This document shows positions 1 to 64,000 of a stretch of DNA of 64,000 nt, piece after piece; position 1 is the first letter of the stretch; every line of letters starts with the position of its first letter. Source of the stretch: Hydrogenimonas cancrithermarum (GTDB lineage: Bacteria > Campylobacterota > Campylobacteria > Campylobacterales > Hydrogenimonadaceae). The position numbers were made by a program, and so were the translations under genes. Where the stretch lies: the NCBI RefSeq assembly GCF_030296055.1, contig NZ_AP027370.1:1-64000 (forward strand), read 5' to 3'. Under the pieces are notes generated by a model. The model saw nothing but the letters and a program-made list of their open reading frames with translations. It was not told the DNA's origin and ran no database searches.

Positions 1-469
1 TGTAATCGAGAATGAAGTCGATCAGATAGGGAACGGAACAGATGGCGTCGAGGATGATATCTTCACCCATCTCGATCTTTTTGCTGATCTCGATCTCTTC
101 CTCTTTCGTCAAGAGAGGGATCTGACCCATTTCGCGAAGGTACATCCGGACGGGAGAGTCGCTGCGAGACCACTCAAGAAGCTCTTTTTCACGCGTGAAG
201 TCAAACTCCTCTTCCAATGATTCGTCGCTCAGCTTCTGGCGGTCCGATTCGCGTTTCTCCGCCTCTTCGATATTCAGGAGCATCGCGCGTTCGCTGGAGG
301 TGATGATCTTGACCCCGTGTTTCTTGGCCAGTTTCAGAATCGTTTTCGCCTGGGCGAGGGTCGGCTGTTTTTCGAACAGCTGGACGATCTTTTCAAAAGT
401 GATATATTTTTCGTTTTTGTGCTCTTCGAAGAGTTTTTCGAGTGCCTGATTCAGCTCTTTTGCAGTCAT
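1..469 (-). CDS. rpoD: RNA polymerase primary sigma factor RpoD, N-terminal part
   Basis: This is the 5' part of a sigma-70 family housekeeping sigma factor, cut off by the window start after about 156 codons. The product begins [14 protein letters not shown], as in sigma region 1.1. Around residue 110 it has the region 1.2 signature [17 protein letters not shown], followed by [12 protein letters not shown]. The start is ATG with AAGGAG ten bases upstream. The gene is divergent from flgF, and a TATAAT box lies about 40 bases upstream. The core-binding and promoter-recognition regions 2-4 are outside the window, so RpoD rather than an alternative sigma factor rests on the region 1.1/1.2 match. 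Confidence 0.93.
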
Positions 470-471
470 TT

Positions 472-485
472 AAGGAGTGCTCCTT
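472..485 (-). promoter_or_regulatory. Hairpin containing the rpoD ribosome binding site
   Basis: On the minus strand the Shine-Dalgarno AAGGAG is followed, after two bases, by its complement CTCCTT and then AAATG. The ribosome site can thus fold back on itself as a short hairpin (five pairs round a four-base loop) directly before the rpoD start. This could lower or thermally tune initiation. It may also be chance. Confidence 0.4.
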
Positions 486-507
486 CGTGTTCGTGAGAGT
501 AAGTCGG

Positions 508-513
508 ATTATA
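508..513 (-). promoter_or_regulatory. -10 box for rpoD
   Basis: The minus strand reads GGATATAATCC, a perfect TATAAT about 40 bases before the rpoD start. Upstream is a T-rich tract instead of a clear -35 hexamer, which is usual for sigma-70 promoters in Campylobacterota. Confidence 0.7.
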
Positions 514-612
514 TCCAAAAAAATGTAAAAAATCCTTGAGGTTGTATCGTGATCGGCTTTTCTCACAGAAATTTAAACGGACTACAGGATGGAGGGCAAC
601 CTTTTTGAAAAA

Positions 613-628
613 TGGAACGATTGTTGCT
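613..628 (+). promoter_or_regulatory. Sigma-54 (RpoN) promoter for flgF-flgG
   Basis: TGGAAC, five bases, then TTGCT matches the RpoN consensus TGGCAC-N5-TTGCW with one mismatch, and the GG and GC doublets have the required 12-base register. It ends 33 bases before the preferred flgF start. Rod and hook genes of Campylobacterota are class-2 genes read by RpoN with FlgR, so site and context agree. Confidence 0.85.
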
Positions 629-661
629 TTGTCTATGGCAAATATCGTTTGAAGGATGTCG

Positions 662-1498
662 ATGCAAAACGGTTTTTATTCCGTGACGGGTGCGATGGTG
701 ACACAATTCAATCGGCTCGATCAGATCAGTAACAACCTTGCAAATCTCAATACGCCCGGTTATAAAAGTCAGAATGAAGTGATCGGTGATTTCATGCGCC
801 TTTTTGAAGAGAAACGCGACGAACTTCCTCTGGAGAACCGAACCAAAGAGGCTGCACAATTTCTCAATCGCTCGCTCAATCGCGTTCCCCGTATCGCCGA
901 GGTGTATTCCGATTTCAAAATGGGCCCCATGATCAAAACGGGAAACCCGTTCGATGTCGCCCTGGGGGAGGAGAACCTCTTCTTTGCCGTCGAGACCCCG
1001 GCAGGCATACGCCTGACGCGGGACGGGGCATTCAAACTGAACGACGATGGGGAGCTTGTTACAAGAGACGGGTTTCCGGTTCTGTCGAAAAGCTACTTCA
1101 AAAATCATCAACCCATCCGAATTCCGCCGGAGGCGCTCAACGTCAATATCGATCCGACCGGACGCATAGAGTACATGGATCAGACCGCATTCGAGCTTCC
1201 GGTCTATCTGGATGAACTGATGGTCGTTCGTATGGACGATCTGCAGGAACTCAAACCCGAAGGAGACAACTACTTTGGGACTGAAAAAGGACGGCTCGAG
1301 GAGAAGATGCGAATCGTCGGTGAAACGATGCAGGTTCATCAGTTCATGCTTGAAAAGAGCAATGTGAATCCGATCAGGGAGATGACGGCCCTTATCGAAA
1401 CCAACCGACTGGTCGAAATGTATCAAAAAGCGATGAACACACAGATGGACGACCTCAACAACGATGCCATCAACAAACTAGCCTCGATAAGAGCGTAA
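662..1498 (+). CDS. flgF: Flagellar basal-body rod protein, FlgF/FlgG family (FlgF-type)
   Basis: This 278-residue protein is a rod component exported by the flagellar type III apparatus. The N-terminal rod motif SNNLANLNTPGYK lies near residues 22-34. The C-terminal rod/hook domain ends in ALIETNRLVEMYQKAMN. It sits directly before flgG, as the flgF (flgG2) gene does in Campylobacter. I chose the ATG at 662 over the in-frame ATG at 656. The purine-rich GAAGGA overlaps or touches the earlier start but is well spaced for the later one, and MQNGFYSV is a normal rod-protein start. Transcription is probably RpoN-dependent. Confidence 0.9.
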   Translation: MQNGFYSVTGAMVTQFNRLDQISNNLANLNTPGYKSQNEVIGDFMRLFEEKRDELPLENRTKEAAQFLNRSLNRVPRIAEVYSDFKMGPMIKTGNPFDVALGEENLFFAVETPAGIRLTRDGAFKLNDDGELVTRDGFPVLSKSYFKNHQPIRIPPEALNVNIDPTGRIEYMDQTAFELPVYLDELMVVRMDDLQELKPEGDNYFGTEKGRLEEKMRIVGETMQVHQFMLEKSNVNPIREMTALIETNRLVEMYQKAMNTQMDDLNNDAINKLASIRA

Positions 1499-1512
1499 AA
1501 AGGATTTGAACC

Positions 1513-2301
1513 ATGATGCGATCACTCTATACGGCAGCGACGGGCATGGTGGCCCAGCAGATTCAGATCGACACGACGTCGAACAACATCGCCAATGTCA
1601 ATACGATCGGCTATAAGAAGCAGCGTGCGGAGTTTGCGGACTTGATGTACCAGACGATGGAGTATGCGGGGACGTCGACCAGCGAGCAGACGCAATCTCC
1701 GACTGGTATTTCCGTCGGGCTCGGTGTGCGGCCTACGGCGATAGCCAAGCAGTTTTCTCAGGGGAACTTCAAGGAGACGGGAAACAACCTCGACCTGGCG
1801 ATTACGGGCAATGGTTTTTTCAAGATCGTTCTTCCCGATGGAACCGAAGCGTATACACGCAACGGAGCGTTCAAACTGGACAAGACGGGGACCATCGTCA
1901 ACTCCGACGGTTTCGTCCTTTCGCCGGAGATCGTCATTCCGGAAGATGCCGTCGCCATTTCGATCGGAACCGATGGAACGGTTTCCGTATTGCAGGCTGG
2001 TCAACAGGAGTCGACCGATATCGGACAGATACAGTTGACGAACTTCATCAATCCTGCGGGGCTTCATTCGCTTGGCGATAATCTCTATATCAACACTTCC
2101 GCCTCCGGTGATCCGATCGAAGGGGTACCCGGACAGGACGGTCTGGGGCAGATTCGTCAGGGATTCGTCGAGATGAGCAATGTCCAGCTCGTCGAGGAGA
2201 TGACCGACCTCATTACCGGCCAGCGTGCCTACGAAGCCAACTCCAAAGCGATCACCACGAGCGACGAGATGTTGCAGATCGTGAACAATCTGAAACGTTA
2301 A
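1513..2301 (+). CDS. flgG: Flagellar basal-body distal rod protein FlgG
   Basis: This 262-residue protein begins MMRSLYTAATGM, the hallmark start of FlgG, with the rod motif SNNIANVNTIGYKKQ near residues 27-41. The C-terminal region reads MSNVQLVEEMTDLITGQRAYEANSKAI, the family signature for the helical tail that packs in the distal rod. Length is normal (about 260). It follows flgF by 14 bases with AAAGGA upstream and is probably its operon partner. An imperfect terminator-like structure follows the stop codon. Confidence 0.97.
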   Translation: MMRSLYTAATGMVAQQIQIDTTSNNIANVNTIGYKKQRAEFADLMYQTMEYAGTSTSEQTQSPTGISVGLGVRPTAIAKQFSQGNFKETGNNLDLAITGNGFFKIVLPDGTEAYTRNGAFKLDKTGTIVNSDGFVLSPEIVIPEDAVAISIGTDGTVSVLQAGQQESTDIGQIQLTNFINPAGLHSLGDNLYINTSASGDPIEGVPGQDGLGQIRQGFVEMSNVQLVEEMTDLITGQRAYEANSKAITTSDEMLQIVNNLKR

Positions 2302-2333
2302 AGTTCGGAAGGGGCACCATTTTCGAGGCAGTC

Positions 2334-2401
2334 AAAAGAGTGAGAAGGTTTGAAACGGTATCGATTCGGATGTTTCGATTCCTCTTTCACTTCACTCTTT
2401 T
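2334..2401. terminator. Long inverted repeat after flgG, possible terminator
   Basis: AAAAGAGTGA (2334-2343) and TCACTCTTTT (2392-2401) are perfect 10-base complements enclosing 48 bases, with a smaller GAAAC/GTTTC stem inside. The second arm ends in four T residues. The size of the loop makes a classical intrinsic terminator uncertain, but it lies where the flagellar transcript should end. Four TTCACT motifs lie between about 2385 and 2436. Confidence 0.4.
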
Positions 2402-2447
2402 CACTCTCTAAATTTACCATTTAATCTTTTTCACTCCCCCTTTTTGT

Positions 2448-2453
2448 TATAAT
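2448..2453 (+). promoter_or_regulatory. -10 box for the leuD operon
   Basis: TGTTATAAT holds a perfect TATAAT 45 bases before the leuD start. It is preceded by a pyrimidine-rich stretch and no recognisable -35 hexamer. It probably drives leuD and the closely packed genes behind it. Confidence 0.65.
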
Positions 2454-2498
2454 CCGCGTAAATTTTACGGCCGGAAGGCCATTTCCCAAAGGAATTTG

Positions 2499-3005
2499 AT
2501 GAACGTCATTACCGGAAAAGTATGGAAGTTCGGTGACAATATCGACACCGACCTTATCATCGCAGCCCGATATCTCAACACTTCCGATCCGCACGAACTA
2601 GCCAAACACGTAATGGAAGATGCGGATCCGGATTTTGTGAAGAAGATGCAGCCCGGCGACATTATCGTCGCGGGGGAGAACTTTGGGTGCGGAAGCAGCC
2701 GCGAACATGCGCCGATCGCCCTGAAAGCGGCCGGTGTCTCGGCAGTCGTCGCGAAGAGTTTCGCACGTATTTTTTACCGCAACGCGTTTAACATGGGACT
2801 GCCGATCTTCGAGCTGAACGAGACCGACAAGATCGACGAGGGCGATCTGATCTCCATCGAGATGGACAAAGGAAATGTCGTCGATCTGAACAGGCAGGTA
2901 ACCTACAAGTTTCATCCGATTCCCGAGTTCATGCAGGAACTTCTTGCCTGCGGCGGTCTCATCAATTACGCCAGGGCGGAGATGCTGAAAAAGGAGCAGG
3001 CGTAA
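2499..3005 (+). CDS. leuD: 3-isopropylmalate dehydratase small subunit
   Basis: LeuD pairs with LeuC to isomerise 2-isopropylmalate to 3-isopropylmalate in leucine synthesis. The 168-residue protein opens with the swivel-domain start [21 protein letters not shown] and carries the signature [12 protein letters not shown] near residues 63-74. The ATG at 2499 is preferred over the TTG just before it, because AAAGGAA lies at the right distance. The stop overlaps the leuB start by one base. leuC and leuA are not adjacent, unlike the contiguous leuABCD arrangement of Campylobacter. Confidence 0.95.
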
Positions 3006-4072
3006 TGCGCAGCTACAAGATTGCACTTATCAAAGGTGACGGGATCGGCCCCGAAATTATCGAAGAGGCGGTCAAAGTCCTCGATGCGGTGAGCTTTGCC
3101 GAAGGGTTCGAGCTCAAGTATGAGGAGTATCTGCTTGGCGGTGCCGCGATCGATGCGACAGGCGTTCCTGCACCCAAGGAGACACTCGAGGGCGTCAAAC
3201 AGGCGGATGCGGTTCTTTTCGGTGCCATCGGTGGCGAGAAATGGGACAACCTTCCGCGCGACAAACGCCCGGAAACCGGGCTTTTGAAACTCCGAAAAGA
3301 GCTCGAGGTTTTTGCGAATCTTCGTCCGGTTACGGTCTATGACGAGCTGATCAACGCTTCCACGCTAAAACCCTCCGTTGTGCAGGGTGTCGATTTGATG
3401 GTCGTTCGTGAACTGATCGGTGGCATCTATTTTGGCCAGCCACGCGGGAACGACGGGCAAAAAGCCTTCAATACGATGGTTTATACGAAGCCCGAGATCG
3501 TCCGTATCGCGAAAGTGGCTTTCGAAATCGCGATGAAACGAAGTAAACGTGTCTGTTCGGTCGACAAAGCCAACGTTCTCGACGTCAGCCAGCTCTGGCG
3601 CGATACGGTGGAAGCGGTCGCGAAGGACTATCCGGATGTTACACTGACACATATGTACGTCGACAACGCGGCGATGCAGCTCGTGCGTGACCCTAAGCAG
3701 TTCGACGTCATTTTGACGGGCAACATCTTCGGAGATATTCTCAGCGACGAGGCGAGTATGCTCAGTGGCTCCATCGGGCTTCTTCCTTCTGCATCGATCG
3801 GTGAAAAATACGGCCTCTACGAGCCGATCCACGGTTCGGCACCCGACATTGCTGGGCAGGGAATCGCCAATCCGATCGCGACGATCGCGAGTGCCGCGAT
3901 GATGCTGCGTTACGCTCTCAATGAAGAGGGTGCCGCCGAGCGGATCGAGCGTGCCATCAAGCATGCACTGCACGAAGGGTACCGAACACAGGATCTGAGC
4001 GCATTCGATGCCAAAGAGGTGTGCTCGACCAGCGAGATCGGGTCGATCATCGCCAATTACGCTTCGAAGTAA
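3005..4072 (+). CDS. leuB: 3-isopropylmalate dehydrogenase
   Basis: LeuB oxidises and decarboxylates 3-isopropylmalate to 2-oxoisocaproate with NAD in leucine synthesis. The 355-residue protein has the normal length. It shows the N-terminal [12 protein letters not shown], the substrate segment [16 protein letters not shown], the [12 protein letters not shown] segment and the C-terminal [19 protein letters not shown], all hallmarks of the isocitrate/isopropylmalate dehydrogenase family. The isopropylmalate specificity follows from the leuD overlap and the FANLRP segment. Translation is probably coupled to leuD through the one-base overlap. Confidence 0.97.
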
Positions 4073-4080
4073 CATATACG

Positions 4081-4323
4081 GTGAAAACCCTTACACTCGC
4101 ACAGATCTACGAACTCCAGGGCCTCAAGAGCGACGCGCTGGAGATTTACAAAGAGATTTTGAAAAAAGATCCGAAAAACGGCGAGGCTAGGGCGGCGATT
4201 CATAGGCTTTCCGGCATACGGCGCCACTTCAAAGGCGTCGACGAAGAGATGAAACGTTTCTTCGTCGAAATGGACAGCGATGCCGAATTTGCCGAATTCG
4301 AGCGTTGGCTCTCCAAACTCTGA
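4081..4323 (+). CDS. Small TPR-like protein of unknown function
   Basis: This 80-residue product starts at a GTG eight bases after leuB. An upstream in-frame ATG exists but lies inside leuB. Residues 4-35 (TLTLAQIYELQGLKSDALEIY, then KEILKKDPKNGEARAAI) look like a single tetratricopeptide repeat, and the rest is an acidic helical tail ending in EFERWLSKL. The gene lies between leuB and the CiaD-like gene with tight spacing, so it is probably cotranscribed. I do not know its partner or role. Confidence 0.75.
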   Translation: MKTLTLAQIYELQGLKSDALEIYKEILKKDPKNGEARAAIHRLSGIRRHFKGVDEEMKRFFVEMDSDAEFAEFERWLSKL

Positions 4324-4332
4324 AGGATTGAG

Positions 4333-4689
4333 ATGGAACTCAAGGATGTGATTCTTTCGACGATCGCCGAACTCGGCGACGAGGTGGAGAGACTCCAGCC
4401 GCCAATTTCCAAAGAGGAAGAGCGCGGAGGGATCGAAAACGATCTCACGATAGGTGCGGATGAAAGTGGGAAAGATCCGGTTTCGACGACATCTTGTTTC
4501 GATGACGATTTCATCAAAGAAGAGCAGGTGTTCCTCGAGAATATACGTGAGAGGATCCTTGTCCTTTTCGAAGGGTTCCAGTCACCAAACAACAAGCGTG
4601 TGGAAGCCAAAATCGATCTGACACTCAACTTTCTCGAATATCTTCTCGCGACGCTGGATGAGCGGATAGAGTCGCTCAAGAAACCGTGA
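4333..4689 (+). CDS. CiaD-like domain protein
   Basis: This 118-residue soluble protein is acidic in its first half and probably disordered around residues 25-60. Its second half is a helical module (FLENIRERILVLFEGF, then KRVEAKIDLTLNFLEYLL and DERIESL). It sits directly upstream of cca and two genes before purU, the same order as Cj0788 (ciaD)-Cj0789-Cj0790 in Campylobacter jejuni. CiaD there is a secreted effector, but a free-living organism is unlikely to use it that way. Homology is inferred from position and the helical C-terminal segment. The stop overlaps the GTG start of cca. Confidence 0.6.
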   Translation: MELKDVILSTIAELGDEVERLQPPISKEEERGGIENDLTIGADESGKDPVSTTSCFDDDFIKEEQVFLENIRERILVLFEGFQSPNNKRVEAKIDLTLNFLEYLLATLDERIESLKKP

Positions 4690-5828
4690 AACTCTCCCTC
4701 GACAGGCTTTCCCCCGATCTTGCGAACCGCCTCGAGCATGTCCTGGCATTTTTCGGGACATATTACCCCGATGTCAAACTCTACCTCGTCGGCGGGGCCG
4801 TTCGGGACATGGTACTGGGGCGTGATGTCTACGATCTGGATATCGAATGTTTCGGTATCGAGCCCGAGCGTTTCGACGAAGCGATGCGAAAGCTCGGTGC
4901 CAAAGGTGTGGGAAAGAGCTTTTACGTTTACAAATACGAAGATCTCGATATCGCGTTGCCGAGGATCGAACGGAAAACCGGCCGTGGGCATCGAGCCTTT
5001 TCCGTAGAGCTCGCGTACGATACCAAAGAGGCATCCAGACGGCGGGACTTCACGATGAACGCATTGATGCTCGATCTTCAGAGTTTCGAGATCATCGACC
5101 ACTGGGGAGGGTTGGATGATATCGAAAACCGTCTTATTCGTGTGGTGGATCCGGTCAAGTTCAAAGAAGATTCATTGCGTGTACTGCGTGCAATGCAGTT
5201 TTCTGCGCGTCTGAAATTCCGAATCGAACCAACAAGCCGCGATCTGATGCGTGGGATGGAGCTTTCCGACCTGACACCCGAGCGCATATTCTGGGAGTTC
5301 GAAAAGATGTTCCACGCACCGTGGCTGCATTACGGCCTTTTCGCGATGGGTGACCTTCTGATCGCACGAAAGATTTTAAATCTCTCTTTCGGACGCAGTG
5401 ATTACATCAAAATGGCCCGGCATATGCAAAAGGCGAGAAGGCTCGAAGACGGCACGATGCGCCCTTACTACTTTCTTTTCATCCTTTCTAGCGATCTTCA
5501 CCGTAGTGCCGAACGCCTTTGCGAATCGATCCATACCCCCAACGTCTACCGTAAGATCCTGCGGATTCAAAAGCGGGTACCGCACCACATCACCGACCGC
5601 TTTCTCGGGGCATTGTCGCTTCGATTTCCCATTCGCCAGTGGCTTGGAATCTATGCGGGTGATGTCGCGACACGGGCCAGACGTCTGGGTGTCTATGCCA
5701 AGCAGTTCGATCCCGGTATCCGTCCGGCAGATCTTCTGGAGGAGGGGTTCAGCGGTAAAGCGCTGGGCAGGGAGTTGAGGCGGCGTATTCTGGCGGCGGT
5801 GAGAAACCATTTTGGAGTCGACCGTTGA
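4686..5828 (+). CDS. cca: tRNA nucleotidyltransferase / poly(A) polymerase family (CCA-adding type)
   Basis: This 380-residue class II nucleotidyltransferase has the active-site core LYLVGGAVRDMVLGRDVYDLD near residues 33-53, where GG binds the nucleotide and DLD supplies the metal-binding aspartates. RRDFTMNALMLD near 118-129 and the RVLRAMQFSARLKFRI motif near 165-180 follow. The family repairs or adds the CCA end of tRNA; A-adding and poly(A) polymerases share the motifs, so the exact specificity is uncertain. It starts at a GTG overlapping the CiaD-like stop, and its stop overlaps the next gene's TTG, so translation is probably coupled on both sides. Confidence 0.85.
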   Translation: MKLSLDRLSPDLANRLEHVLAFFGTYYPDVKLYLVGGAVRDMVLGRDVYDLDIECFGIEPERFDEAMRKLGAKGVGKSFYVYKYEDLDIALPRIERKTGRGHRAFSVELAYDTKEASRRRDFTMNALMLDLQSFEIIDHWGGLDDIENRLIRVVDPVKFKEDSLRVLRAMQFSARLKFRIEPTSRDLMRGMELSDLTPERIFWEFEKMFHAPWLHYGLFAMGDLLIARKILNLSFGRSDYIKMARHMQKARRLEDGTMRPYYFLFILSSDLHRSAERLCESIHTPNVYRKILRIQKRVPHHITDRFLGALSLRFPIRQWLGIYAGDVATRARRLGVYAKQFDPGIRPADLLEEGFSGKALGRELRRRILAAVRNHFGVDR

Positions 5829-6583
5829 AAGTGGCACTGGCGCTTTCCGGCGGCGGAGTCCGTGTCGCGGCGCATCTTGGCATTGTGGAAGTGCTTTTGG
5901 AAAACGGCTTCGAGATCGCGGCGGTTTCCGGCAGCAGCGGCGGCGCACTCGTCGGTGCGTTGCTCTGTGATGGCCACTCCCCCGCACACATCTTGAAGAT
6001 CTTCGGAAAGCTCGGTTTTTCCGATATGGCTAAAGGGTTCAAACGCGGTGGTGTGTTTGGACTCAAAGGGGTATCGGAGCACCTGAAACAGACGCTTTCA
6101 GTCGAAACGATCGAAGAACTCGCCATCGATTTCACCGTCGCCTGCACCGATCTCGTGGGCGGCGAGATTCACTACTTCGACAAAGGCCCTATCGCCGAAC
6201 TCTGTGTCGCTTCAAGTGCGCTCGTACCGATCTTTTCACCGGTGCGCTATGGCGATCTTCTTCTGGCCGACGGTGGTTTCATGGACAACATGCCGGCCCG
6301 GCCTGTCGCTGAACTCGGATATCCCGTCATCGGAATCAACGTCAATCCGATTCTCCCAAAAAATCCCGAAAACCTTTTCGAGACAACCTTCCGTGCTCTG
6401 ACACTCATGATGATGGCCAACATCGAAGCGTCCAAGCGCTATTGCGATTTTTTCATCGAACCCAAAGGGTGCGAAGGGATCAATATATTGGATCTCAAAC
6501 GGGTTGAAGATGCTTATGAAGCGGGCAGAATCGTCGCCGAAGATGCACTTGTGAAGCTTCATAAAACCCTTGATTCGCTATAA
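5825..6583 (+). CDS. Patatin-like phospholipase (RssA-type)
   Basis: This 252-residue patatin-fold hydrolase has the oxyanion loop LSGGGVRVAAHLGI near residues 7-20. The nucleophile elbow GSSGGA (G-x-S-x-G) lies near 37-42 and the catalytic aspartate in ADGGFMDN near 150. Length fits the bacterial RssA/YchK group, whose lipid substrates are mostly unknown. The start is TTG overlapping the cca stop. It lies between cca and purU, where C. jejuni has no such gene, so it is an insertion in an otherwise conserved order. Specific lipase activity is inferred from the dyad only. Confidence 0.88.
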   Translation: MKVALALSGGGVRVAAHLGIVEVLLENGFEIAAVSGSSGGALVGALLCDGHSPAHILKIFGKLGFSDMAKGFKRGGVFGLKGVSEHLKQTLSVETIEELAIDFTVACTDLVGGEIHYFDKGPIAELCVASSALVPIFSPVRYGDLLLADGGFMDNMPARPVAELGYPVIGINVNPILPKNPENLFETTFRALTLMMMANIEASKRYCDFFIEPKGCEGINILDLKRVEDAYEAGRIVAEDALVKLHKTLDSL

Positions 6584-6609
6584 TCTACTCTGTAAAACAA
6601 AGGGCTGGA

Positions 6610-7452
6610 ATGACCAAATATTACCGTGTACTAATCGATTGCAAAGACGAAAAAGGGCTGGTTTACAAAATCAGTAAAGCGTTTTACGACTTCGGGCTCA
6701 ATGTCGAGAACAATCGCGAATTCGTCGATGCCCAAAACGGAAAATTTTTTATGAGAAGTGAAGTGAGCGGCAAGTTCGATCCTTTGGCATTGGAGGCGGA
6801 ACTACATCTGGTGCTTCCCGCACGTGCCAACATCAGGTTGATCGAACCCAAGCCCAAGCGGATCGTGCTGATGGCAACAAAAGAGAGCCACTGTCTCGGT
6901 GATATTCTGATCCGTCATGAAGCCAACGAACTCGAAGCGGAGATCATCGGTGTCATCTCCAACTATGAAACGCTCCGCAATCTGGTCGAAAAGTTCGAGA
7001 TACCCTATGTCCATGTAAGTCACGAAGGGCTTCAGCGGGCGGAGCACGAAGAGAGGATTCTGACGGAGCTCGAAAAATTCGGCCATATAGATTACATCGT
7101 CCTGGCCAAATATATGCGCATCCTTACGCCCGAATTTGTGGCACATTTCGATGAGCGTATCATCAACATACACCATTCGTTTCTGCCGGCATTTATCGGG
7201 GCGAATCCTTACAAACAGGCTTACGACCGCGGCGTGAAGATCATCGGGGCGACGGCACACTTCGTCAACAACAATCTCGACGAGGGGCCCATCATCGCGC
7301 AGGATATCATTCCGATCAACCATACGATGGACTGGAAGGCGATGCGAAACGCCGGGCGTGATGTGGAAAAGGTGGTACTCGCCAAGGCGCTGAAACTGGC
7401 ACTGGAGGACAAGATTTTCGTCTACGCCAACAAAACCGTTATTTTCGACTGA
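6610..7452 (+). CDS. purU: Formyltetrahydrofolate deformylase
   Basis: PurU hydrolyses 10-formyltetrahydrofolate to formate and tetrahydrofolate, balancing one-carbon units for purine synthesis. The 280-residue protein has an N-terminal ACT domain (residues 1-75, starting YRVLIDCKDEKGLVYKISKAFY). A formyltransferase domain follows with NIHHSFLPAF near 191-200, ATAHFVNNNLDEGPII near 218-233 and the catalytic Asn-His-Asp set. PurU and cca are neighbours in C. jejuni too. AAAGGGCTGGA precedes the ATG. Confidence 0.95.
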   Translation: MTKYYRVLIDCKDEKGLVYKISKAFYDFGLNVENNREFVDAQNGKFFMRSEVSGKFDPLALEAELHLVLPARANIRLIEPKPKRIVLMATKESHCLGDILIRHEANELEAEIIGVISNYETLRNLVEKFEIPYVHVSHEGLQRAEHEERILTELEKFGHIDYIVLAKYMRILTPEFVAHFDERIINIHHSFLPAFIGANPYKQAYDRGVKIIGATAHFVNNNLDEGPIIAQDIIPINHTMDWKAMRNAGRDVEKVVLAKALKLALEDKIFVYANKTVIFD

Positions 7453-7462
7453 GGCGGTGACG

Positions 7463-9454
7463 ATGAAAAAGAGCCTCCTGCTTTTATTGACGTTTACGTT
7501 TCTGTTCGCAGCTTCGACATTTTGGGAGACGGTGATCGAAATCGAGAAAGAGTTCTATACTTCTCGGGAAAGCCGGGTTTTCGCTCTGTCGACGGAAACG
7601 GAGGGCAACGCAACGGCCGCTGGCCAAAGCGTAGGCGAAACGGTGGCTCCTGAACATCCTCCGGGGAAAGAGGCGGACGATCTTTCCTCCGTGGCGGATG
7701 AAAAGATAAGAAAATTCAATATTCTGCTTTCGGTTTTGAAAGAGCGCCCCTATGAGGTGAACAATCCGAACAACCCTTTCTACAATCCCGCCAGTTCCGA
7801 ACAGCTGCGTACCAAACTCAAAACGCGAATCAGCGTCAACAAGCAGTACAATTACGACCTGGCGGTGGTTCGTGACGAAATCGCGCTGCTGGAGCTCGAT
7901 GCGAGAAAACATATTTACGGTTTTTTTATCCATCTCGCCGACAGATGGACCGAAATGTCCAATGAAGAACTCCTGGAATTTTTCAAAAAAAGTTCCCAAT
8001 GGCTTCGCTCGATCAATGTCGGAAAATATACCAGGCTCTACAGAGAAGCGAAAGAAAACGACGACAAGATTTCAAAGAAGATCGTCGAGAATTACGAAAA
8101 TCTCCGCATGCACTACCACTTTTTCAGCGAATTCCTGGAATATGTCATGTCCAACCCTTCGATGTTTCGCTACCGTTCACTGACTTCTCTTTTCAAACTC
8201 AACGAGATTATCGATCGGATCAATTCGGTCGAGCTCTTCGCCAAGATCAATACCGATCTACGACACATCAATACAGATATGGGACGGCTGTTGATCTTTT
8301 TGCTCATCATGGTCGTCGCATGGGGATCCTCCTACCTTTTCTACTACAAACTCTACGCTTTTCTCAAGCGCCTGATCGAAGCGCAAAAACATGAAACCGA
8401 CGAACTTCTCCTCGCAAATCTGAACAATATCAGAAGGCCTCTTTTCATCCTTGTCATCACTTTCGGTTTTCGATTGGGCCTGGAGGTTCTGTTCCATCCG
8501 GCACCGCTGCCGGAGAAGCTCGCGATCTTCTTTTTCGCGATCGTCGTCGCGACGGTCGCCTATATTCTGATCCTTATCGTCGACAGTCTCTTTTTCGACT
8601 ATATGGTCAAAAAGGGGGAGTTGAAAAACAAGCAGCTTCGCCAGGAGTTGATCAACCTCATTCTCTCCATTATCAAAGTGACGGTCGTCATCATCGCCAT
8701 ATCGATACTTCTCGTGCGGCTTGGCGTCAATATCACGGGGCTCGTTGCATCACTTGGAATCGGTGGTCTTGCGGTGGCTCTGGCGGCGCAGAATACGCTC
8801 AGCAACTTTTTCGGTCTCCTCAAGATCATTTTCGACAACTCCTTCTCCCAAGGTGACTGGATCGAGACCAAAGATACGGAAGGAACGGTCGTGGAGATCG
8901 GTTTTATCAGTACGATGATCCGAACGTTCGACAATGCCCTCATCACGGTTCCGAACGCGACACTCGCCAACACGCCTCTCAAAAACTGGAGCAAGCGCAC
9001 CGTGGGGCGCCGCATCAAAATGCACGTGGGAGTGACCTACGGTTCCAAACGCGAGGATGTCATGAAAGCGATCGAAGAGATCGAACGGATGCTGATGAAC
9101 CACCCCGGCATCGCGACACCGAAAAAGATTGACAGGCAGCTGTTGACAAGCAGATCACGGCGGGAGAAAAAACTGGTCTCGATGGAAGACAAATATGGCG
9201 TGAAGACGACGCTTCTCGTCTATCTCGACAAATTTTCCGACTCATCGATCAATATATTGATCTACTGCTTCAGCAAAAGTGTCATCTGGCAGGAGTGGCT
9301 GGATGTGAAGCAGGATGTCCTTTTGAAAATATGGGAGATTCTCGAGAGTTACAACCTCGACTTCGCCTTTCCGTCTGAGTCGCTCTATTTCGATCCGGAG
9401 AATATTAAAGAGAGTTTCAAACCTTTCGCAAAAACTCCAAAAATCCCCGAATGA
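7463..9454 (+). CDS. Mechanosensitive ion channel, MscS family, large form
   Basis: This 663-residue inner-membrane protein has a signal-like N-terminus (KKSLLLLLTFTFLFAAS) and a long mainly helical periplasmic region to about residue 270. Several membrane segments follow. The MscS pore helix and beta domain lie around residues 430-480 (LGIGGLAVALAAQNTLSNFF, then FSQGDWIE). It should open on membrane tension to release solutes after hypo-osmotic shock. The ATG at 7463 is preferred to the GTG at 7457 because GAGG is correctly spaced. Its 3' end overlaps the convergent hyfI-like gene by 38 bases. Confidence 0.93.
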   Translation: MKKSLLLLLTFTFLFAASTFWETVIEIEKEFYTSRESRVFALSTETEGNATAAGQSVGETVAPEHPPGKEADDLSSVADEKIRKFNILLSVLKERPYEVNNPNNPFYNPASSEQLRTKLKTRISVNKQYNYDLAVVRDEIALLELDARKHIYGFFIHLADRWTEMSNEELLEFFKKSSQWLRSINVGKYTRLYREAKENDDKISKKIVENYENLRMHYHFFSEFLEYVMSNPSMFRYRSLTSLFKLNEIIDRINSVELFAKINTDLRHINTDMGRLLIFLLIMVVAWGSSYLFYYKLYAFLKRLIEAQKHETDELLLANLNNIRRPLFILVITFGFRLGLEVLFHPAPLPEKLAIFFFAIVVATVAYILILIVDSLFFDYMVKKGELKNKQLRQELINLILSIIKVTVVIIAISILLVRLGVNITGLVASLGIGGLAVALAAQNTLSNFFGLLKIIFDNSFSQGDWIETKDTEGTVVEIGFISTMIRTFDNALITVPNATLANTPLKNWSKRTVGRRIKMHVGVTYGSKREDVMKAIEEIERMLMNHPGIATPKKIDRQLLTSRSRREKKLVSMEDKYGVKTTLLVYLDKFSDSSINILIYCFSKSVIWQEWLDVKQDVLLKIWEILESYNLDFAFPSESLYFDPENIKESFKPFAKTPKIPE

Positions 9455-9923
9455 TCCGCTCCGGACTCGGTGGACAGCCGGAAATGTGGTGGGCGACGGG
9501 AAGATGTTCGGCTGCGGGGCCCTTGATCGCGAAGGTCGTTTGAAAGGGCGTCTGCATCGCCGGACAGTCACCAAGTGTGACGATCCACTTCGGTTCCGGG
9601 ATCTGCTTCCACGCATCCATCACATGATGGTACATGTTGAATGTCAACACACCGCTAAGCAGCATGACGTCGGCATGACGCGGACTGGCGACGAAATGGA
9701 TACCCAGCCGCTCCAGATCGTAGTAGGGATTGCTCAGCGCGTTGCACTCCGCTTCGCATGCGTTGCAGCTCCCGCTGTCGACCATCCGGATCGCAAGCGA
9801 TCCGGCGAACCTCTTTTTCACTTCATCTTTGATCTGTTGACGAATTTCCGCCATTTCGACATCGAACTCCGGATGCTCCGTGAGCATCCCCGTTTTGATT
9901 CGTTTTTTCCAAAATCGTATCAT
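9417..9923 (-). CDS. hyfI: Hyf/Ehr complex small subunit, NuoB-like (HyfI-type)
   Basis: This 168-residue iron-sulfur subunit belongs to the NuoB/HycG/HyfI family. Cysteines in GSCNACEAEC (near residues 53-62), LGDCPA (near 118) and SGCPPSPE (near 149) supply the C-x2-C, C and C ligands of the proximal 4Fe-4S cluster. It is the last gene of the operon and begins about 45 bases after the large subunit. Two ATG codons are adjacent; I use the second because its distance to the weak GGA site is better. The cluster ligands are intact although the large subunit has lost its nickel site, so electrons may still pass through it. Confidence 0.85.
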   Translation of the reverse strand: MIRFWKKRIKTGMLTEHPEFDVEMAEIRQQIKDEVKKRFAGSLAIRMVDSGSCNACEAECNALSNPYYDLERLGIHFVASPRHADVMLLSGVLTFNMYHHVMDAWKQIPEPKWIVTLGDCPAMQTPFQTTFAIKGPAAEHLPVAHHISGCPPSPERIIRGFLEFLRKV

Positions 9924-9958
9924 CATTCCAATCCAACTTTTAGTTTTAACTTTTCACT

Positions 9959-9973
9959 TGATGCAATGCATCA
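9959..9973. repeat. 15-base palindrome at the end of the hyfG-like gene
   Basis: TGATGCA-A-TGCATCA is a perfect 7+1+7 palindrome. Its right end is the stop codon of the large-subunit gene (minus strand) and it lies in the spacer before the hyfI-like gene. It could be an mRNA stabiliser, a processing site or a protein site. No T-run follows. Confidence 0.5.
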
Positions 9974-11338
9974 CAGGTCGCTCCCCGCATAGCTCAGATC
10001 GCAGCTTTTGTTGATGAGCGGGAAGTCGGCGATGATGTTGCCGGGCATCATCAGGTGCAGTGCCTGCCAGTTGACGAAACTGGAGTCACGCACGAAGAAG
10101 CGCTCGATTTTCCCCTCTTTGATGTCGATGGCCATGAAGAGCTCACCGAGGGAACTTTCAGTATAGGCCGTATAACTGCCATCTTTCGGTGTGGGCAGGT
10201 CGACAGAAACCGGTTCGACATCGAGGAAATTGCGCATCATGGCGATGCTGTTTCGAACCTCTTCGAGGCGTATTTTGAAGCGGGCGCCGACGTCGCCGTT
10301 GGTTTGAGTCGCCATTTTGAAGCCGTGATCGATGTAGAACGGATCGAGCCGACGGTCGACGGCGATGCCGGAAGCGCGGGCGACGACACCGACACAGTCG
10401 TATTTGAGTGCTTTTTGAGGCAACAGGCGACCGGTCGTGTCGAAGCGGTCCCAGAGCGAGGGGATATCGATAATCCAGTCGGTAAACCATGCGATCTCAT
10501 TTTCGAGATAATCGAGCCACTTTTTTATCGCTTTGGTATCGATTGGTGACGTTTCGAACGTGACAGCGCCGAAACCAAAACGATGGCCGGTCAGTTCGGC
10601 CATTTTGCGGCGCGCCTCTTCGGCCAGTTTGGAGCAGAAAGCCAGTGCGGCACCGAAGCCCGCGTCGTTGGGGATAAACCCAAGATCGGTCAGATGGTGA
10701 ATCACCCGCTCGAGCTCCAGCAGCAGGGCGTGACGTTTTTTAATGGGCTCGGGCAGTTCGATACCTGCAGCCTGCGCCGTAATGTCGCGCCACGCGATCT
10801 GATACGCCACGCTTTCATTGCCGCTGATGCGCTCGATGATCGGCTTGGCCTCTTCCAGCGTCATCTCTTCGACCATCTTTTCGATCGCACGGTATTTGTA
10901 GAAATGGCGCACCTCCTGGTGAAGAATCTCTTCGCCCGCCTGTGAAAAGTGGAAATGGCCTGGCTCGATGATGCCGGCGTGGATTGGGCCGACGGCCACT
11001 TCGAAGACACCGTCACCGCCGATTGCTTCATATTTGTAGGGGGTGTAGTCTGCGAAATCGACGACGGTTTCGCTGAAATCCTTTCGCATCGGGTGGATAT
11101 CTTTGGGGAAGCGCTCTTGGTGCACGAGTGGGCGATTGTCAAAAGCGCCATCGATTCTGATGCCGAAATCGTCACGCATTTTGCGTTCGAACCAGATGGC
11201 GGCAGGGTGTTTCGTCGCGATCGTCTTGATGACGGGCTCATCTTTGCCCAGACGTACCGTTTCGGTCATTCCGTCATAAACGGTGACCACTTCGAAGGCC
11301 TCGCCGAGATCTTTGGCGTAGCGGGCGACGAGTCTCAT
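9971..11338 (-). CDS. hyfG: Hyf/Ehr complex large subunit without nickel ligands (HyfG-type)
   Basis: This 455-residue protein fuses a NuoC-like N-terminal part (about residues 1-115) to a NuoD/hydrogenase large-subunit part, as HyfG and HycE do. In true group 4 hydrogenases the first nickel motif reads RxCGxCxxxH. Here the matching place is ERISGNESVAYQ, with no cysteines and no histidine. The second motif, normally DPCxxC near the C-terminus, is NKSCDLSYAGSDL with a single cysteine. No hydrogen chemistry is expected, which places it in the Ehr family between hydrogenases and complex I. The start overlaps the hyfF-like stop in an ATGA. Confidence 0.88.
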   Translation of the reverse strand: MRLVARYAKDLGEAFEVVTVYDGMTETVRLGKDEPVIKTIATKHPAAIWFERKMRDDFGIRIDGAFDNRPLVHQERFPKDIHPMRKDFSETVVDFADYTPYKYEAIGGDGVFEVAVGPIHAGIIEPGHFHFSQAGEEILHQEVRHFYKYRAIEKMVEEMTLEEAKPIIERISGNESVAYQIAWRDITAQAAGIELPEPIKKRHALLLELERVIHHLTDLGFIPNDAGFGAALAFCSKLAEEARRKMAELTGHRFGFGAVTFETSPIDTKAIKKWLDYLENEIAWFTDWIIDIPSLWDRFDTTGRLLPQKALKYDCVGVVARASGIAVDRRLDPFYIDHGFKMATQTNGDVGARFKIRLEEVRNSIAMMRNFLDVEPVSVDLPTPKDGSYTAYTESSLGELFMAIDIKEGKIERFFVRDSSFVNWQALHLMMPGNIIADFPLINKSCDLSYAGSDL

Positions 11339-12750
11339 GCGACACTCCTTAAAAAGGCCATCGATGGCGGGGTGATGAGTGCCAGCAGCGCGACGGCGAA
11401 GATGACGAGGGCGAAGAGCTCGCTGCTGTGAACTTTCTTCTCGATTGTCTCACCCTCGTATTTCATCGACTGGTAGATGGCTACGAAACGATAGAAGATG
11501 ACCGAAAGCAGAATCAGAAGCAGCAGCATCGCCCCGATCATCGCCAACAGATTGTGGCTCTGCTTGGCCATATCGATCATGGCACCGAAGCCGTAGAGTT
11601 CAGAGAAGAACATCGGGCTCGGCGGCAGGGAGATGATGGCCAGCAGAAAGAGCGAGACCAGAAAACCAAAGATCGCACCGCCTTTGCCTTTGTAGCCACG
11701 CAGCGCCCCGGCGATGTGGTAGCGCCCCTGCGATTCGAGCACACCGGTCGAAAGAAACAGGGCCGGTTTCAAAAAGGCGTGGGCGCCGAAGTGCAGGAGT
11801 GCGGCAAAGGTGCCGCCGCTGACCCAGAAGAGTGCGATCAGCGCCATATGCTCGATGCCGGAGAGAGAAAAGAGGCGCATGAAATCTTTGGCTCGGTAGA
11901 TGAGAAACGCGACGATGAAGATGGTCAGCAACGCATAGATGAAGATGAAGCCGAAAAGGTGGGATCGGTTGACGACCTCGGCGATCTGGCTGAAACGGAA
12001 GAAACCGACCATGACGGCACTCTCCAGAATGCCGCTGAAAAGTGCGGCAACGGGGTAGAAAGAGGCGCGCTCGATGTGGGCGATCCAGAGGTTCATCGGG
12101 AAAAAGCCCATTTTGACGAACATCCCGACCGTGGCGATCGCGAAGCCCATCTCGAAAAGAAACGGCGAGGGGATATCTTTGGCGCGGCCAAGCAGTGCGT
12201 CGAAAAGCATCGCATCTTCGCCCAGCACCGGTTTGGCCGAAGCGTAGATCAAAATGATGCCAAAGAGCACCAAAGAGATGGCGATGGCGCCGACGATCAT
12301 GTAGTTCCACGCCTCTTTGTGGGCGGCGGGAGTGTGGTTGGTTTTGATCATGTAGACAGTCGAGAGCGTCGCCATCTCCAGACCGATCCAGTAGATTCCC
12401 ATATGGTTGGCCAGGATTGAGAAGATGAGGCCGATCCAAAAAAGGGCGAAGAAGCGGTAGAACCGGCGGTAGGCGGTTTCGGTTACTTCGACGTGTTTGT
12501 CCAGCGTCAAAAGCGCCAGGGTCACGCCGATACCGACGATGGAGGAGATGAGCAGGATGTAGGTGTCCAGATCGTCGGCGACGAGGTAGTCGCCCCAGAG
12601 ACGGTAGGGTTTGGCGAGGCGGAAAAGTTCGACGATCGGAATCAGGATCGCGAACGATGTAACCGGAAGAACTTTGCGCGCGTTGGGTGTATGGATGAAA
12701 CTGACGCCGAACATGACGAGGGCCGGAAGCAGCAGGATCGAGAGCATCAT
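11335..12750 (-). CDS. hyfF: Hyf/Ehr complex antiporter-like membrane subunit (HyfF-type, NuoN/L/M family)
   Basis: This 471-residue hydrophobic protein with about 14 predicted membrane segments belongs to the Mrp-antiporter/NuoL-M-N family. It contains the conserved glutamate segment WIGLEMATLSTVYMIK near residue 120 and a lysine/histidine-bearing LLHFGAHAFLKPALFLSTGVLE near residues 315-336. The family moves protons or sodium across the inner membrane. Two ATG codons stand in tandem at the start, overlapping the hyfE-like gene. It is the second antiporter-type subunit of this operon beside the hyfB-like one. Confidence 0.9.
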   Translation of the reverse strand: MMLSILLLPALVMFGVSFIHTPNARKVLPVTSFAILIPIVELFRLAKPYRLWGDYLVADDLDTYILLISSIVGIGVTLALLTLDKHVEVTETAYRRFYRFFALFWIGLIFSILANHMGIYWIGLEMATLSTVYMIKTNHTPAAHKEAWNYMIVGAIAISLVLFGIILIYASAKPVLGEDAMLFDALLGRAKDIPSPFLFEMGFAIATVGMFVKMGFFPMNLWIAHIERASFYPVAALFSGILESAVMVGFFRFSQIAEVVNRSHLFGFIFIYALLTIFIVAFLIYRAKDFMRLFSLSGIEHMALIALFWVSGGTFAALLHFGAHAFLKPALFLSTGVLESQGRYHIAGALRGYKGKGGAIFGFLVSLFLLAIISLPPSPMFFSELYGFGAMIDMAKQSHNLLAMIGAMLLLLILLSVIFYRFVAIYQSMKYEGETIEKKVHSSELFALVIFAVALLALITPPSMAFLRSVA

Positions 12751-13340
12751 GCACGCACCTCCTCATGGCGAAGCAGCAGATTGACGACGACGATCGCCAT
12801 CAGCAGGTCGAAGAAGATCCCCAGCTCCACCAGCATCGGCATCCCCTCGGTCGCGGTGGTGCCGAGTAGAAAGAGGGCGTTTTCCATCGCAAGGAAGCCG
12901 ACGATTTTCGGAGCGATGTTGCTGTGTTCCATCATTAAAAGCAGGGCCAGAAAGAGTGAGGAGATGCTGATGGCGACATAGTTGGCGTTGCCCTCGACCA
13001 TATGGCTGATCGGTTCGGCGAGGTAGAAGGTGAACACCAGAATCGCCGGGACCAGCATGATGGCGTACTGGATCTTGATATTGGGCGGAATCTGGCGCAC
13101 GAGACGAAAACGCTGGCTCAGCCGTTTGAGAAAAAACGGGATGCCGACCGCTTTGACGATCAGGGTGATGACGCCGCTGACGATCATCGCCGCATCATCC
13201 AGCTCACTGCCGATGAAAAGCGCCAGAAGGCCCAACGTCAGGGAGTTGATCGAGTACCAGAATAGCAGGCGGTAGAGTCGCGTCGTGAAGAGCGCGGTGA
13301 TGAGCGTGGCGAGAAAGAGGCCGATAAGAAAATCTGTCAT
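12747..13340 (-). CDS. hyfE: Hyf/Ehr complex membrane subunit (HyfE-type, NuoK-like)
   Basis: This 197-residue integral membrane protein has about six hydrophobic segments and the length and position of HyfE. It resembles NuoK in its latter part (AISISSLFLALLLMMEHSNIAPKIVGFLAMENALFLLG), where the glutamate in GFLAMENALFLL matches the conserved membrane glutamate of the family. It follows the hyfC-like gene by three bases and overlaps the hyfF-like gene by four, so the operon is tightly coupled. It probably contributes to the proton path between the membrane arm subunits. Confidence 0.85.
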   Translation of the reverse strand: MTDFLIGLFLATLITALFTTRLYRLLFWYSINSLTLGLLALFIGSELDDAAMIVSGVITLIVKAVGIPFFLKRLSQRFRLVRQIPPNIKIQYAIMLVPAILVFTFYLAEPISHMVEGNANYVAISISSLFLALLLMMEHSNIAPKIVGFLAMENALFLLGTTATEGMPMLVELGIFFDLLMAIVVVNLLLRHEEVRA

Positions 13341-13343
13341 GGT

Positions 13344-14264
13344 CTATGCCCCCAGAACGTAGAATGTAATCAGCGACAAAAAAGCGAAGACGATCGCGAT
13401 GCCGAGTAGGTTGGGTACCTTGAAAAGGCGCAGTTTGGCCGTGTTGACTTCGATCAGCGCGACGGCGGCGGCGATAAGAAAGAGTTTGCCCACAAAAACG
13501 AGCAGTGCCAGCGGCGCGGAGAGGCCCGGTCCAAACGGCATGAAGAGCGAGGCGAAGAGCGACGCGAAGATGACGAATTTGACCGACGCCGCCGTTTCGA
13601 CGATGGCGAGATAGACGCCGGTGATGTCGAGAATCATCGCTTCGTGCACCATCGTCAGTTCCAGGTGCGTTTCGGGATTGTCGACCGGAATGCGGCCGTT
13701 TTCGGCGATCAGCAGAATGAAGAAGCTGATGGCGGCAAAAAGGTAGCTGGCCATATGCTCTTTGGGGAAGTGGTGCACCAGATTGACGCCTGCCTGCCCG
13801 ACGCCGAGGTCGCCGGCCATCATCGAGACGCTAAAAACGGTCAGTACCATCGCCGGCTCGACGAGGGCGGAGATGAAGGCTTCGCGGCTCGAACCCATCC
13901 CGCCGAAACTGCTGGCCGAATCGAGCCCGAGCAGCATCAGAAAAAAGGCCGAAAGCGCCAAAAGACCGGTAATCGTAAAGGCGTCGACGAAACTGACGTA
14001 GAAAGCGCCGCCGGCCGCGGGCGGAAGGAAAAAGATCGTCACCATCAGTGGTGAAAGGACCAGAAACGGGGCGACGCGCGTCATTTGGCTCGCCTCTTCG
14101 CTGACGATCGTCTCTTTGGCCATCAGTTTGGCGAAGGTGCGGTACCCTTGCAGCAGTGGCAATGGGCGTTTGAAGAGCAGGCGCATCTTCAGCGCTTTGA
14201 TAAACGTGAGCAGGAGCGGCGCGATGAGCAATAAAATAGCGATAGTGAAAAGATACAATATCAT
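13344..14264 (-). CDS. hyfC: Hyf/Ehr complex membrane subunit (HyfC-type, NuoH-like)
   Basis: This 306-residue polytopic membrane protein is of the NuoH/HyfC family, the subunit that joins the soluble redox arm to the membrane arm. It has eight or so hydrophobic segments, with the conserved cytoplasmic loop region QGYRTFAKLMAKE near residues 39-51 and ENGRIPVDNPETHLELTMVHEA near 178-199. The latter is the family's acidic loop facing the large subunit. The start overlaps the hyfB-like stop (ATGA). Its intact acidic loop suggests the coupling machinery is kept although the nickel site is gone. Confidence 0.92.
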   Translation of the reverse strand: MILYLFTIAILLLIAPLLLTFIKALKMRLLFKRPLPLLQGYRTFAKLMAKETIVSEEASQMTRVAPFLVLSPLMVTIFFLPPAAGGAFYVSFVDAFTITGLLALSAFFLMLLGLDSASSFGGMGSSREAFISALVEPAMVLTVFSVSMMAGDLGVGQAGVNLVHHFPKEHMASYLFAAISFFILLIAENGRIPVDNPETHLELTMVHEAMILDITGVYLAIVETAASVKFVIFASLFASLFMPFGPGLSAPLALLVFVGKLFLIAAAVALIEVNTAKLRLFKVPNLLGIAIVFAFLSLITFYVLGA

Positions 14265-16144
14265 TTTTTATCTCCTATGATCAGAACCTTGATCGAGATG
14301 ATCATGACAACTGACTCCAGTGCGAAAGTGGCCCAGCTGAATGCGTGCGCGAAGATGCGGAAGCTGAAAAGCACCAGCAGCATCAGGTTGAAGATCATCG
14401 CGGCGTAGCGGGTCTGTTCGAAATGGGCGAGGCGGTAGACCCAATAGCTTATGCCGTTGGCAAGGCGTGCGGCATTGGTGTAGAGCGCGGTTTCGAAGAG
14501 CGGTTTGACATGCACGGCGTAGTGCGAGCGGTCGAATTTGGTGGCGTGGCCGGCAAGGGTCCTTTTTTCGAAATGTTCGTTGGGGCGGTAGAGCCAGTTG
14601 AAAAAGCGGCGGATCGGACCGGCGAAACCGGTGGCGGAGTACTGCGTGCGCGCGCCGGTGCGGTAACCGCAGGCCCAGGTGCGGTGGATGCGCTCTTTGA
14701 CTCTCAAAGCTTTGTAACCGTACCACAATGCGCCGGTGACGCCGACGAGTGCCAAAAGCAGCACCAACGGCGAAACGACACCGCCATGGACGGCGACCGA
14801 ATGGATACGCCAGACACCGTCCGGGAAGATTGTGTCGTAGACACTGGCGTGGCCCAGCGAAAAGAGAGCCGCATCGAAATGGCTGATGTACCAGGGCGCA
14901 AAGAGCATCAGTGAAAAGACGACGCCAGCCATCAGCAGCATCCCCGTCTGCATCCTTTTGTTCACTTCTTTGGCGTGTTTGGCATTGGCGCTGCGGTGCA
15001 GACCCAGGAAGGTGATGCCGTAGGCTTTGACGAAACAGGCGATGGCCAGACCGCCAGTGAGTGCCAGGGCGAAGACGGCAAAGGGGATGGCCAGTTTGAG
15101 CGACATGTTGTCGATATGGCTGGAGCCCAGCATCGACTGGAAGATCATCCATTCGCTCAAAAAACCGTTGGTCGGCGGCAGGGCCGAAATGGAGACGGAG
15201 GCGAGCAGAAAGGTCAGCGCCGTGATCGGCATCGACTTGACAAGTCCGCCGTAGCTTTCTATGTTTTTCGTGTGCGTTTCATGCAGCACACTGCCCGCGC
15301 CCATGAAAAGGAGCGATTTGAAACTCATATGGTTGAACGTGTGAAAGAGTGCGGCGATGAAGGCGAAGGAGCTGAGCACCTTCAGGCCCAGCGCGTCGAA
15401 AATCATCCCCATCCCGAAGCCGATCAGGATGATACCGATATTTTCGATGGAGTGATTGGCCAGCAGCGCCTTGATGTCGTGTTCGCTGAGGGCGTAGAGC
15501 ACGCCGATCAGCGACGAAAGCGCCCCGATGACCAGAATCAACACGCCCCATTCGAGCGGCCAGGGATAGAGCACGTCAAAAAGAAAGCGGAATATCCCGT
15601 AGATCGCCACTTTGAGCATGACGCCGCTCATCAGTGCCGAGACGGGGCTGGGCGCCGCCGGGTGGGCGTAAGGCAGCCAGACATGTAGCGGCACGGCGCC
15701 GGCCTTGCTCAAAAATCCCAGAATCAGGAAAAAAAAGAGAAGCGTCGGGTAGGCGAAGGCGTGGGCGATCCCTCGCATCTGGGCAAATCCCATCTCCAGG
15801 TCGCCATCGGTGACGATGAGAAAAAAGAGCAACAAAAAGACGAAACCGAAATGGGTCATGAAAAAGTAGAAGCGCGCGGCATCGATCGTACGTTTCTCTT
15901 TGACTTCGGTCAAAATCAGCTGCCAGCTGGTTAGACTCATCAACTCCCAAAAGAACAGGAACATCATGGCGTTGCCGGCCGTGACGACACCGAGCATCGA
16001 GAGGATAAAGGCGAAGTAGTGGATAAGGTAGTGCCATTTACGTTCGATATGTGGCAGATAACCGAACGAGTAAAAGAGGTTGGGCACACTTCCCAACACG
16101 ATAAGTGCGACGAAAACGAGCGAGAGGGTGTCAAACTGGAACAT
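14261..16144 (-). CDS. hyfB: Hyf/Ehr complex antiporter-like membrane subunit (HyfB-type)
   Basis: This 627-residue protein has about 15-16 membrane segments and is the first gene of the operon. It shows the NuoL/M core with FFWELMSLTSWQLIL near residues 64-78 and LPYAHPAAPSPVSALMSGVMLKVAIYGIFRF near 156-186, where the glutamate and lysine of the proton channel are present. The C-terminal region carries the HyfB mark TWACGYRTGARTQYSATGFAGP. There is no HyfA, HyfD or HyfH-like ferredoxin gene next to it, so the operon is a reduced Hyf set (B, C, E, F, G, I). Confidence 0.92.
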   Translation of the reverse strand: MFQFDTLSLVFVALIVLGSVPNLFYSFGYLPHIERKWHYLIHYFAFILSMLGVVTAGNAMMFLFFWELMSLTSWQLILTEVKEKRTIDAARFYFFMTHFGFVFLLLFFLIVTDGDLEMGFAQMRGIAHAFAYPTLLFFFLILGFLSKAGAVPLHVWLPYAHPAAPSPVSALMSGVMLKVAIYGIFRFLFDVLYPWPLEWGVLILVIGALSSLIGVLYALSEHDIKALLANHSIENIGIILIGFGMGMIFDALGLKVLSSFAFIAALFHTFNHMSFKSLLFMGAGSVLHETHTKNIESYGGLVKSMPITALTFLLASVSISALPPTNGFLSEWMIFQSMLGSSHIDNMSLKLAIPFAVFALALTGGLAIACFVKAYGITFLGLHRSANAKHAKEVNKRMQTGMLLMAGVVFSLMLFAPWYISHFDAALFSLGHASVYDTIFPDGVWRIHSVAVHGGVVSPLVLLLALVGVTGALWYGYKALRVKERIHRTWACGYRTGARTQYSATGFAGPIRRFFNWLYRPNEHFEKRTLAGHATKFDRSHYAVHVKPLFETALYTNAARLANGISYWVYRLAHFEQTRYAAMIFNLMLLVLFSFRIFAHAFSWATFALESVVMIISIKVLIIGDKK

Positions 16145-16388
16145 GAAACAATTCTCCGAACACGAAAATACACGTTCGGCGGCGGATGCCGTCGGACAAA
16201 ACGGGCTGGCAAGTTTTCAGATTTCTGAAACTTAGAGAGTCCTGAAGTTTTGAGCCGATTATACAGGAAAAGTGCTTATGAAACACTTATAATTATTTGG
16301 CCGGATTATAAAAACAATTGTTTGAATTTCTTCAACATTTACAAAAATCGCGTTATAATTGAATATTCCTATTCCGCAGGGCCGCCAT
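16145..16388. promoter_or_regulatory. Divergent promoter region between the Ehr operon and clc
   Basis: This 244-base spacer is AT-rich on its right side. TATAAT at 16354-16359 (plus) lies 29 bases before the preferred clc start. On the minus strand a TATAAT at 16263-16258 would give the hyfB-like gene a leader of about 110 bases. A further TATAAT lies at 16288-16293 (plus). AAGTG (16270-16274) and CACTT (16284-16288) form a small inverted repeat just upstream of the minus -10 box, a possible operator. I see no gene in the spacer. Confidence 0.55.
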
Positions 16389-17816
16389 ATGATTCTCAAG
16401 CATATTACCGAACAGACCGCCATCTTTTTCAGTGTCACCAAATGGGTTGTACTCTCTTCTGTCGTCGGAATCATGATTGGCACGATTGTCACCCTTTTTC
16501 TAAAAATTTTGCAAATCGCGGAGACGAGTCGTTCGGAAATTCCGTTTCATTACTATTACATTTTGCCTTTCGCGCTTTTTTTGACCGTCTGGGCAGTGCG
16601 GACCTTTTCGCCCAGTGCCGAAGGCCACGGGACGGAGAAAGTGATCGAGGCGGTACACAAAAACCATGGAAAGATCAATATAGCAGTCATACCCGTCAAG
16701 CTTTTCGCGACCGTCATGACGATTTTTGCAGGCGGTTCAGTCGGAAAGGAAGGTCCTGGTGCACAGATCGGGGCGGGTGCGGCCTCCTGGCTTTCGGATA
16801 TACTCAAGTTCACCCCCGAAGATCGTAAAAAACTTGTCATCTGCGGAATCAGCGCCGGTTTCGCTTCAGTCTTCGGCACTCCGATCGCCGGAGCGATTTT
16901 CGGTGTGGAGGTGCTCATTATCGGGGTTATTCTCTACGATGTGTTGCTCCCATCGTTCATCGCCGGATTCGCCGCATTTACGACGGCCCAGTTTCTTGGC
17001 ATCGAGTACACCTATTTCGATATCCGTTTCTATCAGAACGTTTCGCTCGACATTCCACTGATTCTTCAGGTCGTGTTGGCTGGTCTTTTTTTTGGATTCG
17101 TCTCCGACATTGTCGTGACTTCGGTTTCGTTCAGTGCGAAAATGATTAAAAAAATCCCTTATCACCCATATGTCATCGCATTTTTTGGCGGTCTGCTTTT
17201 GGTCGCGCTGGCCTATCTCTTCGGCGACAGATACCTGGGGCTCGGACTCGAGACGATCAAAGATACATTGAATCCTGATCCCTATTTTTCCAGAGATCTT
17301 CCTTGGTACGCTTTTTTGCTGAAGACACTTTTCACCTCCATCACGCTCGGCGTGGGCGGAAGCGGTGGGATTATTACACCGATTTTCTACATCGGGGCGA
17401 CCAGCGGTCATATGTTCGGGCAGCTGATCGGCGGAGAACACATCGCGCTTTTCGCGGCACTGGGTTTCGTCAGCGTATTGGCAGGTGCCACCAACGCACC
17501 GATCGCCGCCACGATCATGGCGGTCGAGCTCTTCGGTCTTGAAATTGCTCATTACGCGGCGCTCAGTGCCGTAATAAGTTTTTTGATCACGGGGCACCGA
17601 AGCGTTTTCCCGTCGCAGATTCTGGCGATGAAGAAGTCGGAGATGCTGGAAGTTAAAGTAGGAGAAGTGATCGAGCATGCCGTCGTCGATTTGGAAGAGA
17701 AGGAGGTTGGCCGTATCCGGGATATCAGGGAACGGCTTCGTGTACGGCGAGAGCGCCTTAAAGAGCAGAAAAAACGGAAAATCTCCGCTATCAAGCAGGA
17801 GAAGAAGGAGTCCTGA
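16389..17816 (+). CDS. ClC-family chloride channel/transporter
   Basis: This 475-residue protein has ten or more membrane segments. It carries the ClC selectivity motifs in slightly divergent form: GSVGKEGPGAQIGAG near residues 118-132 (the gating glutamate of KEGP is present) and GGSGGIITPIFYIGA near 326-340. SPSAEGHGTEKVIEAV stands where GSGIP occurs in other ClC proteins. A charged cytoplasmic tail of about 60 residues with coiled-coil character ends the protein. The ATG at 16389 is chosen over the TTG at 16359, because the latter overlaps the -10 box and GCAGGG precedes the ATG. trkA follows after one base, so anion and potassium transport are linked. Confidence 0.9.
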   Translation: MILKHITEQTAIFFSVTKWVVLSSVVGIMIGTIVTLFLKILQIAETSRSEIPFHYYYILPFALFLTVWAVRTFSPSAEGHGTEKVIEAVHKNHGKINIAVIPVKLFATVMTIFAGGSVGKEGPGAQIGAGAASWLSDILKFTPEDRKKLVICGISAGFASVFGTPIAGAIFGVEVLIIGVILYDVLLPSFIAGFAAFTTAQFLGIEYTYFDIRFYQNVSLDIPLILQVVLAGLFFGFVSDIVVTSVSFSAKMIKKIPYHPYVIAFFGGLLLVALAYLFGDRYLGLGLETIKDTLNPDPYFSRDLPWYAFLLKTLFTSITLGVGGSGGIITPIFYIGATSGHMFGQLIGGEHIALFAALGFVSVLAGATNAPIAATIMAVELFGLEIAHYAALSAVISFLITGHRSVFPSQILAMKKSEMLEVKVGEVIEHAVVDLEEKEVGRIRDIRERLRVRRERLKEQKKRKISAIKQEKKES

Positions 17817-17817
17817 T

Positions 17818-19134
17818 ATGGATATCATAATCGCCGGTGCGGGCCGTGTTGGTTTCAATCTGGCCCGTACCCTTTCTATCGGACACAACGTTACGGTCAT
17901 CGACCGGAATGCCGAAGCGCTGCAGAGGCTCCAGGAGAGCCTGGACATTCTCCCTCTTCACGGGGATATCGAAGATCCTCTGACCTATCGCAAACTCATC
18001 GACAAGGAGGTCCATCTTTTCATCGCGGTCACCGACATGGATGAGGCCAATCTCATATCCACGCTCATCGTCGACGATTCGATTCGTGTGGATCGCAAAT
18101 TCATTCGCCTCCGCAATACCTTTTTCGCCAAAAGCTCCATTAGGGAGAAGCTCGGAGTCAATGAAGCGATTTTTCCGATGCAGATCACTTCGAAGACGGT
18201 GGAGACGCTGTTGCAGTATCCAAAAGCCAACAATGTAAAAACTTTCAAGTACACCAACCTCAAACTTGTCTCCGTTCGAGCGTCTGGATTGTCCGAACCG
18301 CTGTCGCTTCATCCTGAAGGATTCGCCATCGTAGGCATCGAGAGAGAGAAAGATTTTTTCATACCTTCCATGGATACGCCGATCGAACCCGGCGACCTTG
18401 TCTATCTTTTCGGAAACGAGGAGAGCATACGGCAGCTTTGCGGGCGGCTCGAATCGGAATCTCCCCGAACCATTTCTCGGTGTGTCATTTTCGGGGCGGG
18501 AGACCTCGGCGTCGCTATAGCACATACGCTGATCGAAAATGGCAAAGAGGTCAAGCTGGTCGAAAAAGATGTGAAGCTGTGCGAAGCGGCCGATGAGAAG
18601 CTTGAAGGCGAAGCCACCGCAATTAGCTGCAAGTATGGAACCGGTACCATTTTCGAAGAGGAGGGGCTCGAAAATGCCGATTTGATGATCGCGGCGACCG
18701 ACAACGACGAATACAATATCATCAAATGCCTCGAAGCACGGGAACACGGCATTCGAAAAGTGGTCGCCATCAACAACGAAATGGAGTATTACAACCTGAT
18801 GCACACACTTGGTATCGTTGTCGTCCGTGGACCGAAAATGAGTGCCTACAATGCAATTTTGGAGAGTATCTACTCCAGTGGCGTCGTGATGGAGAGGAAA
18901 TTCTGCGGCGGAAAAGCGTCGATCTTTCTTCGGAAAATATTCCCAAACTCCAAACTTATTGACAAAAGAGTCAAACCGTTCAAACGACAGAAAGCGGGAC
19001 TCGTTTTCCTCGTACGCGAAGGGGAGCTTTCTCGCTTCGACGAAACAGTTACGATGCGGGAAGGCGACGTGATTATCGGTTTCGTCGACGAAGAGTACGC
19101 ATCGGCCATGAAAGTGTGGATCTATGGACTTTAA
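17818..19134 (+). CDS. trkA: Trk potassium uptake regulatory subunit TrkA
   Basis: TrkA is the cytoplasmic nucleotide-binding gate of the TrkH potassium channel. The 438-residue protein has two RCK modules. The first NAD-binding loop is IIAGAGRVGFNLA (residues 4-16), and the second is VIFGAGDLGVAIAHTL near residue 225. Each is followed by a TrkA-C domain. The length is standard. The start is the ATG at 17818 with AAGGAG upstream; an earlier in-frame start lies inside clc and is rejected. Its end overlaps trkH by 11 bases. Confidence 0.95.
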   Translation: MDIIIAGAGRVGFNLARTLSIGHNVTVIDRNAEALQRLQESLDILPLHGDIEDPLTYRKLIDKEVHLFIAVTDMDEANLISTLIVDDSIRVDRKFIRLRNTFFAKSSIREKLGVNEAIFPMQITSKTVETLLQYPKANNVKTFKYTNLKLVSVRASGLSEPLSLHPEGFAIVGIEREKDFFIPSMDTPIEPGDLVYLFGNEESIRQLCGRLESESPRTISRCVIFGAGDLGVAIAHTLIENGKEVKLVEKDVKLCEAADEKLEGEATAISCKYGTGTIFEEEGLENADLMIAATDNDEYNIIKCLEAREHGIRKVVAINNEMEYYNLMHTLGIVVVRGPKMSAYNAILESIYSSGVVMERKFCGGKASIFLRKIFPNSKLIDKRVKPFKRQKAGLVFLVREGELSRFDETVTMREGDVIIGFVDEEYASAMKVWIYGL

Positions 19135-20566
19135 AAGCATTTTCAAAGTGTTGAGCCTGATAGGAGTGACGCTCGCGCTCTTTTTTGCGCTGGATGTGGC
19201 CATAGGGATTATTTACGGGGAGATCGCCGATGCGTTGGCCTTTTTCGACCTGCTCTTTCTCTTCGTTAACGGTCTCATATGGTTCGCTCTGCGATCCCAC
19301 CCCGTGCATTTGAAAATAAAAGAGAGCATCCTGACGGTTAACATTCTATGGATTTTCATCGGCATCGCCGGTGCCGTACCGCTCTACCTCTACACACCCA
19401 TAACATTCGCATCGGCTTTTTTCGAAGCGATAAGCGGATTCACGACGACGGGCGCGACGATCTATAGCGATATCGAACATCTGCCCCGGATGATACTCTT
19501 TCACAGAAGTCTTATGCACTGGCTCGGAGGTATGGGGATCATCGTACTGGGGGTGGGACTCCTTTCCATTATCAATCCCACAGGCAGTCTGAGCCTCTTC
19601 AAAGCTGAAGCGACGGGAATACAGATCGAGAAACTGACACCAAAGATCAAAGATACGGCACTGAGCCTTTGGGCTATCTATCTCTTTCTCACACTCTCCG
19701 ATACGCTTTTGCTGAAAGGTTTCGGGATGAACTGGTTCGATGCGATCAATCACGCATTCTCGACAATATCGACCGGTGGATTTTCTACCAAAAACAGTTC
19801 ACTCGGATATTTTCAAAGTGACGGAATCGTCTGGGTCACGACACTCTTCATGCTCCTCTCTGGCATCAACTTTCTCGCACACCTGAAGCTCTTCTACCGG
19901 GACATTAGCGGTTACGGAAGCGAAGAGGTTCTCGGATATCTGAAAGTCTTCTTTATCCTGTCACTGCTACTGAGTTTCATCCATACCGAAATGGGAGGCG
20001 ATGCTTTCTACCATGCGGTGACACACTCCTTTTTCACGATCGCATCGGTCATGACGACCACCGGGTTCGCGACGACCGATTATGGAACATGGAGCCACCT
20101 CGCGATCGTGGTGATTTTTCTGGCGATGCTGGTGGGAGGCAATGCCGGTTCGACGGCCGGTGGTATCAAAGTGATTCGCTATCTCATCATCTTCAAGACA
20201 TTGAGGTCGGAACTCAAACGGATCGTGCATCCAAATGCCGTCATTTCCGTTTTTGTCGATGGTGTCAAACTCAGAGAAAGAGTCCTCTCATCGACATTCG
20301 GATTCTTCTTCCTTTTCGTTCTGACCGTTGTCGCGATGGCACTTTTCATGTATGCGAGGGGATCGGATGCGATGACGGCAATTTCAGGTGCCTTGGCGAT
20401 CGTAGGTAACATCGGCCCGGGGTTTTCGGCGGTCGGGCCCGCCGAAAATTTCGGTTTTTTCCAGGATGTAGACAAAATCGTTCTTTCGATGGGTATGATC
20501 ATAGGACGTCTGGAGTGTTATACTGTTTTCGTTCTCTTTACCGCATCGTTTTGGAAAAAATTTTAG
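19124..20566 (+). CDS. trkH: Trk potassium uptake channel subunit TrkH
   Basis: This 480-residue inner-membrane potassium channel subunit has the four filter-like repeats of the family. They include SGFTTTGATIYSD near residues 104-116, STISTGGFSTKNSS near 215-228, TTTGFATTDYG near 312-322 and GNIGPGFSAVGP near 426-437. The C-terminus MIIGRLECYTVF matches the conserved GRLE motif. It is translationally coupled to trkA by an 11-base overlap. The stop codon lies in the first copy of an 11-base tandem repeat. Confidence 0.95.
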   Translation: MDFKSIFKVLSLIGVTLALFFALDVAIGIIYGEIADALAFFDLLFLFVNGLIWFALRSHPVHLKIKESILTVNILWIFIGIAGAVPLYLYTPITFASAFFEAISGFTTTGATIYSDIEHLPRMILFHRSLMHWLGGMGIIVLGVGLLSIINPTGSLSLFKAEATGIQIEKLTPKIKDTALSLWAIYLFLTLSDTLLLKGFGMNWFDAINHAFSTISTGGFSTKNSSLGYFQSDGIVWVTTLFMLLSGINFLAHLKLFYRDISGYGSEEVLGYLKVFFILSLLLSFIHTEMGGDAFYHAVTHSFFTIASVMTTTGFATTDYGTWSHLAIVVIFLAMLVGGNAGSTAGGIKVIRYLIIFKTLRSELKRIVHPNAVISVFVDGVKLRERVLSSTFGFFFLFVLTVVAMALFMYARGSDAMTAISGALAIVGNIGPGFSAVGPAENFGFFQDVDKIVLSMGMIIGRLECYTVFVLFTASFWKKF

Positions 20567-20583
20567 AGGTACTTTAGAGGTAC
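20562..20583 (+). repeat. 11-base tandem duplication at the end of trkH
   Basis: TTTAGAGGTAC occurs twice with no gap. The first copy contains the trkH stop codon TAG, and the second lies in the spacer. This looks like a small recent duplication. Confidence 0.8.
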
Positions 20584-20647
20584 TCTTTGGCGCAGCCGTT
20601 TACTTTCTGTTTACCGTCAATTTATCGCTGTTAGCCAAAGGGTAGTA
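20581..20647 (+). promoter_or_regulatory. Inverted repeat in the trkH-moxR spacer
   Basis: TACTCTTTGGC (20581-20591) and GCCAAAGGGTAGTA (20634-20647) pair over their TTTGGC/GCCAAA core and TACT/AGTA ends. They form a long-loop stem over most of the 116-base spacer. It could end trk transcription or be an operator for the moxR operon. I see no clear -10 box here; TACTAT at about 20646 is the best candidate. Confidence 0.35.
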
Positions 20648-20682
20648 CTATTTCGGAATGTAAAAAAGATGTGGAGAATTTT

Positions 20683-21630
20683 ATGAATCGAACCATTGAA
20701 GCGATAAAAAAAGAGGTCGGGAAAGTGATCGTCGGCCATGAACATCTGGTCGATGCGATGCTGATTGCCCTTTTGTGTGAAGGGCATCTGTTGGTCGAGG
20801 GGGTGCCGGGACTGGCGAAGACGACGGCGGTCAATGCGTTGGCGCAGAGTCTTGGCCTTACTTTCAAGCGGGTGCAGTTTACGCCCGATCTGCTGCCAAG
20901 CGACATCACCGGTACCGAAATCTACGACCCCAAGAGCGGTGAATTCAAAATAAAACACGGGCCGGTCTTTACGAACCTGCTACTTGCCGACGAGATAAAC
21001 CGTGCGCCGGCGAAGGTTCAGTCCGCACTGCTCGAAGTGATGCAGGAGAAGCAGGTGACGATCGCAGAGGAGACCTACAAAGTCGATAGGCCGTTTCTGG
21101 TCATGGCGACGCAGAACCCGGTCGAGCAGGAGGGAACCTACCGTCTGCCCGAAGCGCAGCTCGACCGTTTCATGCTAAAAGTCAACGTCGGATACAACAG
21201 TCTCGATGAAGAGTTCGAGATCGTCAGCCGTGTCGCCGCCAAAGGCTTTGGCAAGATTTCTCAGGTCGCCGGCAAAGAGGAAATCGAAGCGATGCAGAAG
21301 GAGCTTCAGACCATTCATGTCGACGATGCGGTGCAGAAGTACATGCTGAAACTGATCTTCGCCTCCCGTTTTCCGCAGGAGTACGGACTGCACGATATGG
21401 CCGAATATATCGAGTTTGGCGCCAGTCCACGTGCATCGATCGATCTTTTCAAAGCGAGCCGTGCCGTGGCGCTGATCCATGGCAAGGATTACGTCAGTCC
21501 GGTTGACATCGCGGAGGTATTGCATGACGTACTACGCCACCGTATTATCCTCAACTACAAAGCGGAAGCGGCGGGTATCGGTAGCGACGATGTCGTTAAA
21601 GCGATCCAAAAGGCCATTCGTCTGCCATGA
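20683..21630 (+). CDS. MoxR-family AAA+ ATPase
   Basis: This 315-residue ATPase of the MoxR class acts as a chaperone with von Willebrand A proteins. Walker A is GVPGLAKT near residue 40. Walker B is LLADEINRAPAKVQSALLEVMQEKQV near 101-126, and the sensor segment is MATQNPVEQEGTYRLPEAQLDRFML near 143-167. The ATG at 20683 is preferred to the GTG at 20671, because GGAG lies between them at correct spacing. It heads a seven-gene operon with DUF58 and Bat genes, the usual MoxR partners. The stop overlaps the next start. Confidence 0.95.
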   Translation: MNRTIEAIKKEVGKVIVGHEHLVDAMLIALLCEGHLLVEGVPGLAKTTAVNALAQSLGLTFKRVQFTPDLLPSDITGTEIYDPKSGEFKIKHGPVFTNLLLADEINRAPAKVQSALLEVMQEKQVTIAEETYKVDRPFLVMATQNPVEQEGTYRLPEAQLDRFMLKVNVGYNSLDEEFEIVSRVAAKGFGKISQVAGKEEIEAMQKELQTIHVDDAVQKYMLKLIFASRFPQEYGLHDMAEYIEFGASPRASIDLFKASRAVALIHGKDYVSPVDIAEVLHDVLRHRIILNYKAEAAGIGSDDVVKAIQKAIRLP

Positions 21631-22454
21631 CCTCCAAAACCAAAGCGTTGCTGATCAAAACGCGAAGGCGTCTGTTCGGCCAGAATGTCGGCAACAATAT
21701 CTCCGTTTTCCAGGGTAACGGGCTCGATTTCGCCGAGCTCAAAGAGTACAGCTACGGCGACGATGTAAGAAAGATCAACTGGAATGTGACGGCACGCGAA
21801 CAGAAACCCTATGTCAACGTTTTCAACGAGGAGCGGGAACTCAATATTCTCATCGGGTTTCTCGCCGGCGGGAGCATCTATTTCGGCTCCGTACGCCAGA
21901 AGCAGGAGGTGATGGCGGAGTCACTCGCGTTGCTGGGGCTATCGGCCGTTAAAAACTCCGACCGTGTGACGACGATCTTCTACGACGAGAAGGTCGATAT
22001 GCGTTTCAAACCGACCAAGAGTCCCAACACGATCTACGCGGCGCTCGAGTATGCGATGGAGCTCGATGTACTCGGCAGGCGTGCAGATCTGCAGTCGTTC
22101 GCCGATTTTCTGGTCCGTTCGGTACCTCAGCGTTCAATCGTTCTGCTGATTGGCGACTTTTACGACAGCGCCGACCTGAGCTTTTTGGCTGCCAAACACG
22201 AAGTGTATGCCGTCATTGTGCGTGACCGGTTCGAAGAGGATCCGTTTTTCGAAGGCGAATATGACCTGATCGATCCAGTCAGCGGGAAACACCATAGCCT
22301 CGACCTCGACGGCGATGTCGTCTCGAAGTACAAAGCCTCGCTGGCACGGCACGACGAAGCGCAGCGGGAGCATTTTCTGAAGCACCGTATCGCTTCGACG
22401 AAGATCTATACCGACGAGGACCCCTTCGTCAAACTGCGGGAGCTTCTCAAATGA
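21627..22454 (+). CDS. DUF58 domain protein (Bat operon)
   Basis: This 275-residue protein carries the DUF58 signature FAELKEYSYGDDVRKINWNVTARE near residues 34-57. The C-terminal two thirds have a von Willebrand A-like fold. DUF58 genes almost always follow moxR and are thought to deliver or sense MoxR clients at the cell envelope. Both ends overlap neighbours by four bases (ATGA), so expression is coupled. The precise function is unknown. Confidence 0.92.
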   Translation: MTSKTKALLIKTRRRLFGQNVGNNISVFQGNGLDFAELKEYSYGDDVRKINWNVTAREQKPYVNVFNEERELNILIGFLAGGSIYFGSVRQKQEVMAESLALLGLSAVKNSDRVTTIFYDEKVDMRFKPTKSPNTIYAALEYAMELDVLGRRADLQSFADFLVRSVPQRSIVLLIGDFYDSADLSFLAAKHEVYAVIVRDRFEEDPFFEGEYDLIDPVSGKHHSLDLDGDVVSKYKASLARHDEAQREHFLKHRIASTKIYTDEDPFVKLRELLK

Positions 22455-22855
22455 ATCCGGCACTTCGGCAACTGAAAGATATCAAGCCTCCGGTCGAGGT
22501 CCCCGATGACTCGTTGTGGCTTCTCATAGCGATAGCGGCCGCTGTGTTGCTTTTGTTCTTGGCACTTTGGTATGTGCGGCGGCTGAAAAGAAGACCACGA
22601 CGTCGCCGCCGACGCGTCGATCCCGTGGCCCAGGCGAAAAAACGGCTGAAGGCGATCGACTTTTCCGACGCGAAAGGGGCGGTCTATACGTTCGGCGAGG
22701 CGATGCCGCTGTTGATCGGAGAGAACGACGAGTTGATGCGCCGTTTCGATGCGCTGCTGCGCGATCTGGAAAAGTACAAGTACAAAAAAGTGGTTCCGTC
22801 GCTCCAAAGCAGTGACGTGAAAAAGATGAAAGCGCTGATGAAGGAGGTGCTGTGA
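22451..22855 (+). CDS. DUF4381-type small membrane protein (Bat operon)
   Basis: This 134-residue protein has one membrane segment (LLIAIAAAVLLLFLALWYV, about residues 23-41). A very basic stretch with ten or so arginines follows, then a soluble helical C-terminus. Its place between DUF58 and the first VWA gene, its proline-rich start DIKPPVEVPDDSLWLL and its topology fit DUF4381. Its role in the MoxR/Bat system is unknown. It overlaps its neighbours by four bases on the left and one on the right. Confidence 0.75.
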   Translation: MNPALRQLKDIKPPVEVPDDSLWLLIAIAAAVLLLFLALWYVRRLKRRPRRRRRRVDPVAQAKKRLKAIDFSDAKGAVYTFGEAMPLLIGENDELMRRFDALLRDLEKYKYKKVVPSLQSSDVKKMKALMKEVL

Positions 22856-23745
22856 TGGGGCATTTTACATTCGAATACCCGGCTGCGTTCCTCCTCCTGC
22901 TTCTTTACGCAATCTGTGCGAAATGGTGCAAAGCGCGCTATGAGAGCGTCATCTTTCCCGGAAGCGGCTACCTCGCCCGGGCGGCCAGCCGCCGATCGAC
23001 ACGGCAGCGTCTGATACGCTTCGGCGCCTTCGTCCTGCTCGTGACAGCACTGGCGAGTCCCGTCGTCAAAGAGGAAGTTGTCGTACAGCACGACAAAGGG
23101 TATGAAATTTCGCTCATACTCGATGCGAGCGGATCGATGGCGCAGAACAACAAATTTGGAATCGTCAAGGAGATTGTCACACAGTTTGTCAAAGAGCGAA
23201 AACACGACAAACTGGGACTCACGATCTTTGCCGACTTTGCCTATGTGGCTGTGCCGCTGACCTATGACAAGGCGTCCCTTCTGAGGCTTCTCGAGAAAGT
23301 GGAAGTAGGCATCGCCGGAACACAGCGGACGGCGCTTTACGAGGCGCTCTTTATGAGTACGAAACTCTTCAAGGATTCCCATGCAAAACATAAAATTGCC
23401 ATACTTCTGACGGACGGAATGGACAATGCGGGAACCGTGCCGCTCGAGGTAGCTATCAATACGGCGAAAAAGTACGGCATCAAAATCTACACGATCGGAA
23501 TCGGGGCACGGGGCGATTACAATCCCTACGTTTTGGAAAAGATCGCGAAAGAGACGGGCGGGAAGTTTTTCGAAGCCGATTCCGTCACGAAGCTCAAAGA
23601 GGTCTATAAAGCGATCGACCGTCTCGAAAAGAGCGAGATCGAAAGGAACAGATATGTCAAAAAAGATTACTTCTTTATGTGGCCGCTCGGTGGCGCACTG
23701 TTGTTGACGCTCTTCCCGATCGTTTGGAAAAGGAGGCGCAGATAA
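22855..23745 (+). CDS. batA: Von Willebrand A membrane protein, BatA-like
   Basis: This 296-residue membrane-anchored VWA protein has N-terminal hydrophobic segments (residues 9-22 and about 55-72), a VWA domain and a C-terminal segment (FMWPLGGALLLTLFPIVW). The metal-ion-dependent adhesion site is LILDASGSMAQ near residues 84-94 (DxSxS intact), with LLTDGMDNAG near 183. BatA proteins act with MoxR in envelope stress tolerance in Bacteroides and spirochaetes. The ATG at 22855 is chosen because AAGGAGG precedes it; the GTG just before is less likely. Confidence 0.88.
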   Translation: MGHFTFEYPAAFLLLLLYAICAKWCKARYESVIFPGSGYLARAASRRSTRQRLIRFGAFVLLVTALASPVVKEEVVVQHDKGYEISLILDASGSMAQNNKFGIVKEIVTQFVKERKHDKLGLTIFADFAYVAVPLTYDKASLLRLLEKVEVGIAGTQRTALYEALFMSTKLFKDSHAKHKIAILLTDGMDNAGTVPLEVAINTAKKYGIKIYTIGIGARGDYNPYVLEKIAKETGGKFFEADSVTKLKEVYKAIDRLEKSEIERNRYVKKDYFFMWPLGGALLLTLFPIVWKRRRR

Positions 23746-24731
23746 TGGAGTTTTTATATCCATATTTTTTAATATCATTGCTTTTTCTGCCTCTTCTGTG
23801 GATAGTTGGAACAAAAAACGGCGATGATCTTAGAAGACGGTTTACGCCGGAACTCTACAACAAGATGGTGGCCAAAGGGGGCGGACTCGGCCGAAGGGTA
23901 CGGCTGGGGGTTCTGCTGGTATCGGCCGCTTTCGGCATTGTTGCGCTTTCGCGGCCGGTGATCGAGCGCGGTGAGATCAAGGTGGAACGACAGACGGTCG
24001 ATCTGGTGGTGGCGTTCGATATCTCCCGTTCGATGTTTGCCGACGACGTCTATCCCAACCGCTTCGAGCTGGCGAAACGAAAGTTTTTCGATCTGCTCGA
24101 GGATCTGAACGATGCACGTGTCGGCGTGATCGGTTTCAGTTCGCGTGCCTTTCTGGTGGCACCGCTGACACGAGACTTCGCATCGGTCAAGTACCTTGTC
24201 GAACATATGGGGCTCGATTTTGTATCGCTTAGAGGCACCGACATGTTCACACCGCTCGAAGTGACGGAAAACCTGCTTCACCAAAGCGATAAAAAGGCGG
24301 TACTCATATTCACCGACGGCGGGGACAAAAAGGAGTTTTCCAAAGAGATCGCCTATGCCAGAGCGCACGGGATCAAAGTCTTCATCTACGCCATTGGAAC
24401 CGAAAAGGGCGGCGTGATGAAAAGTGACGGAGGTATCGTACGCGACAGTGTGGGAAACATCGTCATCACGCGTCTCAATCCGGCTGTCAAGGTGCTTGCC
24501 GAAGAGACGGGAGGGGTTTACATGCGCTATTCTCTGAGTTCGGGCGATATGAAACAGTTGGCCGAAGCGATTCGGTCGCGTCTGAAAGCCACCAAAACAA
24601 AGGAGAGTCTCCTCAAGGATCGCGAAGAACTTTTTTACTATCCGTTGATGGTCGCGATTGCGCTTTTTCTGGCAGCCTACGCGTCGTTGCCCAAACGTGA
24701 CGCAAAGCGTGCGGCAGGAGAGATGAAGTGA
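23745..24731 (+). CDS. batB: Von Willebrand A membrane protein, BatB-like
   Basis: This 328-residue protein is the second VWA protein of the operon. It has the BatB-type start EFLYPYFLISLLFLPLLWIVG, a second hydrophobic segment near residue 60, and the adhesion-site motif VAFDISRSMFADDVYPNR near residues 88-105. IFTDGGDKKEF lies near 190, and a final membrane segment spans about 300-318. It overlaps batA and the TPR gene by one base each. It probably pairs with the BatA-like protein in the membrane. Confidence 0.88.
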   Translation: MEFLYPYFLISLLFLPLLWIVGTKNGDDLRRRFTPELYNKMVAKGGGLGRRVRLGVLLVSAAFGIVALSRPVIERGEIKVERQTVDLVVAFDISRSMFADDVYPNRFELAKRKFFDLLEDLNDARVGVIGFSSRAFLVAPLTRDFASVKYLVEHMGLDFVSLRGTDMFTPLEVTENLLHQSDKKAVLIFTDGGDKKEFSKEIAYARAHGIKVFIYAIGTEKGGVMKSDGGIVRDSVGNIVITRLNPAVKVLAEETGGVYMRYSLSSGDMKQLAEAIRSRLKATKTKESLLKDREELFYYPLMVAIALFLAAYASLPKRDAKRAAGEMK

Positions 24732-25570
24732 TGAGATATTTATTAATATCAATGATTTCGGTAACGCTTGCAAGTGCCGGACTGCTCGACTTCGTGACGT
24801 TGAAGAAGGCCAAAGAGGCCTATGAAAGAGGTGACTATGAAACCGCCGCCGAACTCTACGGAGAGATCGCCAAAGCCGGAAGCGAAGAAGCGACGTTCGA
24901 TGCAGCCGATGCACTCTATAAATCGGGTCGGTACAAAGAGGCGCTGAAACTCTACGAAAGCGTCTCGTCGCCGAAACTGCAGTTCGAAAAACTGCACAAT
25001 ATGGGAAACTGTTATGCGCAGCTGGGCGAAATCGACAAAGGGATCGAATCGTATGAAGCGGCGTTGAAGATCAAAGAGGACAATGATACCCGATTCAACC
25101 TCGAACTGCTCAAAAAGATGAAAGAGCGGAAAAAGAACCAGAACCGAAACGATCGAAAAAACAATCATAGCAAGCAAAATCGGAAGAATCAGGACGATCA
25201 AAAAAGCGGCAATGGCGACCAAAACCGGAAAAATCAAAAGAGTGATCACGATCGCCAAAACGATCGACATCCGGAAAACGCTCAAAAGCAAAAGGAAAAA
25301 GATCAAAACAAGGGCGGCGAAAAGAGCAGAAATGACCAAAACAAAAAGAGCGGCTCTGCAAAAAAAGAGAAAAACGAAAGTGGCAAAGAGTCGCAGCCGA
25401 ATCGACAGGAGCGTGCCATGATGGAAACACCGAAGCGCAACGAACCGATCAGCGAGATGGAGGTGAGAAAATGGAACAGAGTTTTGAACCGGCGGGGCAT
25501 CCATACGCTCATGCTTCCGCTACCGACGAAAGAGGCTGAAAGGAGTTCGGATGAGACGACACCCTGGTAA
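24731..25570 (+). CDS. batC: BatC-like TPR protein with a long charged tail
   Basis: This 279-residue secreted or membrane-attached protein has a signal-like start (RYLLISMISVTLASAG). Three TPR-like helical pairs cover residues 25-130 (for example YERGDYETAAELYGEIAKAG and LHNMGNCYAQLGEIDKGIESYEAAL, residues split here). Residues 133-240 are almost only K, N, Q, D, R, E, S and G and must be disordered. The last 40 residues regain order (ISEMEVRKWNRVLNRRG). Position and TPR content match BatC. The tail probably spans the periplasm or binds a partner. Confidence 0.8.
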   Translation: MRYLLISMISVTLASAGLLDFVTLKKAKEAYERGDYETAAELYGEIAKAGSEEATFDAADALYKSGRYKEALKLYESVSSPKLQFEKLHNMGNCYAQLGEIDKGIESYEAALKIKEDNDTRFNLELLKKMKERKKNQNRNDRKNNHSKQNRKNQDDQKSGNGDQNRKNQKSDHDRQNDRHPENAQKQKEKDQNKGGEKSRNDQNKKSGSAKKEKNESGKESQPNRQERAMMETPKRNEPISEMEVRKWNRVLNRRGIHTLMLPLPTKEAERSSDETTPW

Positions 25571-27089
25571 GTGGTTAGTTCTTCTGCTTGTGCCGTTTTT
25601 CCTGCTGGCGGGCCATGTGGAACTCTCTGTCGACAAGCACGAGATCGCCCAGGGCGACACGGTCACTTTTACCATAACGGCCGAAGGCGACGATGTCTCC
25701 TTTCCCGTCGTCCGTGAGGTAGGGGGATTCCCCATTCTGGGAACGTCACAGCGTTCCAATATCTCCATCATCAACGGTCGGGTGACAAAAAGCGTGGTCA
25801 AAAGCTACACCTTCGCGCCGATGCAGGATGTGACGATCCCGGCCTTGACGGTCACTGTCGACGCAGAGCCGTTTCAGACCGATCCTGTAAAGATCAGGGT
25901 TCTGAAATCCCCGAAACACTCTTCCGGCGGAAGCGAAGCGGAGCTGAAGATCCGCGTCGAGAAAACGCATGTCATGGTGGGTGAACCGATCAAGCTCGAC
26001 GTGGTCGTAAAGTACAAAGAGAATGCCGGCTTCGTTCAGCTCGATCTGCAGCCGCCGGAGTTCCCCAATTTCTGGATCAAAAAGGTGGGCGATGCCGAGG
26101 ATGGGATGGAAGGGGCGTACCGTACCAAAACGCAGCACTATCTTCTCTTTCCCCAGAAGGCGGGCAGCTACACGCTCGGGCCGCTGACGGTTCGGCTCGC
26201 CAAGCGGGTGCGTATCAAACAGCCCTTTGCGAACGACCCGTTTTTCGATGACGATTTTTTCAACGGTTTCTTTGCAAAACTGAAGTGGAGCCGTATCGCA
26301 TCGAATTCGGTGCAGGTATCGGTCGACCCTCTTCCTGGCGGTGTGGAGCTGTACGGCAGATTCGATATCATCGCAACGGTCGACAAAAGTGAAGTGGAAG
26401 CGAACAGGCCGGTCCGGCTCACCATCCGTATCAGCGGAGAAGGGAATATCGACGATATCGGAAAGTTTGAACCGAAGATTCCCGATGCCGTCGTCTATGC
26501 CGATGAGCCATCGATCAAAGAGCGACTCAGACACGGCCGTTACGGCGGTACGTTCGAGCAGACGGTCACGATCATCGCCGATCATGATTTTACGATTCCG
26601 GCGCTCTCTTTGCGCTATTACGACAGTCAAAAGAGAGAACTTGTCGAGAAGAGGACAAAACCGTTTCATATTAAAGTGATCGGAGGCGTACCTGCCGCAG
26701 TGACGAGATCGGAGCAGAAAGCGCAGAAGATAGAGGCACCATCGGTACAGAAAGAGGCAGCGGCAAAAAGCGGCGAAAGCACACGCGGCGATGGATGGAT
26801 CTATCTGATCGCAGGCTTTCTGTTCGGTGCGGGCTCCTTGTATGGCTTTATGGTGTTCAGGCGCAAGCCGCGGGCATCCGGATCCTCCGATATCGTCGAG
26901 GCGGTGCTGCGTGCGAAAAACGACAAAAGGGTTCTCGAGCTTCTCCTGCCATATGCTGCGGAAGACGAGAGGCTGAAAGAGATTGTCCGCAGGCTCGAAG
27001 AGAACCTCTTCGCCGAGGGGCACAATACAATCGACAAAAAAGAGATTGTCCGGATACTCGAGGAGATCCTGCCGGAGGAGTCGGATTAA
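25551..27089 (+). CDS. batD: BatD-like protein (oxygen tolerance family)
   Basis: This 512-residue protein has a signal peptide (residues 7-22). Several immunoglobulin-like beta domains start at VELSVDKHEIAQGDTVTFTI near residues 23-42. A membrane segment follows near residue 420 (WIYLIAGFLFGAGSLYGFMVF), then a cytoplasmic helical tail. The domain order is that of BatD, the last Bat component. It overlaps the BatC-like gene by 20 bases. The operon's seven genes run in the order moxR, DUF58, DUF4381, batA, batB, batC, batD. Confidence 0.87.
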   Translation: MRRHPGKWLVLLLVPFFLLAGHVELSVDKHEIAQGDTVTFTITAEGDDVSFPVVREVGGFPILGTSQRSNISIINGRVTKSVVKSYTFAPMQDVTIPALTVTVDAEPFQTDPVKIRVLKSPKHSSGGSEAELKIRVEKTHVMVGEPIKLDVVVKYKENAGFVQLDLQPPEFPNFWIKKVGDAEDGMEGAYRTKTQHYLLFPQKAGSYTLGPLTVRLAKRVRIKQPFANDPFFDDDFFNGFFAKLKWSRIASNSVQVSVDPLPGGVELYGRFDIIATVDKSEVEANRPVRLTIRISGEGNIDDIGKFEPKIPDAVVYADEPSIKERLRHGRYGGTFEQTVTIIADHDFTIPALSLRYYDSQKRELVEKRTKPFHIKVIGGVPAAVTRSEQKAQKIEAPSVQKEAAAKSGESTRGDGWIYLIAGFLFGAGSLYGFMVFRRKPRASGSSDIVEAVLRAKNDKRVLELLLPYAAEDERLKEIVRRLEENLFAEGHNTIDKKEIVRILEEILPEESD

Positions 27090-27112
27090 AAACAATTTAA
27101 GTCAAAGAGACA

Positions 27113-27118
27113 TATAAT
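27113..27118 (+). promoter_or_regulatory. -10 box ahead of the GEMM riboswitch
   Basis: ACATATAATG holds a perfect TATAAT. Transcription would begin around 27125, only a few bases before the riboswitch aptamer, which fits a promoter made for it. No -35 hexamer is evident. Confidence 0.7.
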
Positions 27119-27127
27119 GAATTGAAT

Positions 27128-27205
27128 ATCGCCAAACCTGTTGTGAAGCAGGGACGGAAAGCCATGGGTCTTTGGGCACTGCCCGAAGATCGCCAGGTTG
27201 CCTCC
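27128..27205 (+). ncRNA. Class I cyclic-di-GMP riboswitch aptamer (GEMM-I)
   Basis: The stretch reads GCCAAACC, a CCTGTT/AGCAGG stem closed by the GNRA tetraloop GTGA, and then GGGACGGAAAGCC, which differs by one base from the GEMM-I core GGGACGCAAAGCC. A nine-pair stem TCTTTGGGC/GCCCGAAGA with loop ACT follows, then CGCCAGGTTGCC. These are the parts of the c-di-GMP-I aptamer in the right order: J1/2 CAAACC, tetraloop helix, GACGnAAAGCC junction, variable helix, GGTTGCC closing strand. The base matching position 20 of the Vibrio Vc2 RNA appears to be G, which favours c-di-GMP over cGAMP. It probably controls the lipoprotein-DUF1501 pair downstream. Confidence 0.85.
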
Positions 27206-27396
27206 TGAAATACCGTTCGGGAGTAAAACAGACTCTCCTTCACCTCTTCATAACCGTCAGTGGATATTTAATCATTGTGAACTCTATCGGATTTTCACGG
27301 CCCAATAGCATATAATGCCTGTCTCTGCAGGTTACGGCATATCAGGGATTTCAGTGATATTCCCAATAAATCGACCGAAACAGATAAAGGAATTTG
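27206..27396 (+). promoter_or_regulatory. Long leader between the riboswitch and the lipoprotein gene
   Basis: This leader holds GGGAGT/ACTCTC (about 27220-27240), a short stem right after the aptamer that might be part of the expression platform, although no T-run follows it. A second perfect TATAAT lies at 27311-27316. ATATCA/TGATAT (27339-27344 and 27355-27360) forms a six-pair stem with a ten-base loop. AAAGGAA precedes the ATG. I see no coding sequence. The second -10 box could give riboswitch-independent transcription. Confidence 0.5.
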
Positions 27397-29052
27397 ATGA
27401 AAAAGTTGTTTTCTACCCTCAAATATGCCTTCATGGGTGTATCGGCTCTGATGATGGTTGGCTGTGGCGGTGAAACGGCCCAAAGCACGCTCTCCAGCAC
27501 CACGCTCTACGGTGTTCCAATAGAAGCGACACCGATCGGTTACGATGCTTACAGGCTTTCGCCACTGACCGACGCCGATTTCAATGCGTTGAGCGAAACG
27601 GATAGGTACAAAGTGGCTGTAAAACTCTATGCCACACTTTTTTATGGGGCCGATTTCGATGAACTCAACAGGTCGATCCACTCCGGAAACTTCATTTCGC
27701 ATGTGCATGAGATGTTCGACCGCCCGAACAGCGAAGCGGAGATTGCAGAGGTTGAGGAGAAGCTCTACGACTACATCGATTATGGAGATACGGGGACCGT
27801 GTCGTTGATGCTCGCGAGACTCTATCATCTTCAGCCCGGCCATGCCTATATCAACCGATGGGCGGCCTACGTTTTGACGCAAACCATACTCTTTTCTCCC
27901 GCCTACGAACTCGATACCGTTTATACCGTCGATACCATCGATGTTTACGGCAATCTGGTACGCGACTTCGATGCGGGTTTCAGTATGCAATGGGTCGCAT
28001 TCACCCATATGATGACCGACGAGAACTGGCGCCGTTTCAGAAGCCCGGAAGACAACGGTCGGGAAATGCTCGAGATTTTTTTGATGGATTTCAACGATGC
28101 CCACGTCCCGCTTGCGGGAAAGGCGCTGAAAAACTGGAAACTCGATCGCCGCTCCAACACCCTCGTCATGACACTCGACGAAAACAGCGAGCCTATCACA
28201 AACCTTTTCCCCGGGAAAACGATCCGAAACGGTGTTGAGTTCTACAGTACTCTGGTGATGCAGCCAAATTTTCTTCCTTCTGTCAGCCGCAGACTCGTCG
28301 ATAAATACTTCCCAAATTTCACTGCGTCTCAAAAAGAGGAGGTGGTAAACCGGATCGTCGCGAGCCGTCCTGCCACGTGGCCCGGCCTTTTGAAAGAGAT
28401 CGTCTATTCGAAAGCCTATCTTCTCGACTCGACAAAAACAAAATCTTTCGAAGAGGCATTTTTTCAAACCGCCAAAGCGCTTGGGTGGCATCCACATTAC
28501 CACTCCTTCTATGTGGCTGCACGAAATATGGACAATATGCATCAGTCGACGATGCGTTACAAACTTGGGCGAAAAGTGGAAGTCCCGCTCGATTCGCAGT
28601 CGTTTGCATGGTTTCACAAAACGATTCGTGAAAATGTGATGATCAACTATGAACGCAATGCATCCATCCACTCCTATGACGACGGATGGCCGCTTCAAAA
28701 AATCTTCGCGGATTTGCCGGAACGACTCATCGATGAAGCGGAGTTCGATGAGAACGGTAATAGGAGTGATCTTTGGTATCGAAACGAGAGAGCCCGGGCT
28801 TCTTATATCATTCAAAGGCTTTTCGTGCCCATTGCGGGGCGGGAGGCGAATGACGAGGAGGTGAAGTTTCTCACGGATCTGATAGACAACGAAAAATATG
28901 ATAGAGAGACTTTCGACAACTATCGCTGGCTGGACCTTTACGGCAACAGGAATCCCGAAGACGATCTCAAAGAGCGAGGCTATTTCGCGCAGATGGTGCT
29001 CGATTATATCTCAAGGCTCGACACTGTTTATCGATTCGATGCGGTGAAATAG
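27397..29052 (+). CDS. Large lipoprotein, distantly DUF1800-like, partner of DUF1501
   Basis: This 551-residue protein has a lipoprotein signal peptide ending in the lipobox MMVGC (cysteine near residue 23), so it is probably attached to a membrane facing the periplasm or outside. The mainly helical body contains DNGREMLEIFLMDF near residue 220. This recalls the RELLELF segment of DUF1800, and DUF1800 genes usually precede DUF1501 genes as here. The overall match is weak and I do not assign a function. The ATG at 27397 is preferred over the TTG three bases before. It is the first gene under the GEMM riboswitch. Confidence 0.7.
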   Translation: MKKLFSTLKYAFMGVSALMMVGCGGETAQSTLSSTTLYGVPIEATPIGYDAYRLSPLTDADFNALSETDRYKVAVKLYATLFYGADFDELNRSIHSGNFISHVHEMFDRPNSEAEIAEVEEKLYDYIDYGDTGTVSLMLARLYHLQPGHAYINRWAAYVLTQTILFSPAYELDTVYTVDTIDVYGNLVRDFDAGFSMQWVAFTHMMTDENWRRFRSPEDNGREMLEIFLMDFNDAHVPLAGKALKNWKLDRRSNTLVMTLDENSEPITNLFPGKTIRNGVEFYSTLVMQPNFLPSVSRRLVDKYFPNFTASQKEEVVNRIVASRPATWPGLLKEIVYSKAYLLDSTKTKSFEEAFFQTAKALGWHPHYHSFYVAARNMDNMHQSTMRYKLGRKVEVPLDSQSFAWFHKTIRENVMINYERNASIHSYDDGWPLQKIFADLPERLIDEAEFDENGNRSDLWYRNERARASYIIQRLFVPIAGREANDEEVKFLTDLIDNEKYDRETFDNYRWLDLYGNRNPEDDLKERGYFAQMVLDYISRLDTVYRFDAVK

Positions 29053-29058
29053 GGGGAA

Positions 29059-30438
29059 ATGATGAAACGACACAATATTAAAGAAGAACATATCGACAGA
29101 AGAGACTTTCTAAAAGGTGTGGGGGCGCTCGGTATCTCATCGATTTTTCCGCTTTCACTGAGAAGTGCCGGTCTGGATTACGAAAGCATTGCATTCGATT
29201 CCGGTGTTTACGAAAGGAACGATGCCCAGACGATTATTGTCTATCTTTACGGCGGCCCATCCGAGTTGGCCGGAAATATGACAAATATCGAAGCGATCAG
29301 CCAAATGAGCCAGAATCCCTATCCTCTCGATGACGAGAGATACATCAAACTGACGAAAGACGACTTCTGGGGGAATGCCGGCGGATATGCCATGCAGAGG
29401 ATGCTCGAGAGTGGCGACATGAATCTTTTTAGGACCTGTTACCGGACGGTCGACGATACGAAGGCCCACGGAGAATGTACCTCACAGGCACAGCGTGGAA
29501 AAGAGACGGCAGGGGGCGCGGGAATCGTCGCCAACCTGGCATCCATTCTCTATCACAAAGGTGTGGTCTCCGAACCTTCCGGTACGGACGACATAGGGAA
29601 AAGCATTCCATTCGTAACGATGGAGGGGGAGTCGACCTTTTTTACGGAAGACGAATTGAATCTCGATCCTTTCTTGAAACCGGTTGCCTTTGGAAGCGGT
29701 TCGGACAACCCCTATCGTCGTGGTGGAGGGTATGAGAGGCATCTGTTGAATCGTGAAACAAATACGACCCTTGGCAGCTATTTCGACAGCCTCTCTCAGC
29801 GGTACAGTCGTGAAGGTAAAATAAAAGAGTCGTTCGAAAGACGTGTAACGCTTGAAAAATTTGCCAATGAAATCAACGAAATAGAGCTTCCGGAAGGGAT
29901 CGATTATCCGGAAAACAACGTCTTCGGCTCCCGTTTGAAAACGGCCATGAATCTTCTGATTCACAATGAACATACAAAAGTCGTCAGCATGGGAAGCCCC
30001 GGCCTTGGCGGGTGGGATGACCACTCCAATGCGATCGACCGATACACTCGCCGGATGACAGATCTGATGGAGGCGATCGAAACGGCGATGGCACATATGA
30101 AAGCGGTTGGAAAATCCAATATCAATATCGTCGTCTTCGGTGAGTTCGGCCGAAACGTCAATTACAACAATTCCCTGGGGTGGGACCATGGCAACAATCA
30201 GAATGTCTATTGGTTCGGTGGTGGCGATTACATGAACCGACTTGGCATCGTAGGCGAAACGGAAGTGACCGGTTCGGGGACCAGGCTCTACACACGTCCA
30301 AAAAATTTCGGTACCAGTGGGGCATCTTACCATTTTCAGGTATTCAGTGTCGCGGCGACGATCTACAGGCTGTATGGCATTCAGAATCCGGAAATTCTGA
30401 CGAATGGAAATTCCGTCATCAGAGATCTGCTCTCCTGA
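29059..30438 (+). CDS. DUF1501 domain protein with Tat-like signal
   Basis: This 459-residue protein is of the DUF1501 family, related to sulfatase/alkaline-phosphatase folds. Its N-terminus has IDRRDFLKGVGALGISSIF, a twin-arginine-type export signal. LYGGPSE (near residue 56) matches the family GGPS motif, as do MGSPGLGGWDDHSNAIDR near 310-327 and VFGEFGRNVN with GWDHGNNQN near 350-385. The family acts outside the cytoplasm but its substrate is unknown. It follows the lipoprotein by six bases, so both should respond to cyclic-di-GMP. Confidence 0.88.
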   Translation: MMKRHNIKEEHIDRRDFLKGVGALGISSIFPLSLRSAGLDYESIAFDSGVYERNDAQTIIVYLYGGPSELAGNMTNIEAISQMSQNPYPLDDERYIKLTKDDFWGNAGGYAMQRMLESGDMNLFRTCYRTVDDTKAHGECTSQAQRGKETAGGAGIVANLASILYHKGVVSEPSGTDDIGKSIPFVTMEGESTFFTEDELNLDPFLKPVAFGSGSDNPYRRGGGYERHLLNRETNTTLGSYFDSLSQRYSREGKIKESFERRVTLEKFANEINEIELPEGIDYPENNVFGSRLKTAMNLLIHNEHTKVVSMGSPGLGGWDDHSNAIDRYTRRMTDLMEAIETAMAHMKAVGKSNINIVVFGEFGRNVNYNNSLGWDHGNNQNVYWFGGGDYMNRLGIVGETEVTGSGTRLYTRPKNFGTSGASYHFQVFSVAATIYRLYGIQNPEILTNGNSVIRDLLS

Positions 30439-30448
30439 CCGGGAGAGC
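30429..30448. terminator. Hairpin at the end of the DUF1501 gene
   Basis: GCTCTCC-TGACCG-GGAGAGC is a seven-pair stem with a six-base loop that contains the DUF1501 stop codon. It lies between two convergent genes 15 bases apart. No T-run follows on either strand, so it is at best a weak or Rho-assisted bidirectional terminator. Confidence 0.4.
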
Positions 30449-30453
30449 GTGGT

Positions 30454-30885
30454 CTACTCGATATATTTTCTGTATTTTTCCGGTAGGCTGATGTTGTGAC
30501 GCTGTAACAGTTTTTTGTTGAAGAGGAGTGTCGGCCGCCCCTTCTGCCAAAAGAATGCACCTATCGCGACATCTTTGTTTTTCAGATAGTCACGATAGCT
30601 CGTTGCAAAAAAGAATTGTGAAGAGCTGTTTTGTTCGAAGACTTTTCTATGCACTTCGAGTCGGCGGGAGAGTATAAATTCAGCCTTGCTGCAGGATGAA
30701 GCTTTTTTCAGTTTCGGGTCATATTTGAAAATAGATTTGAAAGAGGGGTCGTCGGTGAAGATCCAGACCTCCTGGCGATGAAGCAGAATCAGTGCGATAT
30801 TCTCGACGATTTTCGCTTTGTATCTGGCGGGATCGAAACCGAAAAGAAGGGTTGTCAGCAGGAAGAAGAGTGCAATCCGTTTCAA
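30454..30885 (-). CDS. Small secreted protein of unknown function downstream of a TonB receptor
   Basis: This 143-residue protein has a clear signal peptide (KRIALFFLLTTLLFGFDPA, cleavage near residue 17-19). The mature part is about 125 residues, basic and with one cysteine. The start is TTG overlapping the receptor stop by four bases, so translation is coupled to the receptor. It is not a family I know. Segments such as VWIFTDDPSFKSIF and KDVAIGAFFWQKGRPTLLF suggest an alpha/beta periplasmic domain. YfiR-like proteins look broadly similar, but I cannot support that name. Confidence 0.6.
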   Translation of the reverse strand: MKRIALFFLLTTLLFGFDPARYKAKIVENIALILLHRQEVWIFTDDPSFKSIFKYDPKLKKASSCSKAEFILSRRLEVHRKVFEQNSSSQFFFATSYRDYLKNKDVAIGAFFWQKGRPTLLFNKKLLQRHNISLPEKYRKYIE

Positions 30886-32789
30886 AACTGATACTCCACC
30901 CCTGCCCAGACACGCCGATCGAAGAGATCCACATCATCGAGTTCCGTTTTGATCCCGTTGAAGGGATCGACTGCATAGTAGTCGGTTTTCAGCGCTTTGC
31001 CGAGAATGTTGTTCGCTTTCAGGAAAAACGTGAGCCGGCGTGAGTGATGGTAGGTAACGGCCATGTTCAGGTCCCACCCGGGCTTCTGCCCTGGATTGTA
31101 TTTGTAGACCACTTCGTTATGAACGTCGAATCTGTCGAGGGTATTGGTGATAGACGCGATAGATCCGTAAGTGTTCTTGCTTGGAAGTTCGTTGTTGTAC
31201 TGTGTCAGGAGACCCCATGCCTGAAAGTAGAAGGTATTCAGAGCGTCGAAACGGTGGGTATATTCGAAAAGAAACGAGTCGTATACCATGCGTTCGGAAA
31301 AGTTGGTAATGGCTTCTCCACTGAAATAGATCGTATTTCTTCGTACGGTTCTGGAGGCGAGAAGTGCATAAGCGTCTTTTTTTGTATTGTAAATCAGTTT
31401 CGAAGCCAAAGCGGCAGTCGCTTCGTTTTTTGGATCTTCGGTTTGGTTGTAGAGATATCGGTTCGTATAGAGCGACTCCATCGTCGGTGCGAAGTCGGCA
31501 TACATGAAAAATGTCTTCGATACCCACTCGCCACTGTTAAATATATATCCCGCTCTGCCGGAAAAGAGTGTCCGGTCTCTTATATCGCCGTTTTCCAGAT
31601 ATCTGTCGATTTTGACGGAACCCAACAGCAGATTTTCGTCATCGATCAGATAGTGGTTTTCGCTGAAGAGAGAAAGTATGATCTCTCTGTTGTACTCCCG
31701 TGGGGCCCGCACTTCCGTTCCATCGATCTCGATAGTGTCGATCGTAAAACGCTTGTAGCGGGCCTGGATGCCGTTTTGTGTCGAAAAATTTCCGACACCA
31801 TAGATTTTTCGAAGCTGTGCATCGGAAAACTGTTCCGACATTTTAAGATGCAGGCTCTTATAGGGGAGATATGGCACTCCCGGGGGGAGAGCTGTAAAAC
31901 CGAGTACCGTTTTGGAGTTGTCGAAATGGTCCGTCACGGTATCGGAAAAGTTGAGAAACGCCTTCAAGCCATTTTGATCGTCTTCATAATACCAACCGCC
32001 GTAGAGATAATCTGCGTCGGTATGGGGATCGAGCGGATCGATATGGCAGCTTTTCCCCATTAGGTTGTCGATTCCGTTTCTGATCGCCTGCAGTTCGAAT
32101 CGGTGATTCCCTTTTTTGATTTCGCCGTAGAAGTTTCCCGTCTCCCTGTCTCTGGAAAGAGTGTTTCCGTTGAAGTCGATCCGATTTCGCTTCAGATTTC
32201 TGTAGTCGAGATAGGCCAGGTAGGAGAGGGAATCGGTCACGTTCGCCGTATAGCCGTAAAAGTCCTGTGTTCCCCTGCTTCCGAGCATCGCACCCGTCAG
32301 GGAGGTATTTTCACGCGCAGGGTCTTTGGTATAGAGTTTGATGACGAATGCCGCTCCCTCCACGCCGAACGTCTGGGAGGGAATTCCAAGGTAGATTTCG
32401 GCGTGGTCGATGTATCCCATGTCCATATGCCCAAAGAGTTTCAATCCGTTCCCGGTGAAGGGTGTCGTCAGGGCCCTGTCGTTGATATAGATACGTATTC
32501 CTCCCGTGGCGGAGGGTTGATAGGGTGCATAGAAAGGGTCGCTATAACCATGCCGATCTTCGTTGTAACGGATAAATGGGACTTTCTCTATCAGCTCCTT
32601 GAGCTGACGAATCTGCATACGCTCGAGATCCTGTCTCGTGTAGACGATGAGGAATCCCGCACTCTCCTTTTTCGTCTGAACCGAAAGATCGGCTTTCTGC
32701 GCATATTCGCCAAGAAGCGTATCGATGTTTTCCTGCGCCAGTAGGGCTTTTATCGCAAAAAGAGCGAATGTTAAAAAACGAAACTTCAC
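30882..32789 (-). CDS. TonB-dependent outer-membrane receptor
   Basis: This 635-residue protein has a signal peptide, a plug domain (about residues 45-160, including LIVYTRQDLERMQIRQLKELIEKVPF, residues split) and a long beta-barrel rich in aromatic strands. It ends in GVEYQF with the C-terminal phenylalanine typical of barrel proteins. Such receptors import siderophores, cobalamin, nickel or glycans. The plug lacks anything that tells the ligand. The start is GTG with GGGGAT upstream. It is followed by a small secreted protein and lies convergent to the c-di-GMP-controlled pair. Confidence 0.9.
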   Translation of the reverse strand: MKFRFLTFALFAIKALLAQENIDTLLGEYAQKADLSVQTKKESAGFLIVYTRQDLERMQIRQLKELIEKVPFIRYNEDRHGYSDPFYAPYQPSATGGIRIYINDRALTTPFTGNGLKLFGHMDMGYIDHAEIYLGIPSQTFGVEGAAFVIKLYTKDPARENTSLTGAMLGSRGTQDFYGYTANVTDSLSYLAYLDYRNLKRNRIDFNGNTLSRDRETGNFYGEIKKGNHRFELQAIRNGIDNLMGKSCHIDPLDPHTDADYLYGGWYYEDDQNGLKAFLNFSDTVTDHFDNSKTVLGFTALPPGVPYLPYKSLHLKMSEQFSDAQLRKIYGVGNFSTQNGIQARYKRFTIDTIEIDGTEVRAPREYNREIILSLFSENHYLIDDENLLLGSVKIDRYLENGDIRDRTLFSGRAGYIFNSGEWVSKTFFMYADFAPTMESLYTNRYLYNQTEDPKNEATAALASKLIYNTKKDAYALLASRTVRRNTIYFSGEAITNFSERMVYDSFLFEYTHRFDALNTFYFQAWGLLTQYNNELPSKNTYGSIASITNTLDRFDVHNEVVYKYNPGQKPGWDLNMAVTYHHSRRLTFFLKANNILGKALKTDYYAVDPFNGIKTELDDVDLFDRRVWAGVEYQF

Positions 32790-32846
32790 CGTATCCCCTA
32801 AAGATTACTTGGAGATAATGGTATCAGGTTAAAATTGAAACGAAAG

Positions 32847-33314
32847 TTAGACACGAAGCGTCGCGACAAGCCGTTTGGAATGAATGAAGAGTTCGAGAGC
32901 ATCTTCGATACCTGTGCAGACGATGTCGCTTTTCAGAAGTGCCTGGGTGCTGCACCCTTCGAAACCGATGAGCGCGATGCCCAGTGCGGCGGATTCGAGC
33001 ATCTGCATATCGTTGTTTCCGTTGCCGACAGCAACGCAGGTTTCGGCACCGAGGCTTTCGATATAGCTCCTTTTTTCAGATGCATGGTCGTGCGAGGAGA
33101 GAATTTTGATCGTAACGTCGTACTCTTCAAGCTGCTCCGCGACACTGCCGAAAGTATCTGCCGTGACGACATGGATGGCAAAGCTTTCGCAAAGAGACTC
33201 GAAAAGGGGTTTGACTTCGGGCAGGAGCTCGCCGTCCCTGGCGATCGTACCGTTGTAGTCACAGACAATGTGGTGGATATCGAGCGTCCCAAAAGAGGGA
33301 ATGGCTATTTTCAT
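32847..33314 (-). CDS. HAD-superfamily small phosphatase (soluble P-type ATPase-like)
   Basis: This 155-residue single-domain HAD protein has motif I as DYNGTIARDG near residues 19-28, with Asn in place of the usual second Asp. Motif II is around VTADT near residue 50, and motif IV is VGNGNNDMQMLESA near 96-109. The fold and length match the COG4087-type soluble phosphatases that resemble the P-type ATPase phosphorylation domain. It has no membrane segments. It is divergent from selD; a functional tie is possible but not shown. It ends 57 bases before the TonB receptor start on the same strand. Confidence 0.82.
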   Translation of the reverse strand: MKIAIPSFGTLDIHHIVCDYNGTIARDGELLPEVKPLFESLCESFAIHVVTADTFGSVAEQLEEYDVTIKILSSHDHASEKRSYIESLGAETCVAVGNGNNDMQMLESAALGIALIGFEGCSTQALLKSDIVCTGIEDALELFIHSKRLVATLRV

Positions 33315-33329
33315 TTAATGATCCGGTGC

Positions 33330-33335
33330 TATAAT
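33330..33335 (+). promoter_or_regulatory. -10 box for selD
   Basis: GCTATAATTT holds a perfect TATAAT 43 bases before the selD start, in the 63-base divergent spacer. GAAGGA precedes the ATG. Confidence 0.65.
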
Positions 33336-33377
33336 TTTGGGCAAAAGTATAGCATAGAAGCGAAATGAAGGAAAAAA

Positions 33378-34409
33378 ATGAACGATATAAAATTGACCGA
33401 ATACAGCCATGGTGCAGGGTGCGGATGCAAGATTTCGCCGATGCTTCTTGACGACATTCTAAAGAGTGCCCGTCCGAAGATCGATTATCCGCAGTTGCTC
33501 GTCGGAAACGACAGCAGGGACGATGCGGCGGCGTACGATCTGGGAAACGGTACCTCCGTGCTTTCGACGACCGACTTTTTCATGCCGATCGTCGATGATC
33601 CGTTCACGTTCGGGAAGATCGCGGCGACCAACGCGCTGAGCGACATCTACGCGATGGGCGGAAAGCCTCTGATGGCAATCTCGATCTTCGGATGGCCGAT
33701 CGACAAGCTTTCGGCCGACGTGGCGCGCGAAGTGATCGACGGTGGCAGGGCCGTCTGCGAAGATGCGGGTATTCCGCTTGCGGGCGGCCACTCCATCGAC
33801 TCGCCGGAACCGATCTTCGGCCTGGCGGCGACGGGTCTGGTTGAAAACGAAAATCTGATGAGAAACGATACGGCGAAAGCGGGGTGCCGCATCTACCTGA
33901 CCAAACCGCTCGGCATCGGTATCCTTTCGACGGCGCAGAAGCAGAAGAAGATCGAAGAGGGTGAGATCGAACCGGCGATCGAAGCGATGACGACGCTCAA
34001 CAAGATCGGTGCCGACCTCGCGCCGCTCGAAAGTGTCGTGGCGATGACCGATGTCACGGGATTCGGACTGCTCGGCCACCTGGGCGAAATCTGCGAAGGA
34101 AGCGGCATCGGCGCGACGGTGTGGTTCGACAAAGTACCCCTGCTGCCCAATGTCGAAAAGTACCGCCGGATGGGGTGTATTCCCGGGGGTGCGAGAAAGA
34201 ACTTCAAGAGTTATGGCCATAAAATCGGCGAGATGACGCAGCAGCAGCGGGAGATCCTCTGCGATGCCCAGACTTCCGGCGGCCTTCTGGTCATTGTCGA
34301 AAAAGAGGGTAGCGGCGAATTCGAAACGGTCGCACGAAAATACGGTCTCGAACTCGAACCGATCGGAGAGACCCATGCAGCGGGCGAACATCTCATCGAG
34401 GTGAAGTAG
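33378..34409 (+). CDS. selD: Selenide, water dikinase (selenophosphate synthetase)
   Basis: SelD makes selenophosphate from selenide and ATP for selenocysteine and selenouridine synthesis. The 343-residue protein has the active-site segment [10 protein letters not shown] near residues 12-21. Cysteine, not selenocysteine, stands at the reactive position. A glycine-rich ATP-binding region and the conserved DDAA follow near residues 47-50. The length is typical. mnmH starts directly at the stop codon, so at least the tRNA branch of selenium use is encoded together with it. selA and selB are not in the window. Confidence 0.95.
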
Positions 34410-35501
34410 GTGGCGCATCCGCTTTTCGACGATTTCAGGCAGATCGTGCTGCAGCGGCGGTCGCTGATCGACGTGCGAGCACCCGTGGAGTTTGCGAAAG
34501 GGGCTTTCCCGAATGCCGTCAACCTTCCGCTGATGGACGATGAAGAGCGCAGACTCGTCGGGATCCGATACAAAGAGAAAGGCAATGCCGAAGCGGTGGA
34601 ACTGGGACATCGACTGGTTTCCGGAGAAGTGAAAAAGAAGAGGGTGCAGGCATGGTGCGATTTTATCGATACCCATCCCGACGCGCTGCTCTACTGTTTC
34701 AGGGGCGGCCAACGCTCGCAAATCTCTCAGCAGTGGATCGATGAAGCCGGATACGAGATCGCGCGTCTGAGAGGGGGGTACAAAGCGTTCAGACGCTATC
34801 TCATCGAAGAGACGGAGCGTGCCGTTGGCCGTTTCGAACCGGTCGTACTCGGTGGCCGGACCGGGTCGGGCAAGACGATTCTGCTCAGAGAACTCGACAA
34901 TACGATCGACCTCGAAGGGCTCGCGAATCACCGCGGCTCCTCGTTCGGGCGGAAGATCACGCCGCAGCCTTCGCAGATCGATTTCGAAAACGCACTCGCC
35001 TACGAGCTTGTCACCAAACTGGAAGCGGGGTATCGCCGGCTGGTCTTCGAAGATGAAGGCAGAAACGTGGGACGCGTTTACCTCCCCGATCTACTGGCAG
35101 AATTTTTGGGAAACGCTCCCCTCGTCGTTTTGGAAACTCCGATGTCTCGCCGGGTTGAAATCACGTTCGAGGAGTATGTGACACAGGCACAGAACGATTA
35201 TCGGAAGATGGGTTTTCCCGAGCCGCTTCAGGCATGGAAAGCGGATATTCAAAGCGCGATCGACCGTATTTACCGGCGGCTGGGTGGGAAACGGCACGCT
35301 ATCGTTTCCGAGATGCTCGAATTGGCATTTTCCGAACAGTCGCGCACGGGAGAGAGGGAAGCGCACAAAACGTGGGTCGAATATCTGTTGCGCGAATATT
35401 ACGATCCGATGTACGACTACCAGATCGAAAAACGGGCCGAAAGAGTCATCTTCAGAGGCGATGCCGACGAGGTCGAAGCGTTTTTGAAGCAGAGAGCGTG
35501 A
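34410..35501 (+). CDS. mnmH: tRNA 2-selenouridine synthase
   Basis: MnmH (SelU/YbbB) replaces the sulfur of 2-thiouridine at the tRNA wobble position with selenium. The 363-residue protein has an N-terminal rhodanese domain (residues 1-130) with catalytic cysteine in LLYCFRGGQRS near residue 97. A P-loop domain follows with LGGRTGSGKTILLREL near residue 148. The start is GTG directly after the selD stop codon. Its substrate selenophosphate comes from SelD, so the pair forms one pathway. The stop overlaps the GTG of the next gene. Confidence 0.95.
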   Translation: MAHPLFDDFRQIVLQRRSLIDVRAPVEFAKGAFPNAVNLPLMDDEERRLVGIRYKEKGNAEAVELGHRLVSGEVKKKRVQAWCDFIDTHPDALLYCFRGGQRSQISQQWIDEAGYEIARLRGGYKAFRRYLIEETERAVGRFEPVVLGGRTGSGKTILLRELDNTIDLEGLANHRGSSFGRKITPQPSQIDFENALAYELVTKLEAGYRRLVFEDEGRNVGRVYLPDLLAEFLGNAPLVVLETPMSRRVEITFEEYVTQAQNDYRKMGFPEPLQAWKADIQSAIDRIYRRLGGKRHAIVSEMLELAFSEQSRTGEREAHKTWVEYLLREYYDPMYDYQIEKRAERVIFRGDADEVEAFLKQRA

Positions 35502-36343
35502 CCTACTATCTCTTTCTCGCCCAGTTCATTCTGGGGCTGACAGCCATCTTCCTGACATGGCAGGCGGTCGGTTATTTTCGGCGTATGTGGCTTTGGAAAA
35601 AGGTTCGGGCGATGCCGATGCCGGAACGCTACCGCACGGTTTTGGAGAAGATACCCCATTACAGGGCGCTTCCTTCCGAGTTGAAGGAGAGGCTCCGGCC
35701 CAAAATGCTTTTTTTCATCGAAACGAAGGAGTTCGTCGGTGTCAAAACGGAGGTGACCGATGAGATGAGGGCGCTCATCGCCTTTTATGCGTGTATGATG
35801 GTTGTGAACATTCCGCAAGAGTGTTACGACCAGCTGGTTACCATTCTTATCTATCCCTCTGAGGTAGTTTTGGAAGAGGTGGATGACGATGGCGGCATCT
35901 ACGCCCAAAGACGGCTGATTCTCGAGGGAGAGTCGGTCGCGGATACGGTCGTTATCGCCTGGCACGATGCGAAGCGCGAAGCCTACCATCCGAGCTCTCA
36001 CAACGTCATCGTTCACGAGATGGCACATCTTCTCGACTTCGAAGATGGTTTTTCCGACGGGGTTCCACCGCTGGAGCCTCCGAAGTATCGCAGGTGGGTG
36101 CAGGTACTTTCTCGCCGCTTCAGTGCCCTTCGGGAAAGGGCGTCGAAAAACCGAAACTGGGGTGATTACAGGCTTTTCGGTGCGTATGCCGCGACGAACG
36201 AGGCTGAGTTTTTTGCTGTCGCTACCGAACGCTTCTTTCAAAAACCGAAATCGCTGAAAACACATTTTCCCGATATTTACGGAACGCTACAATCGTTTTA
36301 CAGGCTCGATCCGGCGGAAATTTTCAAAAACATTAATGATTGA
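35498..36343 (+). CDS. mtfA: MtfA-like zinc peptidase (M90 family)
   Basis: This 281-residue metallopeptidase has an N-terminal membrane segment (YYLFLAQFILGLTAIFLTW). The zinc motif HEMAHLLDFEDG (HExxH with the DFxDG extension of the MtfA family) lies near residues 178-189. AATNEAEFFAVATERFF near 232-248 supplies the third ligand glutamate. E. coli MtfA lacks the membrane segment and links to glucose-uptake control; that role cannot be assumed here. The start is a GTG overlapping the mnmH stop. An upstream in-frame ATG would overlap mnmH by more than 260 bases and is rejected. Confidence 0.9.
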   Translation: MTYYLFLAQFILGLTAIFLTWQAVGYFRRMWLWKKVRAMPMPERYRTVLEKIPHYRALPSELKERLRPKMLFFIETKEFVGVKTEVTDEMRALIAFYACMMVVNIPQECYDQLVTILIYPSEVVLEEVDDDGGIYAQRRLILEGESVADTVVIAWHDAKREAYHPSSHNVIVHEMAHLLDFEDGFSDGVPPLEPPKYRRWVQVLSRRFSALRERASKNRNWGDYRLFGAYAATNEAEFFAVATERFFQKPKSLKTHFPDIYGTLQSFYRLDPAEIFKNIND

Positions 36344-36421
36344 AAGAGTAGAATGAATCAAGAACCGATGTTACGCGCCAGACGGTGGCTACGCCCGGAA
36401 TTTTTGCCCTGCATTGGATGC

Positions 36422-36471
36422 GTTATCGTTTTGAATCGAGTTCGTCATGGTATATGACGTGACGCGATAAC
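36422..36471 (+). promoter_or_regulatory. Nested hairpin in the leader of the beta-CASP ribonuclease gene
   Basis: GTTATCG (36422-36428) pairs with CGATAAC (36465-36471). Inside this, CGTCAT (36443-36448) pairs with ATGACG (36454-36459) round GGTAT. The structure ends 22 bases before the start codon, ahead of GAGAGGAG. Ribonuclease mRNAs often carry such leaders for self-cleavage control. Confidence 0.5.
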
Positions 36472-36493
36472 CGATTTTGGAGAGGAGAAAGTT

Positions 36494-37894
36494 ATGGCAT
36501 TTGTTCAATCGTTTGGTGCGGCAGAAGTGGTGACGGGGTCGTGCCACCTTCTGAAGATAAAATCAGGCCCGAGGATTCTCGTTGACTGCGGCATGTTCCA
36601 GGGTAACGATGAGGAGGAGAAAAATTATGAGCCGTTCGGTTTCGATCCGAAAAAGGTGGATGTTCTCCTTATCACACATGCGCATCTCGATCATGTCGGG
36701 CGGATTCCGAAACTGGTAAAAGAGGGGTTCGACGGTATTATTGTTGCGACGAAACCGACCTTCGAGCTGGCACAGGTCGTATTGCTAGACAGTGCCCATC
36801 TGATGGAAGAGGAGTACCGTACCCGTTATAGAAAAGCGCAGCGGCGTGGTGAAGAGAAAAAGGTTCCACAACCGCTCTACACGACCGAAGATGTCGAAGA
36901 TGTCTATCTTCTGACGCATATCCATGCAAAATATGACAAACCGCTCAAAATCGCCAAAGGCGTCAAAGTGACATTCCGCAACGCCGGTCATATTCTGGGC
37001 TCCGCCACCGTCGAGATCTCCTATAAAGAGGAGGGGGAAGAGAGAAAAGTGGTTTTCAGCGGCGATCTCGGCAATAAAAACGACATCGTTATGCCTTTTA
37101 TCGAGAATGTATCGAGGGCGGACACTCTTTTCATCGAGTCGACATACGGCGACAGGAACCACAAAAACATCAAAGATACGATCGCCGAATTCAAGAGTGC
37201 CGTTAGGAAGACACTTCTCAACCGAGGGAATGTCATCATTCCCTCTTTCGCCATCGAACGGACGCAGGAAGTCCTCTGTGTTTTGAAAGATATGTATAGA
37301 AAACGGGAGTTGCCACACTGCAAAGTCTTCGTCGATTCTCCGATGGCGATCAAAGCGACATACCTGTTTTCGAAATTTCACCGTGAACTCGGCCCGAAAT
37401 GCAACAGGTTCTACCAAGAGGATGGCGATGTCTTCGGATTCCCATATCTTCGTTTCACCAGCGATGTGGAAGACTCCAAGAAGATCAACGAGATCGAAAG
37501 GGGAGCCATCATCATCGCCGGGAGCGGTATGTGCACCGGTGGGCGTATTCTGCACCATTTCAAAAACAGGCTCTGGAACGAGCGTAACTGTGTCATTTTC
37601 GTCGGTTTCCAGGCGGAAGGGACACTCGGCCGTTATATCGTCGACGGTGCGAAGTGGGTGAGAATCTACCATGAAGACATTCGCATTCGGGCGAAGATCC
37701 ATACGATCAATGGTTTTTCGGCACATGCCGACCAGCGCGAACTGATCGAATGGATGCAAGGATTCAAAAAGCTCGGTAAGGTGTGTCTGGTGCACGGTGA
37801 GCGTGAAAAGGAGATCGTTTTCAGAAAAGAGATTAAAAAACGTCTCGGTAAAAAGGCCCACATCGTCAAACCGAAAGAGAAGATCTATCTGTAG
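36494..37894 (+). CDS. Beta-CASP metallo-beta-lactamase ribonuclease
   Basis: This 466-residue protein of the RNA-processing metallo-beta-lactamase group (COG1236, related to CPSF73) has the zinc motif THAHLDHVGRIP near residues 58-69. The histidine of AGHILGSA lies near 160 and the FSGDLGN motif near 182. The beta-CASP region follows (FIESTYGDRNH, then IIPSFAIERTQEVL). The C-terminal SGMCTGGRILHHFKNRLW and INGFSAHADQREL complete the fold. It probably acts as an endo- or 5'-3' exoribonuclease. A structured leader precedes it. Confidence 0.92.
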   Translation: MAFVQSFGAAEVVTGSCHLLKIKSGPRILVDCGMFQGNDEEEKNYEPFGFDPKKVDVLLITHAHLDHVGRIPKLVKEGFDGIIVATKPTFELAQVVLLDSAHLMEEEYRTRYRKAQRRGEEKKVPQPLYTTEDVEDVYLLTHIHAKYDKPLKIAKGVKVTFRNAGHILGSATVEISYKEEGEERKVVFSGDLGNKNDIVMPFIENVSRADTLFIESTYGDRNHKNIKDTIAEFKSAVRKTLLNRGNVIIPSFAIERTQEVLCVLKDMYRKRELPHCKVFVDSPMAIKATYLFSKFHRELGPKCNRFYQEDGDVFGFPYLRFTSDVEDSKKINEIERGAIIIAGSGMCTGGRILHHFKNRLWNERNCVIFVGFQAEGTLGRYIVDGAKWVRIYHEDIRIRAKIHTINGFSAHADQRELIEWMQGFKKLGKVCLVHGEREKEIVFRKEIKKRLGKKAHIVKPKEKIYL

Positions 37895-37902
37895 GAGATG
37901 GG

Positions 37903-38013
37903 GTGGATAAAAAGAAGGTGACCGCCAATATTCGGCACCGGGCCGAAGTGACTGAAGTGAGGAAAGAGAGAGTGGCTGTCGCTCGTTTTTCCATCGAAGG
38001 GAAGAGCGTTTGA
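37903..38013 (+). CDS. Possible 36-residue basic small protein
   Basis: A GTG-started frame with AGGAG five bases upstream encodes VDKKKVTANIRHRAEVTE and a similarly charged second half, ending at a TGA that overlaps the ATG of the next gene by one base. The overlap and ribosome site support real translation. The length and lack of known homology leave room for chance. It would be a soluble basic peptide coupled to the phosphate transporter gene. Confidence 0.4.
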   Translation: MDKKKVTANIRHRAEVTEVRKERVAVARFSIEGKSV

Positions 38014-39671
38014 TGGAGCAGCTCAAACTCTTTATCGAAGCTTTTTCGGGGCTTGGACTCTTTCTCTTCGGTATGATCTATCTCGAAACGCAGATCAAAG
38101 CTTCCGCCGGCCGTGCTTTCAAGCGCTGGGTCCGTTATATGACAGATACGCACGCCAAGAGCCTTTTGGCGGGTTTGGGTGCGACGGCAATACTCCAAAG
38201 CTCGTCGGTCGTGACGTTGATGGCCCTCTCTCTTATCGGTGCGGGCCTGATGAATCTCGAAAGCGCGATCTCCGTCATTTTCGGCGCCAACATCGGTACC
38301 ACGGTGACAGCCTGGATCGTCGGACTCGTCGGCTTCAAGATGGACATCAGGATCTTGTCCTATGCATTCGTCGGTATCGGCGGGCTGGGAAGCGTACTGC
38401 TGGAAGATGGCAGTAGATGGAGAAGTACGCTCAACGCGATGGTTGGCTTTGGCCTGATCTTTATGGGGCTGGAGGGAATGAAAGAGAGCTTTTCCGGCTT
38501 CGCGGAGAGCTTCGACCTGGGAGAGTATCGGTTTGAAAGTCTCTACTGGTATGCGTTGATCGGATTTGGCGTTACCGCTGTGATCCAGTCGAGTTCCGCA
38601 TCGATCGCGATCATTCAGAGCGCGCTTTTCGCTCATATCGTCGGCTTCGAAGCGGCCGCTGCTTTCGTCGTGGGATCGAATGTGGGAACGACAGTGACGG
38701 CGATGCTGGGGGCTATCGGCGGGTCGCCGGATAAAAAACGAACGGCGTTGGCCCACTTTCTCTTCAATGTCTCCACCGGCATCGTAGCGCTTGCCGCCTT
38801 GAAACCGCTGATCCTGCTGGTCGATATGGTGCTGCCGGCGGCGGATGCCGTAATACGCATCGCACTTTTGCATACCATCTTCAATATTCTTGGCGTTCTT
38901 CTCTGGTACCCTTTCATCGGTCTCCTCGCCAAATGGCTGAAACGTTTCTTCAAACGCGAAAAGGAGCATGTGACACACTACATCCACGATGTCTCGACGG
39001 ACCTACCGGATGTCGCGATCGATGCACTCGTCAAAGAGATCGCACATCTTGTGGACGAAGTGCAGAATTTCGCCCTTTTCGCCATCAATATCCCTCCTGA
39101 AAAAGCGTTGAAAGAGGGTGTTCCCGTCGACAAACTTCTGGATACGTTCGATGAGAACATGCAACTCTCTTACCATCGCCTCTATGCCCATATTCGGCGC
39201 ATCGAAGGGGAAGTTTTCCGATTCATCACCGAGCTCTCCAGGCAGCAGATGGACGAGATGCTTAAGCAGAAGCTCGACAAGGCTGCCCGTACGACGACCT
39301 ATCTGGCCACTGCCGCCAAGGCGATCAAAGATATGCTGCACGATCTTGACCGATGGTACGATGGGGAGAGCAACGAAGAACAGGCTTTTCTGCGCAATTT
39401 GCGCTATCAGATTCTAAAGAGTGTACAGGCTTTTCACAAAGCATACGATGGTGACGAAAAGGCGTATGAAGAGATGGAAAATTTCTACAAACGGATTGCG
39501 GAGTCCTATCGAAACAGTCTCGAGCTCATTGCCGATATCGCAAAAAACCGTGCGATCGCCTCGGAGATGACGACGATCGCGATCAACGATCTGCATCTGA
39601 GCAAAAGTTTTTCGAAATCGCTGCGAAACGTTTTGAAAGAGCTTCAAGTACTCAAAGGAGCTGTCTCTTAG
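38013..39671 (+). CDS. Na+/phosphate symporter with PhoU-like domain
   Basis: This 552-residue protein has two inverted NaPi repeats with LQSSSVVTLMALSLIGAG near residues 51-68 and the partner VIQSSSASIAIIQSALF near 191-207. GANIGTTVTA and GSNVGTTVTAM follow each. From about residue 315 it is a helical PhoU-like cytoplasmic domain. This matches the YjbB/NptA family that moves phosphate with sodium, often outward. The ATG at 38013 is chosen over the TTG three bases before. It ends eight bases from the convergent mgtE gene. Confidence 0.93.
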   Translation: MEQLKLFIEAFSGLGLFLFGMIYLETQIKASAGRAFKRWVRYMTDTHAKSLLAGLGATAILQSSSVVTLMALSLIGAGLMNLESAISVIFGANIGTTVTAWIVGLVGFKMDIRILSYAFVGIGGLGSVLLEDGSRWRSTLNAMVGFGLIFMGLEGMKESFSGFAESFDLGEYRFESLYWYALIGFGVTAVIQSSSASIAIIQSALFAHIVGFEAAAAFVVGSNVGTTVTAMLGAIGGSPDKKRTALAHFLFNVSTGIVALAALKPLILLVDMVLPAADAVIRIALLHTIFNILGVLLWYPFIGLLAKWLKRFFKREKEHVTHYIHDVSTDLPDVAIDALVKEIAHLVDEVQNFALFAINIPPEKALKEGVPVDKLLDTFDENMQLSYHRLYAHIRRIEGEVFRFITELSRQQMDEMLKQKLDKAARTTTYLATAAKAIKDMLHDLDRWYDGESNEEQAFLRNLRYQILKSVQAFHKAYDGDEKAYEEMENFYKRIAESYRNSLELIADIAKNRAIASEMTTIAINDLHLSKSFSKSLRNVLKELQVLKGAVS

Positions 39672-39679
39672 TGGCTATC

Positions 39680-41044
39680 TTAAAGCAGAATCAGCGTCGC
39701 GAGGCCGAGGAAACTGAAAAAGCCCACCACATCGGTGACGGTCGTAAGAAGGACGGAAGATCCGACGGCAGGGTCGATGCCGAGCCCTTTGAGTACCAGC
39801 GGAATCATCGCACCGAAGAAACCGGCAGCTATCAGGTTGATGACCATCGAGAGGCCGATCACGACGCCAAGCATCGGCATGTCGAACCATGTATAGGCGA
39901 TGAGCCCCATGACGACGGCGTAGATGAGGCCGTTACCCAAAGAGAGCAAAACCTCTTTGGTGATGACCCGTTTCGCCTCCGTGGGGTCGATGTCGCCGAG
40001 CGCGAGTTGGCGCACCGTAACCGTTAGAGACTGGGTGCCGGCATTGCCTCCCATCGACGCGACGATCGGCATCAAGACCGCAAGTGCCACGATCGACTGG
40101 ATGGTCGAATCGAAAAATCCGATGACGACAGAAGCGGCGATGGCGGTGACGAGGTTGATTCCCAGCCAGAATGCCCGCGTCTTTCCCGCTTTGATGATGT
40201 TTTCGCTCTCTTCCGACTCCTCCTGGACGCCCGCCATGCCGTAGATCTGGTCTGTCGCCTGTTTCTCCATCAGGTCGTAGATGTCGTCGGCGGTGATTCG
40301 TCCAAGCAGTATTCCCCACTCGTCGACGACGGGGATGACGTTCATGTTGTAGTTACCGGCCAGTTCGATCACTTTGTCGATGGGATCTTGTGGGCGTATC
40401 GAGACCGTCAGTGCACCTTCTCTGTCGATGATGTTGCGGTAGATTTCGTTGGGCCCGTGCAAGACGAGATCCTCCATCGGCATCATTCCGAGAAAACGGT
40501 CCTTGTTGTCGACGATGAAGACGTGATAGGCGTTGTCGAGTCCCGAAACCTTTTTTATCTCTTTGAGACGTTTGATCGACTCGCCGATCGTCTCGTCGAT
40601 GTAGGCCTTGAAGAGCTCCGTTTGCATATAGGCACCCGCTTCGTCCTCATCGTAACTGATGAGTTCACGGATGACTTTGCTCTCCTCTTCGTCGATTTCA
40701 TCGAGTACTTCGCCGGCTTTGACTTCGTCGATCTCTTCGATCTGCTGGACGATATCGGCAGCGTCGTCGGTGTCCATCTCCTCGATGATCTCGGCGAGCT
40801 CTTTGGCATCGATCGCTTCGAGAGCGTCTTCCTGTGCACTCTTCGAAAGTTCGGCGAGTACGTCGGCTTTCAGGTCTTCGGGGAACGATTTGAGGAGCTC
40901 GATAAAGCGCGGTTTGCTCTGCTCCCGCACCTCTTCGAGAAGTTCGGCGATTTCATAGGCATGCGCGTTTTCGTCCATGCCTTCTTGGAAAAGTTTGATT
41001 CGGCGTTCGATCTCTATGCAGAGTTCGTCGATATTTCTTTGCAT
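39680..41044 (-). CDS. mgtE: Magnesium transporter MgtE
   Basis: This 454-residue Mg2+ channel has the N-terminal superhelical MgtE-N domain (to about residue 125), two CBS domains (about 130-255) and five membrane segments. These include PIVASMGGNAGTQSLTVTVRQLALGDI (residues split here) and NLIAAGFFGAMIPLVLKGLGIDPA, which contain the family's pore aspartates and asparagine. The CBS domains close the pore at high cytosolic magnesium. I use the ATG at 41044, preceded by GGAGGCGGG, rather than an upstream in-frame ATG. An inverted repeat covers the leader. CorA is also encoded nearby, so magnesium uptake is duplicated. Confidence 0.95.
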   Translation of the reverse strand: MQRNIDELCIEIERRIKLFQEGMDENAHAYEIAELLEEVREQSKPRFIELLKSFPEDLKADVLAELSKSAQEDALEAIDAKELAEIIEEMDTDDAADIVQQIEEIDEVKAGEVLDEIDEEESKVIRELISYDEDEAGAYMQTELFKAYIDETIGESIKRLKEIKKVSGLDNAYHVFIVDNKDRFLGMMPMEDLVLHGPNEIYRNIIDREGALTVSIRPQDPIDKVIELAGNYNMNVIPVVDEWGILLGRITADDIYDLMEKQATDQIYGMAGVQEESEESENIIKAGKTRAFWLGINLVTAIAASVVIGFFDSTIQSIVALAVLMPIVASMGGNAGTQSLTVTVRQLALGDIDPTEAKRVITKEVLLSLGNGLIYAVVMGLIAYTWFDMPMLGVVIGLSMVINLIAAGFFGAMIPLVLKGLGIDPAVGSSVLLTTVTDVVGFFSFLGLATLILL

Positions 41045-41055
41045 TCCCGCCTCCT

Positions 41056-41115
41056 CCGATTTATCGGGCAATATTCTACTGCACATCTCCTCTTAAACAC
41101 CTGAGCATAAATCGG
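41056..41115 (-). promoter_or_regulatory. Nine-base inverted repeat in the mgtE leader
   Basis: CCGATTTAT (41056-41064) and ATAAATCGG (41107-41115) are perfect complements, enclosing the minus-strand TAGAAT -10 candidate. CCGAT can alternatively pair with the adjacent ATCGG (41063-41067). The two choices could switch access to the ribosome site directly downstream. It is too short for an M-box magnesium riboswitch. Confidence 0.45.
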
Positions 41116-41158
41116 GGTTCTCTATATTCACTCTTTTCAAAGAAAAGGTGGTTGATGG

Positions 41159-41164
41159 TATACT
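41159..41164 (+). promoter_or_regulatory. -10 box for the two small genes at 41.2-41.6 kb
   Basis: GGTATACTATT holds TATACT, one mismatch from TATAAT, 31 bases before the first small gene. GAGGGAG precedes that gene's ATG. Confidence 0.5.
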
Positions 41165-41195
41165 ATTGCCATTCAACCGAGACATGAGGGAGCGT

Positions 41196-41351
41196 ATGAA
41201 AATCGCCTTTTTCGAAACGAAAGAGGCGCTTGGGCGTATCATGGAGATTTCGCTTCGGAATATGCTCGCTTTCATCGAAGGCAGGCCGGTTCCCAACTGC
41301 CTCAAAGCGGAGTGTGAGAGAAATTACAAAAAAGGAGAATCGACAGAATGA
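41196..41351 (+). CDS. 51-residue protein, possible internally deleted 2-hydroxyacid dehydrogenase remnant
   Basis: The product begins MKIAFFETKE, which resembles the start of D-lactate dehydrogenases (MKIAFFDTK). It continues with SLRNMLAFIEGRPVPNCL, which resembles the C-terminal helix of the same family (NIxAFLxGKPxN). About 270 residues that would lie between are absent. It may be a relic of such a gene that still has a ribosome site and promoter, or an unrelated small protein. The cysteine-containing tail CLKAECERNYKK is not typical of the enzyme. It overlaps the next gene by four bases. Confidence 0.5.
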   Translation: MKIAFFETKEALGRIMEISLRNMLAFIEGRPVPNCLKAECERNYKKGESTE

Positions 41352-41575
41352 AAGAGTTTTTGAAAAAGATGACGGAGTGGGTGCTCGACAAAGAGGAGGA
41401 GGCGGCGAAACATTGCAAGATCGATCTCGACGATCTTCAGCGACAGATCGATTTCATCGTACGAAAAAGGGACGATCTGAAAAGAGAGTGTGAAGAGAAC
41501 CTTCAGGAACTCGAACATATCCTAAAGCGACTCGAAACGATCAAGGCGAGAGAGTCTATCTGCAAGCGTGATTGA
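41348..41575 (+). CDS. Small coiled-coil protein of unknown function
   Basis: This 75-residue protein is strongly charged and predicted helical throughout. LDDLQRQIDFIVRKRDDLKR and ENLQELEHILKRLETIKAR show heptad spacing, so a coiled-coil is likely. It has three cysteines and no signal or membrane segment. It overlaps the preceding small gene by ATGA and is probably cotranscribed with it. I cannot name a family. Confidence 0.65.
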   Translation: MKEFLKKMTEWVLDKEEEAAKHCKIDLDDLQRQIDFIVRKRDDLKRECEENLQELEHILKRLETIKARESICKRD

Positions 41576-41581
41576 CCGAGT

Positions 41582-41600
41582 TCCCTGCATAGCGCAGGGA
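41582..41600. terminator. Hairpin between convergent genes
   Basis: TCCCTGC-ATAGC-GCAGGGA is a perfect seven-pair stem in the 39-base gap between the small coiled-coil gene and the 3' end of the OmpA-like gene. There is no T-run on either strand, so it would be an unusual or Rho-assisted bidirectional terminator. Confidence 0.45.
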
Positions 41601-41614
41601 CAGGGTGTAGATCG

Positions 41615-42811
41615 TCAGCGTCTCGAAGGAAGGATGAGCGCCTCGACGCGTCGGTTCTGTGCACGTCCTTGGGGTGTATCGTTCGATGCCACAGGTTTCG
41701 ACTCTCCGAAAGCTTTTACCGTGATACGGGAAGCGTCGATACCATGAGCTACGAGTGCCTCTTTGACCGCTTCGGCGCGTCTTTTCGAAAGCTGGAGATT
41801 GTATGCAGCCGATCCGACGCTGTCGGTATGGCCCTCCAGAATGACCTTGCTGTCGGAATGTTTTTTCATATAGTCGACAAGTTTCTCGATATTCGGCATG
41901 AATTCAGCCGGGATTTTCGAAGAATTTGTCGGGAAGTCGATATGCAGCGTAATGCCTACGGTGCAGCCTCTTTCATCGACATTGAATCCGGCCGGTGTAT
42001 TGGGGCATTGGTCGAGATAATCGGGAACACCGTCATTGTCGCTGTCGAGAGGGCATCCCGTTTCATCGACCTGGTTGGTTTTGCTGCCGGGACATCGATC
42101 GAAGTTGTCGGCGACGCCATCACCATCGCTGTCGAGGGCGCACCCGTTTCCATCCACAATCGTACCCGAAGGTGTATTGGGACATTTGTCTCGGGAGTCG
42201 AGCACACCGTCCCCGTCGCTATCGAGGGAGGTAAGGGGTGCAACTGCCGCGGCAGCCATAGGGGCGGCCGGCGCAGGAGAGGGTGCCGCCTTTTCGATTT
42301 TTCCGAGTGCGAAATCGAGTCCAGCCGTGTAGGCGAGCGTATGGCCTCCGTCATGGAATCGAACGATATCACGAACTTCCAGGCGAAGTCCCATCGTTTC
42401 GGTGAGAAGGTATTTGAGACCACCACCGAAATTGGCGATACCCCCATCTTTGAGACCGCCTCTGTTGTCGGTGAAATCTTCGGCACCGAGACCTGCAAGA
42501 AGGTAGGGACGTAATTTCTCTCCTTCATCCTCGAAGTGGTAGAGATAGTTGGCGGTCATCTGGTGGACGTTCGTGTCGCCGCCTATATCTTTGTAGTCGA
42601 CACCTCCGAGATAGTCGTATCCCAATTCGACACTCTGACGTTTGTCCATGTTGTACCCGATTCTGGCACCCAGGCTCAGCCCGTTGTCGAGAAACTTTTT
42701 GCTGAGGCTCGATTCGCCCCCGACCATCGGTGTTACGGAATATTTATATTCGGAAGCCATCAACGACCCAGCCGTCATGACACCCAGTACCAAATAACCA
42801 AATTTTTTCAT
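41615..42811 (-). CDS. OmpA-like outer-membrane protein with calcium-binding TSP3 repeats
   Basis: This 398-residue protein has a signal peptide (KKFGYLVLGVMTAGSLMA) and an N-terminal eight-strand barrel (about residues 20-185). An alanine/proline linker follows, then three thrombospondin type 3-like repeats (DSDGDGVLDSRDKCPNTPSG and two similar ones, about 198-275) that bind calcium. The peptidoglycan-binding OmpA/MotB domain (about 285-395) carries LEGHTDSVGSAAYNLQLSKRR. It ties the outer membrane to the cell wall. GAGGAG precedes the ATG at 42811; an earlier in-frame start has no ribosome site. Confidence 0.93.
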   Translation of the reverse strand: MKKFGYLVLGVMTAGSLMASEYKYSVTPMVGGESSLSKKFLDNGLSLGARIGYNMDKRQSVELGYDYLGGVDYKDIGGDTNVHQMTANYLYHFEDEGEKLRPYLLAGLGAEDFTDNRGGLKDGGIANFGGGLKYLLTETMGLRLEVRDIVRFHDGGHTLAYTAGLDFALGKIEKAAPSPAPAAPMAAAAVAPLTSLDSDGDGVLDSRDKCPNTPSGTIVDGNGCALDSDGDGVADNFDRCPGSKTNQVDETGCPLDSDNDGVPDYLDQCPNTPAGFNVDERGCTVGITLHIDFPTNSSKIPAEFMPNIEKLVDYMKKHSDSKVILEGHTDSVGSAAYNLQLSKRRAEAVKEALVAHGIDASRITVKAFGESKPVASNDTPQGRAQNRRVEALILPSRR

Positions 42812-42842
42812 CTTGACTACACTCCTCTTTGAAATTAGTAGC

Positions 42843-42848
42843 ATTCTA
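42843..42848 (-). promoter_or_regulatory. -10 box for the OmpA-like gene
   Basis: The minus strand reads GGATAGAATGC, with TAGAAT one mismatch from consensus, 32 bases before the start codon. Confidence 0.5.
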
Positions 42849-42886
42849 TCCAAATCTCGCTCAATACTTAATGAAACAAAAAGAGT

Positions 42887-43822
42887 TCAAATCCATTTCT
42901 TCTTTTTGAGCCATTTGAAAATAAGATAGGCGATACCGAGATTGAGCCCCCAAACCAGTAGATAACCATATTTCCAGTCGAGTTCAGGCATGTATCTGAA
43001 ATTCATACCGTAGTTTCCGACGATGAAGGTCAGCGGGAGAAAGATGAGCGAGATGGCGGCAAGCCGCTGCATCGCCTGGTTCATCCGGTTGCTCAGAAAT
43101 CCCATTAGAAGTGTCTGGAGATAGCCGGTGCGGTCGAGGTAGGTTTTCGATTCGTTGATCAGAAAGGAGAGATGCTCCTTGAGGTCGATGAATTCATAAC
43201 GGAGTTTTTCTCGAACCGTTACGGGGAGGTGGTTGATGATTTTGTTGACCGTATCGTTATGCTGGACCGAGACTTTTCCGATGCGGTTGAGCGAGCGGCG
43301 TGAAAAGTAGAGGTTTTTCTGAACTTCCTGCTCGTCGAGCGTCTCGTCGAAAATCCTGTCTTCGATCTCTTCGAGGCGATTGTCGATTTTATCGACGATA
43401 CTCATCGTCTGATCGACCAGCACATCGATAACGGAATACATGATGTATTCGAGTGAGTCGTTGGGCTTGTAGCGTTTATAGAGATGGTTGACGACGCTCT
43501 TGACGATCTTTTCGTCGCGCGCGAGAAAGATGAATTTGTTGACGGTGATGATGATGACGATGTTTTCCGCATGGTAAAGCAGCTCATCTTCGGGATCTTT
43601 CTGGAAATATTTGAAGATGGCGAGTTTGAACGTGTCGTTCTCTTCATAGGCGACACTCTGGTCTTCGTTTGTGATGTCTTCGATGAAACTCTCCGGGAAA
43701 TTGTGCGTTTCGAGCCATTCGATGATCTCGTGGTTGTCGATCGTGGTAAAGACGATCTGTTTTTTGTCGTCCCGGAGTTTGATCTCGTTTTTTCTATAGA
43801 GGCGGTCGGAAAAGATGTACAT
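42887..43822 (-). CDS. corA: Magnesium transporter CorA
   Basis: This 311-residue CorA-family divalent cation channel has a large cytoplasmic N-terminal domain and a long stalk helix (near residues 190-250). Two C-terminal membrane segments are joined by the loop with YGMNFRYMPELDWKYGY, which contains the GMN selectivity motif. A lysine-rich end KWLKKKKWI follows. The ATG at 43822 with GGAGG just upstream is preferred over an earlier in-frame start. With MgtE three kilobases away the cell has two constitutive-type magnesium systems. Confidence 0.94.
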   Translation of the reverse strand: MYIFSDRLYRKNEIKLRDDKKQIVFTTIDNHEIIEWLETHNFPESFIEDITNEDQSVAYEENDTFKLAIFKYFQKDPEDELLYHAENIVIIITVNKFIFLARDEKIVKSVVNHLYKRYKPNDSLEYIMYSVIDVLVDQTMSIVDKIDNRLEEIEDRIFDETLDEQEVQKNLYFSRRSLNRIGKVSVQHNDTVNKIINHLPVTVREKLRYEFIDLKEHLSFLINESKTYLDRTGYLQTLLMGFLSNRMNQAMQRLAAISLIFLPLTFIVGNYGMNFRYMPELDWKYGYLLVWGLNLGIAYLIFKWLKKKKWI

Positions 43823-43950
43823 CGGCCCTCCATCTTTTTTGAAAATAGTACAATAAACTCCCTGAACAACCGACGTGGCGCAGGAGTGAAATAAAACTTT
43901 TTGCAACTCTTTGTTAAAATGCGGTTATATTCTGATGGGAAGGATCGTCG

Positions 43951-44901
43951 ATGAAGAGAGTCAACAGCTATTTTTTACGGAGTATAAAAGATATATTGCG
44001 GTGGGATATTCTCCGGCTTGCGCTGGCGGTCGGTCTTCCGCTTATGGCATTGTGGATATGGATCGGCTGGATATTTTGGACCCCCTCCGTGGCCATTACA
44101 TCACAGATTATAAGCTGGATCCCTTTTTCGATCGTCAAAGCGAACGGTGCACTTTTCATCGTCTTTTTTATCTGGTTGATCGCGGTTCTGGTCTCGTTCG
44201 CGGCGATTACGGCACTGCTTGGCCTGCCGCTTTTGAGAAAGCTCGGAGAAAAGACCTACTACATCTACACATTTTCGACACTTTTGCTGCTTTCGGCCGG
44301 CTGGGCCCTTTCGATTTTGTTGAATTGGCACTATATCAACGAAGAGATGCAGATATTTCTGACACTGCTCCCTTTTCAGACCGTTGCCGACCTCATCTCG
44401 TGGCTACTCGCCTTTTACATCTTTTACAACGCTTTTATTTTGACGCTCTTTCTGGTCATATCCTACTTCAGGCGCCCGTTTCTGGAGGCGATCAAGGAAC
44501 TCGACTATCCGGATGTGGTGACGGAAAAAGGCAAAATAGGCAAAGCACACCATATCAGCGTGATTCGTGACAGCATCCTTTTTGTCCTCTTCTCCATCAT
44601 CGCATTTCCGGTTCTCTTCATTCCCATTGCCAATGTCTTCATACAGCTTTTCCTGTGGGCATGGCTCTATAGAGAGTCCTATTTTCTGAGTGCATGCAGC
44701 CTCTACTGCAATGAAGAGGATTATCGGCACCTTCGGGAGCATCGCTATACGATCTGGAGTATCGCCGTCTTCGCGTCGCTTCTCAATTTCCTTCCGATCA
44801 TCAATATTTTCGCGCCCTTTTTCGGGCAGATCATGTTCTTCCATTGGATCATGGAGCACAAGAGCGGCCAAAACAAACAAACAGAAGGAGTGGCATCATG
44901 A
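43951..44901 (+). CDS. EI24-domain membrane protein
   Basis: This 316-residue polytopic protein has about six hydrophobic segments. The C-terminal third (WLYRESYFLSACSLYCNEEDYRHLREHR, residues split, then the final segment FLPIINIFAPFFGQIMFFHWI) fits the EI24/CysZ superfamily, whose bacterial members include the sulfate transporter CysZ. Transport of sulfate is not implied. It overlaps pgm by four bases (ATGA), so expression is coupled to sugar phosphate metabolism. A TATATT box stands 20 bases upstream. Confidence 0.8.
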   Translation: MKRVNSYFLRSIKDILRWDILRLALAVGLPLMALWIWIGWIFWTPSVAITSQIISWIPFSIVKANGALFIVFFIWLIAVLVSFAAITALLGLPLLRKLGEKTYYIYTFSTLLLLSAGWALSILLNWHYINEEMQIFLTLLPFQTVADLISWLLAFYIFYNAFILTLFLVISYFRRPFLEAIKELDYPDVVTEKGKIGKAHHISVIRDSILFVLFSIIAFPVLFIPIANVFIQLFLWAWLYRESYFLSACSLYCNEEDYRHLREHRYTIWSIAVFASLLNFLPIINIFAPFFGQIMFFHWIMEHKSGQNKQTEGVAS

Positions 44902-46535
44902 TCGATCCCCTTGCGGGAAAACCCGTTCCCAAAGAGAGGCTTACCGATATACCGGCGCTGATCAGCGCCTACTATGTACTCAAGCCCGATGTTTCCGTCC
45001 CGGGCCAAAGGGTGGCGTTCGGCACCTCCGGCCATCGGGGCTGTGCATTGACAAAGAGTTTCAACGAAGCACACGTACTCGCCATCACGCAGGCGGTTTG
45101 CGAATATAGAAAAGAGATGGGCTACACCGGCCCTCTCTATATCGGGATAGATACGCATGCACTTTCGATACCCGCACAGATGAGTGCCGTTTCCGTTTGC
45201 GCGGCCAACGAAGTGCATGTTTGTATTGCCAAAAACGGCGAATTCACACCGACACCGCTTGTTTCGTTCGCGATTTTGGAGCACAACGGAAAGCGTAGTG
45301 AGAAAGCCGACGGTATCGTCATCACACCGTCACACAATCCCCCTGCAGATGGGGGGTTCAAATACAACCCTCCAAATGGCGGACCTGCAGATACGGACGT
45401 TACGGCCATGATAGAAAAACGGGCCAACGAAATTCTCGAGAATGGTTTAAAGGATGTCCGCAGTATCGATTACGAATATGCACTTACGACACCTTTTGTC
45501 GAAATGTACGACTTCATCACCCCCTATGTCGAAGCGCTTGGCGAGATCATCGACATCGATGCCATCAAAACTTCCGGTCTCAAACTGGCGGCCGATCCTC
45601 TCGGAGGTTCCGCACTCGGTGTTTATAAGAAGATCAAAGCGCATTACGGGCTGGATATGGAGATCGTCAATCCCTATGTCGACCCCACTTTCTCTTTCAT
45701 GACGCTCGATCATGACGGCAAGATCCGTATGGACTGCTCTTCACCCTATGCGATGGCTTCGCTCGTCGGGCTCAAAGAGAAATACGACCTCGCATTCGGC
45801 AACGACACCGATGCCGACCGGCATGGCATCGTGACACCTGTGGGAGGGTTGATGAATCCAAACCACTACCTCAGTGTCGCGATCTGGTATCTTTTCAAAC
45901 GGAGGGCATGGAAACAGGAACTGAAAATCGGTAAGACACTGGTCAGCAGTTCGATGATCGACCGTGTCGCCGAAAGTCTCGGGAAAGATGTTTACGAGGT
46001 ACCTGTCGGTTTCAAATGGTTCGTCGATGGACTCTACGAGGGATGGCTGGGGTTCGGCGGAGAAGAGAGTGCGGGTGCATCGTTCCTTCGATTCGACGGT
46101 TCGGTCTGGTCTACGGACAAGGACGGTATCATCATGAATCTTCTTGCCGCCGAGATCAAGGCCAAAACGGGACGCGATCCGGTCGAGATCTATGCCGATT
46201 TCGAAAAAACGTTCGGAAAAGCCTTCTATGCACGAATCGATGCGCCCGCAACGCCCGAGCAGAAGGCGAAACTGAAAAATCTATCGCCCGAAGAGATTAC
46301 GACACAGACACTGGCTGGCGAAACGATCAAGAGTATCTACACGCGTGCACCGGGCAATGGCGCACCGATCGGCGGGCTCAAGATCGTAACGGAAAACGGC
46401 TGGGTGGCGATGCGCCCTTCCGGAACGGAGGATATCTACAAGATCTATGCGGAGAGTTTCCTCTCTGCCGAACATCTCAAAGCGATACAGGATGCCGCAC
46501 AAAAGATTGTGGCCGACCTTTTCGCATCTAAATAG
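44898..46535 (+). CDS. pgm: Phosphoglucomutase (alpha-D-glucose specific)
   Basis: Pgm interconverts glucose 1-phosphate and glucose 6-phosphate, joining glycogen to glycolysis. The 545-residue length matches E. coli Pgm. It shows RVAFGTSGHRGCALTKSFNE near residues 36-55, the phosphoserine loop VITPSHNPPADGGFKY near 136-151, the metal loop GNDTDADRHGIV near 297-308 and the sugar loop FGGEESAGASF near 383-393. The end motif MRPSGTEDIYKIY binds phosphate. All catalytic parts are present. pgi follows after ten bases. Confidence 0.96.
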   Translation: MIDPLAGKPVPKERLTDIPALISAYYVLKPDVSVPGQRVAFGTSGHRGCALTKSFNEAHVLAITQAVCEYRKEMGYTGPLYIGIDTHALSIPAQMSAVSVCAANEVHVCIAKNGEFTPTPLVSFAILEHNGKRSEKADGIVITPSHNPPADGGFKYNPPNGGPADTDVTAMIEKRANEILENGLKDVRSIDYEYALTTPFVEMYDFITPYVEALGEIIDIDAIKTSGLKLAADPLGGSALGVYKKIKAHYGLDMEIVNPYVDPTFSFMTLDHDGKIRMDCSSPYAMASLVGLKEKYDLAFGNDTDADRHGIVTPVGGLMNPNHYLSVAIWYLFKRRAWKQELKIGKTLVSSSMIDRVAESLGKDVYEVPVGFKWFVDGLYEGWLGFGGEESAGASFLRFDGSVWSTDKDGIIMNLLAAEIKAKTGRDPVEIYADFEKTFGKAFYARIDAPATPEQKAKLKNLSPEEITTQTLAGETIKSIYTRAPGNGAPIGGLKIVTENGWVAMRPSGTEDIYKIYAESFLSAEHLKAIQDAAQKIVADLFASK

Positions 46536-46545
46536 AAGGATTGAT

Positions 46546-47814
46546 ATGATTACTTATGAAAGAGATTTTGAGTGGCAGGTCGATGACGATGCCGAAATGT
46601 TGATGGCGGAAGCGATGGGGCGTGTCGTGGAAGAGCGTGAGAAAGGCATCGCAGGCTATTACAATCTTCCGGAAGACTCCAAAATGATTGTAACGGAAGT
46701 CAATGCCTATGCGGGTTCGAACGATGCCGTCAAAAGCTGTGACACCATAGCCGTCATTGGCATCGGAGGCTCTTCATTGGGGGCCAAAGCCATCGATTCG
46801 ATGCTGCGGCACAAATATCCTGAAGCCAGGCGTCTTCTCTTCTTCGAAAATCCGGACCCGGTCGAGATTTCACAGAAATTCTCGACGATCAAAAAAGATC
46901 GAACCGTTTTCATCGTCATATCCAAATCGGGCTCGACCATCGAAACGATGTCGATTTTCAAAGCGCTTATCGCCCATTTCGATCTCGACCTGGATGGAGA
47001 AGACAGAAAGCGTTTGATCGCCATTACGGATGAAAATTCGGCGCTTTGCCATTTCGCGGACTGTCACGGTATCAAAACCTATACGATTCCCCACAATGTC
47101 GGTGGGCGCTTTTCGGTTTTGAGTGCAGTGGGCATCGTCCCCCTGACACTTGCCGGGTACGATACCTGCTCCATTCTCGATGGAGGCGTGGCGATGGTCC
47201 GCCGTTTTTTCAACGGGGAGGCGGAACATCTGCTTATCAAAGCCGTTTTTATCGCGCGCCATTGGGAATCCCACCGAATGAACGTGCTCTTCTCCTATGC
47301 CACGTTTCTCGAGGATTTCACGAAGTGGTATGTACAGCTCTGGGGAGAGTCGCTTGGAAAAATCGACCGATGCGGAAACCGTGTGGGGCTGACGCCGTTG
47401 GGCCAGATCGGTTCGGTCGACCAGCACTCTTTTTTACAGCTTATCATTGAAGGCCCGCGGGACAAGACGGTTACGTTTATGAAAATAGAAAATTTCGAAA
47501 ATCCGCTCACCATTCCCGAAATCACCCTCGAAAATATCGAAAAGACCGATTTCGTCAACGGCCGGACGTTCAACGAGCTGATCAACGCCGAATGTGACGC
47601 AACCCGTGAAAGTGTGGCGCAGCAGGGTGTGCCCGTCGATGCGATCGTTCTGGACCGTCTCAGCGAAACGAATATCGGTGAGTTGATTCTCTATTATGAA
47701 CTGTTGACGTCGCTGACCGGCGCGATGCTGCATATCAATACGTACGATCAACCGGGTGTCGAACTTGGTAAAAAAATTCTTGCAAAAAAATTCCACAAGG
47801 CCAAAAAAATATGA
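46546..47814 (+). CDS. pgi: Glucose-6-phosphate isomerase, short form
   Basis: Pgi converts glucose 6-phosphate to fructose 6-phosphate. The 422-residue length matches the short Pgi of Campylobacterota (about 405) rather than the 550-residue enterobacterial one. IGIGGSSLGAKAIDS lies near residues 67-81, the SIS-fold phosphate loop SKSGSTIETM near 126-135, and NVGGRFSVLSAVGIVPLTL near 184-202. The conserved glutamine segment QIGSVDQHSFLQL is near 287-299. The ATG at 46546 follows AGAAGGA. It overlaps the phosphorylase gene by four bases. Confidence 0.96.
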   Translation: MITYERDFEWQVDDDAEMLMAEAMGRVVEEREKGIAGYYNLPEDSKMIVTEVNAYAGSNDAVKSCDTIAVIGIGGSSLGAKAIDSMLRHKYPEARRLLFFENPDPVEISQKFSTIKKDRTVFIVISKSGSTIETMSIFKALIAHFDLDLDGEDRKRLIAITDENSALCHFADCHGIKTYTIPHNVGGRFSVLSAVGIVPLTLAGYDTCSILDGGVAMVRRFFNGEAEHLLIKAVFIARHWESHRMNVLFSYATFLEDFTKWYVQLWGESLGKIDRCGNRVGLTPLGQIGSVDQHSFLQLIIEGPRDKTVTFMKIENFENPLTIPEITLENIEKTDFVNGRTFNELINAECDATRESVAQQGVPVDAIVLDRLSETNIGELILYYELLTSLTGAMLHINTYDQPGVELGKKILAKKFHKAKKI

Positions 47815-49451
47815 ACCTTTTCCCATACGTTATAGATGAAAAATACAGTACGTCGGTCGCCTATTTTTCGATGGAGTTCGCCATTGCCCAGGCATTGAAG
47901 ACCTATTCGGGCGGGCTTGGCTTTCTCGCCGGATCACATATGCGAAGCGCCAACGACAGGCGGCAAAGAACGATCGGGATCGGTATGTTGTGGAGCTATG
48001 GTTATTACGATCAGAGTAGACACGAAGACAGCACGCTCAAGATCGATTATCGCCGGAAATTCTACTACTTTATCCAGGAGACCGGTGTCACCGTCGAAGT
48101 GATGATCAATGGAAAGCCGGTGACGGTAAAGGCCTATCTTCTTCCGGCGTCGACATTCGACAGTGCACCCGTTATCTTTTTGACGACGGATTGCTTTGAA
48201 AACGACCATCTCTCGAGAACGATCAGCCACAAACTTTACGATGCGAACGAAGAGACGCGCATCGCGCAGGAGATCGTGTTGGGGATCGGAGGGGTCAAGG
48301 TTCTCGAGGCGATGGGAATTCAGATCGACGTCTACCATATGAACGAGGGACACGCACTGCCGCTGGTTTTCGAACTCATGAAAAAATATGACGATCTCGA
48401 AACGTTGAAAAAGCATGTCGTGTTTACCACCCATACACCCGAAATGGCGGGTAACGAAGAGCACGATGTCCGCCTACTGGACCGGATGGGTTTCTTCAAC
48501 GGCATCAGCGTGGAAGAGGTCCAGAAAAAACTCGGGTACCGTGACGAACGGTTCTCTCTGACCGTCGGGGCCCTCAAAACGTCCAAACGTGCGAACGCCG
48601 TCTCCAAAATTCATGAAAAAGTGGCCAATGAAATGTGGAAAGATGTTCCGGACCGCTGTGAGATCATCAGTATCACCAATGCCCAGAACATGCGTTATTG
48701 GGCTGACAAACAGCTTATGAGCTGGATGCAGGAGCATGAAGACTACCAGCTCATCGGGCGGAAAAAACACCTCAAACACAAACTTTTCGAGGAGGTCGCC
48801 GACCAGACTGGAAAGCTTTTCGACCCCGATGTGCTGACAATCGTGTGGGCTCGGCGCTTTGCGGAATACAAAAGGCCCTGGCTTCTGACCTACGACATGG
48901 AGCGCTTCAAAGCACTCGTTTCCAACACCGACCGTCCGGTACAAATCATTTGGGCGGGAAAACCCTATCCTCTCGACTATCGTGCCGTGCAGATGTTCAA
49001 CGATCTCGTGATGATGAGCAAGGAGTATAAAAACGTCGCCGTACTGACCGGGTACGAGCTTCGTCTTTCAAAACTTCTGAAGCAAGGAAGCGATCTTTGG
49101 CTCAATACGCCCAGATGGGGACGCGAAGCGAGTGGAACGAGCGGTATGAGCGCCGGCGTCAACGCTTCGATCCACTTTTCGATCGACGACGGCTGGCATG
49201 CGGAGTTTCAAAAAGACGGCATCAACTCTTTCTCGATCCCCCACGCCGACCCGTCCCTCCCGAATGAAGAGATCGACCGTCTCGACTACCTGGCGATGAT
49301 GGATAAGCTCGAAAAGACGATCGTGCCCATGTATTACGACGATGAAAAAGCGTGGCTTACGATCGCGAAAAACGGTATGAACGATATTCTCGCCTATTTC
49401 AGCTCTTCACGCATGGTGAAAGAGTATTACGAAAAAATGTACGACTACTGA
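47811..49451 (+). CDS. glgP: Alpha-glucan phosphorylase homologue (GT35) lacking the PLP lysine
   Basis: This 546-residue protein is of the short alpha-glucan phosphorylase group. Family parts are clear: AYFSMEFAIAQALKTYSGGLG near residues 12-32, YHMNEGHALP near 176-185, WARRFAEYKRPWLL near 345-358 and LNTPRWGREASGTSGM near 427-442. In active phosphorylases the last motif continues with a lysine that holds pyridoxal phosphate (GTSGMK); here the next residue is serine (GTSGMSAGVNA, codon AGC). Phosphorolysis would need another lysine or a changed mechanism. It is coupled to pgi by ATGA and overlaps the convergent pyk by seven bases. Confidence 0.85.
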   Translation: MNLFPYVIDEKYSTSVAYFSMEFAIAQALKTYSGGLGFLAGSHMRSANDRRQRTIGIGMLWSYGYYDQSRHEDSTLKIDYRRKFYYFIQETGVTVEVMINGKPVTVKAYLLPASTFDSAPVIFLTTDCFENDHLSRTISHKLYDANEETRIAQEIVLGIGGVKVLEAMGIQIDVYHMNEGHALPLVFELMKKYDDLETLKKHVVFTTHTPEMAGNEEHDVRLLDRMGFFNGISVEEVQKKLGYRDERFSLTVGALKTSKRANAVSKIHEKVANEMWKDVPDRCEIISITNAQNMRYWADKQLMSWMQEHEDYQLIGRKKHLKHKLFEEVADQTGKLFDPDVLTIVWARRFAEYKRPWLLTYDMERFKALVSNTDRPVQIIWAGKPYPLDYRAVQMFNDLVMMSKEYKNVAVLTGYELRLSKLLKQGSDLWLNTPRWGREASGTSGMSAGVNASIHFSIDDGWHAEFQKDGINSFSIPHADPSLPNEEIDRLDYLAMMDKLEKTIVPMYYDDEKAWLTIAKNGMNDILAYFSSSRMVKEYYEKMYDY

Positions 49452-50824
49452 TGCGTCCGGTCGATGTACCGGACACTTTTCCCGAGGGAGATCTTCTCTC
49501 CCAGGTAACCGGTAACGAGCAAAAAAGTTTCCGGATCGATCTTCGCCGACTTTAGAAACTTCTCCACCAGCTCTTTCTCGTTGCTGAAATTTTCGATCGT
49601 CACGCATGAGACGCATCCCCATACCAGTGTCGTTTTGTTGACCAGTGCAGAATCGGTGCTGATGGCATAAAGAGGCTTCTGTGGCCGGAATTTGCTCAAA
49701 TGCCGCAACGTGTAACCGGAAAGTGTCAGCGCGACGATGAGGTCGGATGCCAGAACGGAAGAGAGCTCTGCCGCCGCATGTGGGAACGCCTCTCTCGGTT
49801 CCGGCATAAAGGGGCTGGAATAGGGATAGAATTTCTGACTTTCGACAATGGTCTCTATCAGAACGTCGACAGCTTTGAAGGGGTATTCACCCACAGCTGT
49901 CTCATCCGAGAGCATGACGGCATCGGTACCGTCGAAAAGAGCGTTGGCGATGTCGGAGACTTCGGCACGCGTCGGATAGGGTGAATGGATCATCGATGTG
50001 AGCATTTGTGTGGCGGTGATGACCGGTTTTCCTTTGAGATTACACATACGGATGATCTCTTTTTGCAAAACCGGCACATGCGAGAAGCCTGCCTCGGCAC
50101 CCAGGTCTCCACGTGCGACCATGACACCGTCACTCGCCTCGACGATGGCTTCCAGTCGAGTGAGAGCGCTTTTGCGTTCGATCTTTGCAATGACCCAGGC
50201 GCTACCGCCGCTTTCATGAAGTATGCTTCTGGCTTCCGCAATATCCTTTTCGCTGCTTACGAAAGAGACTGCCAGAAAATCGACTCCCATCTGTGCACCG
50301 AAACGGATATCTTCCCGATCTTTCTGCGTCAGGGCGTGGAGCGTGATATCGGCCTCGGGGAAATTGACACCTTTTCCATTCATGAGACGTCCCGGTGTCA
50401 TAACCTCGAGAATCTTCTCCTCCGAATCGTGCCCGACGACACGGGTTTGGACGGTTCCGTCGGAAAAGAAGATCTTGTCGCCGATCCTCAATGCATCGAC
50501 AATCTCCGGATATGTCAAAGAGAAGGCTTCCTCTCTCGGACGCCTGCTTACCCTGAGTCTGTCGCCCCGTTTGACTTCGATTGGTTTCTCGAGTCCCGTG
50601 ATACGGATTTTTGGGCCACAGATATCCTGTAAAATACCGATTTGCCTGGATTTCTCTTCTGCTATTTCTCGGATGGCACGAATGGTTTCGGAATGTTCGT
50701 CGTATGTGCCGTATGAAAAGTTGAGACGAAAGACGTTGACGCCGCGGTCGATCAGTTCGGCGATAGATTCACGCGTATTGGTCGAGGGGCCCAGCGTCGC
50801 AACGATCTTGACCTTCGCTATCAC
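49445..50824 (-). CDS. pyk: Pyruvate kinase
   Basis: Pyruvate kinase transfers phosphate from phosphoenolpyruvate to ADP. The 459-residue protein begins AKVKIVATLGPSTNTRESI. It has LNFSYGTYDEH near residues 34-44, LQDICGPKIRITGLE near 65-79, the active-site lysine and metal segment WVIAKIERKSAL near 201-212 and MVARGDLGAEAGF near 224-236. ATQMLTSMIHSPYPTRAEVSDIANA, read across residues about 261-285, completes the signature. The start is GTG overlapping the stop of the upstream flavin enzyme gene (GTGA), so the two are cotranscribed. Confidence 0.95.
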   Translation of the reverse strand: MIAKVKIVATLGPSTNTRESIAELIDRGVNVFRLNFSYGTYDEHSETIRAIREIAEEKSRQIGILQDICGPKIRITGLEKPIEVKRGDRLRVSRRPREEAFSLTYPEIVDALRIGDKIFFSDGTVQTRVVGHDSEEKILEVMTPGRLMNGKGVNFPEADITLHALTQKDREDIRFGAQMGVDFLAVSFVSSEKDIAEARSILHESGGSAWVIAKIERKSALTRLEAIVEASDGVMVARGDLGAEAGFSHVPVLQKEIIRMCNLKGKPVITATQMLTSMIHSPYPTRAEVSDIANALFDGTDAVMLSDETAVGEYPFKAVDVLIETIVESQKFYPYSSPFMPEPREAFPHAAAELSSVLASDLIVALTLSGYTLRHLSKFRPQKPLYAISTDSALVNKTTLVWGCVSCVTIENFSNEKELVEKFLKSAKIDPETFLLVTGYLGEKISLGKSVRYIDRTHQ

Positions 50825-52182
50825 AACTCTCCGATCCGTTTGGCAACGAGGTTCTGGGCCGCCTGGACGATTGGATAGGCGGTCGGAGCGGAGGTCAGAA
50901 GCGGATGGGTGGCGACCTGCAGATTGAGCAGGTCGAAGACACTCATCTTGTTTTCGATGATGACAGCGAGAATGTTGATCATCTCGCCGGCATCGATGCC
51001 GCCTATGATCTGGGCGCCTATGACCGTACCACTGCGTTTGAGTGCGACGAGTTTTACCGTCTGTTTGTGGTTGTTTGGAAGTTTCGAAGGGTGTTTGTCG
51101 TCACTGACGATCGTCGAACTCTCGATCGTGATAAACTCTTTTCGTGCATCCTCTTCGGTGATACCTGCCGATGCGAAGCAGGTGTTGCCGACGACGGTCG
51201 AAAAGATGTCGATCGTACCGGAGAATGTTTTGATAATGTTGATGTTGTAGAGGTTCGCCGCTGCGATACGTGCTTCCGCGGTAGCGGTGGAAGCGAGCAT
51301 GATGGGGACGGTACGTTTGGTGATGAAATGGCGTTTCTCGGCACAGTCGCCCACGGCAAAGACATCGGATTCGGTTGTTCGCATATATTCATCGACATAG
51401 ATCGTATCGTATCGGCGCATGGAGAGGCCGCTCTTTTTCGCCATCTCCGTGTTGGGAACGTAGCCGGTCGCCATGATGACACCGTCGCAGGGGATGAGCG
51501 TCCCGTCGTGAAGTTCGATGCCGCCGGCTCGCCCTTCATCGTCGACACGAATACGCGTCGTCTTTTTCTCTTTGTGGAATGTTATGTTGTCGTGCAGCAT
51601 GATCGACTCCATCTGTTCGGAAAACTCGGGGTCGAAGGCGTGCTTGAGAATACGGGATCCGACAAGGTCCACTTTTTTTCCGCTTCGTGCGAGTTCGCCG
51701 GCAATCTCCACCCCGATGAAGCCGGTCCCGATCACGGCCACGTGTTCCATCGCTTTGACACGGCTGTGCATTCTGAGGATATAATCGGGGTCTTTGGGAA
51801 CATAGAAAACTCCGTCGGCATCGTAGTTTTCGATCGATGTCGGTTTTTTGGGAATCGAACCGGTTGCGATAATGAGCTTTTCGTAACCGTAGCGGCTGCC
51901 ATTGCGTCCCCTGGCCACTTTGTTGTCGAAGTCGATCTCCACCACTTCGTCGTGAATCAGTTCGACCCCCATTTTCGCCGCCCGGTTTCCGCATGGGATC
52001 ATATCGTCTTCCGGGGATTCCAGATAGGGACCAAAAACATAGGGAATGCCGCACGGCACGAGAGATTTTTCATCTTTTTTTATAACGGTTATCTTTTTTT
52101 CGGGGTAATACTGCCTGCAGGTCCCGGCTGCTACCATACCGGCAGGTCCTCCCCCGATTATCATAATTTCACTGTGATTCAT
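50821..52182 (-). CDS. FAD-dependent pyridine nucleotide-disulfide oxidoreductase (CoA-disulfide reductase / NADH oxidase type)
   Basis: This 453-residue flavoprotein has FAD loop MIIGGGPAGMVAAG near residues 7-20. A single redox cysteine lies in PCGIPYVFGPYLE near 43-55, the hallmark of CoA-disulfide reductases, NADH oxidases and peroxidases. The NAD loop is VAVIGTGFIGVEIAGEL near 148-164, and SDVFAVGDCAEKRHF lies near 273-287. A C-terminal dimerisation domain completes it. It precedes pyk in one transcript, suggesting a link between NADH or CoA thiol balance and glycolytic flux. Which of the known reactions it performs cannot be read from the sequence. Confidence 0.88.
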   Translation of the reverse strand: MNHSEIMIIGGGPAGMVAAGTCRQYYPEKKITVIKKDEKSLVPCGIPYVFGPYLESPEDDMIPCGNRAAKMGVELIHDEVVEIDFDNKVARGRNGSRYGYEKLIIATGSIPKKPTSIENYDADGVFYVPKDPDYILRMHSRVKAMEHVAVIGTGFIGVEIAGELARSGKKVDLVGSRILKHAFDPEFSEQMESIMLHDNITFHKEKKTTRIRVDDEGRAGGIELHDGTLIPCDGVIMATGYVPNTEMAKKSGLSMRRYDTIYVDEYMRTTESDVFAVGDCAEKRHFITKRTVPIMLASTATAEARIAAANLYNINIIKTFSGTIDIFSTVVGNTCFASAGITEEDARKEFITIESSTIVSDDKHPSKLPNNHKQTVKLVALKRSGTVIGAQIIGGIDAGEMINILAVIIENKMSVFDLLNLQVATHPLLTSAPTAYPIVQAAQNLVAKRIGEL

Positions 52183-52203
52183 GGATCTGTTTACCTTTTT
52201 TCA

Positions 52204-52250
52204 GTTTCATAATGATATCATATAGTTTTTAACATCTTGTGTAATGAAAC
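52204..52250. promoter_or_regulatory. Possible operator between the flavin enzyme and pfkA
   Basis: GTTTCAT (52204-52210) and ATGAAAC (52244-52250) are perfect inverted repeats. Next to the first is the ten-base palindrome ATGATATCAT (52212-52221). The set sits in the 111-base divergent spacer and overlaps a minus-strand TATGAT -10 candidate. A dimeric repressor bound here could govern pyk and pfkA together. Confidence 0.45.
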
Positions 52251-52293
52251 GGTTATTTTCAATCGGTAATATAGAAGAAACGAAGGAGTGTGA

Positions 52294-53253
52294 ATGCCAT
52301 TGGCGATTATGTGTTCCGGGGGCGATGCACCTGGAATGAATCCGGCGATCAAGAAGTTCGTCGATTATCTGTACGAAAAAGGTGAAAAACCCTATTTCGT
52401 CTACAATGGACTCGATGGGTTGATCGACGGAAAGATCCATCCCGCTACACACAAAGATGTCGGGGGCATTTTGCATAGAGGCGGTGCCATTATCCGATCG
52501 TCGCGTTCCAAACGTTTTTACGAGTATGAATATCGCAAGCAGGCATATGAAAATCTCAAAAAACACGATATTACCGGCCTCGTCGTCCTGGGTGGGGATG
52601 GATCTTTTCGTGCGATGGAGAAGATGAGTCAGGAATTTCCCCTCAATTTCGTGGGTATCCCCACGACGATCGACAACGACATCTATGGAACGGATACCTG
52701 TCTGGGTGTGGATACCGCGCTCAATGTCATACGCGACGCACTCGACAAGATTCGAGATACCGCCTCGACGTTCAGCCGTGCTTTCGTCGTCGAAGTGATG
52801 GGGCGTGAATGTGGTTATCTCGCCGTTGTTTCGGCGATCACGAGCGGTGCTGAAATCTGCCTCGTTCCGGAGGTCGATTTCAACTGGCATGTGGCGAGGG
52901 AGCATCTTAAAAGAGAGATTCGTCACGGACGCAATTATGTACTTGCTATCGTAGCGGAGGGAACGAAAATGACTTTCGATATCGCGGACTGGCTCGAAAA
53001 CGATATCGGAATGGAGACGCGGGTGACCGTACTCGGACATATCCAGCGTGGCGGAAGTCCTACGGTCAACGACCGTATGCTGGCTTTCGAATGTACGATA
53101 CGTGCTGTCGATCATCTGCTCTCCGCGACCAGTTCCAACAAAGTCGTCGTCGTGGAAAATGGAAATTTCGGAATGAAAGAGATCGATGAGATCGTCAACA
53201 ATAAATATCAGATCGACCCCGAGCTTCTAGGAATGCTCAACCGGCTCGACTGA
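52294..53253 (+). CDS. pfkA: 6-phosphofructokinase
   Basis: This 319-residue PfkA-family enzyme phosphorylates fructose 6-phosphate to the 1,6-bisphosphate. It begins AIMCSGGDAPGMNPAI, with VVLGGDGSFRAMEKM near residues 96-110 and the catalytic IPTTIDNDIYGTDTCLGVDTAL near 127-148 (residues split). VVEVMGRECGYLA lies near 166-178 and HIQRGGSPTVNDR near 250-262. The glycine after GGD favours ATP rather than pyrophosphate as donor, but the second diagnostic position is threonine, so this stays open. Campylobacter lacks this enzyme. GAAGGAG precedes the ATG. Confidence 0.93.
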   Translation: MPLAIMCSGGDAPGMNPAIKKFVDYLYEKGEKPYFVYNGLDGLIDGKIHPATHKDVGGILHRGGAIIRSSRSKRFYEYEYRKQAYENLKKHDITGLVVLGGDGSFRAMEKMSQEFPLNFVGIPTTIDNDIYGTDTCLGVDTALNVIRDALDKIRDTASTFSRAFVVEVMGRECGYLAVVSAITSGAEICLVPEVDFNWHVAREHLKREIRHGRNYVLAIVAEGTKMTFDIADWLENDIGMETRVTVLGHIQRGGSPTVNDRMLAFECTIRAVDHLLSATSSNKVVVVENGNFGMKEIDEIVNNKYQIDPELLGMLNRLD

Positions 53254-53284
53254 ACATCAATTAAAATTTGAAGAGGAGTGAAAT

Positions 53285-53563
53285 ATGATCAAAGTGACGA
53301 AAAAAGGTAAGAAAACGTGGGTAACGTTCACGACACCCGCCATTGCATGCGAATCGATCGAGATCAAAGGGAGTTGGAACGATTGGGAGGCCGAACCGAT
53401 GAAGAGAAAAAAGAGTGGTGAATTCTATATCACGAAAGTGCTTCCTACCGGAGAGAATTATGAGTTCGGCTATCTGTGTGACGGCAGGGAGTGGATGACA
53501 GAAGAGACGCTCCCGACGGTCGGAACAGTGTTCGGAAGCGAAAATTCGGTATTGAAGCTCTAA
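53285..53563 (+). CDS. Stand-alone CBM48 glycogen-binding protein
   Basis: This 92-residue protein is a single carbohydrate-binding module of the isoamylase-N/AMPK-beta type. VTFTTPAIACESIEIKGSWN (residues split near 20-35), NDWEAEPMKRKKSGEFYI and NYEFGYLCDGREWMTEE follow the family pattern, with the tryptophans that stack on alpha-glucan. No catalytic domain is attached. It lies between pfkA and the sugar nucleotide gene. It may recruit glycogen enzymes to the granule. AGAGGAG precedes the ATG. Confidence 0.88.
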   Translation: MIKVTKKGKKTWVTFTTPAIACESIEIKGSWNDWEAEPMKRKKSGEFYITKVLPTGENYEFGYLCDGREWMTEETLPTVGTVFGSENSVLKL

Positions 53564-53607
53564 TAGTTTTTCATATATTCATATAGATTTGATAAAAGGA
53601 TATTCTA

Positions 53608-56139
53608 ATGGCAAAAAAGATAAAAGCCGTCATGATGGCAGGCGGATTTGGAACCCGCATTCAACCACTGACCAATTCCGTTCCGAAACCGATGCTTCCG
53701 ATCGTGAATCTGCCAATGATGGAGCATACGCTCAACAAACTGATCGAAACGGGTATCAAAGAGGTTGTCATACTTCTCTATTTCAAACCCGAGATCATTA
53801 AAAATTATTTCGGTGATGGCAGCAAATGGGGCGTGACGATCCACTACGTCCTTCCGGACGACGACTATGGCACGGCTGGTGCGGTAGGGTTCGGCCGCGA
53901 ATATCTTGATACCACCTTCATGATTGTAAGTGGCGATCTCGTTACCGATTTCGACTTCAAAAAAATTCTTGAATATCACAAAGAGAAGCGCTCCAAACTG
54001 ACGATCACGCTCACATCCGTCGAAAACCCGCTCCAGTTCGGCGTTGTCATTGCCAACGAAGAGGGGAAGATTGAGAAATTTCTCGAAAAACCGAGTTGGG
54101 GGGAGGTGTTCAGCGACACGATCAACACCGGTATCTATATCATAGAGCCTGAAATTCTCGACTATATTCCGGTTGGAGAAAACTTCGATTTCGCAAAAGA
54201 CCTTTTTCCGCTTTTGATGCAGGAGGGGATCGACCTGATGGGCTACAATGCGACGGGGTACTGGAGGGATGTCGGAAATCCCGACAGCTACCGTGAAGTG
54301 CACGACGACATTCTCAACAGACGTCTCGAATTCAAGATACCGGGCAAAAAGATCGACTATCCCGACGGTACGCTATATCTGACGGGAGAGAGTGAGATCG
54401 ATCCGAGCGTCGAGATTATCGATACGGTCGTCATCGGAGGCAACGTCTCGATCGGAAAACGGACACGCCTGCACAATGTCGTCATCGGGGACAACGTGAC
54501 ACTCGGCAGCGAATGCCGCATTCGAAATTCGGTTCTCTGGCACGATATCACGATCGGGAAAAAGGTGGTGCTCGACAATGCGGTGATCTGCAACGAGACT
54601 CAGATAGGGGACGGCGTCTCGGCAAAAGCCGGGTTGATACTGGCAGAAGGGTGCAAGGTGGGGAAACTCGCAACCTTCGAACAGGATGTCACCGTCTGGC
54701 CCGGCAAAGAGATCGAACCGGCGGCCATCGTCAACAACAATGTCGTCTGGGGCACACGCTACCGAAACACGATTTTCGAAAACGGCAGTATTACCGGAAA
54801 AAGCAATATCGAAATCAGCTGTGACATGGCCTGTAAAATCGGAGAAGCGTTCGGATCGCAACTGCCGATGGGCAGCAAAGTTCTCGTCGGCCGCGATTAC
54901 GACAAAAGCCCGCGTATGATAAAACGTGCCTTTGTCGGCGGGCTACTCGCGACAGGTGTCGAAGTGCTCGATCTGCGCGACGTACCGCCAGCTGTGTTGC
55001 GCTATAACATCCAAAGAGACGATTCGATCGTCGCCGGAGCCTATTTCAGAAAAAACCTGAACGATCCGGCCAGTATCGACATCACCCTCTACAACGAAGA
55101 GGGGCTGCGCCTTGACGGAAACAGTGCCAAAGCGGTCGAAAAAACCTTTTTCAAAGAGGATTTCAGACGTGTCGACTACACTGAAATAGGAAAGATTCAC
55201 GACAGTGAGTTTTACCGAAAGGAAGAGTGCCTGAGCTATAAAGCGGCACTTGAAAATTCGATCGATCACAAGATCGTAAAAAGCGGCGGTTTCCGTATCG
55301 CCGTCGATTTGATGTTCGGCATTACCAAAGAGGTCTTTCCTCAAATCATGACCGACCTGCAGATCGACAATATCATACTCAATGCCTATACCGATGCGAG
55401 AAAACTGGCCAATATACAGCATCACAAGATCAAATCGAAGCAGGATATTTCCGCCATCGTGAAAAATCTCGGCCTCGACATGGGGATACTCATCTATCCC
55501 CACGGACAGCGTCTGACACTTGTGACGGACCGGGGCGAGATACTCGACAAAGTCGAAGCGTTGACGGCCGTGCTCAAATTGATGGATATGCAGGCCGCTT
55601 CGGAAGGGAAAAAGATGCGTGTTTTCCTGCCGACATGGGCACCCGACCTGATGGATCCCTCCTATAGACATCTGATGATCAAACGTGGAAAGTACGCCAA
55701 CTTCAAAGCATCCACATTGAAACGGTTCGATCTGATCGCAACGATCGACGGAAACTACGCCTTTACCGAATTTTCTCTCCATCGCGACGCGATGTATGCG
55801 AGTCTCAAGATCATGGAGCTTCTGACACGTCACAACTTGAAACTTTCCGATATCGCGAAGGGGATGACGCACTTTTTCTACCAGACATGCCGTATTCCAT
55901 GTCCACAGTCGATGAAGGGAAAAATGATGCGGAAATTCCTGGAGTATGCCAAAGGAAAGCGTGCTTCCACAGTCGACGGTGTCAAGATATGGGAGAACGA
56001 CAGCGATTGGATTCTGATGATTCCCGACCAGTACAGCGAACATCTCAATCTCTATATTCAGGCAGCCGACAAAGAGAAAGGGATGATGCTTCACGACACC
56101 TACGGAAAAATGATCGAAGAATGGATGCAAAACAGCTAA
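53608..56139 (+). CDS. Sugar-1-phosphate nucleotidyltransferase fused to a degenerate phosphohexomutase domain
   Basis: This 843-residue fusion has three parts. Residues 1-235 are a nucleotidyltransferase with MAGGFGTRIQPLTNSVPKP near 9-27 and MIVSGDLVTDFDF near 109-121. Residues 255-370 are a left-handed beta-helix of hexapeptides (such as VVIGGNVSIGKRTRLHNVVI). Residues 385-840 are phosphomannomutase-like, with GRDYDKSPRMIKRAFVGG near 429. In active mutases the next landmark is TASHNP with the phosphoserine; here the region reads YFRKNLNDPASIDITLYNEEG, with no such serine. It probably makes an NDP-sugar, perhaps the glucosyl donor for GlgA, since no glgC is in the window. The GH57 gene starts directly after the stop. 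Confidence 0.87.
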   Translation: MAKKIKAVMMAGGFGTRIQPLTNSVPKPMLPIVNLPMMEHTLNKLIETGIKEVVILLYFKPEIIKNYFGDGSKWGVTIHYVLPDDDYGTAGAVGFGREYLDTTFMIVSGDLVTDFDFKKILEYHKEKRSKLTITLTSVENPLQFGVVIANEEGKIEKFLEKPSWGEVFSDTINTGIYIIEPEILDYIPVGENFDFAKDLFPLLMQEGIDLMGYNATGYWRDVGNPDSYREVHDDILNRRLEFKIPGKKIDYPDGTLYLTGESEIDPSVEIIDTVVIGGNVSIGKRTRLHNVVIGDNVTLGSECRIRNSVLWHDITIGKKVVLDNAVICNETQIGDGVSAKAGLILAEGCKVGKLATFEQDVTVWPGKEIEPAAIVNNNVVWGTRYRNTIFENGSITGKSNIEISCDMACKIGEAFGSQLPMGSKVLVGRDYDKSPRMIKRAFVGGLLATGVEVLDLRDVPPAVLRYNIQRDDSIVAGAYFRKNLNDPASIDITLYNEEGLRLDGNSAKAVEKTFFKEDFRRVDYTEIGKIHDSEFYRKEECLSYKAALENSIDHKIVKSGGFRIAVDLMFGITKEVFPQIMTDLQIDNIILNAYTDARKLANIQHHKIKSKQDISAIVKNLGLDMGILIYPHGQRLTLVTDRGEILDKVEALTAVLKLMDMQAASEGKKMRVFLPTWAPDLMDPSYRHLMIKRGKYANFKASTLKRFDLIATIDGNYAFTEFSLHRDAMYASLKIMELLTRHNLKLSDIAKGMTHFFYQTCRIPCPQSMKGKMMRKFLEYAKGKRASTVDGVKIWENDSDWILMIPDQYSEHLNLYIQAADKEKGMMLHDTYGKMIEEWMQNS

Positions 56140-58158
56140 ATGGTTGACCTCTCCTTTTTCTGGCATATGCATCAACCCGACTACCGCAACGGAGAGGGTG
56201 TGATGCGAATGCCGTGGGTTTTTTTACATGCGATCAAAGACTACTACGACATGCCGTGGATACTTTCGCGTTTTCCTCGTCTGAAAGCATCGTTCAACGT
56301 TACGCCTCCTCTGATAGAGCAGCTGCTACTTTATGAAAAAGAGGGCGTCGAGAGTGACCACTTTTTGTCACTATGGGCCAAATCGCCCCAATCGTTGAGT
56401 AGCGACGAATATGAGTGGGTTTTGAAAATCTGTAGAAGCAGCCAGTTTGAAACGATGGTCAAACCACTTCCACGCTATGCGGAGCTTTATGAAAAAAAGA
56501 GGCTGAACGCGGATGAATATGTCGAGTTCGAAGTGCTGTTCATGCTCGCGTGGTGCGGTAACTATCTTCGAAAAGATAACGAACACATCGCCACGCTGCT
56601 TAAAAAGGGAAGAGGGTATGACGCCAGGGACAAAGCGCTTTTAATCGAAACGCTTCTTTCATTCATTCCCAAAATTCTTCCATTTTACGGAGAACTTTTG
56701 AAAAAAGGACAGGTTTCGCTGGCGACTACACCGCTCAACCATCCTATTCTCCCTCTTCTTCTCGACATGAACAACGCCAAGATCGCCAATCCGAAGACGG
56801 CCATCCCTTCCGATCCACTCTCCCTGGAAGGGGATGCGAAGGCACAAGTCGAGCGTGCCGTCGTACTCTACAAAGAGCTTTTCGGCCTCTCCCCTACCGG
56901 ATTCTGGCCGGCAGAAGGGGCGGTGGACGAAAAAAGCGTTGCCATCTACAAATCGCACGGTATCCGCTGGATCGCCACGGACGAAGCGATTCTGTTCAGA
57001 TCGCTTGGCTGCGATACACGAGAGGCACTCTACAGGCGGTATGGCTACGACAACCTTTTCATCGCTTTCAGGGACCACTTCCTGAGTGACCTCATCGGCT
57101 TCACCTACCGCTTCTGGGATGCCGAAAAAGCTGCGGAGGATTTCGTCTCACATTTGCACACGATCGGAGAGAGATACGGCGACGCTGCCATTTCGGTGAT
57201 TCTCGACGGTGAAAATGCATGGGAGTTCTACCGAAACAACGGCTACGACTTTTTCGATGCACTCTATACGAAACTCGACGATACGCAGTGGTGCCGGACA
57301 GTCACGATGGATGAAACGGCAGAGAAAGGTTTCGAAACGCTGCCGAAGATTCATCCTGGATCGTGGATCTACAGTACATTCGACACGTGGGTCGGACATC
57401 CGCAGAAAAATACGGCATGGGAGCGCATCTACCAGACGAAACGTGACTATCTGCGGCATGAAGGGCGGCTGGATGAGCGGCAAAAAGCGGCCATCACGGA
57501 CCACTTCCTTGCCGCCGAATGTTCTGACTGGTTCTGGTGGTACGGCGATGATCACTTTACCGACTATGCCGACGAATTTGACCGTCTTTTTCGAAATCAT
57601 CTGATCGAGATCTACCGTCTGATGGATGTTGCGCCCCCTGCAAATCTCTTTCAGCCCATCGCCGGAGAGAGAGACTTGCATGCACTGATGAGCGAACCGA
57701 AATTTCCGATCCATCCGACGATCGACGGCCGGATCAGCTCCTTTTTCGAATGGCTGGGCAGTGGCATGATGGATGAAGGCCGCCTCTTCTCGACAATGGA
57801 CAAAGTGCGAGGCCCCATCGAAACCATCTACTGGGGCGAAAACGGCGGTGCCGTCTATCTACGTCTCGACGGCGATATGGAAAAACTGAAAAGATCGGGC
57901 GTTTTGCATATCTATATCGATGAGCTCGACACTCCGATCGACCTGGCGGCGGCAGACGCTCCTTTGCATGGCGATATCTCGTTTGCGGTGGGCGATATTG
58001 TGGAGATTGCACTCTCCAAACGGATCTTCCGCGGAATGAACAAGATTCATCTGCGTATCGAAGTGGAACTTGATGGCCAGGTCGTCCAGACGCTTCCGGG
58101 AGTGTCGGAACTGGGCATCGACCTGCAGGATGATTTTTCCGAAAACTGGTTTGTATAG
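56140..58158 (+). CDS. Glycoside hydrolase family 57 protein
   Basis: This 672-residue GH57 enzyme begins LSFFWHMHQPDYRNGEG, with the family HQP motif. PTGFWPAEGAVDEKSV near residues 257-272 holds the likely nucleophile glutamate, and ILDGENAWEFYRNNGY near 350-365 is the downstream acidic motif. The C-terminal quarter, after about residue 520, is beta-rich and may bind glucan. GH57 members include alpha-amylases, amylopullulanases and branching enzymes. The neighbours point to glycogen breakdown or remodelling. The start codon directly follows the stop of the preceding gene. Confidence 0.9.
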   Translation: MVDLSFFWHMHQPDYRNGEGVMRMPWVFLHAIKDYYDMPWILSRFPRLKASFNVTPPLIEQLLLYEKEGVESDHFLSLWAKSPQSLSSDEYEWVLKICRSSQFETMVKPLPRYAELYEKKRLNADEYVEFEVLFMLAWCGNYLRKDNEHIATLLKKGRGYDARDKALLIETLLSFIPKILPFYGELLKKGQVSLATTPLNHPILPLLLDMNNAKIANPKTAIPSDPLSLEGDAKAQVERAVVLYKELFGLSPTGFWPAEGAVDEKSVAIYKSHGIRWIATDEAILFRSLGCDTREALYRRYGYDNLFIAFRDHFLSDLIGFTYRFWDAEKAAEDFVSHLHTIGERYGDAAISVILDGENAWEFYRNNGYDFFDALYTKLDDTQWCRTVTMDETAEKGFETLPKIHPGSWIYSTFDTWVGHPQKNTAWERIYQTKRDYLRHEGRLDERQKAAITDHFLAAECSDWFWWYGDDHFTDYADEFDRLFRNHLIEIYRLMDVAPPANLFQPIAGERDLHALMSEPKFPIHPTIDGRISSFFEWLGSGMMDEGRLFSTMDKVRGPIETIYWGENGGAVYLRLDGDMEKLKRSGVLHIYIDELDTPIDLAAADAPLHGDISFAVGDIVEIALSKRIFRGMNKIHLRIEVELDGQVVQTLPGVSELGIDLQDDFSENWFV

Positions 58159-58251
58159 GAGACTGGCATGAAGCGTTCATGAGGGTTGCCGATGTCGTTC
58201 GGGCACCATACCGCCAAGAATGGATGAAAATCTGAATGTTTCATTTACGCC

Positions 58252-58297
58252 GCAAGGCGAAGATTCGGTAAGAGGAGTTTTTACCGGGAAGCCTTGC
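58252..58297 (+). promoter_or_regulatory. Compact two-stem RNA structure in front of the second GH57 gene
   Basis: GCAAGGC (58252-58258) pairs with GCCTTGC (58291-58297). Within it CGGTAA (58266-58271) pairs with TTACCG (58281-58286) and can extend by G-T pairs on both sides. The asymmetric inner loop is GAAGATT against GGAA. It ends about ten bases before the ribosome site of the next gene. The rest of the 161-base spacer (58159-58319) holds only very short frames. No known riboswitch class comes to mind. Confidence 0.5.
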
Positions 58298-58319
58298 TTC
58301 AGAAAAAGGAGATTTACAC

Positions 58320-60362
58320 GTGAAAGATGAAAAGACGGCGCTGCTCTTTGGCGTCCATATGCACCAGCCGGTGGACAATTTCGACGAGGCGATCGAACGG
58401 GCGGTCGAAAGCTGCTATGCCCCTTTTTTCCGTACGATGAGAAAATATCCGGCATTCAAATTCAGCGTTCACTGCAGTGGTTGGCTTCTCGAGAAGATCC
58501 GCCGCTGTTATCCCGATGTTTTCGAAGATATGAAGAGGTTGAGCGAATGTGGATCGATCGAGTTTTTGACGGCGGGGTATTTCGAACCTATCCTCAGCGC
58601 CATCCCTTCTCGCGACCGGATCGGCCAGATCGAGAAACTCTCCCGTACGATCGAAAAAAACTTCGCCCAGACTCCTACCGGACTCTGGCTGACCGAAAGG
58701 GTGTGGGAATCGGGGCTCATTCCCGACCTCACGCGTGCAGGTGTCAGGTATGCGCTTGTCGATGACTACCATTTCATCGCGGCAGGTTTTGAAAAAGAGC
58801 AGCTTGGCGGATACTACCACAGCGAAGATAGCGGCGAGAAAATCGCACTCTTTCCGATATCCCAGGCGCTTCGCTACGCTCTGCCGTTCAAACCTGTCGA
58901 AACGGCCATCGGGGCGATCAAAGCGTGCCGGCGCGATCCGGGAGATGCCGCCATCATCTTCGACGATGCGGAAAAATTCGGTATGTGGCCGGGAACGCAC
59001 CACTGGGTCTATGAAAAAGGGTGGCTCGAAGCCTTCGTCGAAGCCGTGCTGAATGACGAGGTGATCGAGACGATGCACTACAAAACCTATCTTTCGCAAA
59101 ACCGTGCGAAAGGTATCGCCTACCTTCCAAATGTCTCCTATTACGAAATGGGAGAGTGGAGTCTGAAAGCCGACGACGCACTGGCGCTGGAGCGGTTCAA
59201 AACGGAGATGGGAGAGGCGCGTTTCGAAAGAGAAGGGAAAAAGTTCCTCAAAGGCGGTATCTGGAAAAATTTCTTCGTCAAGTATGAAGAGTCCAACCGC
59301 CTTCACAAACGGATGATCGAATGTTCCAAGGCAGATCTCGGCAAACCGGAATATCTCGAAAAACTCTATGCCCTGCAGACCAACGATGTCTTCTGGCACG
59401 GCGTTTTTGGCGGCCTCTACCTGCCCAACCTCCGCGACAACGCCTATCGCTACCTCATCGCGTGCGAAAACATGCGGTACGGAAAAAGGAGGGTCGTCGA
59501 AACAGCCGACATCAATATGAACGGGTATGAAGAGGTCAAGTATGTCGGAGAAAATGTCATCATGCGTTTCGACAGCAGATTCGGCGGCCAGATGGTGGAG
59601 TTCGACGACAGGAAGAGCCATTTCAATTTCCAAAACGTTTTGACCCGGCGAAAAGAGGCATACCACGAAAAGCTGTTGCAGGAGCAGGCGTCGCGAAAAG
59701 CCGAAGAGAGCGGCTCGGAAGAGGGTATCAGCACCATTCACACCGCTTCGCACGTGATCGACGAAGAGGTCAGAACGGCGCTCGTCTACGACTGGTATCT
59801 AAAAAACTCTTTCGTCGACCATATCAGTGATCATTCGCTGGATCTCGAGAGTTTCAGGCAGTGCAGCTTCCGTGAATTTTCCGATTTCGCCAATCAACCT
59901 TTCGATATGAAAGCCGACAAGAAAGGGGTGACATTTGTCCGTAGCGGTGGTATCTACGATGAGACGGCCTGTCCGGCACGTCTGCAGAAGCGGTTTGACT
60001 TCCTCCCTGACGGGACCGAATTTTCAATCGATCTCAAGAGCGACAATAGCCACATTTACGAGTATGGAATGGAGTTCAACTTCCATTTCGCAAACCTTTC
60101 GGACGTCTTTCTCAACGGTGAACGTTTCGGCCCTGGGGCGCATCACGAACTCAAGAGTTTCTCGCTTGAGGATCCCTATACCCGAAGATGCCTCATTTTT
60201 GAACTTGACCATTTCTTTACGCTTCTGGCCACACCGCTTCAGACCGTTTCCCAAAGTGAACAGGGGTTCGACCTGATGACGCAGGGTGTGAGCCTTATGG
60301 CGGTACTACCATTTTCCGGAAAGATGCGGGTGAGTGGTTCACTGAAGGTGCGCAATGTCTGA
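58320..60362 (+). CDS. GH57 4-alpha-glucanotransferase / alpha-amylase with DUF1925-DUF1926 region
   Basis: This 680-residue protein resembles the Thermococcus litoralis 4-alpha-glucanotransferase (about 659 residues). FGVHMHQPVDNFDEA lies near residues 11-25. WLTERVWESGL near 123-133 holds the nucleophile glutamate, and AIIFDDAEKFGMWPGTHHWV near 210-229 holds the acid aspartate. A DUF1925-like middle and a beta-sandwich DUF1926-like end (from about 395) follow. It should transfer or cleave alpha-1,4-glucan chains. The start is GTG with AAAAGGAG upstream, right after a folded leader. Its end overlaps the GalT-like gene by eight bases. Confidence 0.9.
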   Translation: MKDEKTALLFGVHMHQPVDNFDEAIERAVESCYAPFFRTMRKYPAFKFSVHCSGWLLEKIRRCYPDVFEDMKRLSECGSIEFLTAGYFEPILSAIPSRDRIGQIEKLSRTIEKNFAQTPTGLWLTERVWESGLIPDLTRAGVRYALVDDYHFIAAGFEKEQLGGYYHSEDSGEKIALFPISQALRYALPFKPVETAIGAIKACRRDPGDAAIIFDDAEKFGMWPGTHHWVYEKGWLEAFVEAVLNDEVIETMHYKTYLSQNRAKGIAYLPNVSYYEMGEWSLKADDALALERFKTEMGEARFEREGKKFLKGGIWKNFFVKYEESNRLHKRMIECSKADLGKPEYLEKLYALQTNDVFWHGVFGGLYLPNLRDNAYRYLIACENMRYGKRRVVETADINMNGYEEVKYVGENVIMRFDSRFGGQMVEFDDRKSHFNFQNVLTRRKEAYHEKLLQEQASRKAEESGSEEGISTIHTASHVIDEEVRTALVYDWYLKNSFVDHISDHSLDLESFRQCSFREFSDFANQPFDMKADKKGVTFVRSGGIYDETACPARLQKRFDFLPDGTEFSIDLKSDNSHIYEYGMEFNFHFANLSDVFLNGERFGPGAHHELKSFSLEDPYTRRCLIFELDHFFTLLATPLQTVSQSEQGFDLMTQGVSLMAVLPFSGKMRVSGSLKVRNV

Positions 60363-61386
60363 AATCCGTTACGATCTGATCCATGACGACTACACACTGA
60401 TCGCACCGGAACGGCTCCATCGTCCCGACTGTTCGAAGCCGCACAATGTGCCGATGGAAACACCGAAAACCTGTCCGTTCTGCGAAGGGCACGAGGCGAT
60501 GACACCGCCGGAGATCTTCGCCTTGCGCCAGAACGAACCCAATACGCCCGGATGGAAAACCCGCGTCGTTCCGAACCTCTACAAAGCGGTGCAGATCGAA
60601 GCACCCTGGAGAAGCGAAGAGGTTGGTATATTTGAAAAATGGGAAGGTTTCGGGGCACACGAAGTGATCGTCGATACCCCGCGCCATCTGCTTCGGATGG
60701 ATGCATGGAGCGAAGAAGAGTTTTTCAACTGGTTCTACACGATGCGGGTTCGCCTCAACGATCTGAAAAACGATCTGCGGCTCGTCTATTTTTCGCTCTT
60801 TAAAAACCACGGCCATTACGGTGCCGCGACCCAGCCGCATCCGCATACCCAGCTTATCGCTCTGCCCGTCGTTCCAAAGCGGGAACTTCAGATGCTGCAT
60901 CACGCCTACGATTTCTACCGGATGCACGGCCATTCACTTTTCGAGAGTCTTCTCGCGCAGGAGCGCAGAAGCGGCGAACGTATTGTCGTCGAAAACGACA
61001 CCTTCATCGCACTCTGTCCCTATGCATCCGCTTTCGCATTCGAAGTGGCGATCTTTTCGAAAGAGCCCAGGCCCGCGCTCAGCGACCTCGACGACATGCA
61101 TCTGATGGAACTTGGAAAAGTGTTGAGAAATGTTATGGAAGCCCTTTACGACCAACTGGACGATTTCGATTTCAATATCACCATCAACACACCGCCGATG
61201 CAGAAAAACAGCGTCACGGAAGATTTTTTCGATGATATTCCGAAGATGTGGCGTTTCGGTCTGCGTATCATCCCCCGCCTCTTCAGACTCGGCGGTTTCG
61301 AACTCGGAAGCGGTATGAAAATCAACCCGGTCGCACCGGAAGAGGCGGCATCGCTGCTTCGCGGAAGTCTTAAGGAGAATCGATGA
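60355..61386 (+). CDS. GalT/HIT-family hexose-1-phosphate nucleotidylyltransferase
   Basis: This 343-residue protein is of the galactose-1-phosphate uridylyltransferase superfamily. A zinc pair CPFCEGHEAMTPPE lies near residues 40-53, and the catalytic histidine motif QPHPHTQLIALP near 160-171. KNSVTEDFFDDIP lies near the C-terminus. There are no other galactose genes here, so a role with glucose 1-phosphate and ADP- or UDP-glucose is more likely, like the plant ADP-glucose phosphorylase of the same fold. It overlaps both neighbours, so it is part of the glycogen operon. Confidence 0.85.
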   Translation: MSEIRYDLIHDDYTLIAPERLHRPDCSKPHNVPMETPKTCPFCEGHEAMTPPEIFALRQNEPNTPGWKTRVVPNLYKAVQIEAPWRSEEVGIFEKWEGFGAHEVIVDTPRHLLRMDAWSEEEFFNWFYTMRVRLNDLKNDLRLVYFSLFKNHGHYGAATQPHPHTQLIALPVVPKRELQMLHHAYDFYRMHGHSLFESLLAQERRSGERIVVENDTFIALCPYASAFAFEVAIFSKEPRPALSDLDDMHLMELGKVLRNVMEALYDQLDDFDFNITINTPPMQKNSVTEDFFDDIPKMWRFGLRIIPRLFRLGGFELGSGMKINPVAPEEAASLLRGSLKENR

Positions 61387-62693
61387 GAAAGTCCATGTTT
61401 GATGATATGGGAGAGAGCATGCCGTCACAAACCACCGTCACCTGCCCCAACTGCGGCACTGAAATCGACATCAGCCAGAGCCTTTACGTCAAACTCGAAC
61501 AGCAGGCGAAAGCGAAACTGCAAAAAGAGGTGGCTGAGCATCGCGCCAAATACAAACAGGCGATGGACGAACTCAAAGCCAAAGAGGAGGCCATCGAGGC
61601 GCAGGAGGCGAAGTTTCAAAAGGAGCTGGAAAAGGCGACACAAGCGCGTGTCGAAGCGAAGTTGAAAACCGAACGGCGGAAACTCGAAGTGGAGTTGAAA
61701 GCCAAGATCGCCGCCGAACAGAGTGAACAACTGGAAATGATGCGCAAAGAGCTGGCCGAAAAGTCCGAACAGGTCAAGGAACTCAACCGAAGCAAAGCGC
61801 AGATCGAAAAGCTCAAACGCGAAAAGGCAGAAGTGGAAGAGAGGGCGAAACTGGAAGCCGAAAAGGCGCTTAACGAACAGCTTGAGATCGAGCGCGAAAA
61901 GATCCAGAAGAGTTTGACAGAGCGGAGTGAATTGAAGCTGAGAGAAAAAGAGCAGCAGCTCGAGCAGCTTCGCCGCCAACTCGAAGAGGCCAAGCGCAAA
62001 GCGGAGCAGGGGAGCCAGCAGATGCAGGGCGAAGTGCAGGAGCTGGCTATCGAAGAGTGGCTGAACACACACTTTCCGTTCGATACGGTGGAAGAGATCA
62101 AGAAAGGGGCCAGAGGTGCCGATTGCCTGCAGGTCGTCAACACCCGCGAGATGCAAAACTGTGGCACCATCTACTACGAATCCAAACGCACCAAAGAGTT
62201 TCAGAAGAACTGGATCGAAAAGTTCAAAGCCGACATTCGGGAGAAGGGGGCCGACATCGGTGTACTGGTGACGGAGGTACTGCCCAAAGATATGGAGCGC
62301 ATGGGGCTGGTCGATGGGGTATGGGTCTGCACGTACGAAGAGTTCAAAGCCCTCTCGTCGGTCCTGCGCGAGCAGATCGTGAGGCTGGCGCACGTGACGC
62401 AGTCTCAGGAGAACAGAAGCGACAAGATGAGTCTGCTCTACAACTACCTCACCTCCAACGAGTTCCGCATGCAGATCGAAGCGATCGTCGAAGGCTTCAC
62501 CCAGATGCAAGCCGACCTCGATGCCGAAAAACGCGCCATGGCCCGTATCTGGAAACAGCGCGAAAAGCAGATTGCAAAAGTCCTCGACAACACGACTGCA
62601 CTTTACGGCTCCATACGGGGCATAGCCGGCAACGCAATCGGGCATATTCAGGCACTGGAGCTTCCCTATTTCGAGAAAGAAACAGAGGAATAG
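61383..62693 (+). CDS. DUF2130 coiled-coil protein
   Basis: This 436-residue protein starts with a zinc-ribbon-like CPNCGTEIDISQSL near residues 21-34. A charged coiled-coil follows from about 40 to 225 (runs such as EKSEQVKELNRSKAQIEKLK). The globular DUF2130 domain has LAIEEWLNTHFPFDTVEEI near 221-239, GADCLQVVN near 244 and IYYESKRTKEFQKNWIEKFK near 260-279. DUF2130 shows distant similarity to nuclease folds, and its function is unknown. The ATGA overlap with the GalT-like gene puts it in the glycogen operon, which is unexpected. Confidence 0.88.
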   Translation: MRKSMFDDMGESMPSQTTVTCPNCGTEIDISQSLYVKLEQQAKAKLQKEVAEHRAKYKQAMDELKAKEEAIEAQEAKFQKELEKATQARVEAKLKTERRKLEVELKAKIAAEQSEQLEMMRKELAEKSEQVKELNRSKAQIEKLKREKAEVEERAKLEAEKALNEQLEIEREKIQKSLTERSELKLREKEQQLEQLRRQLEEAKRKAEQGSQQMQGEVQELAIEEWLNTHFPFDTVEEIKKGARGADCLQVVNTREMQNCGTIYYESKRTKEFQKNWIEKFKADIREKGADIGVLVTEVLPKDMERMGLVDGVWVCTYEEFKALSSVLREQIVRLAHVTQSQENRSDKMSLLYNYLTSNEFRMQIEAIVEGFTQMQADLDAEKRAMARIWKQREKQIAKVLDNTTALYGSIRGIAGNAIGHIQALELPYFEKETEE

Positions 62694-62730
62694 CGCTTTT
62701 GAACGTATGGACAGATCGAAAGGATGGAGA

Positions 62731-64000
62731 ATGAAATTGCTATTTGCCGCAGCGGAGATGTTTCCTTTCGCCAAGAGCGGTGGGCTGGCCGATATCGCTT
62801 ATGCGCTTCCAAAGGCCTTGAGAGATGGTGCCGATGTAACGACGGTCATGCCGCTTTACGCTTTTATCGACAAAACACGCTTCGGTATCCGGCCGACAGG
62901 GGAGCATTTTGTGCTCACTTTCGGGAACGCATCCTACGATGTCGAACTTTTTTCGGCGGAGTACCGTGGGTTGAAGGTGCTCTTTGTCTATAACGAACTG
63001 CTCTGTGACCGGGAAAACCTTTATGGCCCTCCCGGAGAGGGGTATCAAGACAACGATCTACGTTTCGCGATCTTTTCCCATGCAATCCTCGAGATCGTCA
63101 AACGTTACCGTTTCGATCTTCTCCATCTCAACGACTGGCATACAGCCCTTGCCGCACTGCTGGTACACGATGCGGGGGTGCCCGTCAAGATCGTCTATAC
63201 GATACACAATCTTGCCTATCAGGGAACGTTCCCTCCCGATTCGATGGTGCGGTGCGGAATCGACTCCCGCCACTTTTCGATGGAATCGCTCGAATTTTAC
63301 GGGCAGGTCAACTGGATGAAGGCGGGGATCACCCATGCCGATGCGGTAACGACGGTGAGCCCCAGCTACGCCATCGAAATTCAAGAACCCGAGTTCGGCT
63401 TCGGATTGGACGGTTTTTTACGAAAACACAGGAAGAAACTGACGGGTATCCTCAACGGTATCGATACCGAGCTCTACGATCCGCAGAAAGATCCTGCCAT
63501 TCCGGCGCACTTTGGCCAAAACGCTTTAAGAGGTAAGCAGCGATGCAAAAAAGGTTATCTCGAAGGGATTGATATGGATAAATATGAATGGCCGCTTTTC
63601 ATCTTTATCGGACGATTGGTCGAGCAGAAGGGAGTCGATCTGATTGTCGAAACGCTGGGAGAACTGGCACAAAAGCCGCTGATATTGGCGATACTCGGAG
63701 AGGGTGAAGAGAGGTTTCACACAGCGCTGGAAACGGCGGCTGGCAAGTATGCGAACATCCATCTTCGTTTCGGCTATGACGAAGCGCTCTCGCACAGGAT
63801 GTACGCCGCGGCCGACTTTCTGCTGATGCCTTCACGTTTCGAACCGTGCGGTCTCAACCAGATGATCGCGATGCGCTATGGGACCGTTCCAGTGGTCCAT
63901 CGTGTGGGAGGTCTGTGCGATTCGGTCCATCCGATCGTCAGGGGAAAGCGCATATGCGGCCTGGGTGTTCCGTTCGATGCGATGCATGCCGACGCCCTTG
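62731..64000 (+). CDS. glgA: Glycogen synthase, 5' part
   Basis: GlgA extends alpha-1,4-glucan from an NDP-glucose donor. The reading frame is open to the window end (423 codons), so the last fifty or so residues are missing. It shows the donor loop MFPFAKSGGLADIAYALPKA near residues 10-29, LLHLNDWHTAL near 131-141, YTIHNLAYQGTFP near 156-168, GILNGIDTELYDPQ near 230-243 and SRFEPCGLNQMIAMRYGT near 369-386. AGGATGGAGA precedes the ATG. It closes the sugar operon within this window; no glgB or glgC is visible. Confidence 0.95.
   Translation, partial: MKLLFAAAEMFPFAKSGGLADIAYALPKALRDGADVTTVMPLYAFIDKTRFGIRPTGEHFVLTFGNASYDVELFSAEYRGLKVLFVYNELLCDRENLYGPPGEGYQDNDLRFAIFSHAILEIVKRYRFDLLHLNDWHTALAALLVHDAGVPVKIVYTIHNLAYQGTFPPDSMVRCGIDSRHFSMESLEFYGQVNWMKAGITHADAVTTVSPSYAIEIQEPEFGFGLDGFLRKHRKKLTGILNGIDTELYDPQKDPAIPAHFGQNALRGKQRCKKGYLEGIDMDKYEWPLFIFIGRLVEQKGVDLIVETLGELAQKPLILAILGEGEERFHTALETAAGKYANIHLRFGYDEALSHRMYAAADFLLMPSRFEPCGLNQMIAMRYGTVPVVHRVGGLCDSVHPIVRGKRICGLGVPFDAMHADAL

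Follow-up and report, generated by a model that had tools for sequence, protein, structure and literature searches.

The six-gene cluster at positions 9417-16144 (minus strand) of the window, by which we mean the whole 64,000-nucleotide stretch of the Hydrogenimonas cancrithermarum genome that was analysed, almost certainly encodes an energy-converting hydrogenase-related (Ehr) complex. The Ehr family is already known, and the complex is a further member of it. The preliminary description of this DNA had pointed to the Ehr family, a placement borne out by the large-subunit tree, the missing nickel ligands and the operon; its suggestion of an ion pump "of new type" is not established, Ehr being already on record from Geobacter, Nitrospira, Mycobacterium tuberculosis, CPR bacteria and others. 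Published accounts report that the nickel ligands of Ehr are missing and that its function is unknown (PMC6349859, PMC12342949, PMC10284858, PMC10432482), and the Ehr of G. sulfurreducens is expressed at a level that changes with the electron donor (PMC7894505).

The operon and its relatives

The subunit families were assigned with Pfam and NCBIfam profiles, and the features are as follows (residue numbers are those of the respective subunit).

14261-16144, minus strand: HyfB-like antiporter subunit, 627 aa (HyfB profile; begins at profile position 76)
13344-14264, minus strand: HyfC/NuoH-like membrane subunit, 306 aa (PF00146)
12747-13340, minus strand: HyfE-like membrane subunit, 197 aa (NF008556, E=4e-14, below the cut-off)
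11335-12750, minus strand: HyfF-like antiporter subunit, 471 aa (PF00361)
9971-11338, minus strand: EhrL/HyfG-like large subunit, 455 aa, with a truncated 30-kDa domain and a 49-kDa domain
10811-10831, minus strand: RISGNES motif of the large subunit in place of RxCGxC, residues 170-176 (column counts)
9974-10027, minus strand: DFPLINKSCDLSYAGSDL tail of the large subunit, residues 438-455, in place of DPCxxC and without a C-terminal extension
9417-9926, minus strand: EhrS/HyfI-like 20-kDa small subunit, 169 aa (PF01058, E=3e-22)
9873-9926, minus strand: HyfH-type N-terminal anchor of the small subunit (MMIRFWKKRIKTGMLTEH), remaining after loss of the ferredoxin domain (alignment with HyfH and fused [NiFe] small subunits)
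9744-9767, minus strand: CNACEAEC, with cluster ligands C54 and C57 and the Campylobacterota-specific C61
9564-9566, minus strand: cluster ligand C121
9474-9476, minus strand: cluster ligand C151 (GCPP)
16359-17816, plus strand: ClC chloride channel/antiporter, a divergent neighbour outside the complex (PF00654, E=4e-77)

The genes of the operon are tightly packed in the order hyfB-C-E-F-G-I, mostly with 4-base overlaps, and the hyfB-, C-, E-, F-, G- and I-like set named in the preliminary description was recovered as six ORFs of the expected families. Its claim of a complete membrane arm holds for the B, C, E and F subunits, all of which are present, with the refinement that the antiporter-like subunits number two (B and F). 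The E. coli Hyf complex has a third antiporter-like subunit, HyfD, and also HyfA, neither of which is found in the window operon. The operon contains no other membrane genes and encodes both the large and the small subunit, so that Hyf/Ech-like membrane and peripheral subunits lie together in one operon, as they do in Ehr. The N-terminus of the window HyfB is shorter than in other HyfB proteins; in three other Campylobacterota Ehr operons (L036, L116, L119) the HyfB gene is duplicated in tandem. Proton-path residues are conserved in HyfB (E67, K147, K178, H268, H272, K276, E331) and HyfF (E125, K213, H320, H324, K328, E384), as are charged residues in HyfC (E136, E188, R191, D195, E202, E208) and HyfE (K63, E153, E172, D178), and by this comparison the complex-I proton path of the membrane arm is intact.

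In the large-subunit tree the Campylobacterota sequences form one clade (SH-aLRT 100) within an Ehr clade (SH-aLRT 97) that also holds the Nitrospira moscoviensis Ehr together with archaeal (AOA-type) and CPR-type Ehr. The sister of the Ehr clade is a group from the Bacillota with the motifs RxCGxC and ELCYACLDR, that is, [NiFe] relatives; a Desulfotomaculum member is likewise known to retain its nickel cysteines (PMC3569383). A scan of named genomes returned more than 580 relatives among the matches listed, and Ehr is by that measure widespread, with the qualification that the set was ordered by similarity to the window, that shares across phyla are not estimates, and that many loci come from metagenome bins with possibly mistaken names, such as those called Methanosarcina and Bordetella. 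Certain other Campylobacterota carry a second large subunit of Ehr type, highly divergent (L026, L027; LAGDTTIGHS, SDFPLCNKSFNLSYCGFDL).

Orthologues with at least 54% identity across essentially the whole length occur in 22 of 298 Campylobacterota genomes, the window genome included, and are spread over eight families. The six genes stay together in nearly all of these loci; in one genome an insertion separates the small subunit. An alignment of 19 large subunits shows S172-G173 and the greater part of DFPLxNKSxDLSYAGxDL to be invariant and the remainder nearly so, and the altered motifs hold over a range of 54-73% identity. Such invariance at the very site that departs from the hydrogenases shows strong purifying selection, and decay toward a pseudogene is rejected.

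The former nickel site and the remaining cluster

E. coli HycE (7z0s) aligns to residues 25-454 of the large subunit (E=3e-47), with RISGNES at the site of the HycE RVCGIC and SCDLSYAGSD at that of SLDPCYSCTD. The four nickel-ligand columns have changed from C to S at 172, C to E at 175, C to S at 449 and C to G at 452, and the CxxC...CxxC ligands that mark the group 4 [NiFe] enzymes are gone. S172, G173, E175 and S176 are kept in all 17 Campylobacterota large subunits compared (C172 and C175 in the [NiFe] relatives), and the same 17 of 17 have S449 and G452. The single C-terminal cysteine, C446, stands in a column that varies between C and F among orthologues and is for this reason taken as a non-ligand position. 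The reading of SGNES for CGIC with one C-terminal cysteine was thus correct, and the comparison of HycE and NuoD columns that had been proposed as a check left none of the four ligand cysteines in place. What remains of the pocket includes the hydrogenase-type E125. Column comparison defines an Ehr-specific pocket of S172, D174, S449 and G452, in which D174 is an addition; the Campylobacterota mostly have N174 there, together with E175. An AlphaFold model of the large subunit (pLDDT 82) has E. coli HycE as its top PDB match (TM 0.85); its confidence is low in the tail (residues 449-455) and in region 101-144, so we draw no geometry from those parts.

The preliminary description had further held that a second complete large subunit pairing with this operon would speak against it. 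Besides the large subunit itself the genome encodes a single PF00346 protein, NuoD, and such a partner is thereby excluded. The PF00374 matches that were considered as candidates belong to a separate hydrogenase locus near C1:801000-805000.

The small subunit has the four cluster cysteines ascribed to it earlier (C54, C57, C121 and C151), which are ligands for one [4Fe-4S] cluster and are retained in 33 of 33 Campylobacterota loci, and the additional C61. HyfH had been reported absent, and this too was upheld: the CxxCxxCxxx[CP] ferredoxin motif occurs in none of the six frames of the 64-kb window, by which a hidden HyfH there is ruled out, and only an anchor peptide (KKRIKTGMLTE), still fused to HyfI, is left where the two-cluster domain is missing. 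Most [NiFe] members from Bacillota have a small subunit made by fusion of the HyfH ferredoxin subunit to HyfI; some small subunits of Acidobacteriota, Verrucomicrobiota and archaea have a partly degraded ferredoxin domain, and the alignment places the deletion between TGxxTE and the cluster motif. The missing HyfH is explained by the loss of the two-cluster domain from such a fused HyfH-HyfI protein. No electron donor is encoded beside the operon, in agreement with the preliminary description.

What might drive the membrane arm

Our best overall explanation, in which our confidence is evenly divided, is an Ehr complex that moves protons and is driven from the former nickel pocket, with redox as the likeliest drive in this clade. 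Protons would be moved via HyfB, HyfF and HyfC, and the driver would be an event in the pocket (E125, S172, N174, E175 and S449). A soluble ferredoxin or flavodoxin might dock at the former place of HyfH and reduce the single cluster, which would hand the electron on to a small organic molecule (menaquinone, perhaps) as acceptor in a chamber formed by the large subunit, the small subunit and HyfC. In a redox-linked pump the disappearance of the ferredoxin subunit favours direct feeding by a soluble carrier, and the known architecture of complex I and FHL suggests that removal of the ferredoxin domain would expose a docking face of the cluster. That this route from soluble carrier through cluster to organic acceptor operates in the window's clade we put forward tentatively, at somewhat less than an even prospect. 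The cluster cysteines in every Campylobacterota locus make a redox role there reasonable; against it, the complex-I quinone residues H38 and Y87 are missing from the large subunit, and the operon has no conserved oxidoreductase or carrier gene beside it. The earlier proposal of a redox-driven ion pump is therefore plausible for the Campylobacterota and not established for the family, in which relatives have lost the cysteines.

In the small subunits of Dehalococcoidia, Altiarchaeota and CPR the residue at C54 is D, T or S, that at C121 is D, G or E and that at C151 is N, D or S; C57 is replaced as well, although it survives in some CPR and Chloroflexota. Of 137 distinct small subunits, a few of them NuoB-like paralogues, 28 are without any of the four cysteines and a further nine retain a single one. 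All four are replaced in L050, L056, L074, L182-L184, L186-L198 and L206-L212, with six-gene operons whole where checked, and four (in some cases three) in the CPR loci L065, L066, L071, L077, L097, L161-L167 and L172-L178. The large subunits examined in these lineages carry the Ehr motif, and no gene of the operon is missing; cysteine-less small subunits also occur in single-contig, apparently complete Dehalococcoidia genomes, and four CPR genomes tested contain no other small-subunit homologue. As far as sequences can tell, no recognisable redox cofactor is left in these complexes. The tree hints at two independent cluster losses, which we do not claim because an AU test is compatible with a single origin (p=0.27). 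Since the cluster was lost and the pocket kept, electrons from the cluster are not needed for the role of the pocket in those relatives; redox drive cannot be assumed family-wide, and the family may do without redox chemistry altogether. The one-cluster clade and its cluster-less relatives together offer a direct test of whether a complex-I-type arm works without electrons. Further Ehr-like small subunits without the proximal-cluster cysteines were seen in L179, which retains a one-cluster ferredoxin domain, and in L199-L203, which are cysteine-rich elsewhere.

A substantial, though lesser, possibility is accordingly that Ehr translocates ions without redox chemistry, or works like an antiporter, in the service of pH, K+ or volume homeostasis; the cluster of the window complex would then be structural or a redox switch, and the former nickel pocket, with its two carboxylates, a relay for protons or cations. 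The complexes of Dehalococcoidia, Altiarchaeota and CPR, which have kept six genes, pocket and proton path without nickel or cluster ligands, fit this reading, as do the retained E125 and the new D174 (N174 with E175 in the window). Genes for ion transport are also found nearby: an MscS-type channel at 7457-9454 of the window has a 3' end that overlaps hyfI, and ClC, TrkA and TrkH occupy 16359-20566 on the other flank; of the 33 loci, 5 have ClC as a neighbour and 3 have TrkA/TrkH; and several CPR Ehr operons come after ATP-synthase genes (epsilon subunit confirmed), among them L065, L077, L180 and L185, which have the order I-B-C-E-F-G directly downstream. These neighbours fit ion homeostasis, but they involve a minority of loci and were noticed post hoc. 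In the Campylobacterota neighbours vary by genus, and no conserved partner gene was found beside the operon. The cluster cysteines of all Campylobacterota and the lack of Mrp-specific small subunits in the operon count against a non-redox complex. We consider it less likely than not, yet a real possibility, that Ehr complexes in general, that of the window included, are at heart not redox pumps, the hydrogenase module having been rebuilt as a non-redox proton or cation relay that drives or gates the membrane arm; most lineages would keep the cluster as a switch, and Dehalococcoidia, Altiarchaeota and CPR would have given up all recognisable cofactors.

The remaining explanations fare worse. 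A polysulfide or sulfane-sulfur reductase like the archaeal MBS, with the small-subunit cluster as catalyst, would suit a sulfur-metabolising host clade (the nearest named relatives among the matches listed are Sulfurovum and Sulfurimonas bins), the absence of nickel and the extra C61 in the cluster loop; it is nevertheless improbable, because MBS retains C85 and C385 of MbsL and a three-cysteine cluster (PMC7684303), whereas the window large subunit is without both cysteines and the CxxC spacing is kept. The Geobacter Ehr has been viewed as a non-functional relic (PMC13194489), and the lost nickel ligands would agree with decay; conservation opposes this so strongly, through the invariant altered motifs, six intact overlapping ORFs and an operon maintained in nearly all loci of eight families, that we hold it to be very improbable here. 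A working [NiFe] hydrogenase is more improbable still. The fold and operon resemble Hyc/Hyf, and for the Sulfurimonas autotrophica orthologue a group IV hydrogenase, "Hyc", has been assigned and acid resistance by H2 evolution proposed (PMC4584964, PMC7952632); all four nickel ligands are missing, however, and neither the window genome nor the genome G129 (L010/L119), taken as that of S. autotrophica OK10, has a second group-4-type large subunit. As NuoD and the Ehr orthologue are the only PF00346 proteins in G129, the published "Hyc" is very probably the nickel-free Ehr complex, a link drawn from correspondence of the genomes and gene count and not from a locus tag. If so, it appears that it cannot be a [NiFe] hydrogenase, and its published annotation would thereby be corrected.

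Comparison with known systems

An Mrp antiporter would lack 49/20-kDa subunits and possess small subunits specific to Mrp, and the operon differs on both counts. MBS is, like the window complex, a complex-I relative without a nickel site, but it keeps two large-subunit cysteines and the ferredoxin-like MbsN, none of which the window complex has; the two cysteines and shortened proximal-cluster loop that characterise MBS (PMC7684303) are absent. With respiratory complex I the window complex shares the 49-kDa, 20-kDa, NuoH and antiporter subunits. It is without the NADH module, keeps CxxC and the hydrogenase-type E125, and in comparison with NuoD has I124-E125 around His38 and G173 in the column of Tyr87.

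The Hyf and Hyc hydrogenases of formate hydrogenlyase have the fold (TM 0.85 to HycE) and the B-C-E-F-G-I set in common with the window complex, which lacks their nickel ligands, HyfH, and any adjacent formate dehydrogenase or maturation genes; of the two-cluster HyfH typical of Hyf (hydrogenase 4), only the anchor peptide is found. The six-gene [NiFe] operons of Bacillota, such as Desru_3260-3265 of D. ruminis (PMC3569383), share the operon and the DFPLINKS tail and differ by their CGxC and LCYAC nickel ligands and, mostly, by a small subunit that contains a ferredoxin domain. The Ehr complexes of Geobacter (GSU0739-45), Nitrospira moscoviensis, M. tuberculosis (Rv0081-87), ammonia-oxidising archaea and CPR have, like the window complex, Hyf/Ech-like subunits without nickel ligands. 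From these the Campylobacterota are set apart as a long-stem clade (2.08 substitutions per site) with N174-E175 for D174-S/T175, the extra C61 in the small subunit, and a shorter HyfB and 30-kDa domain.
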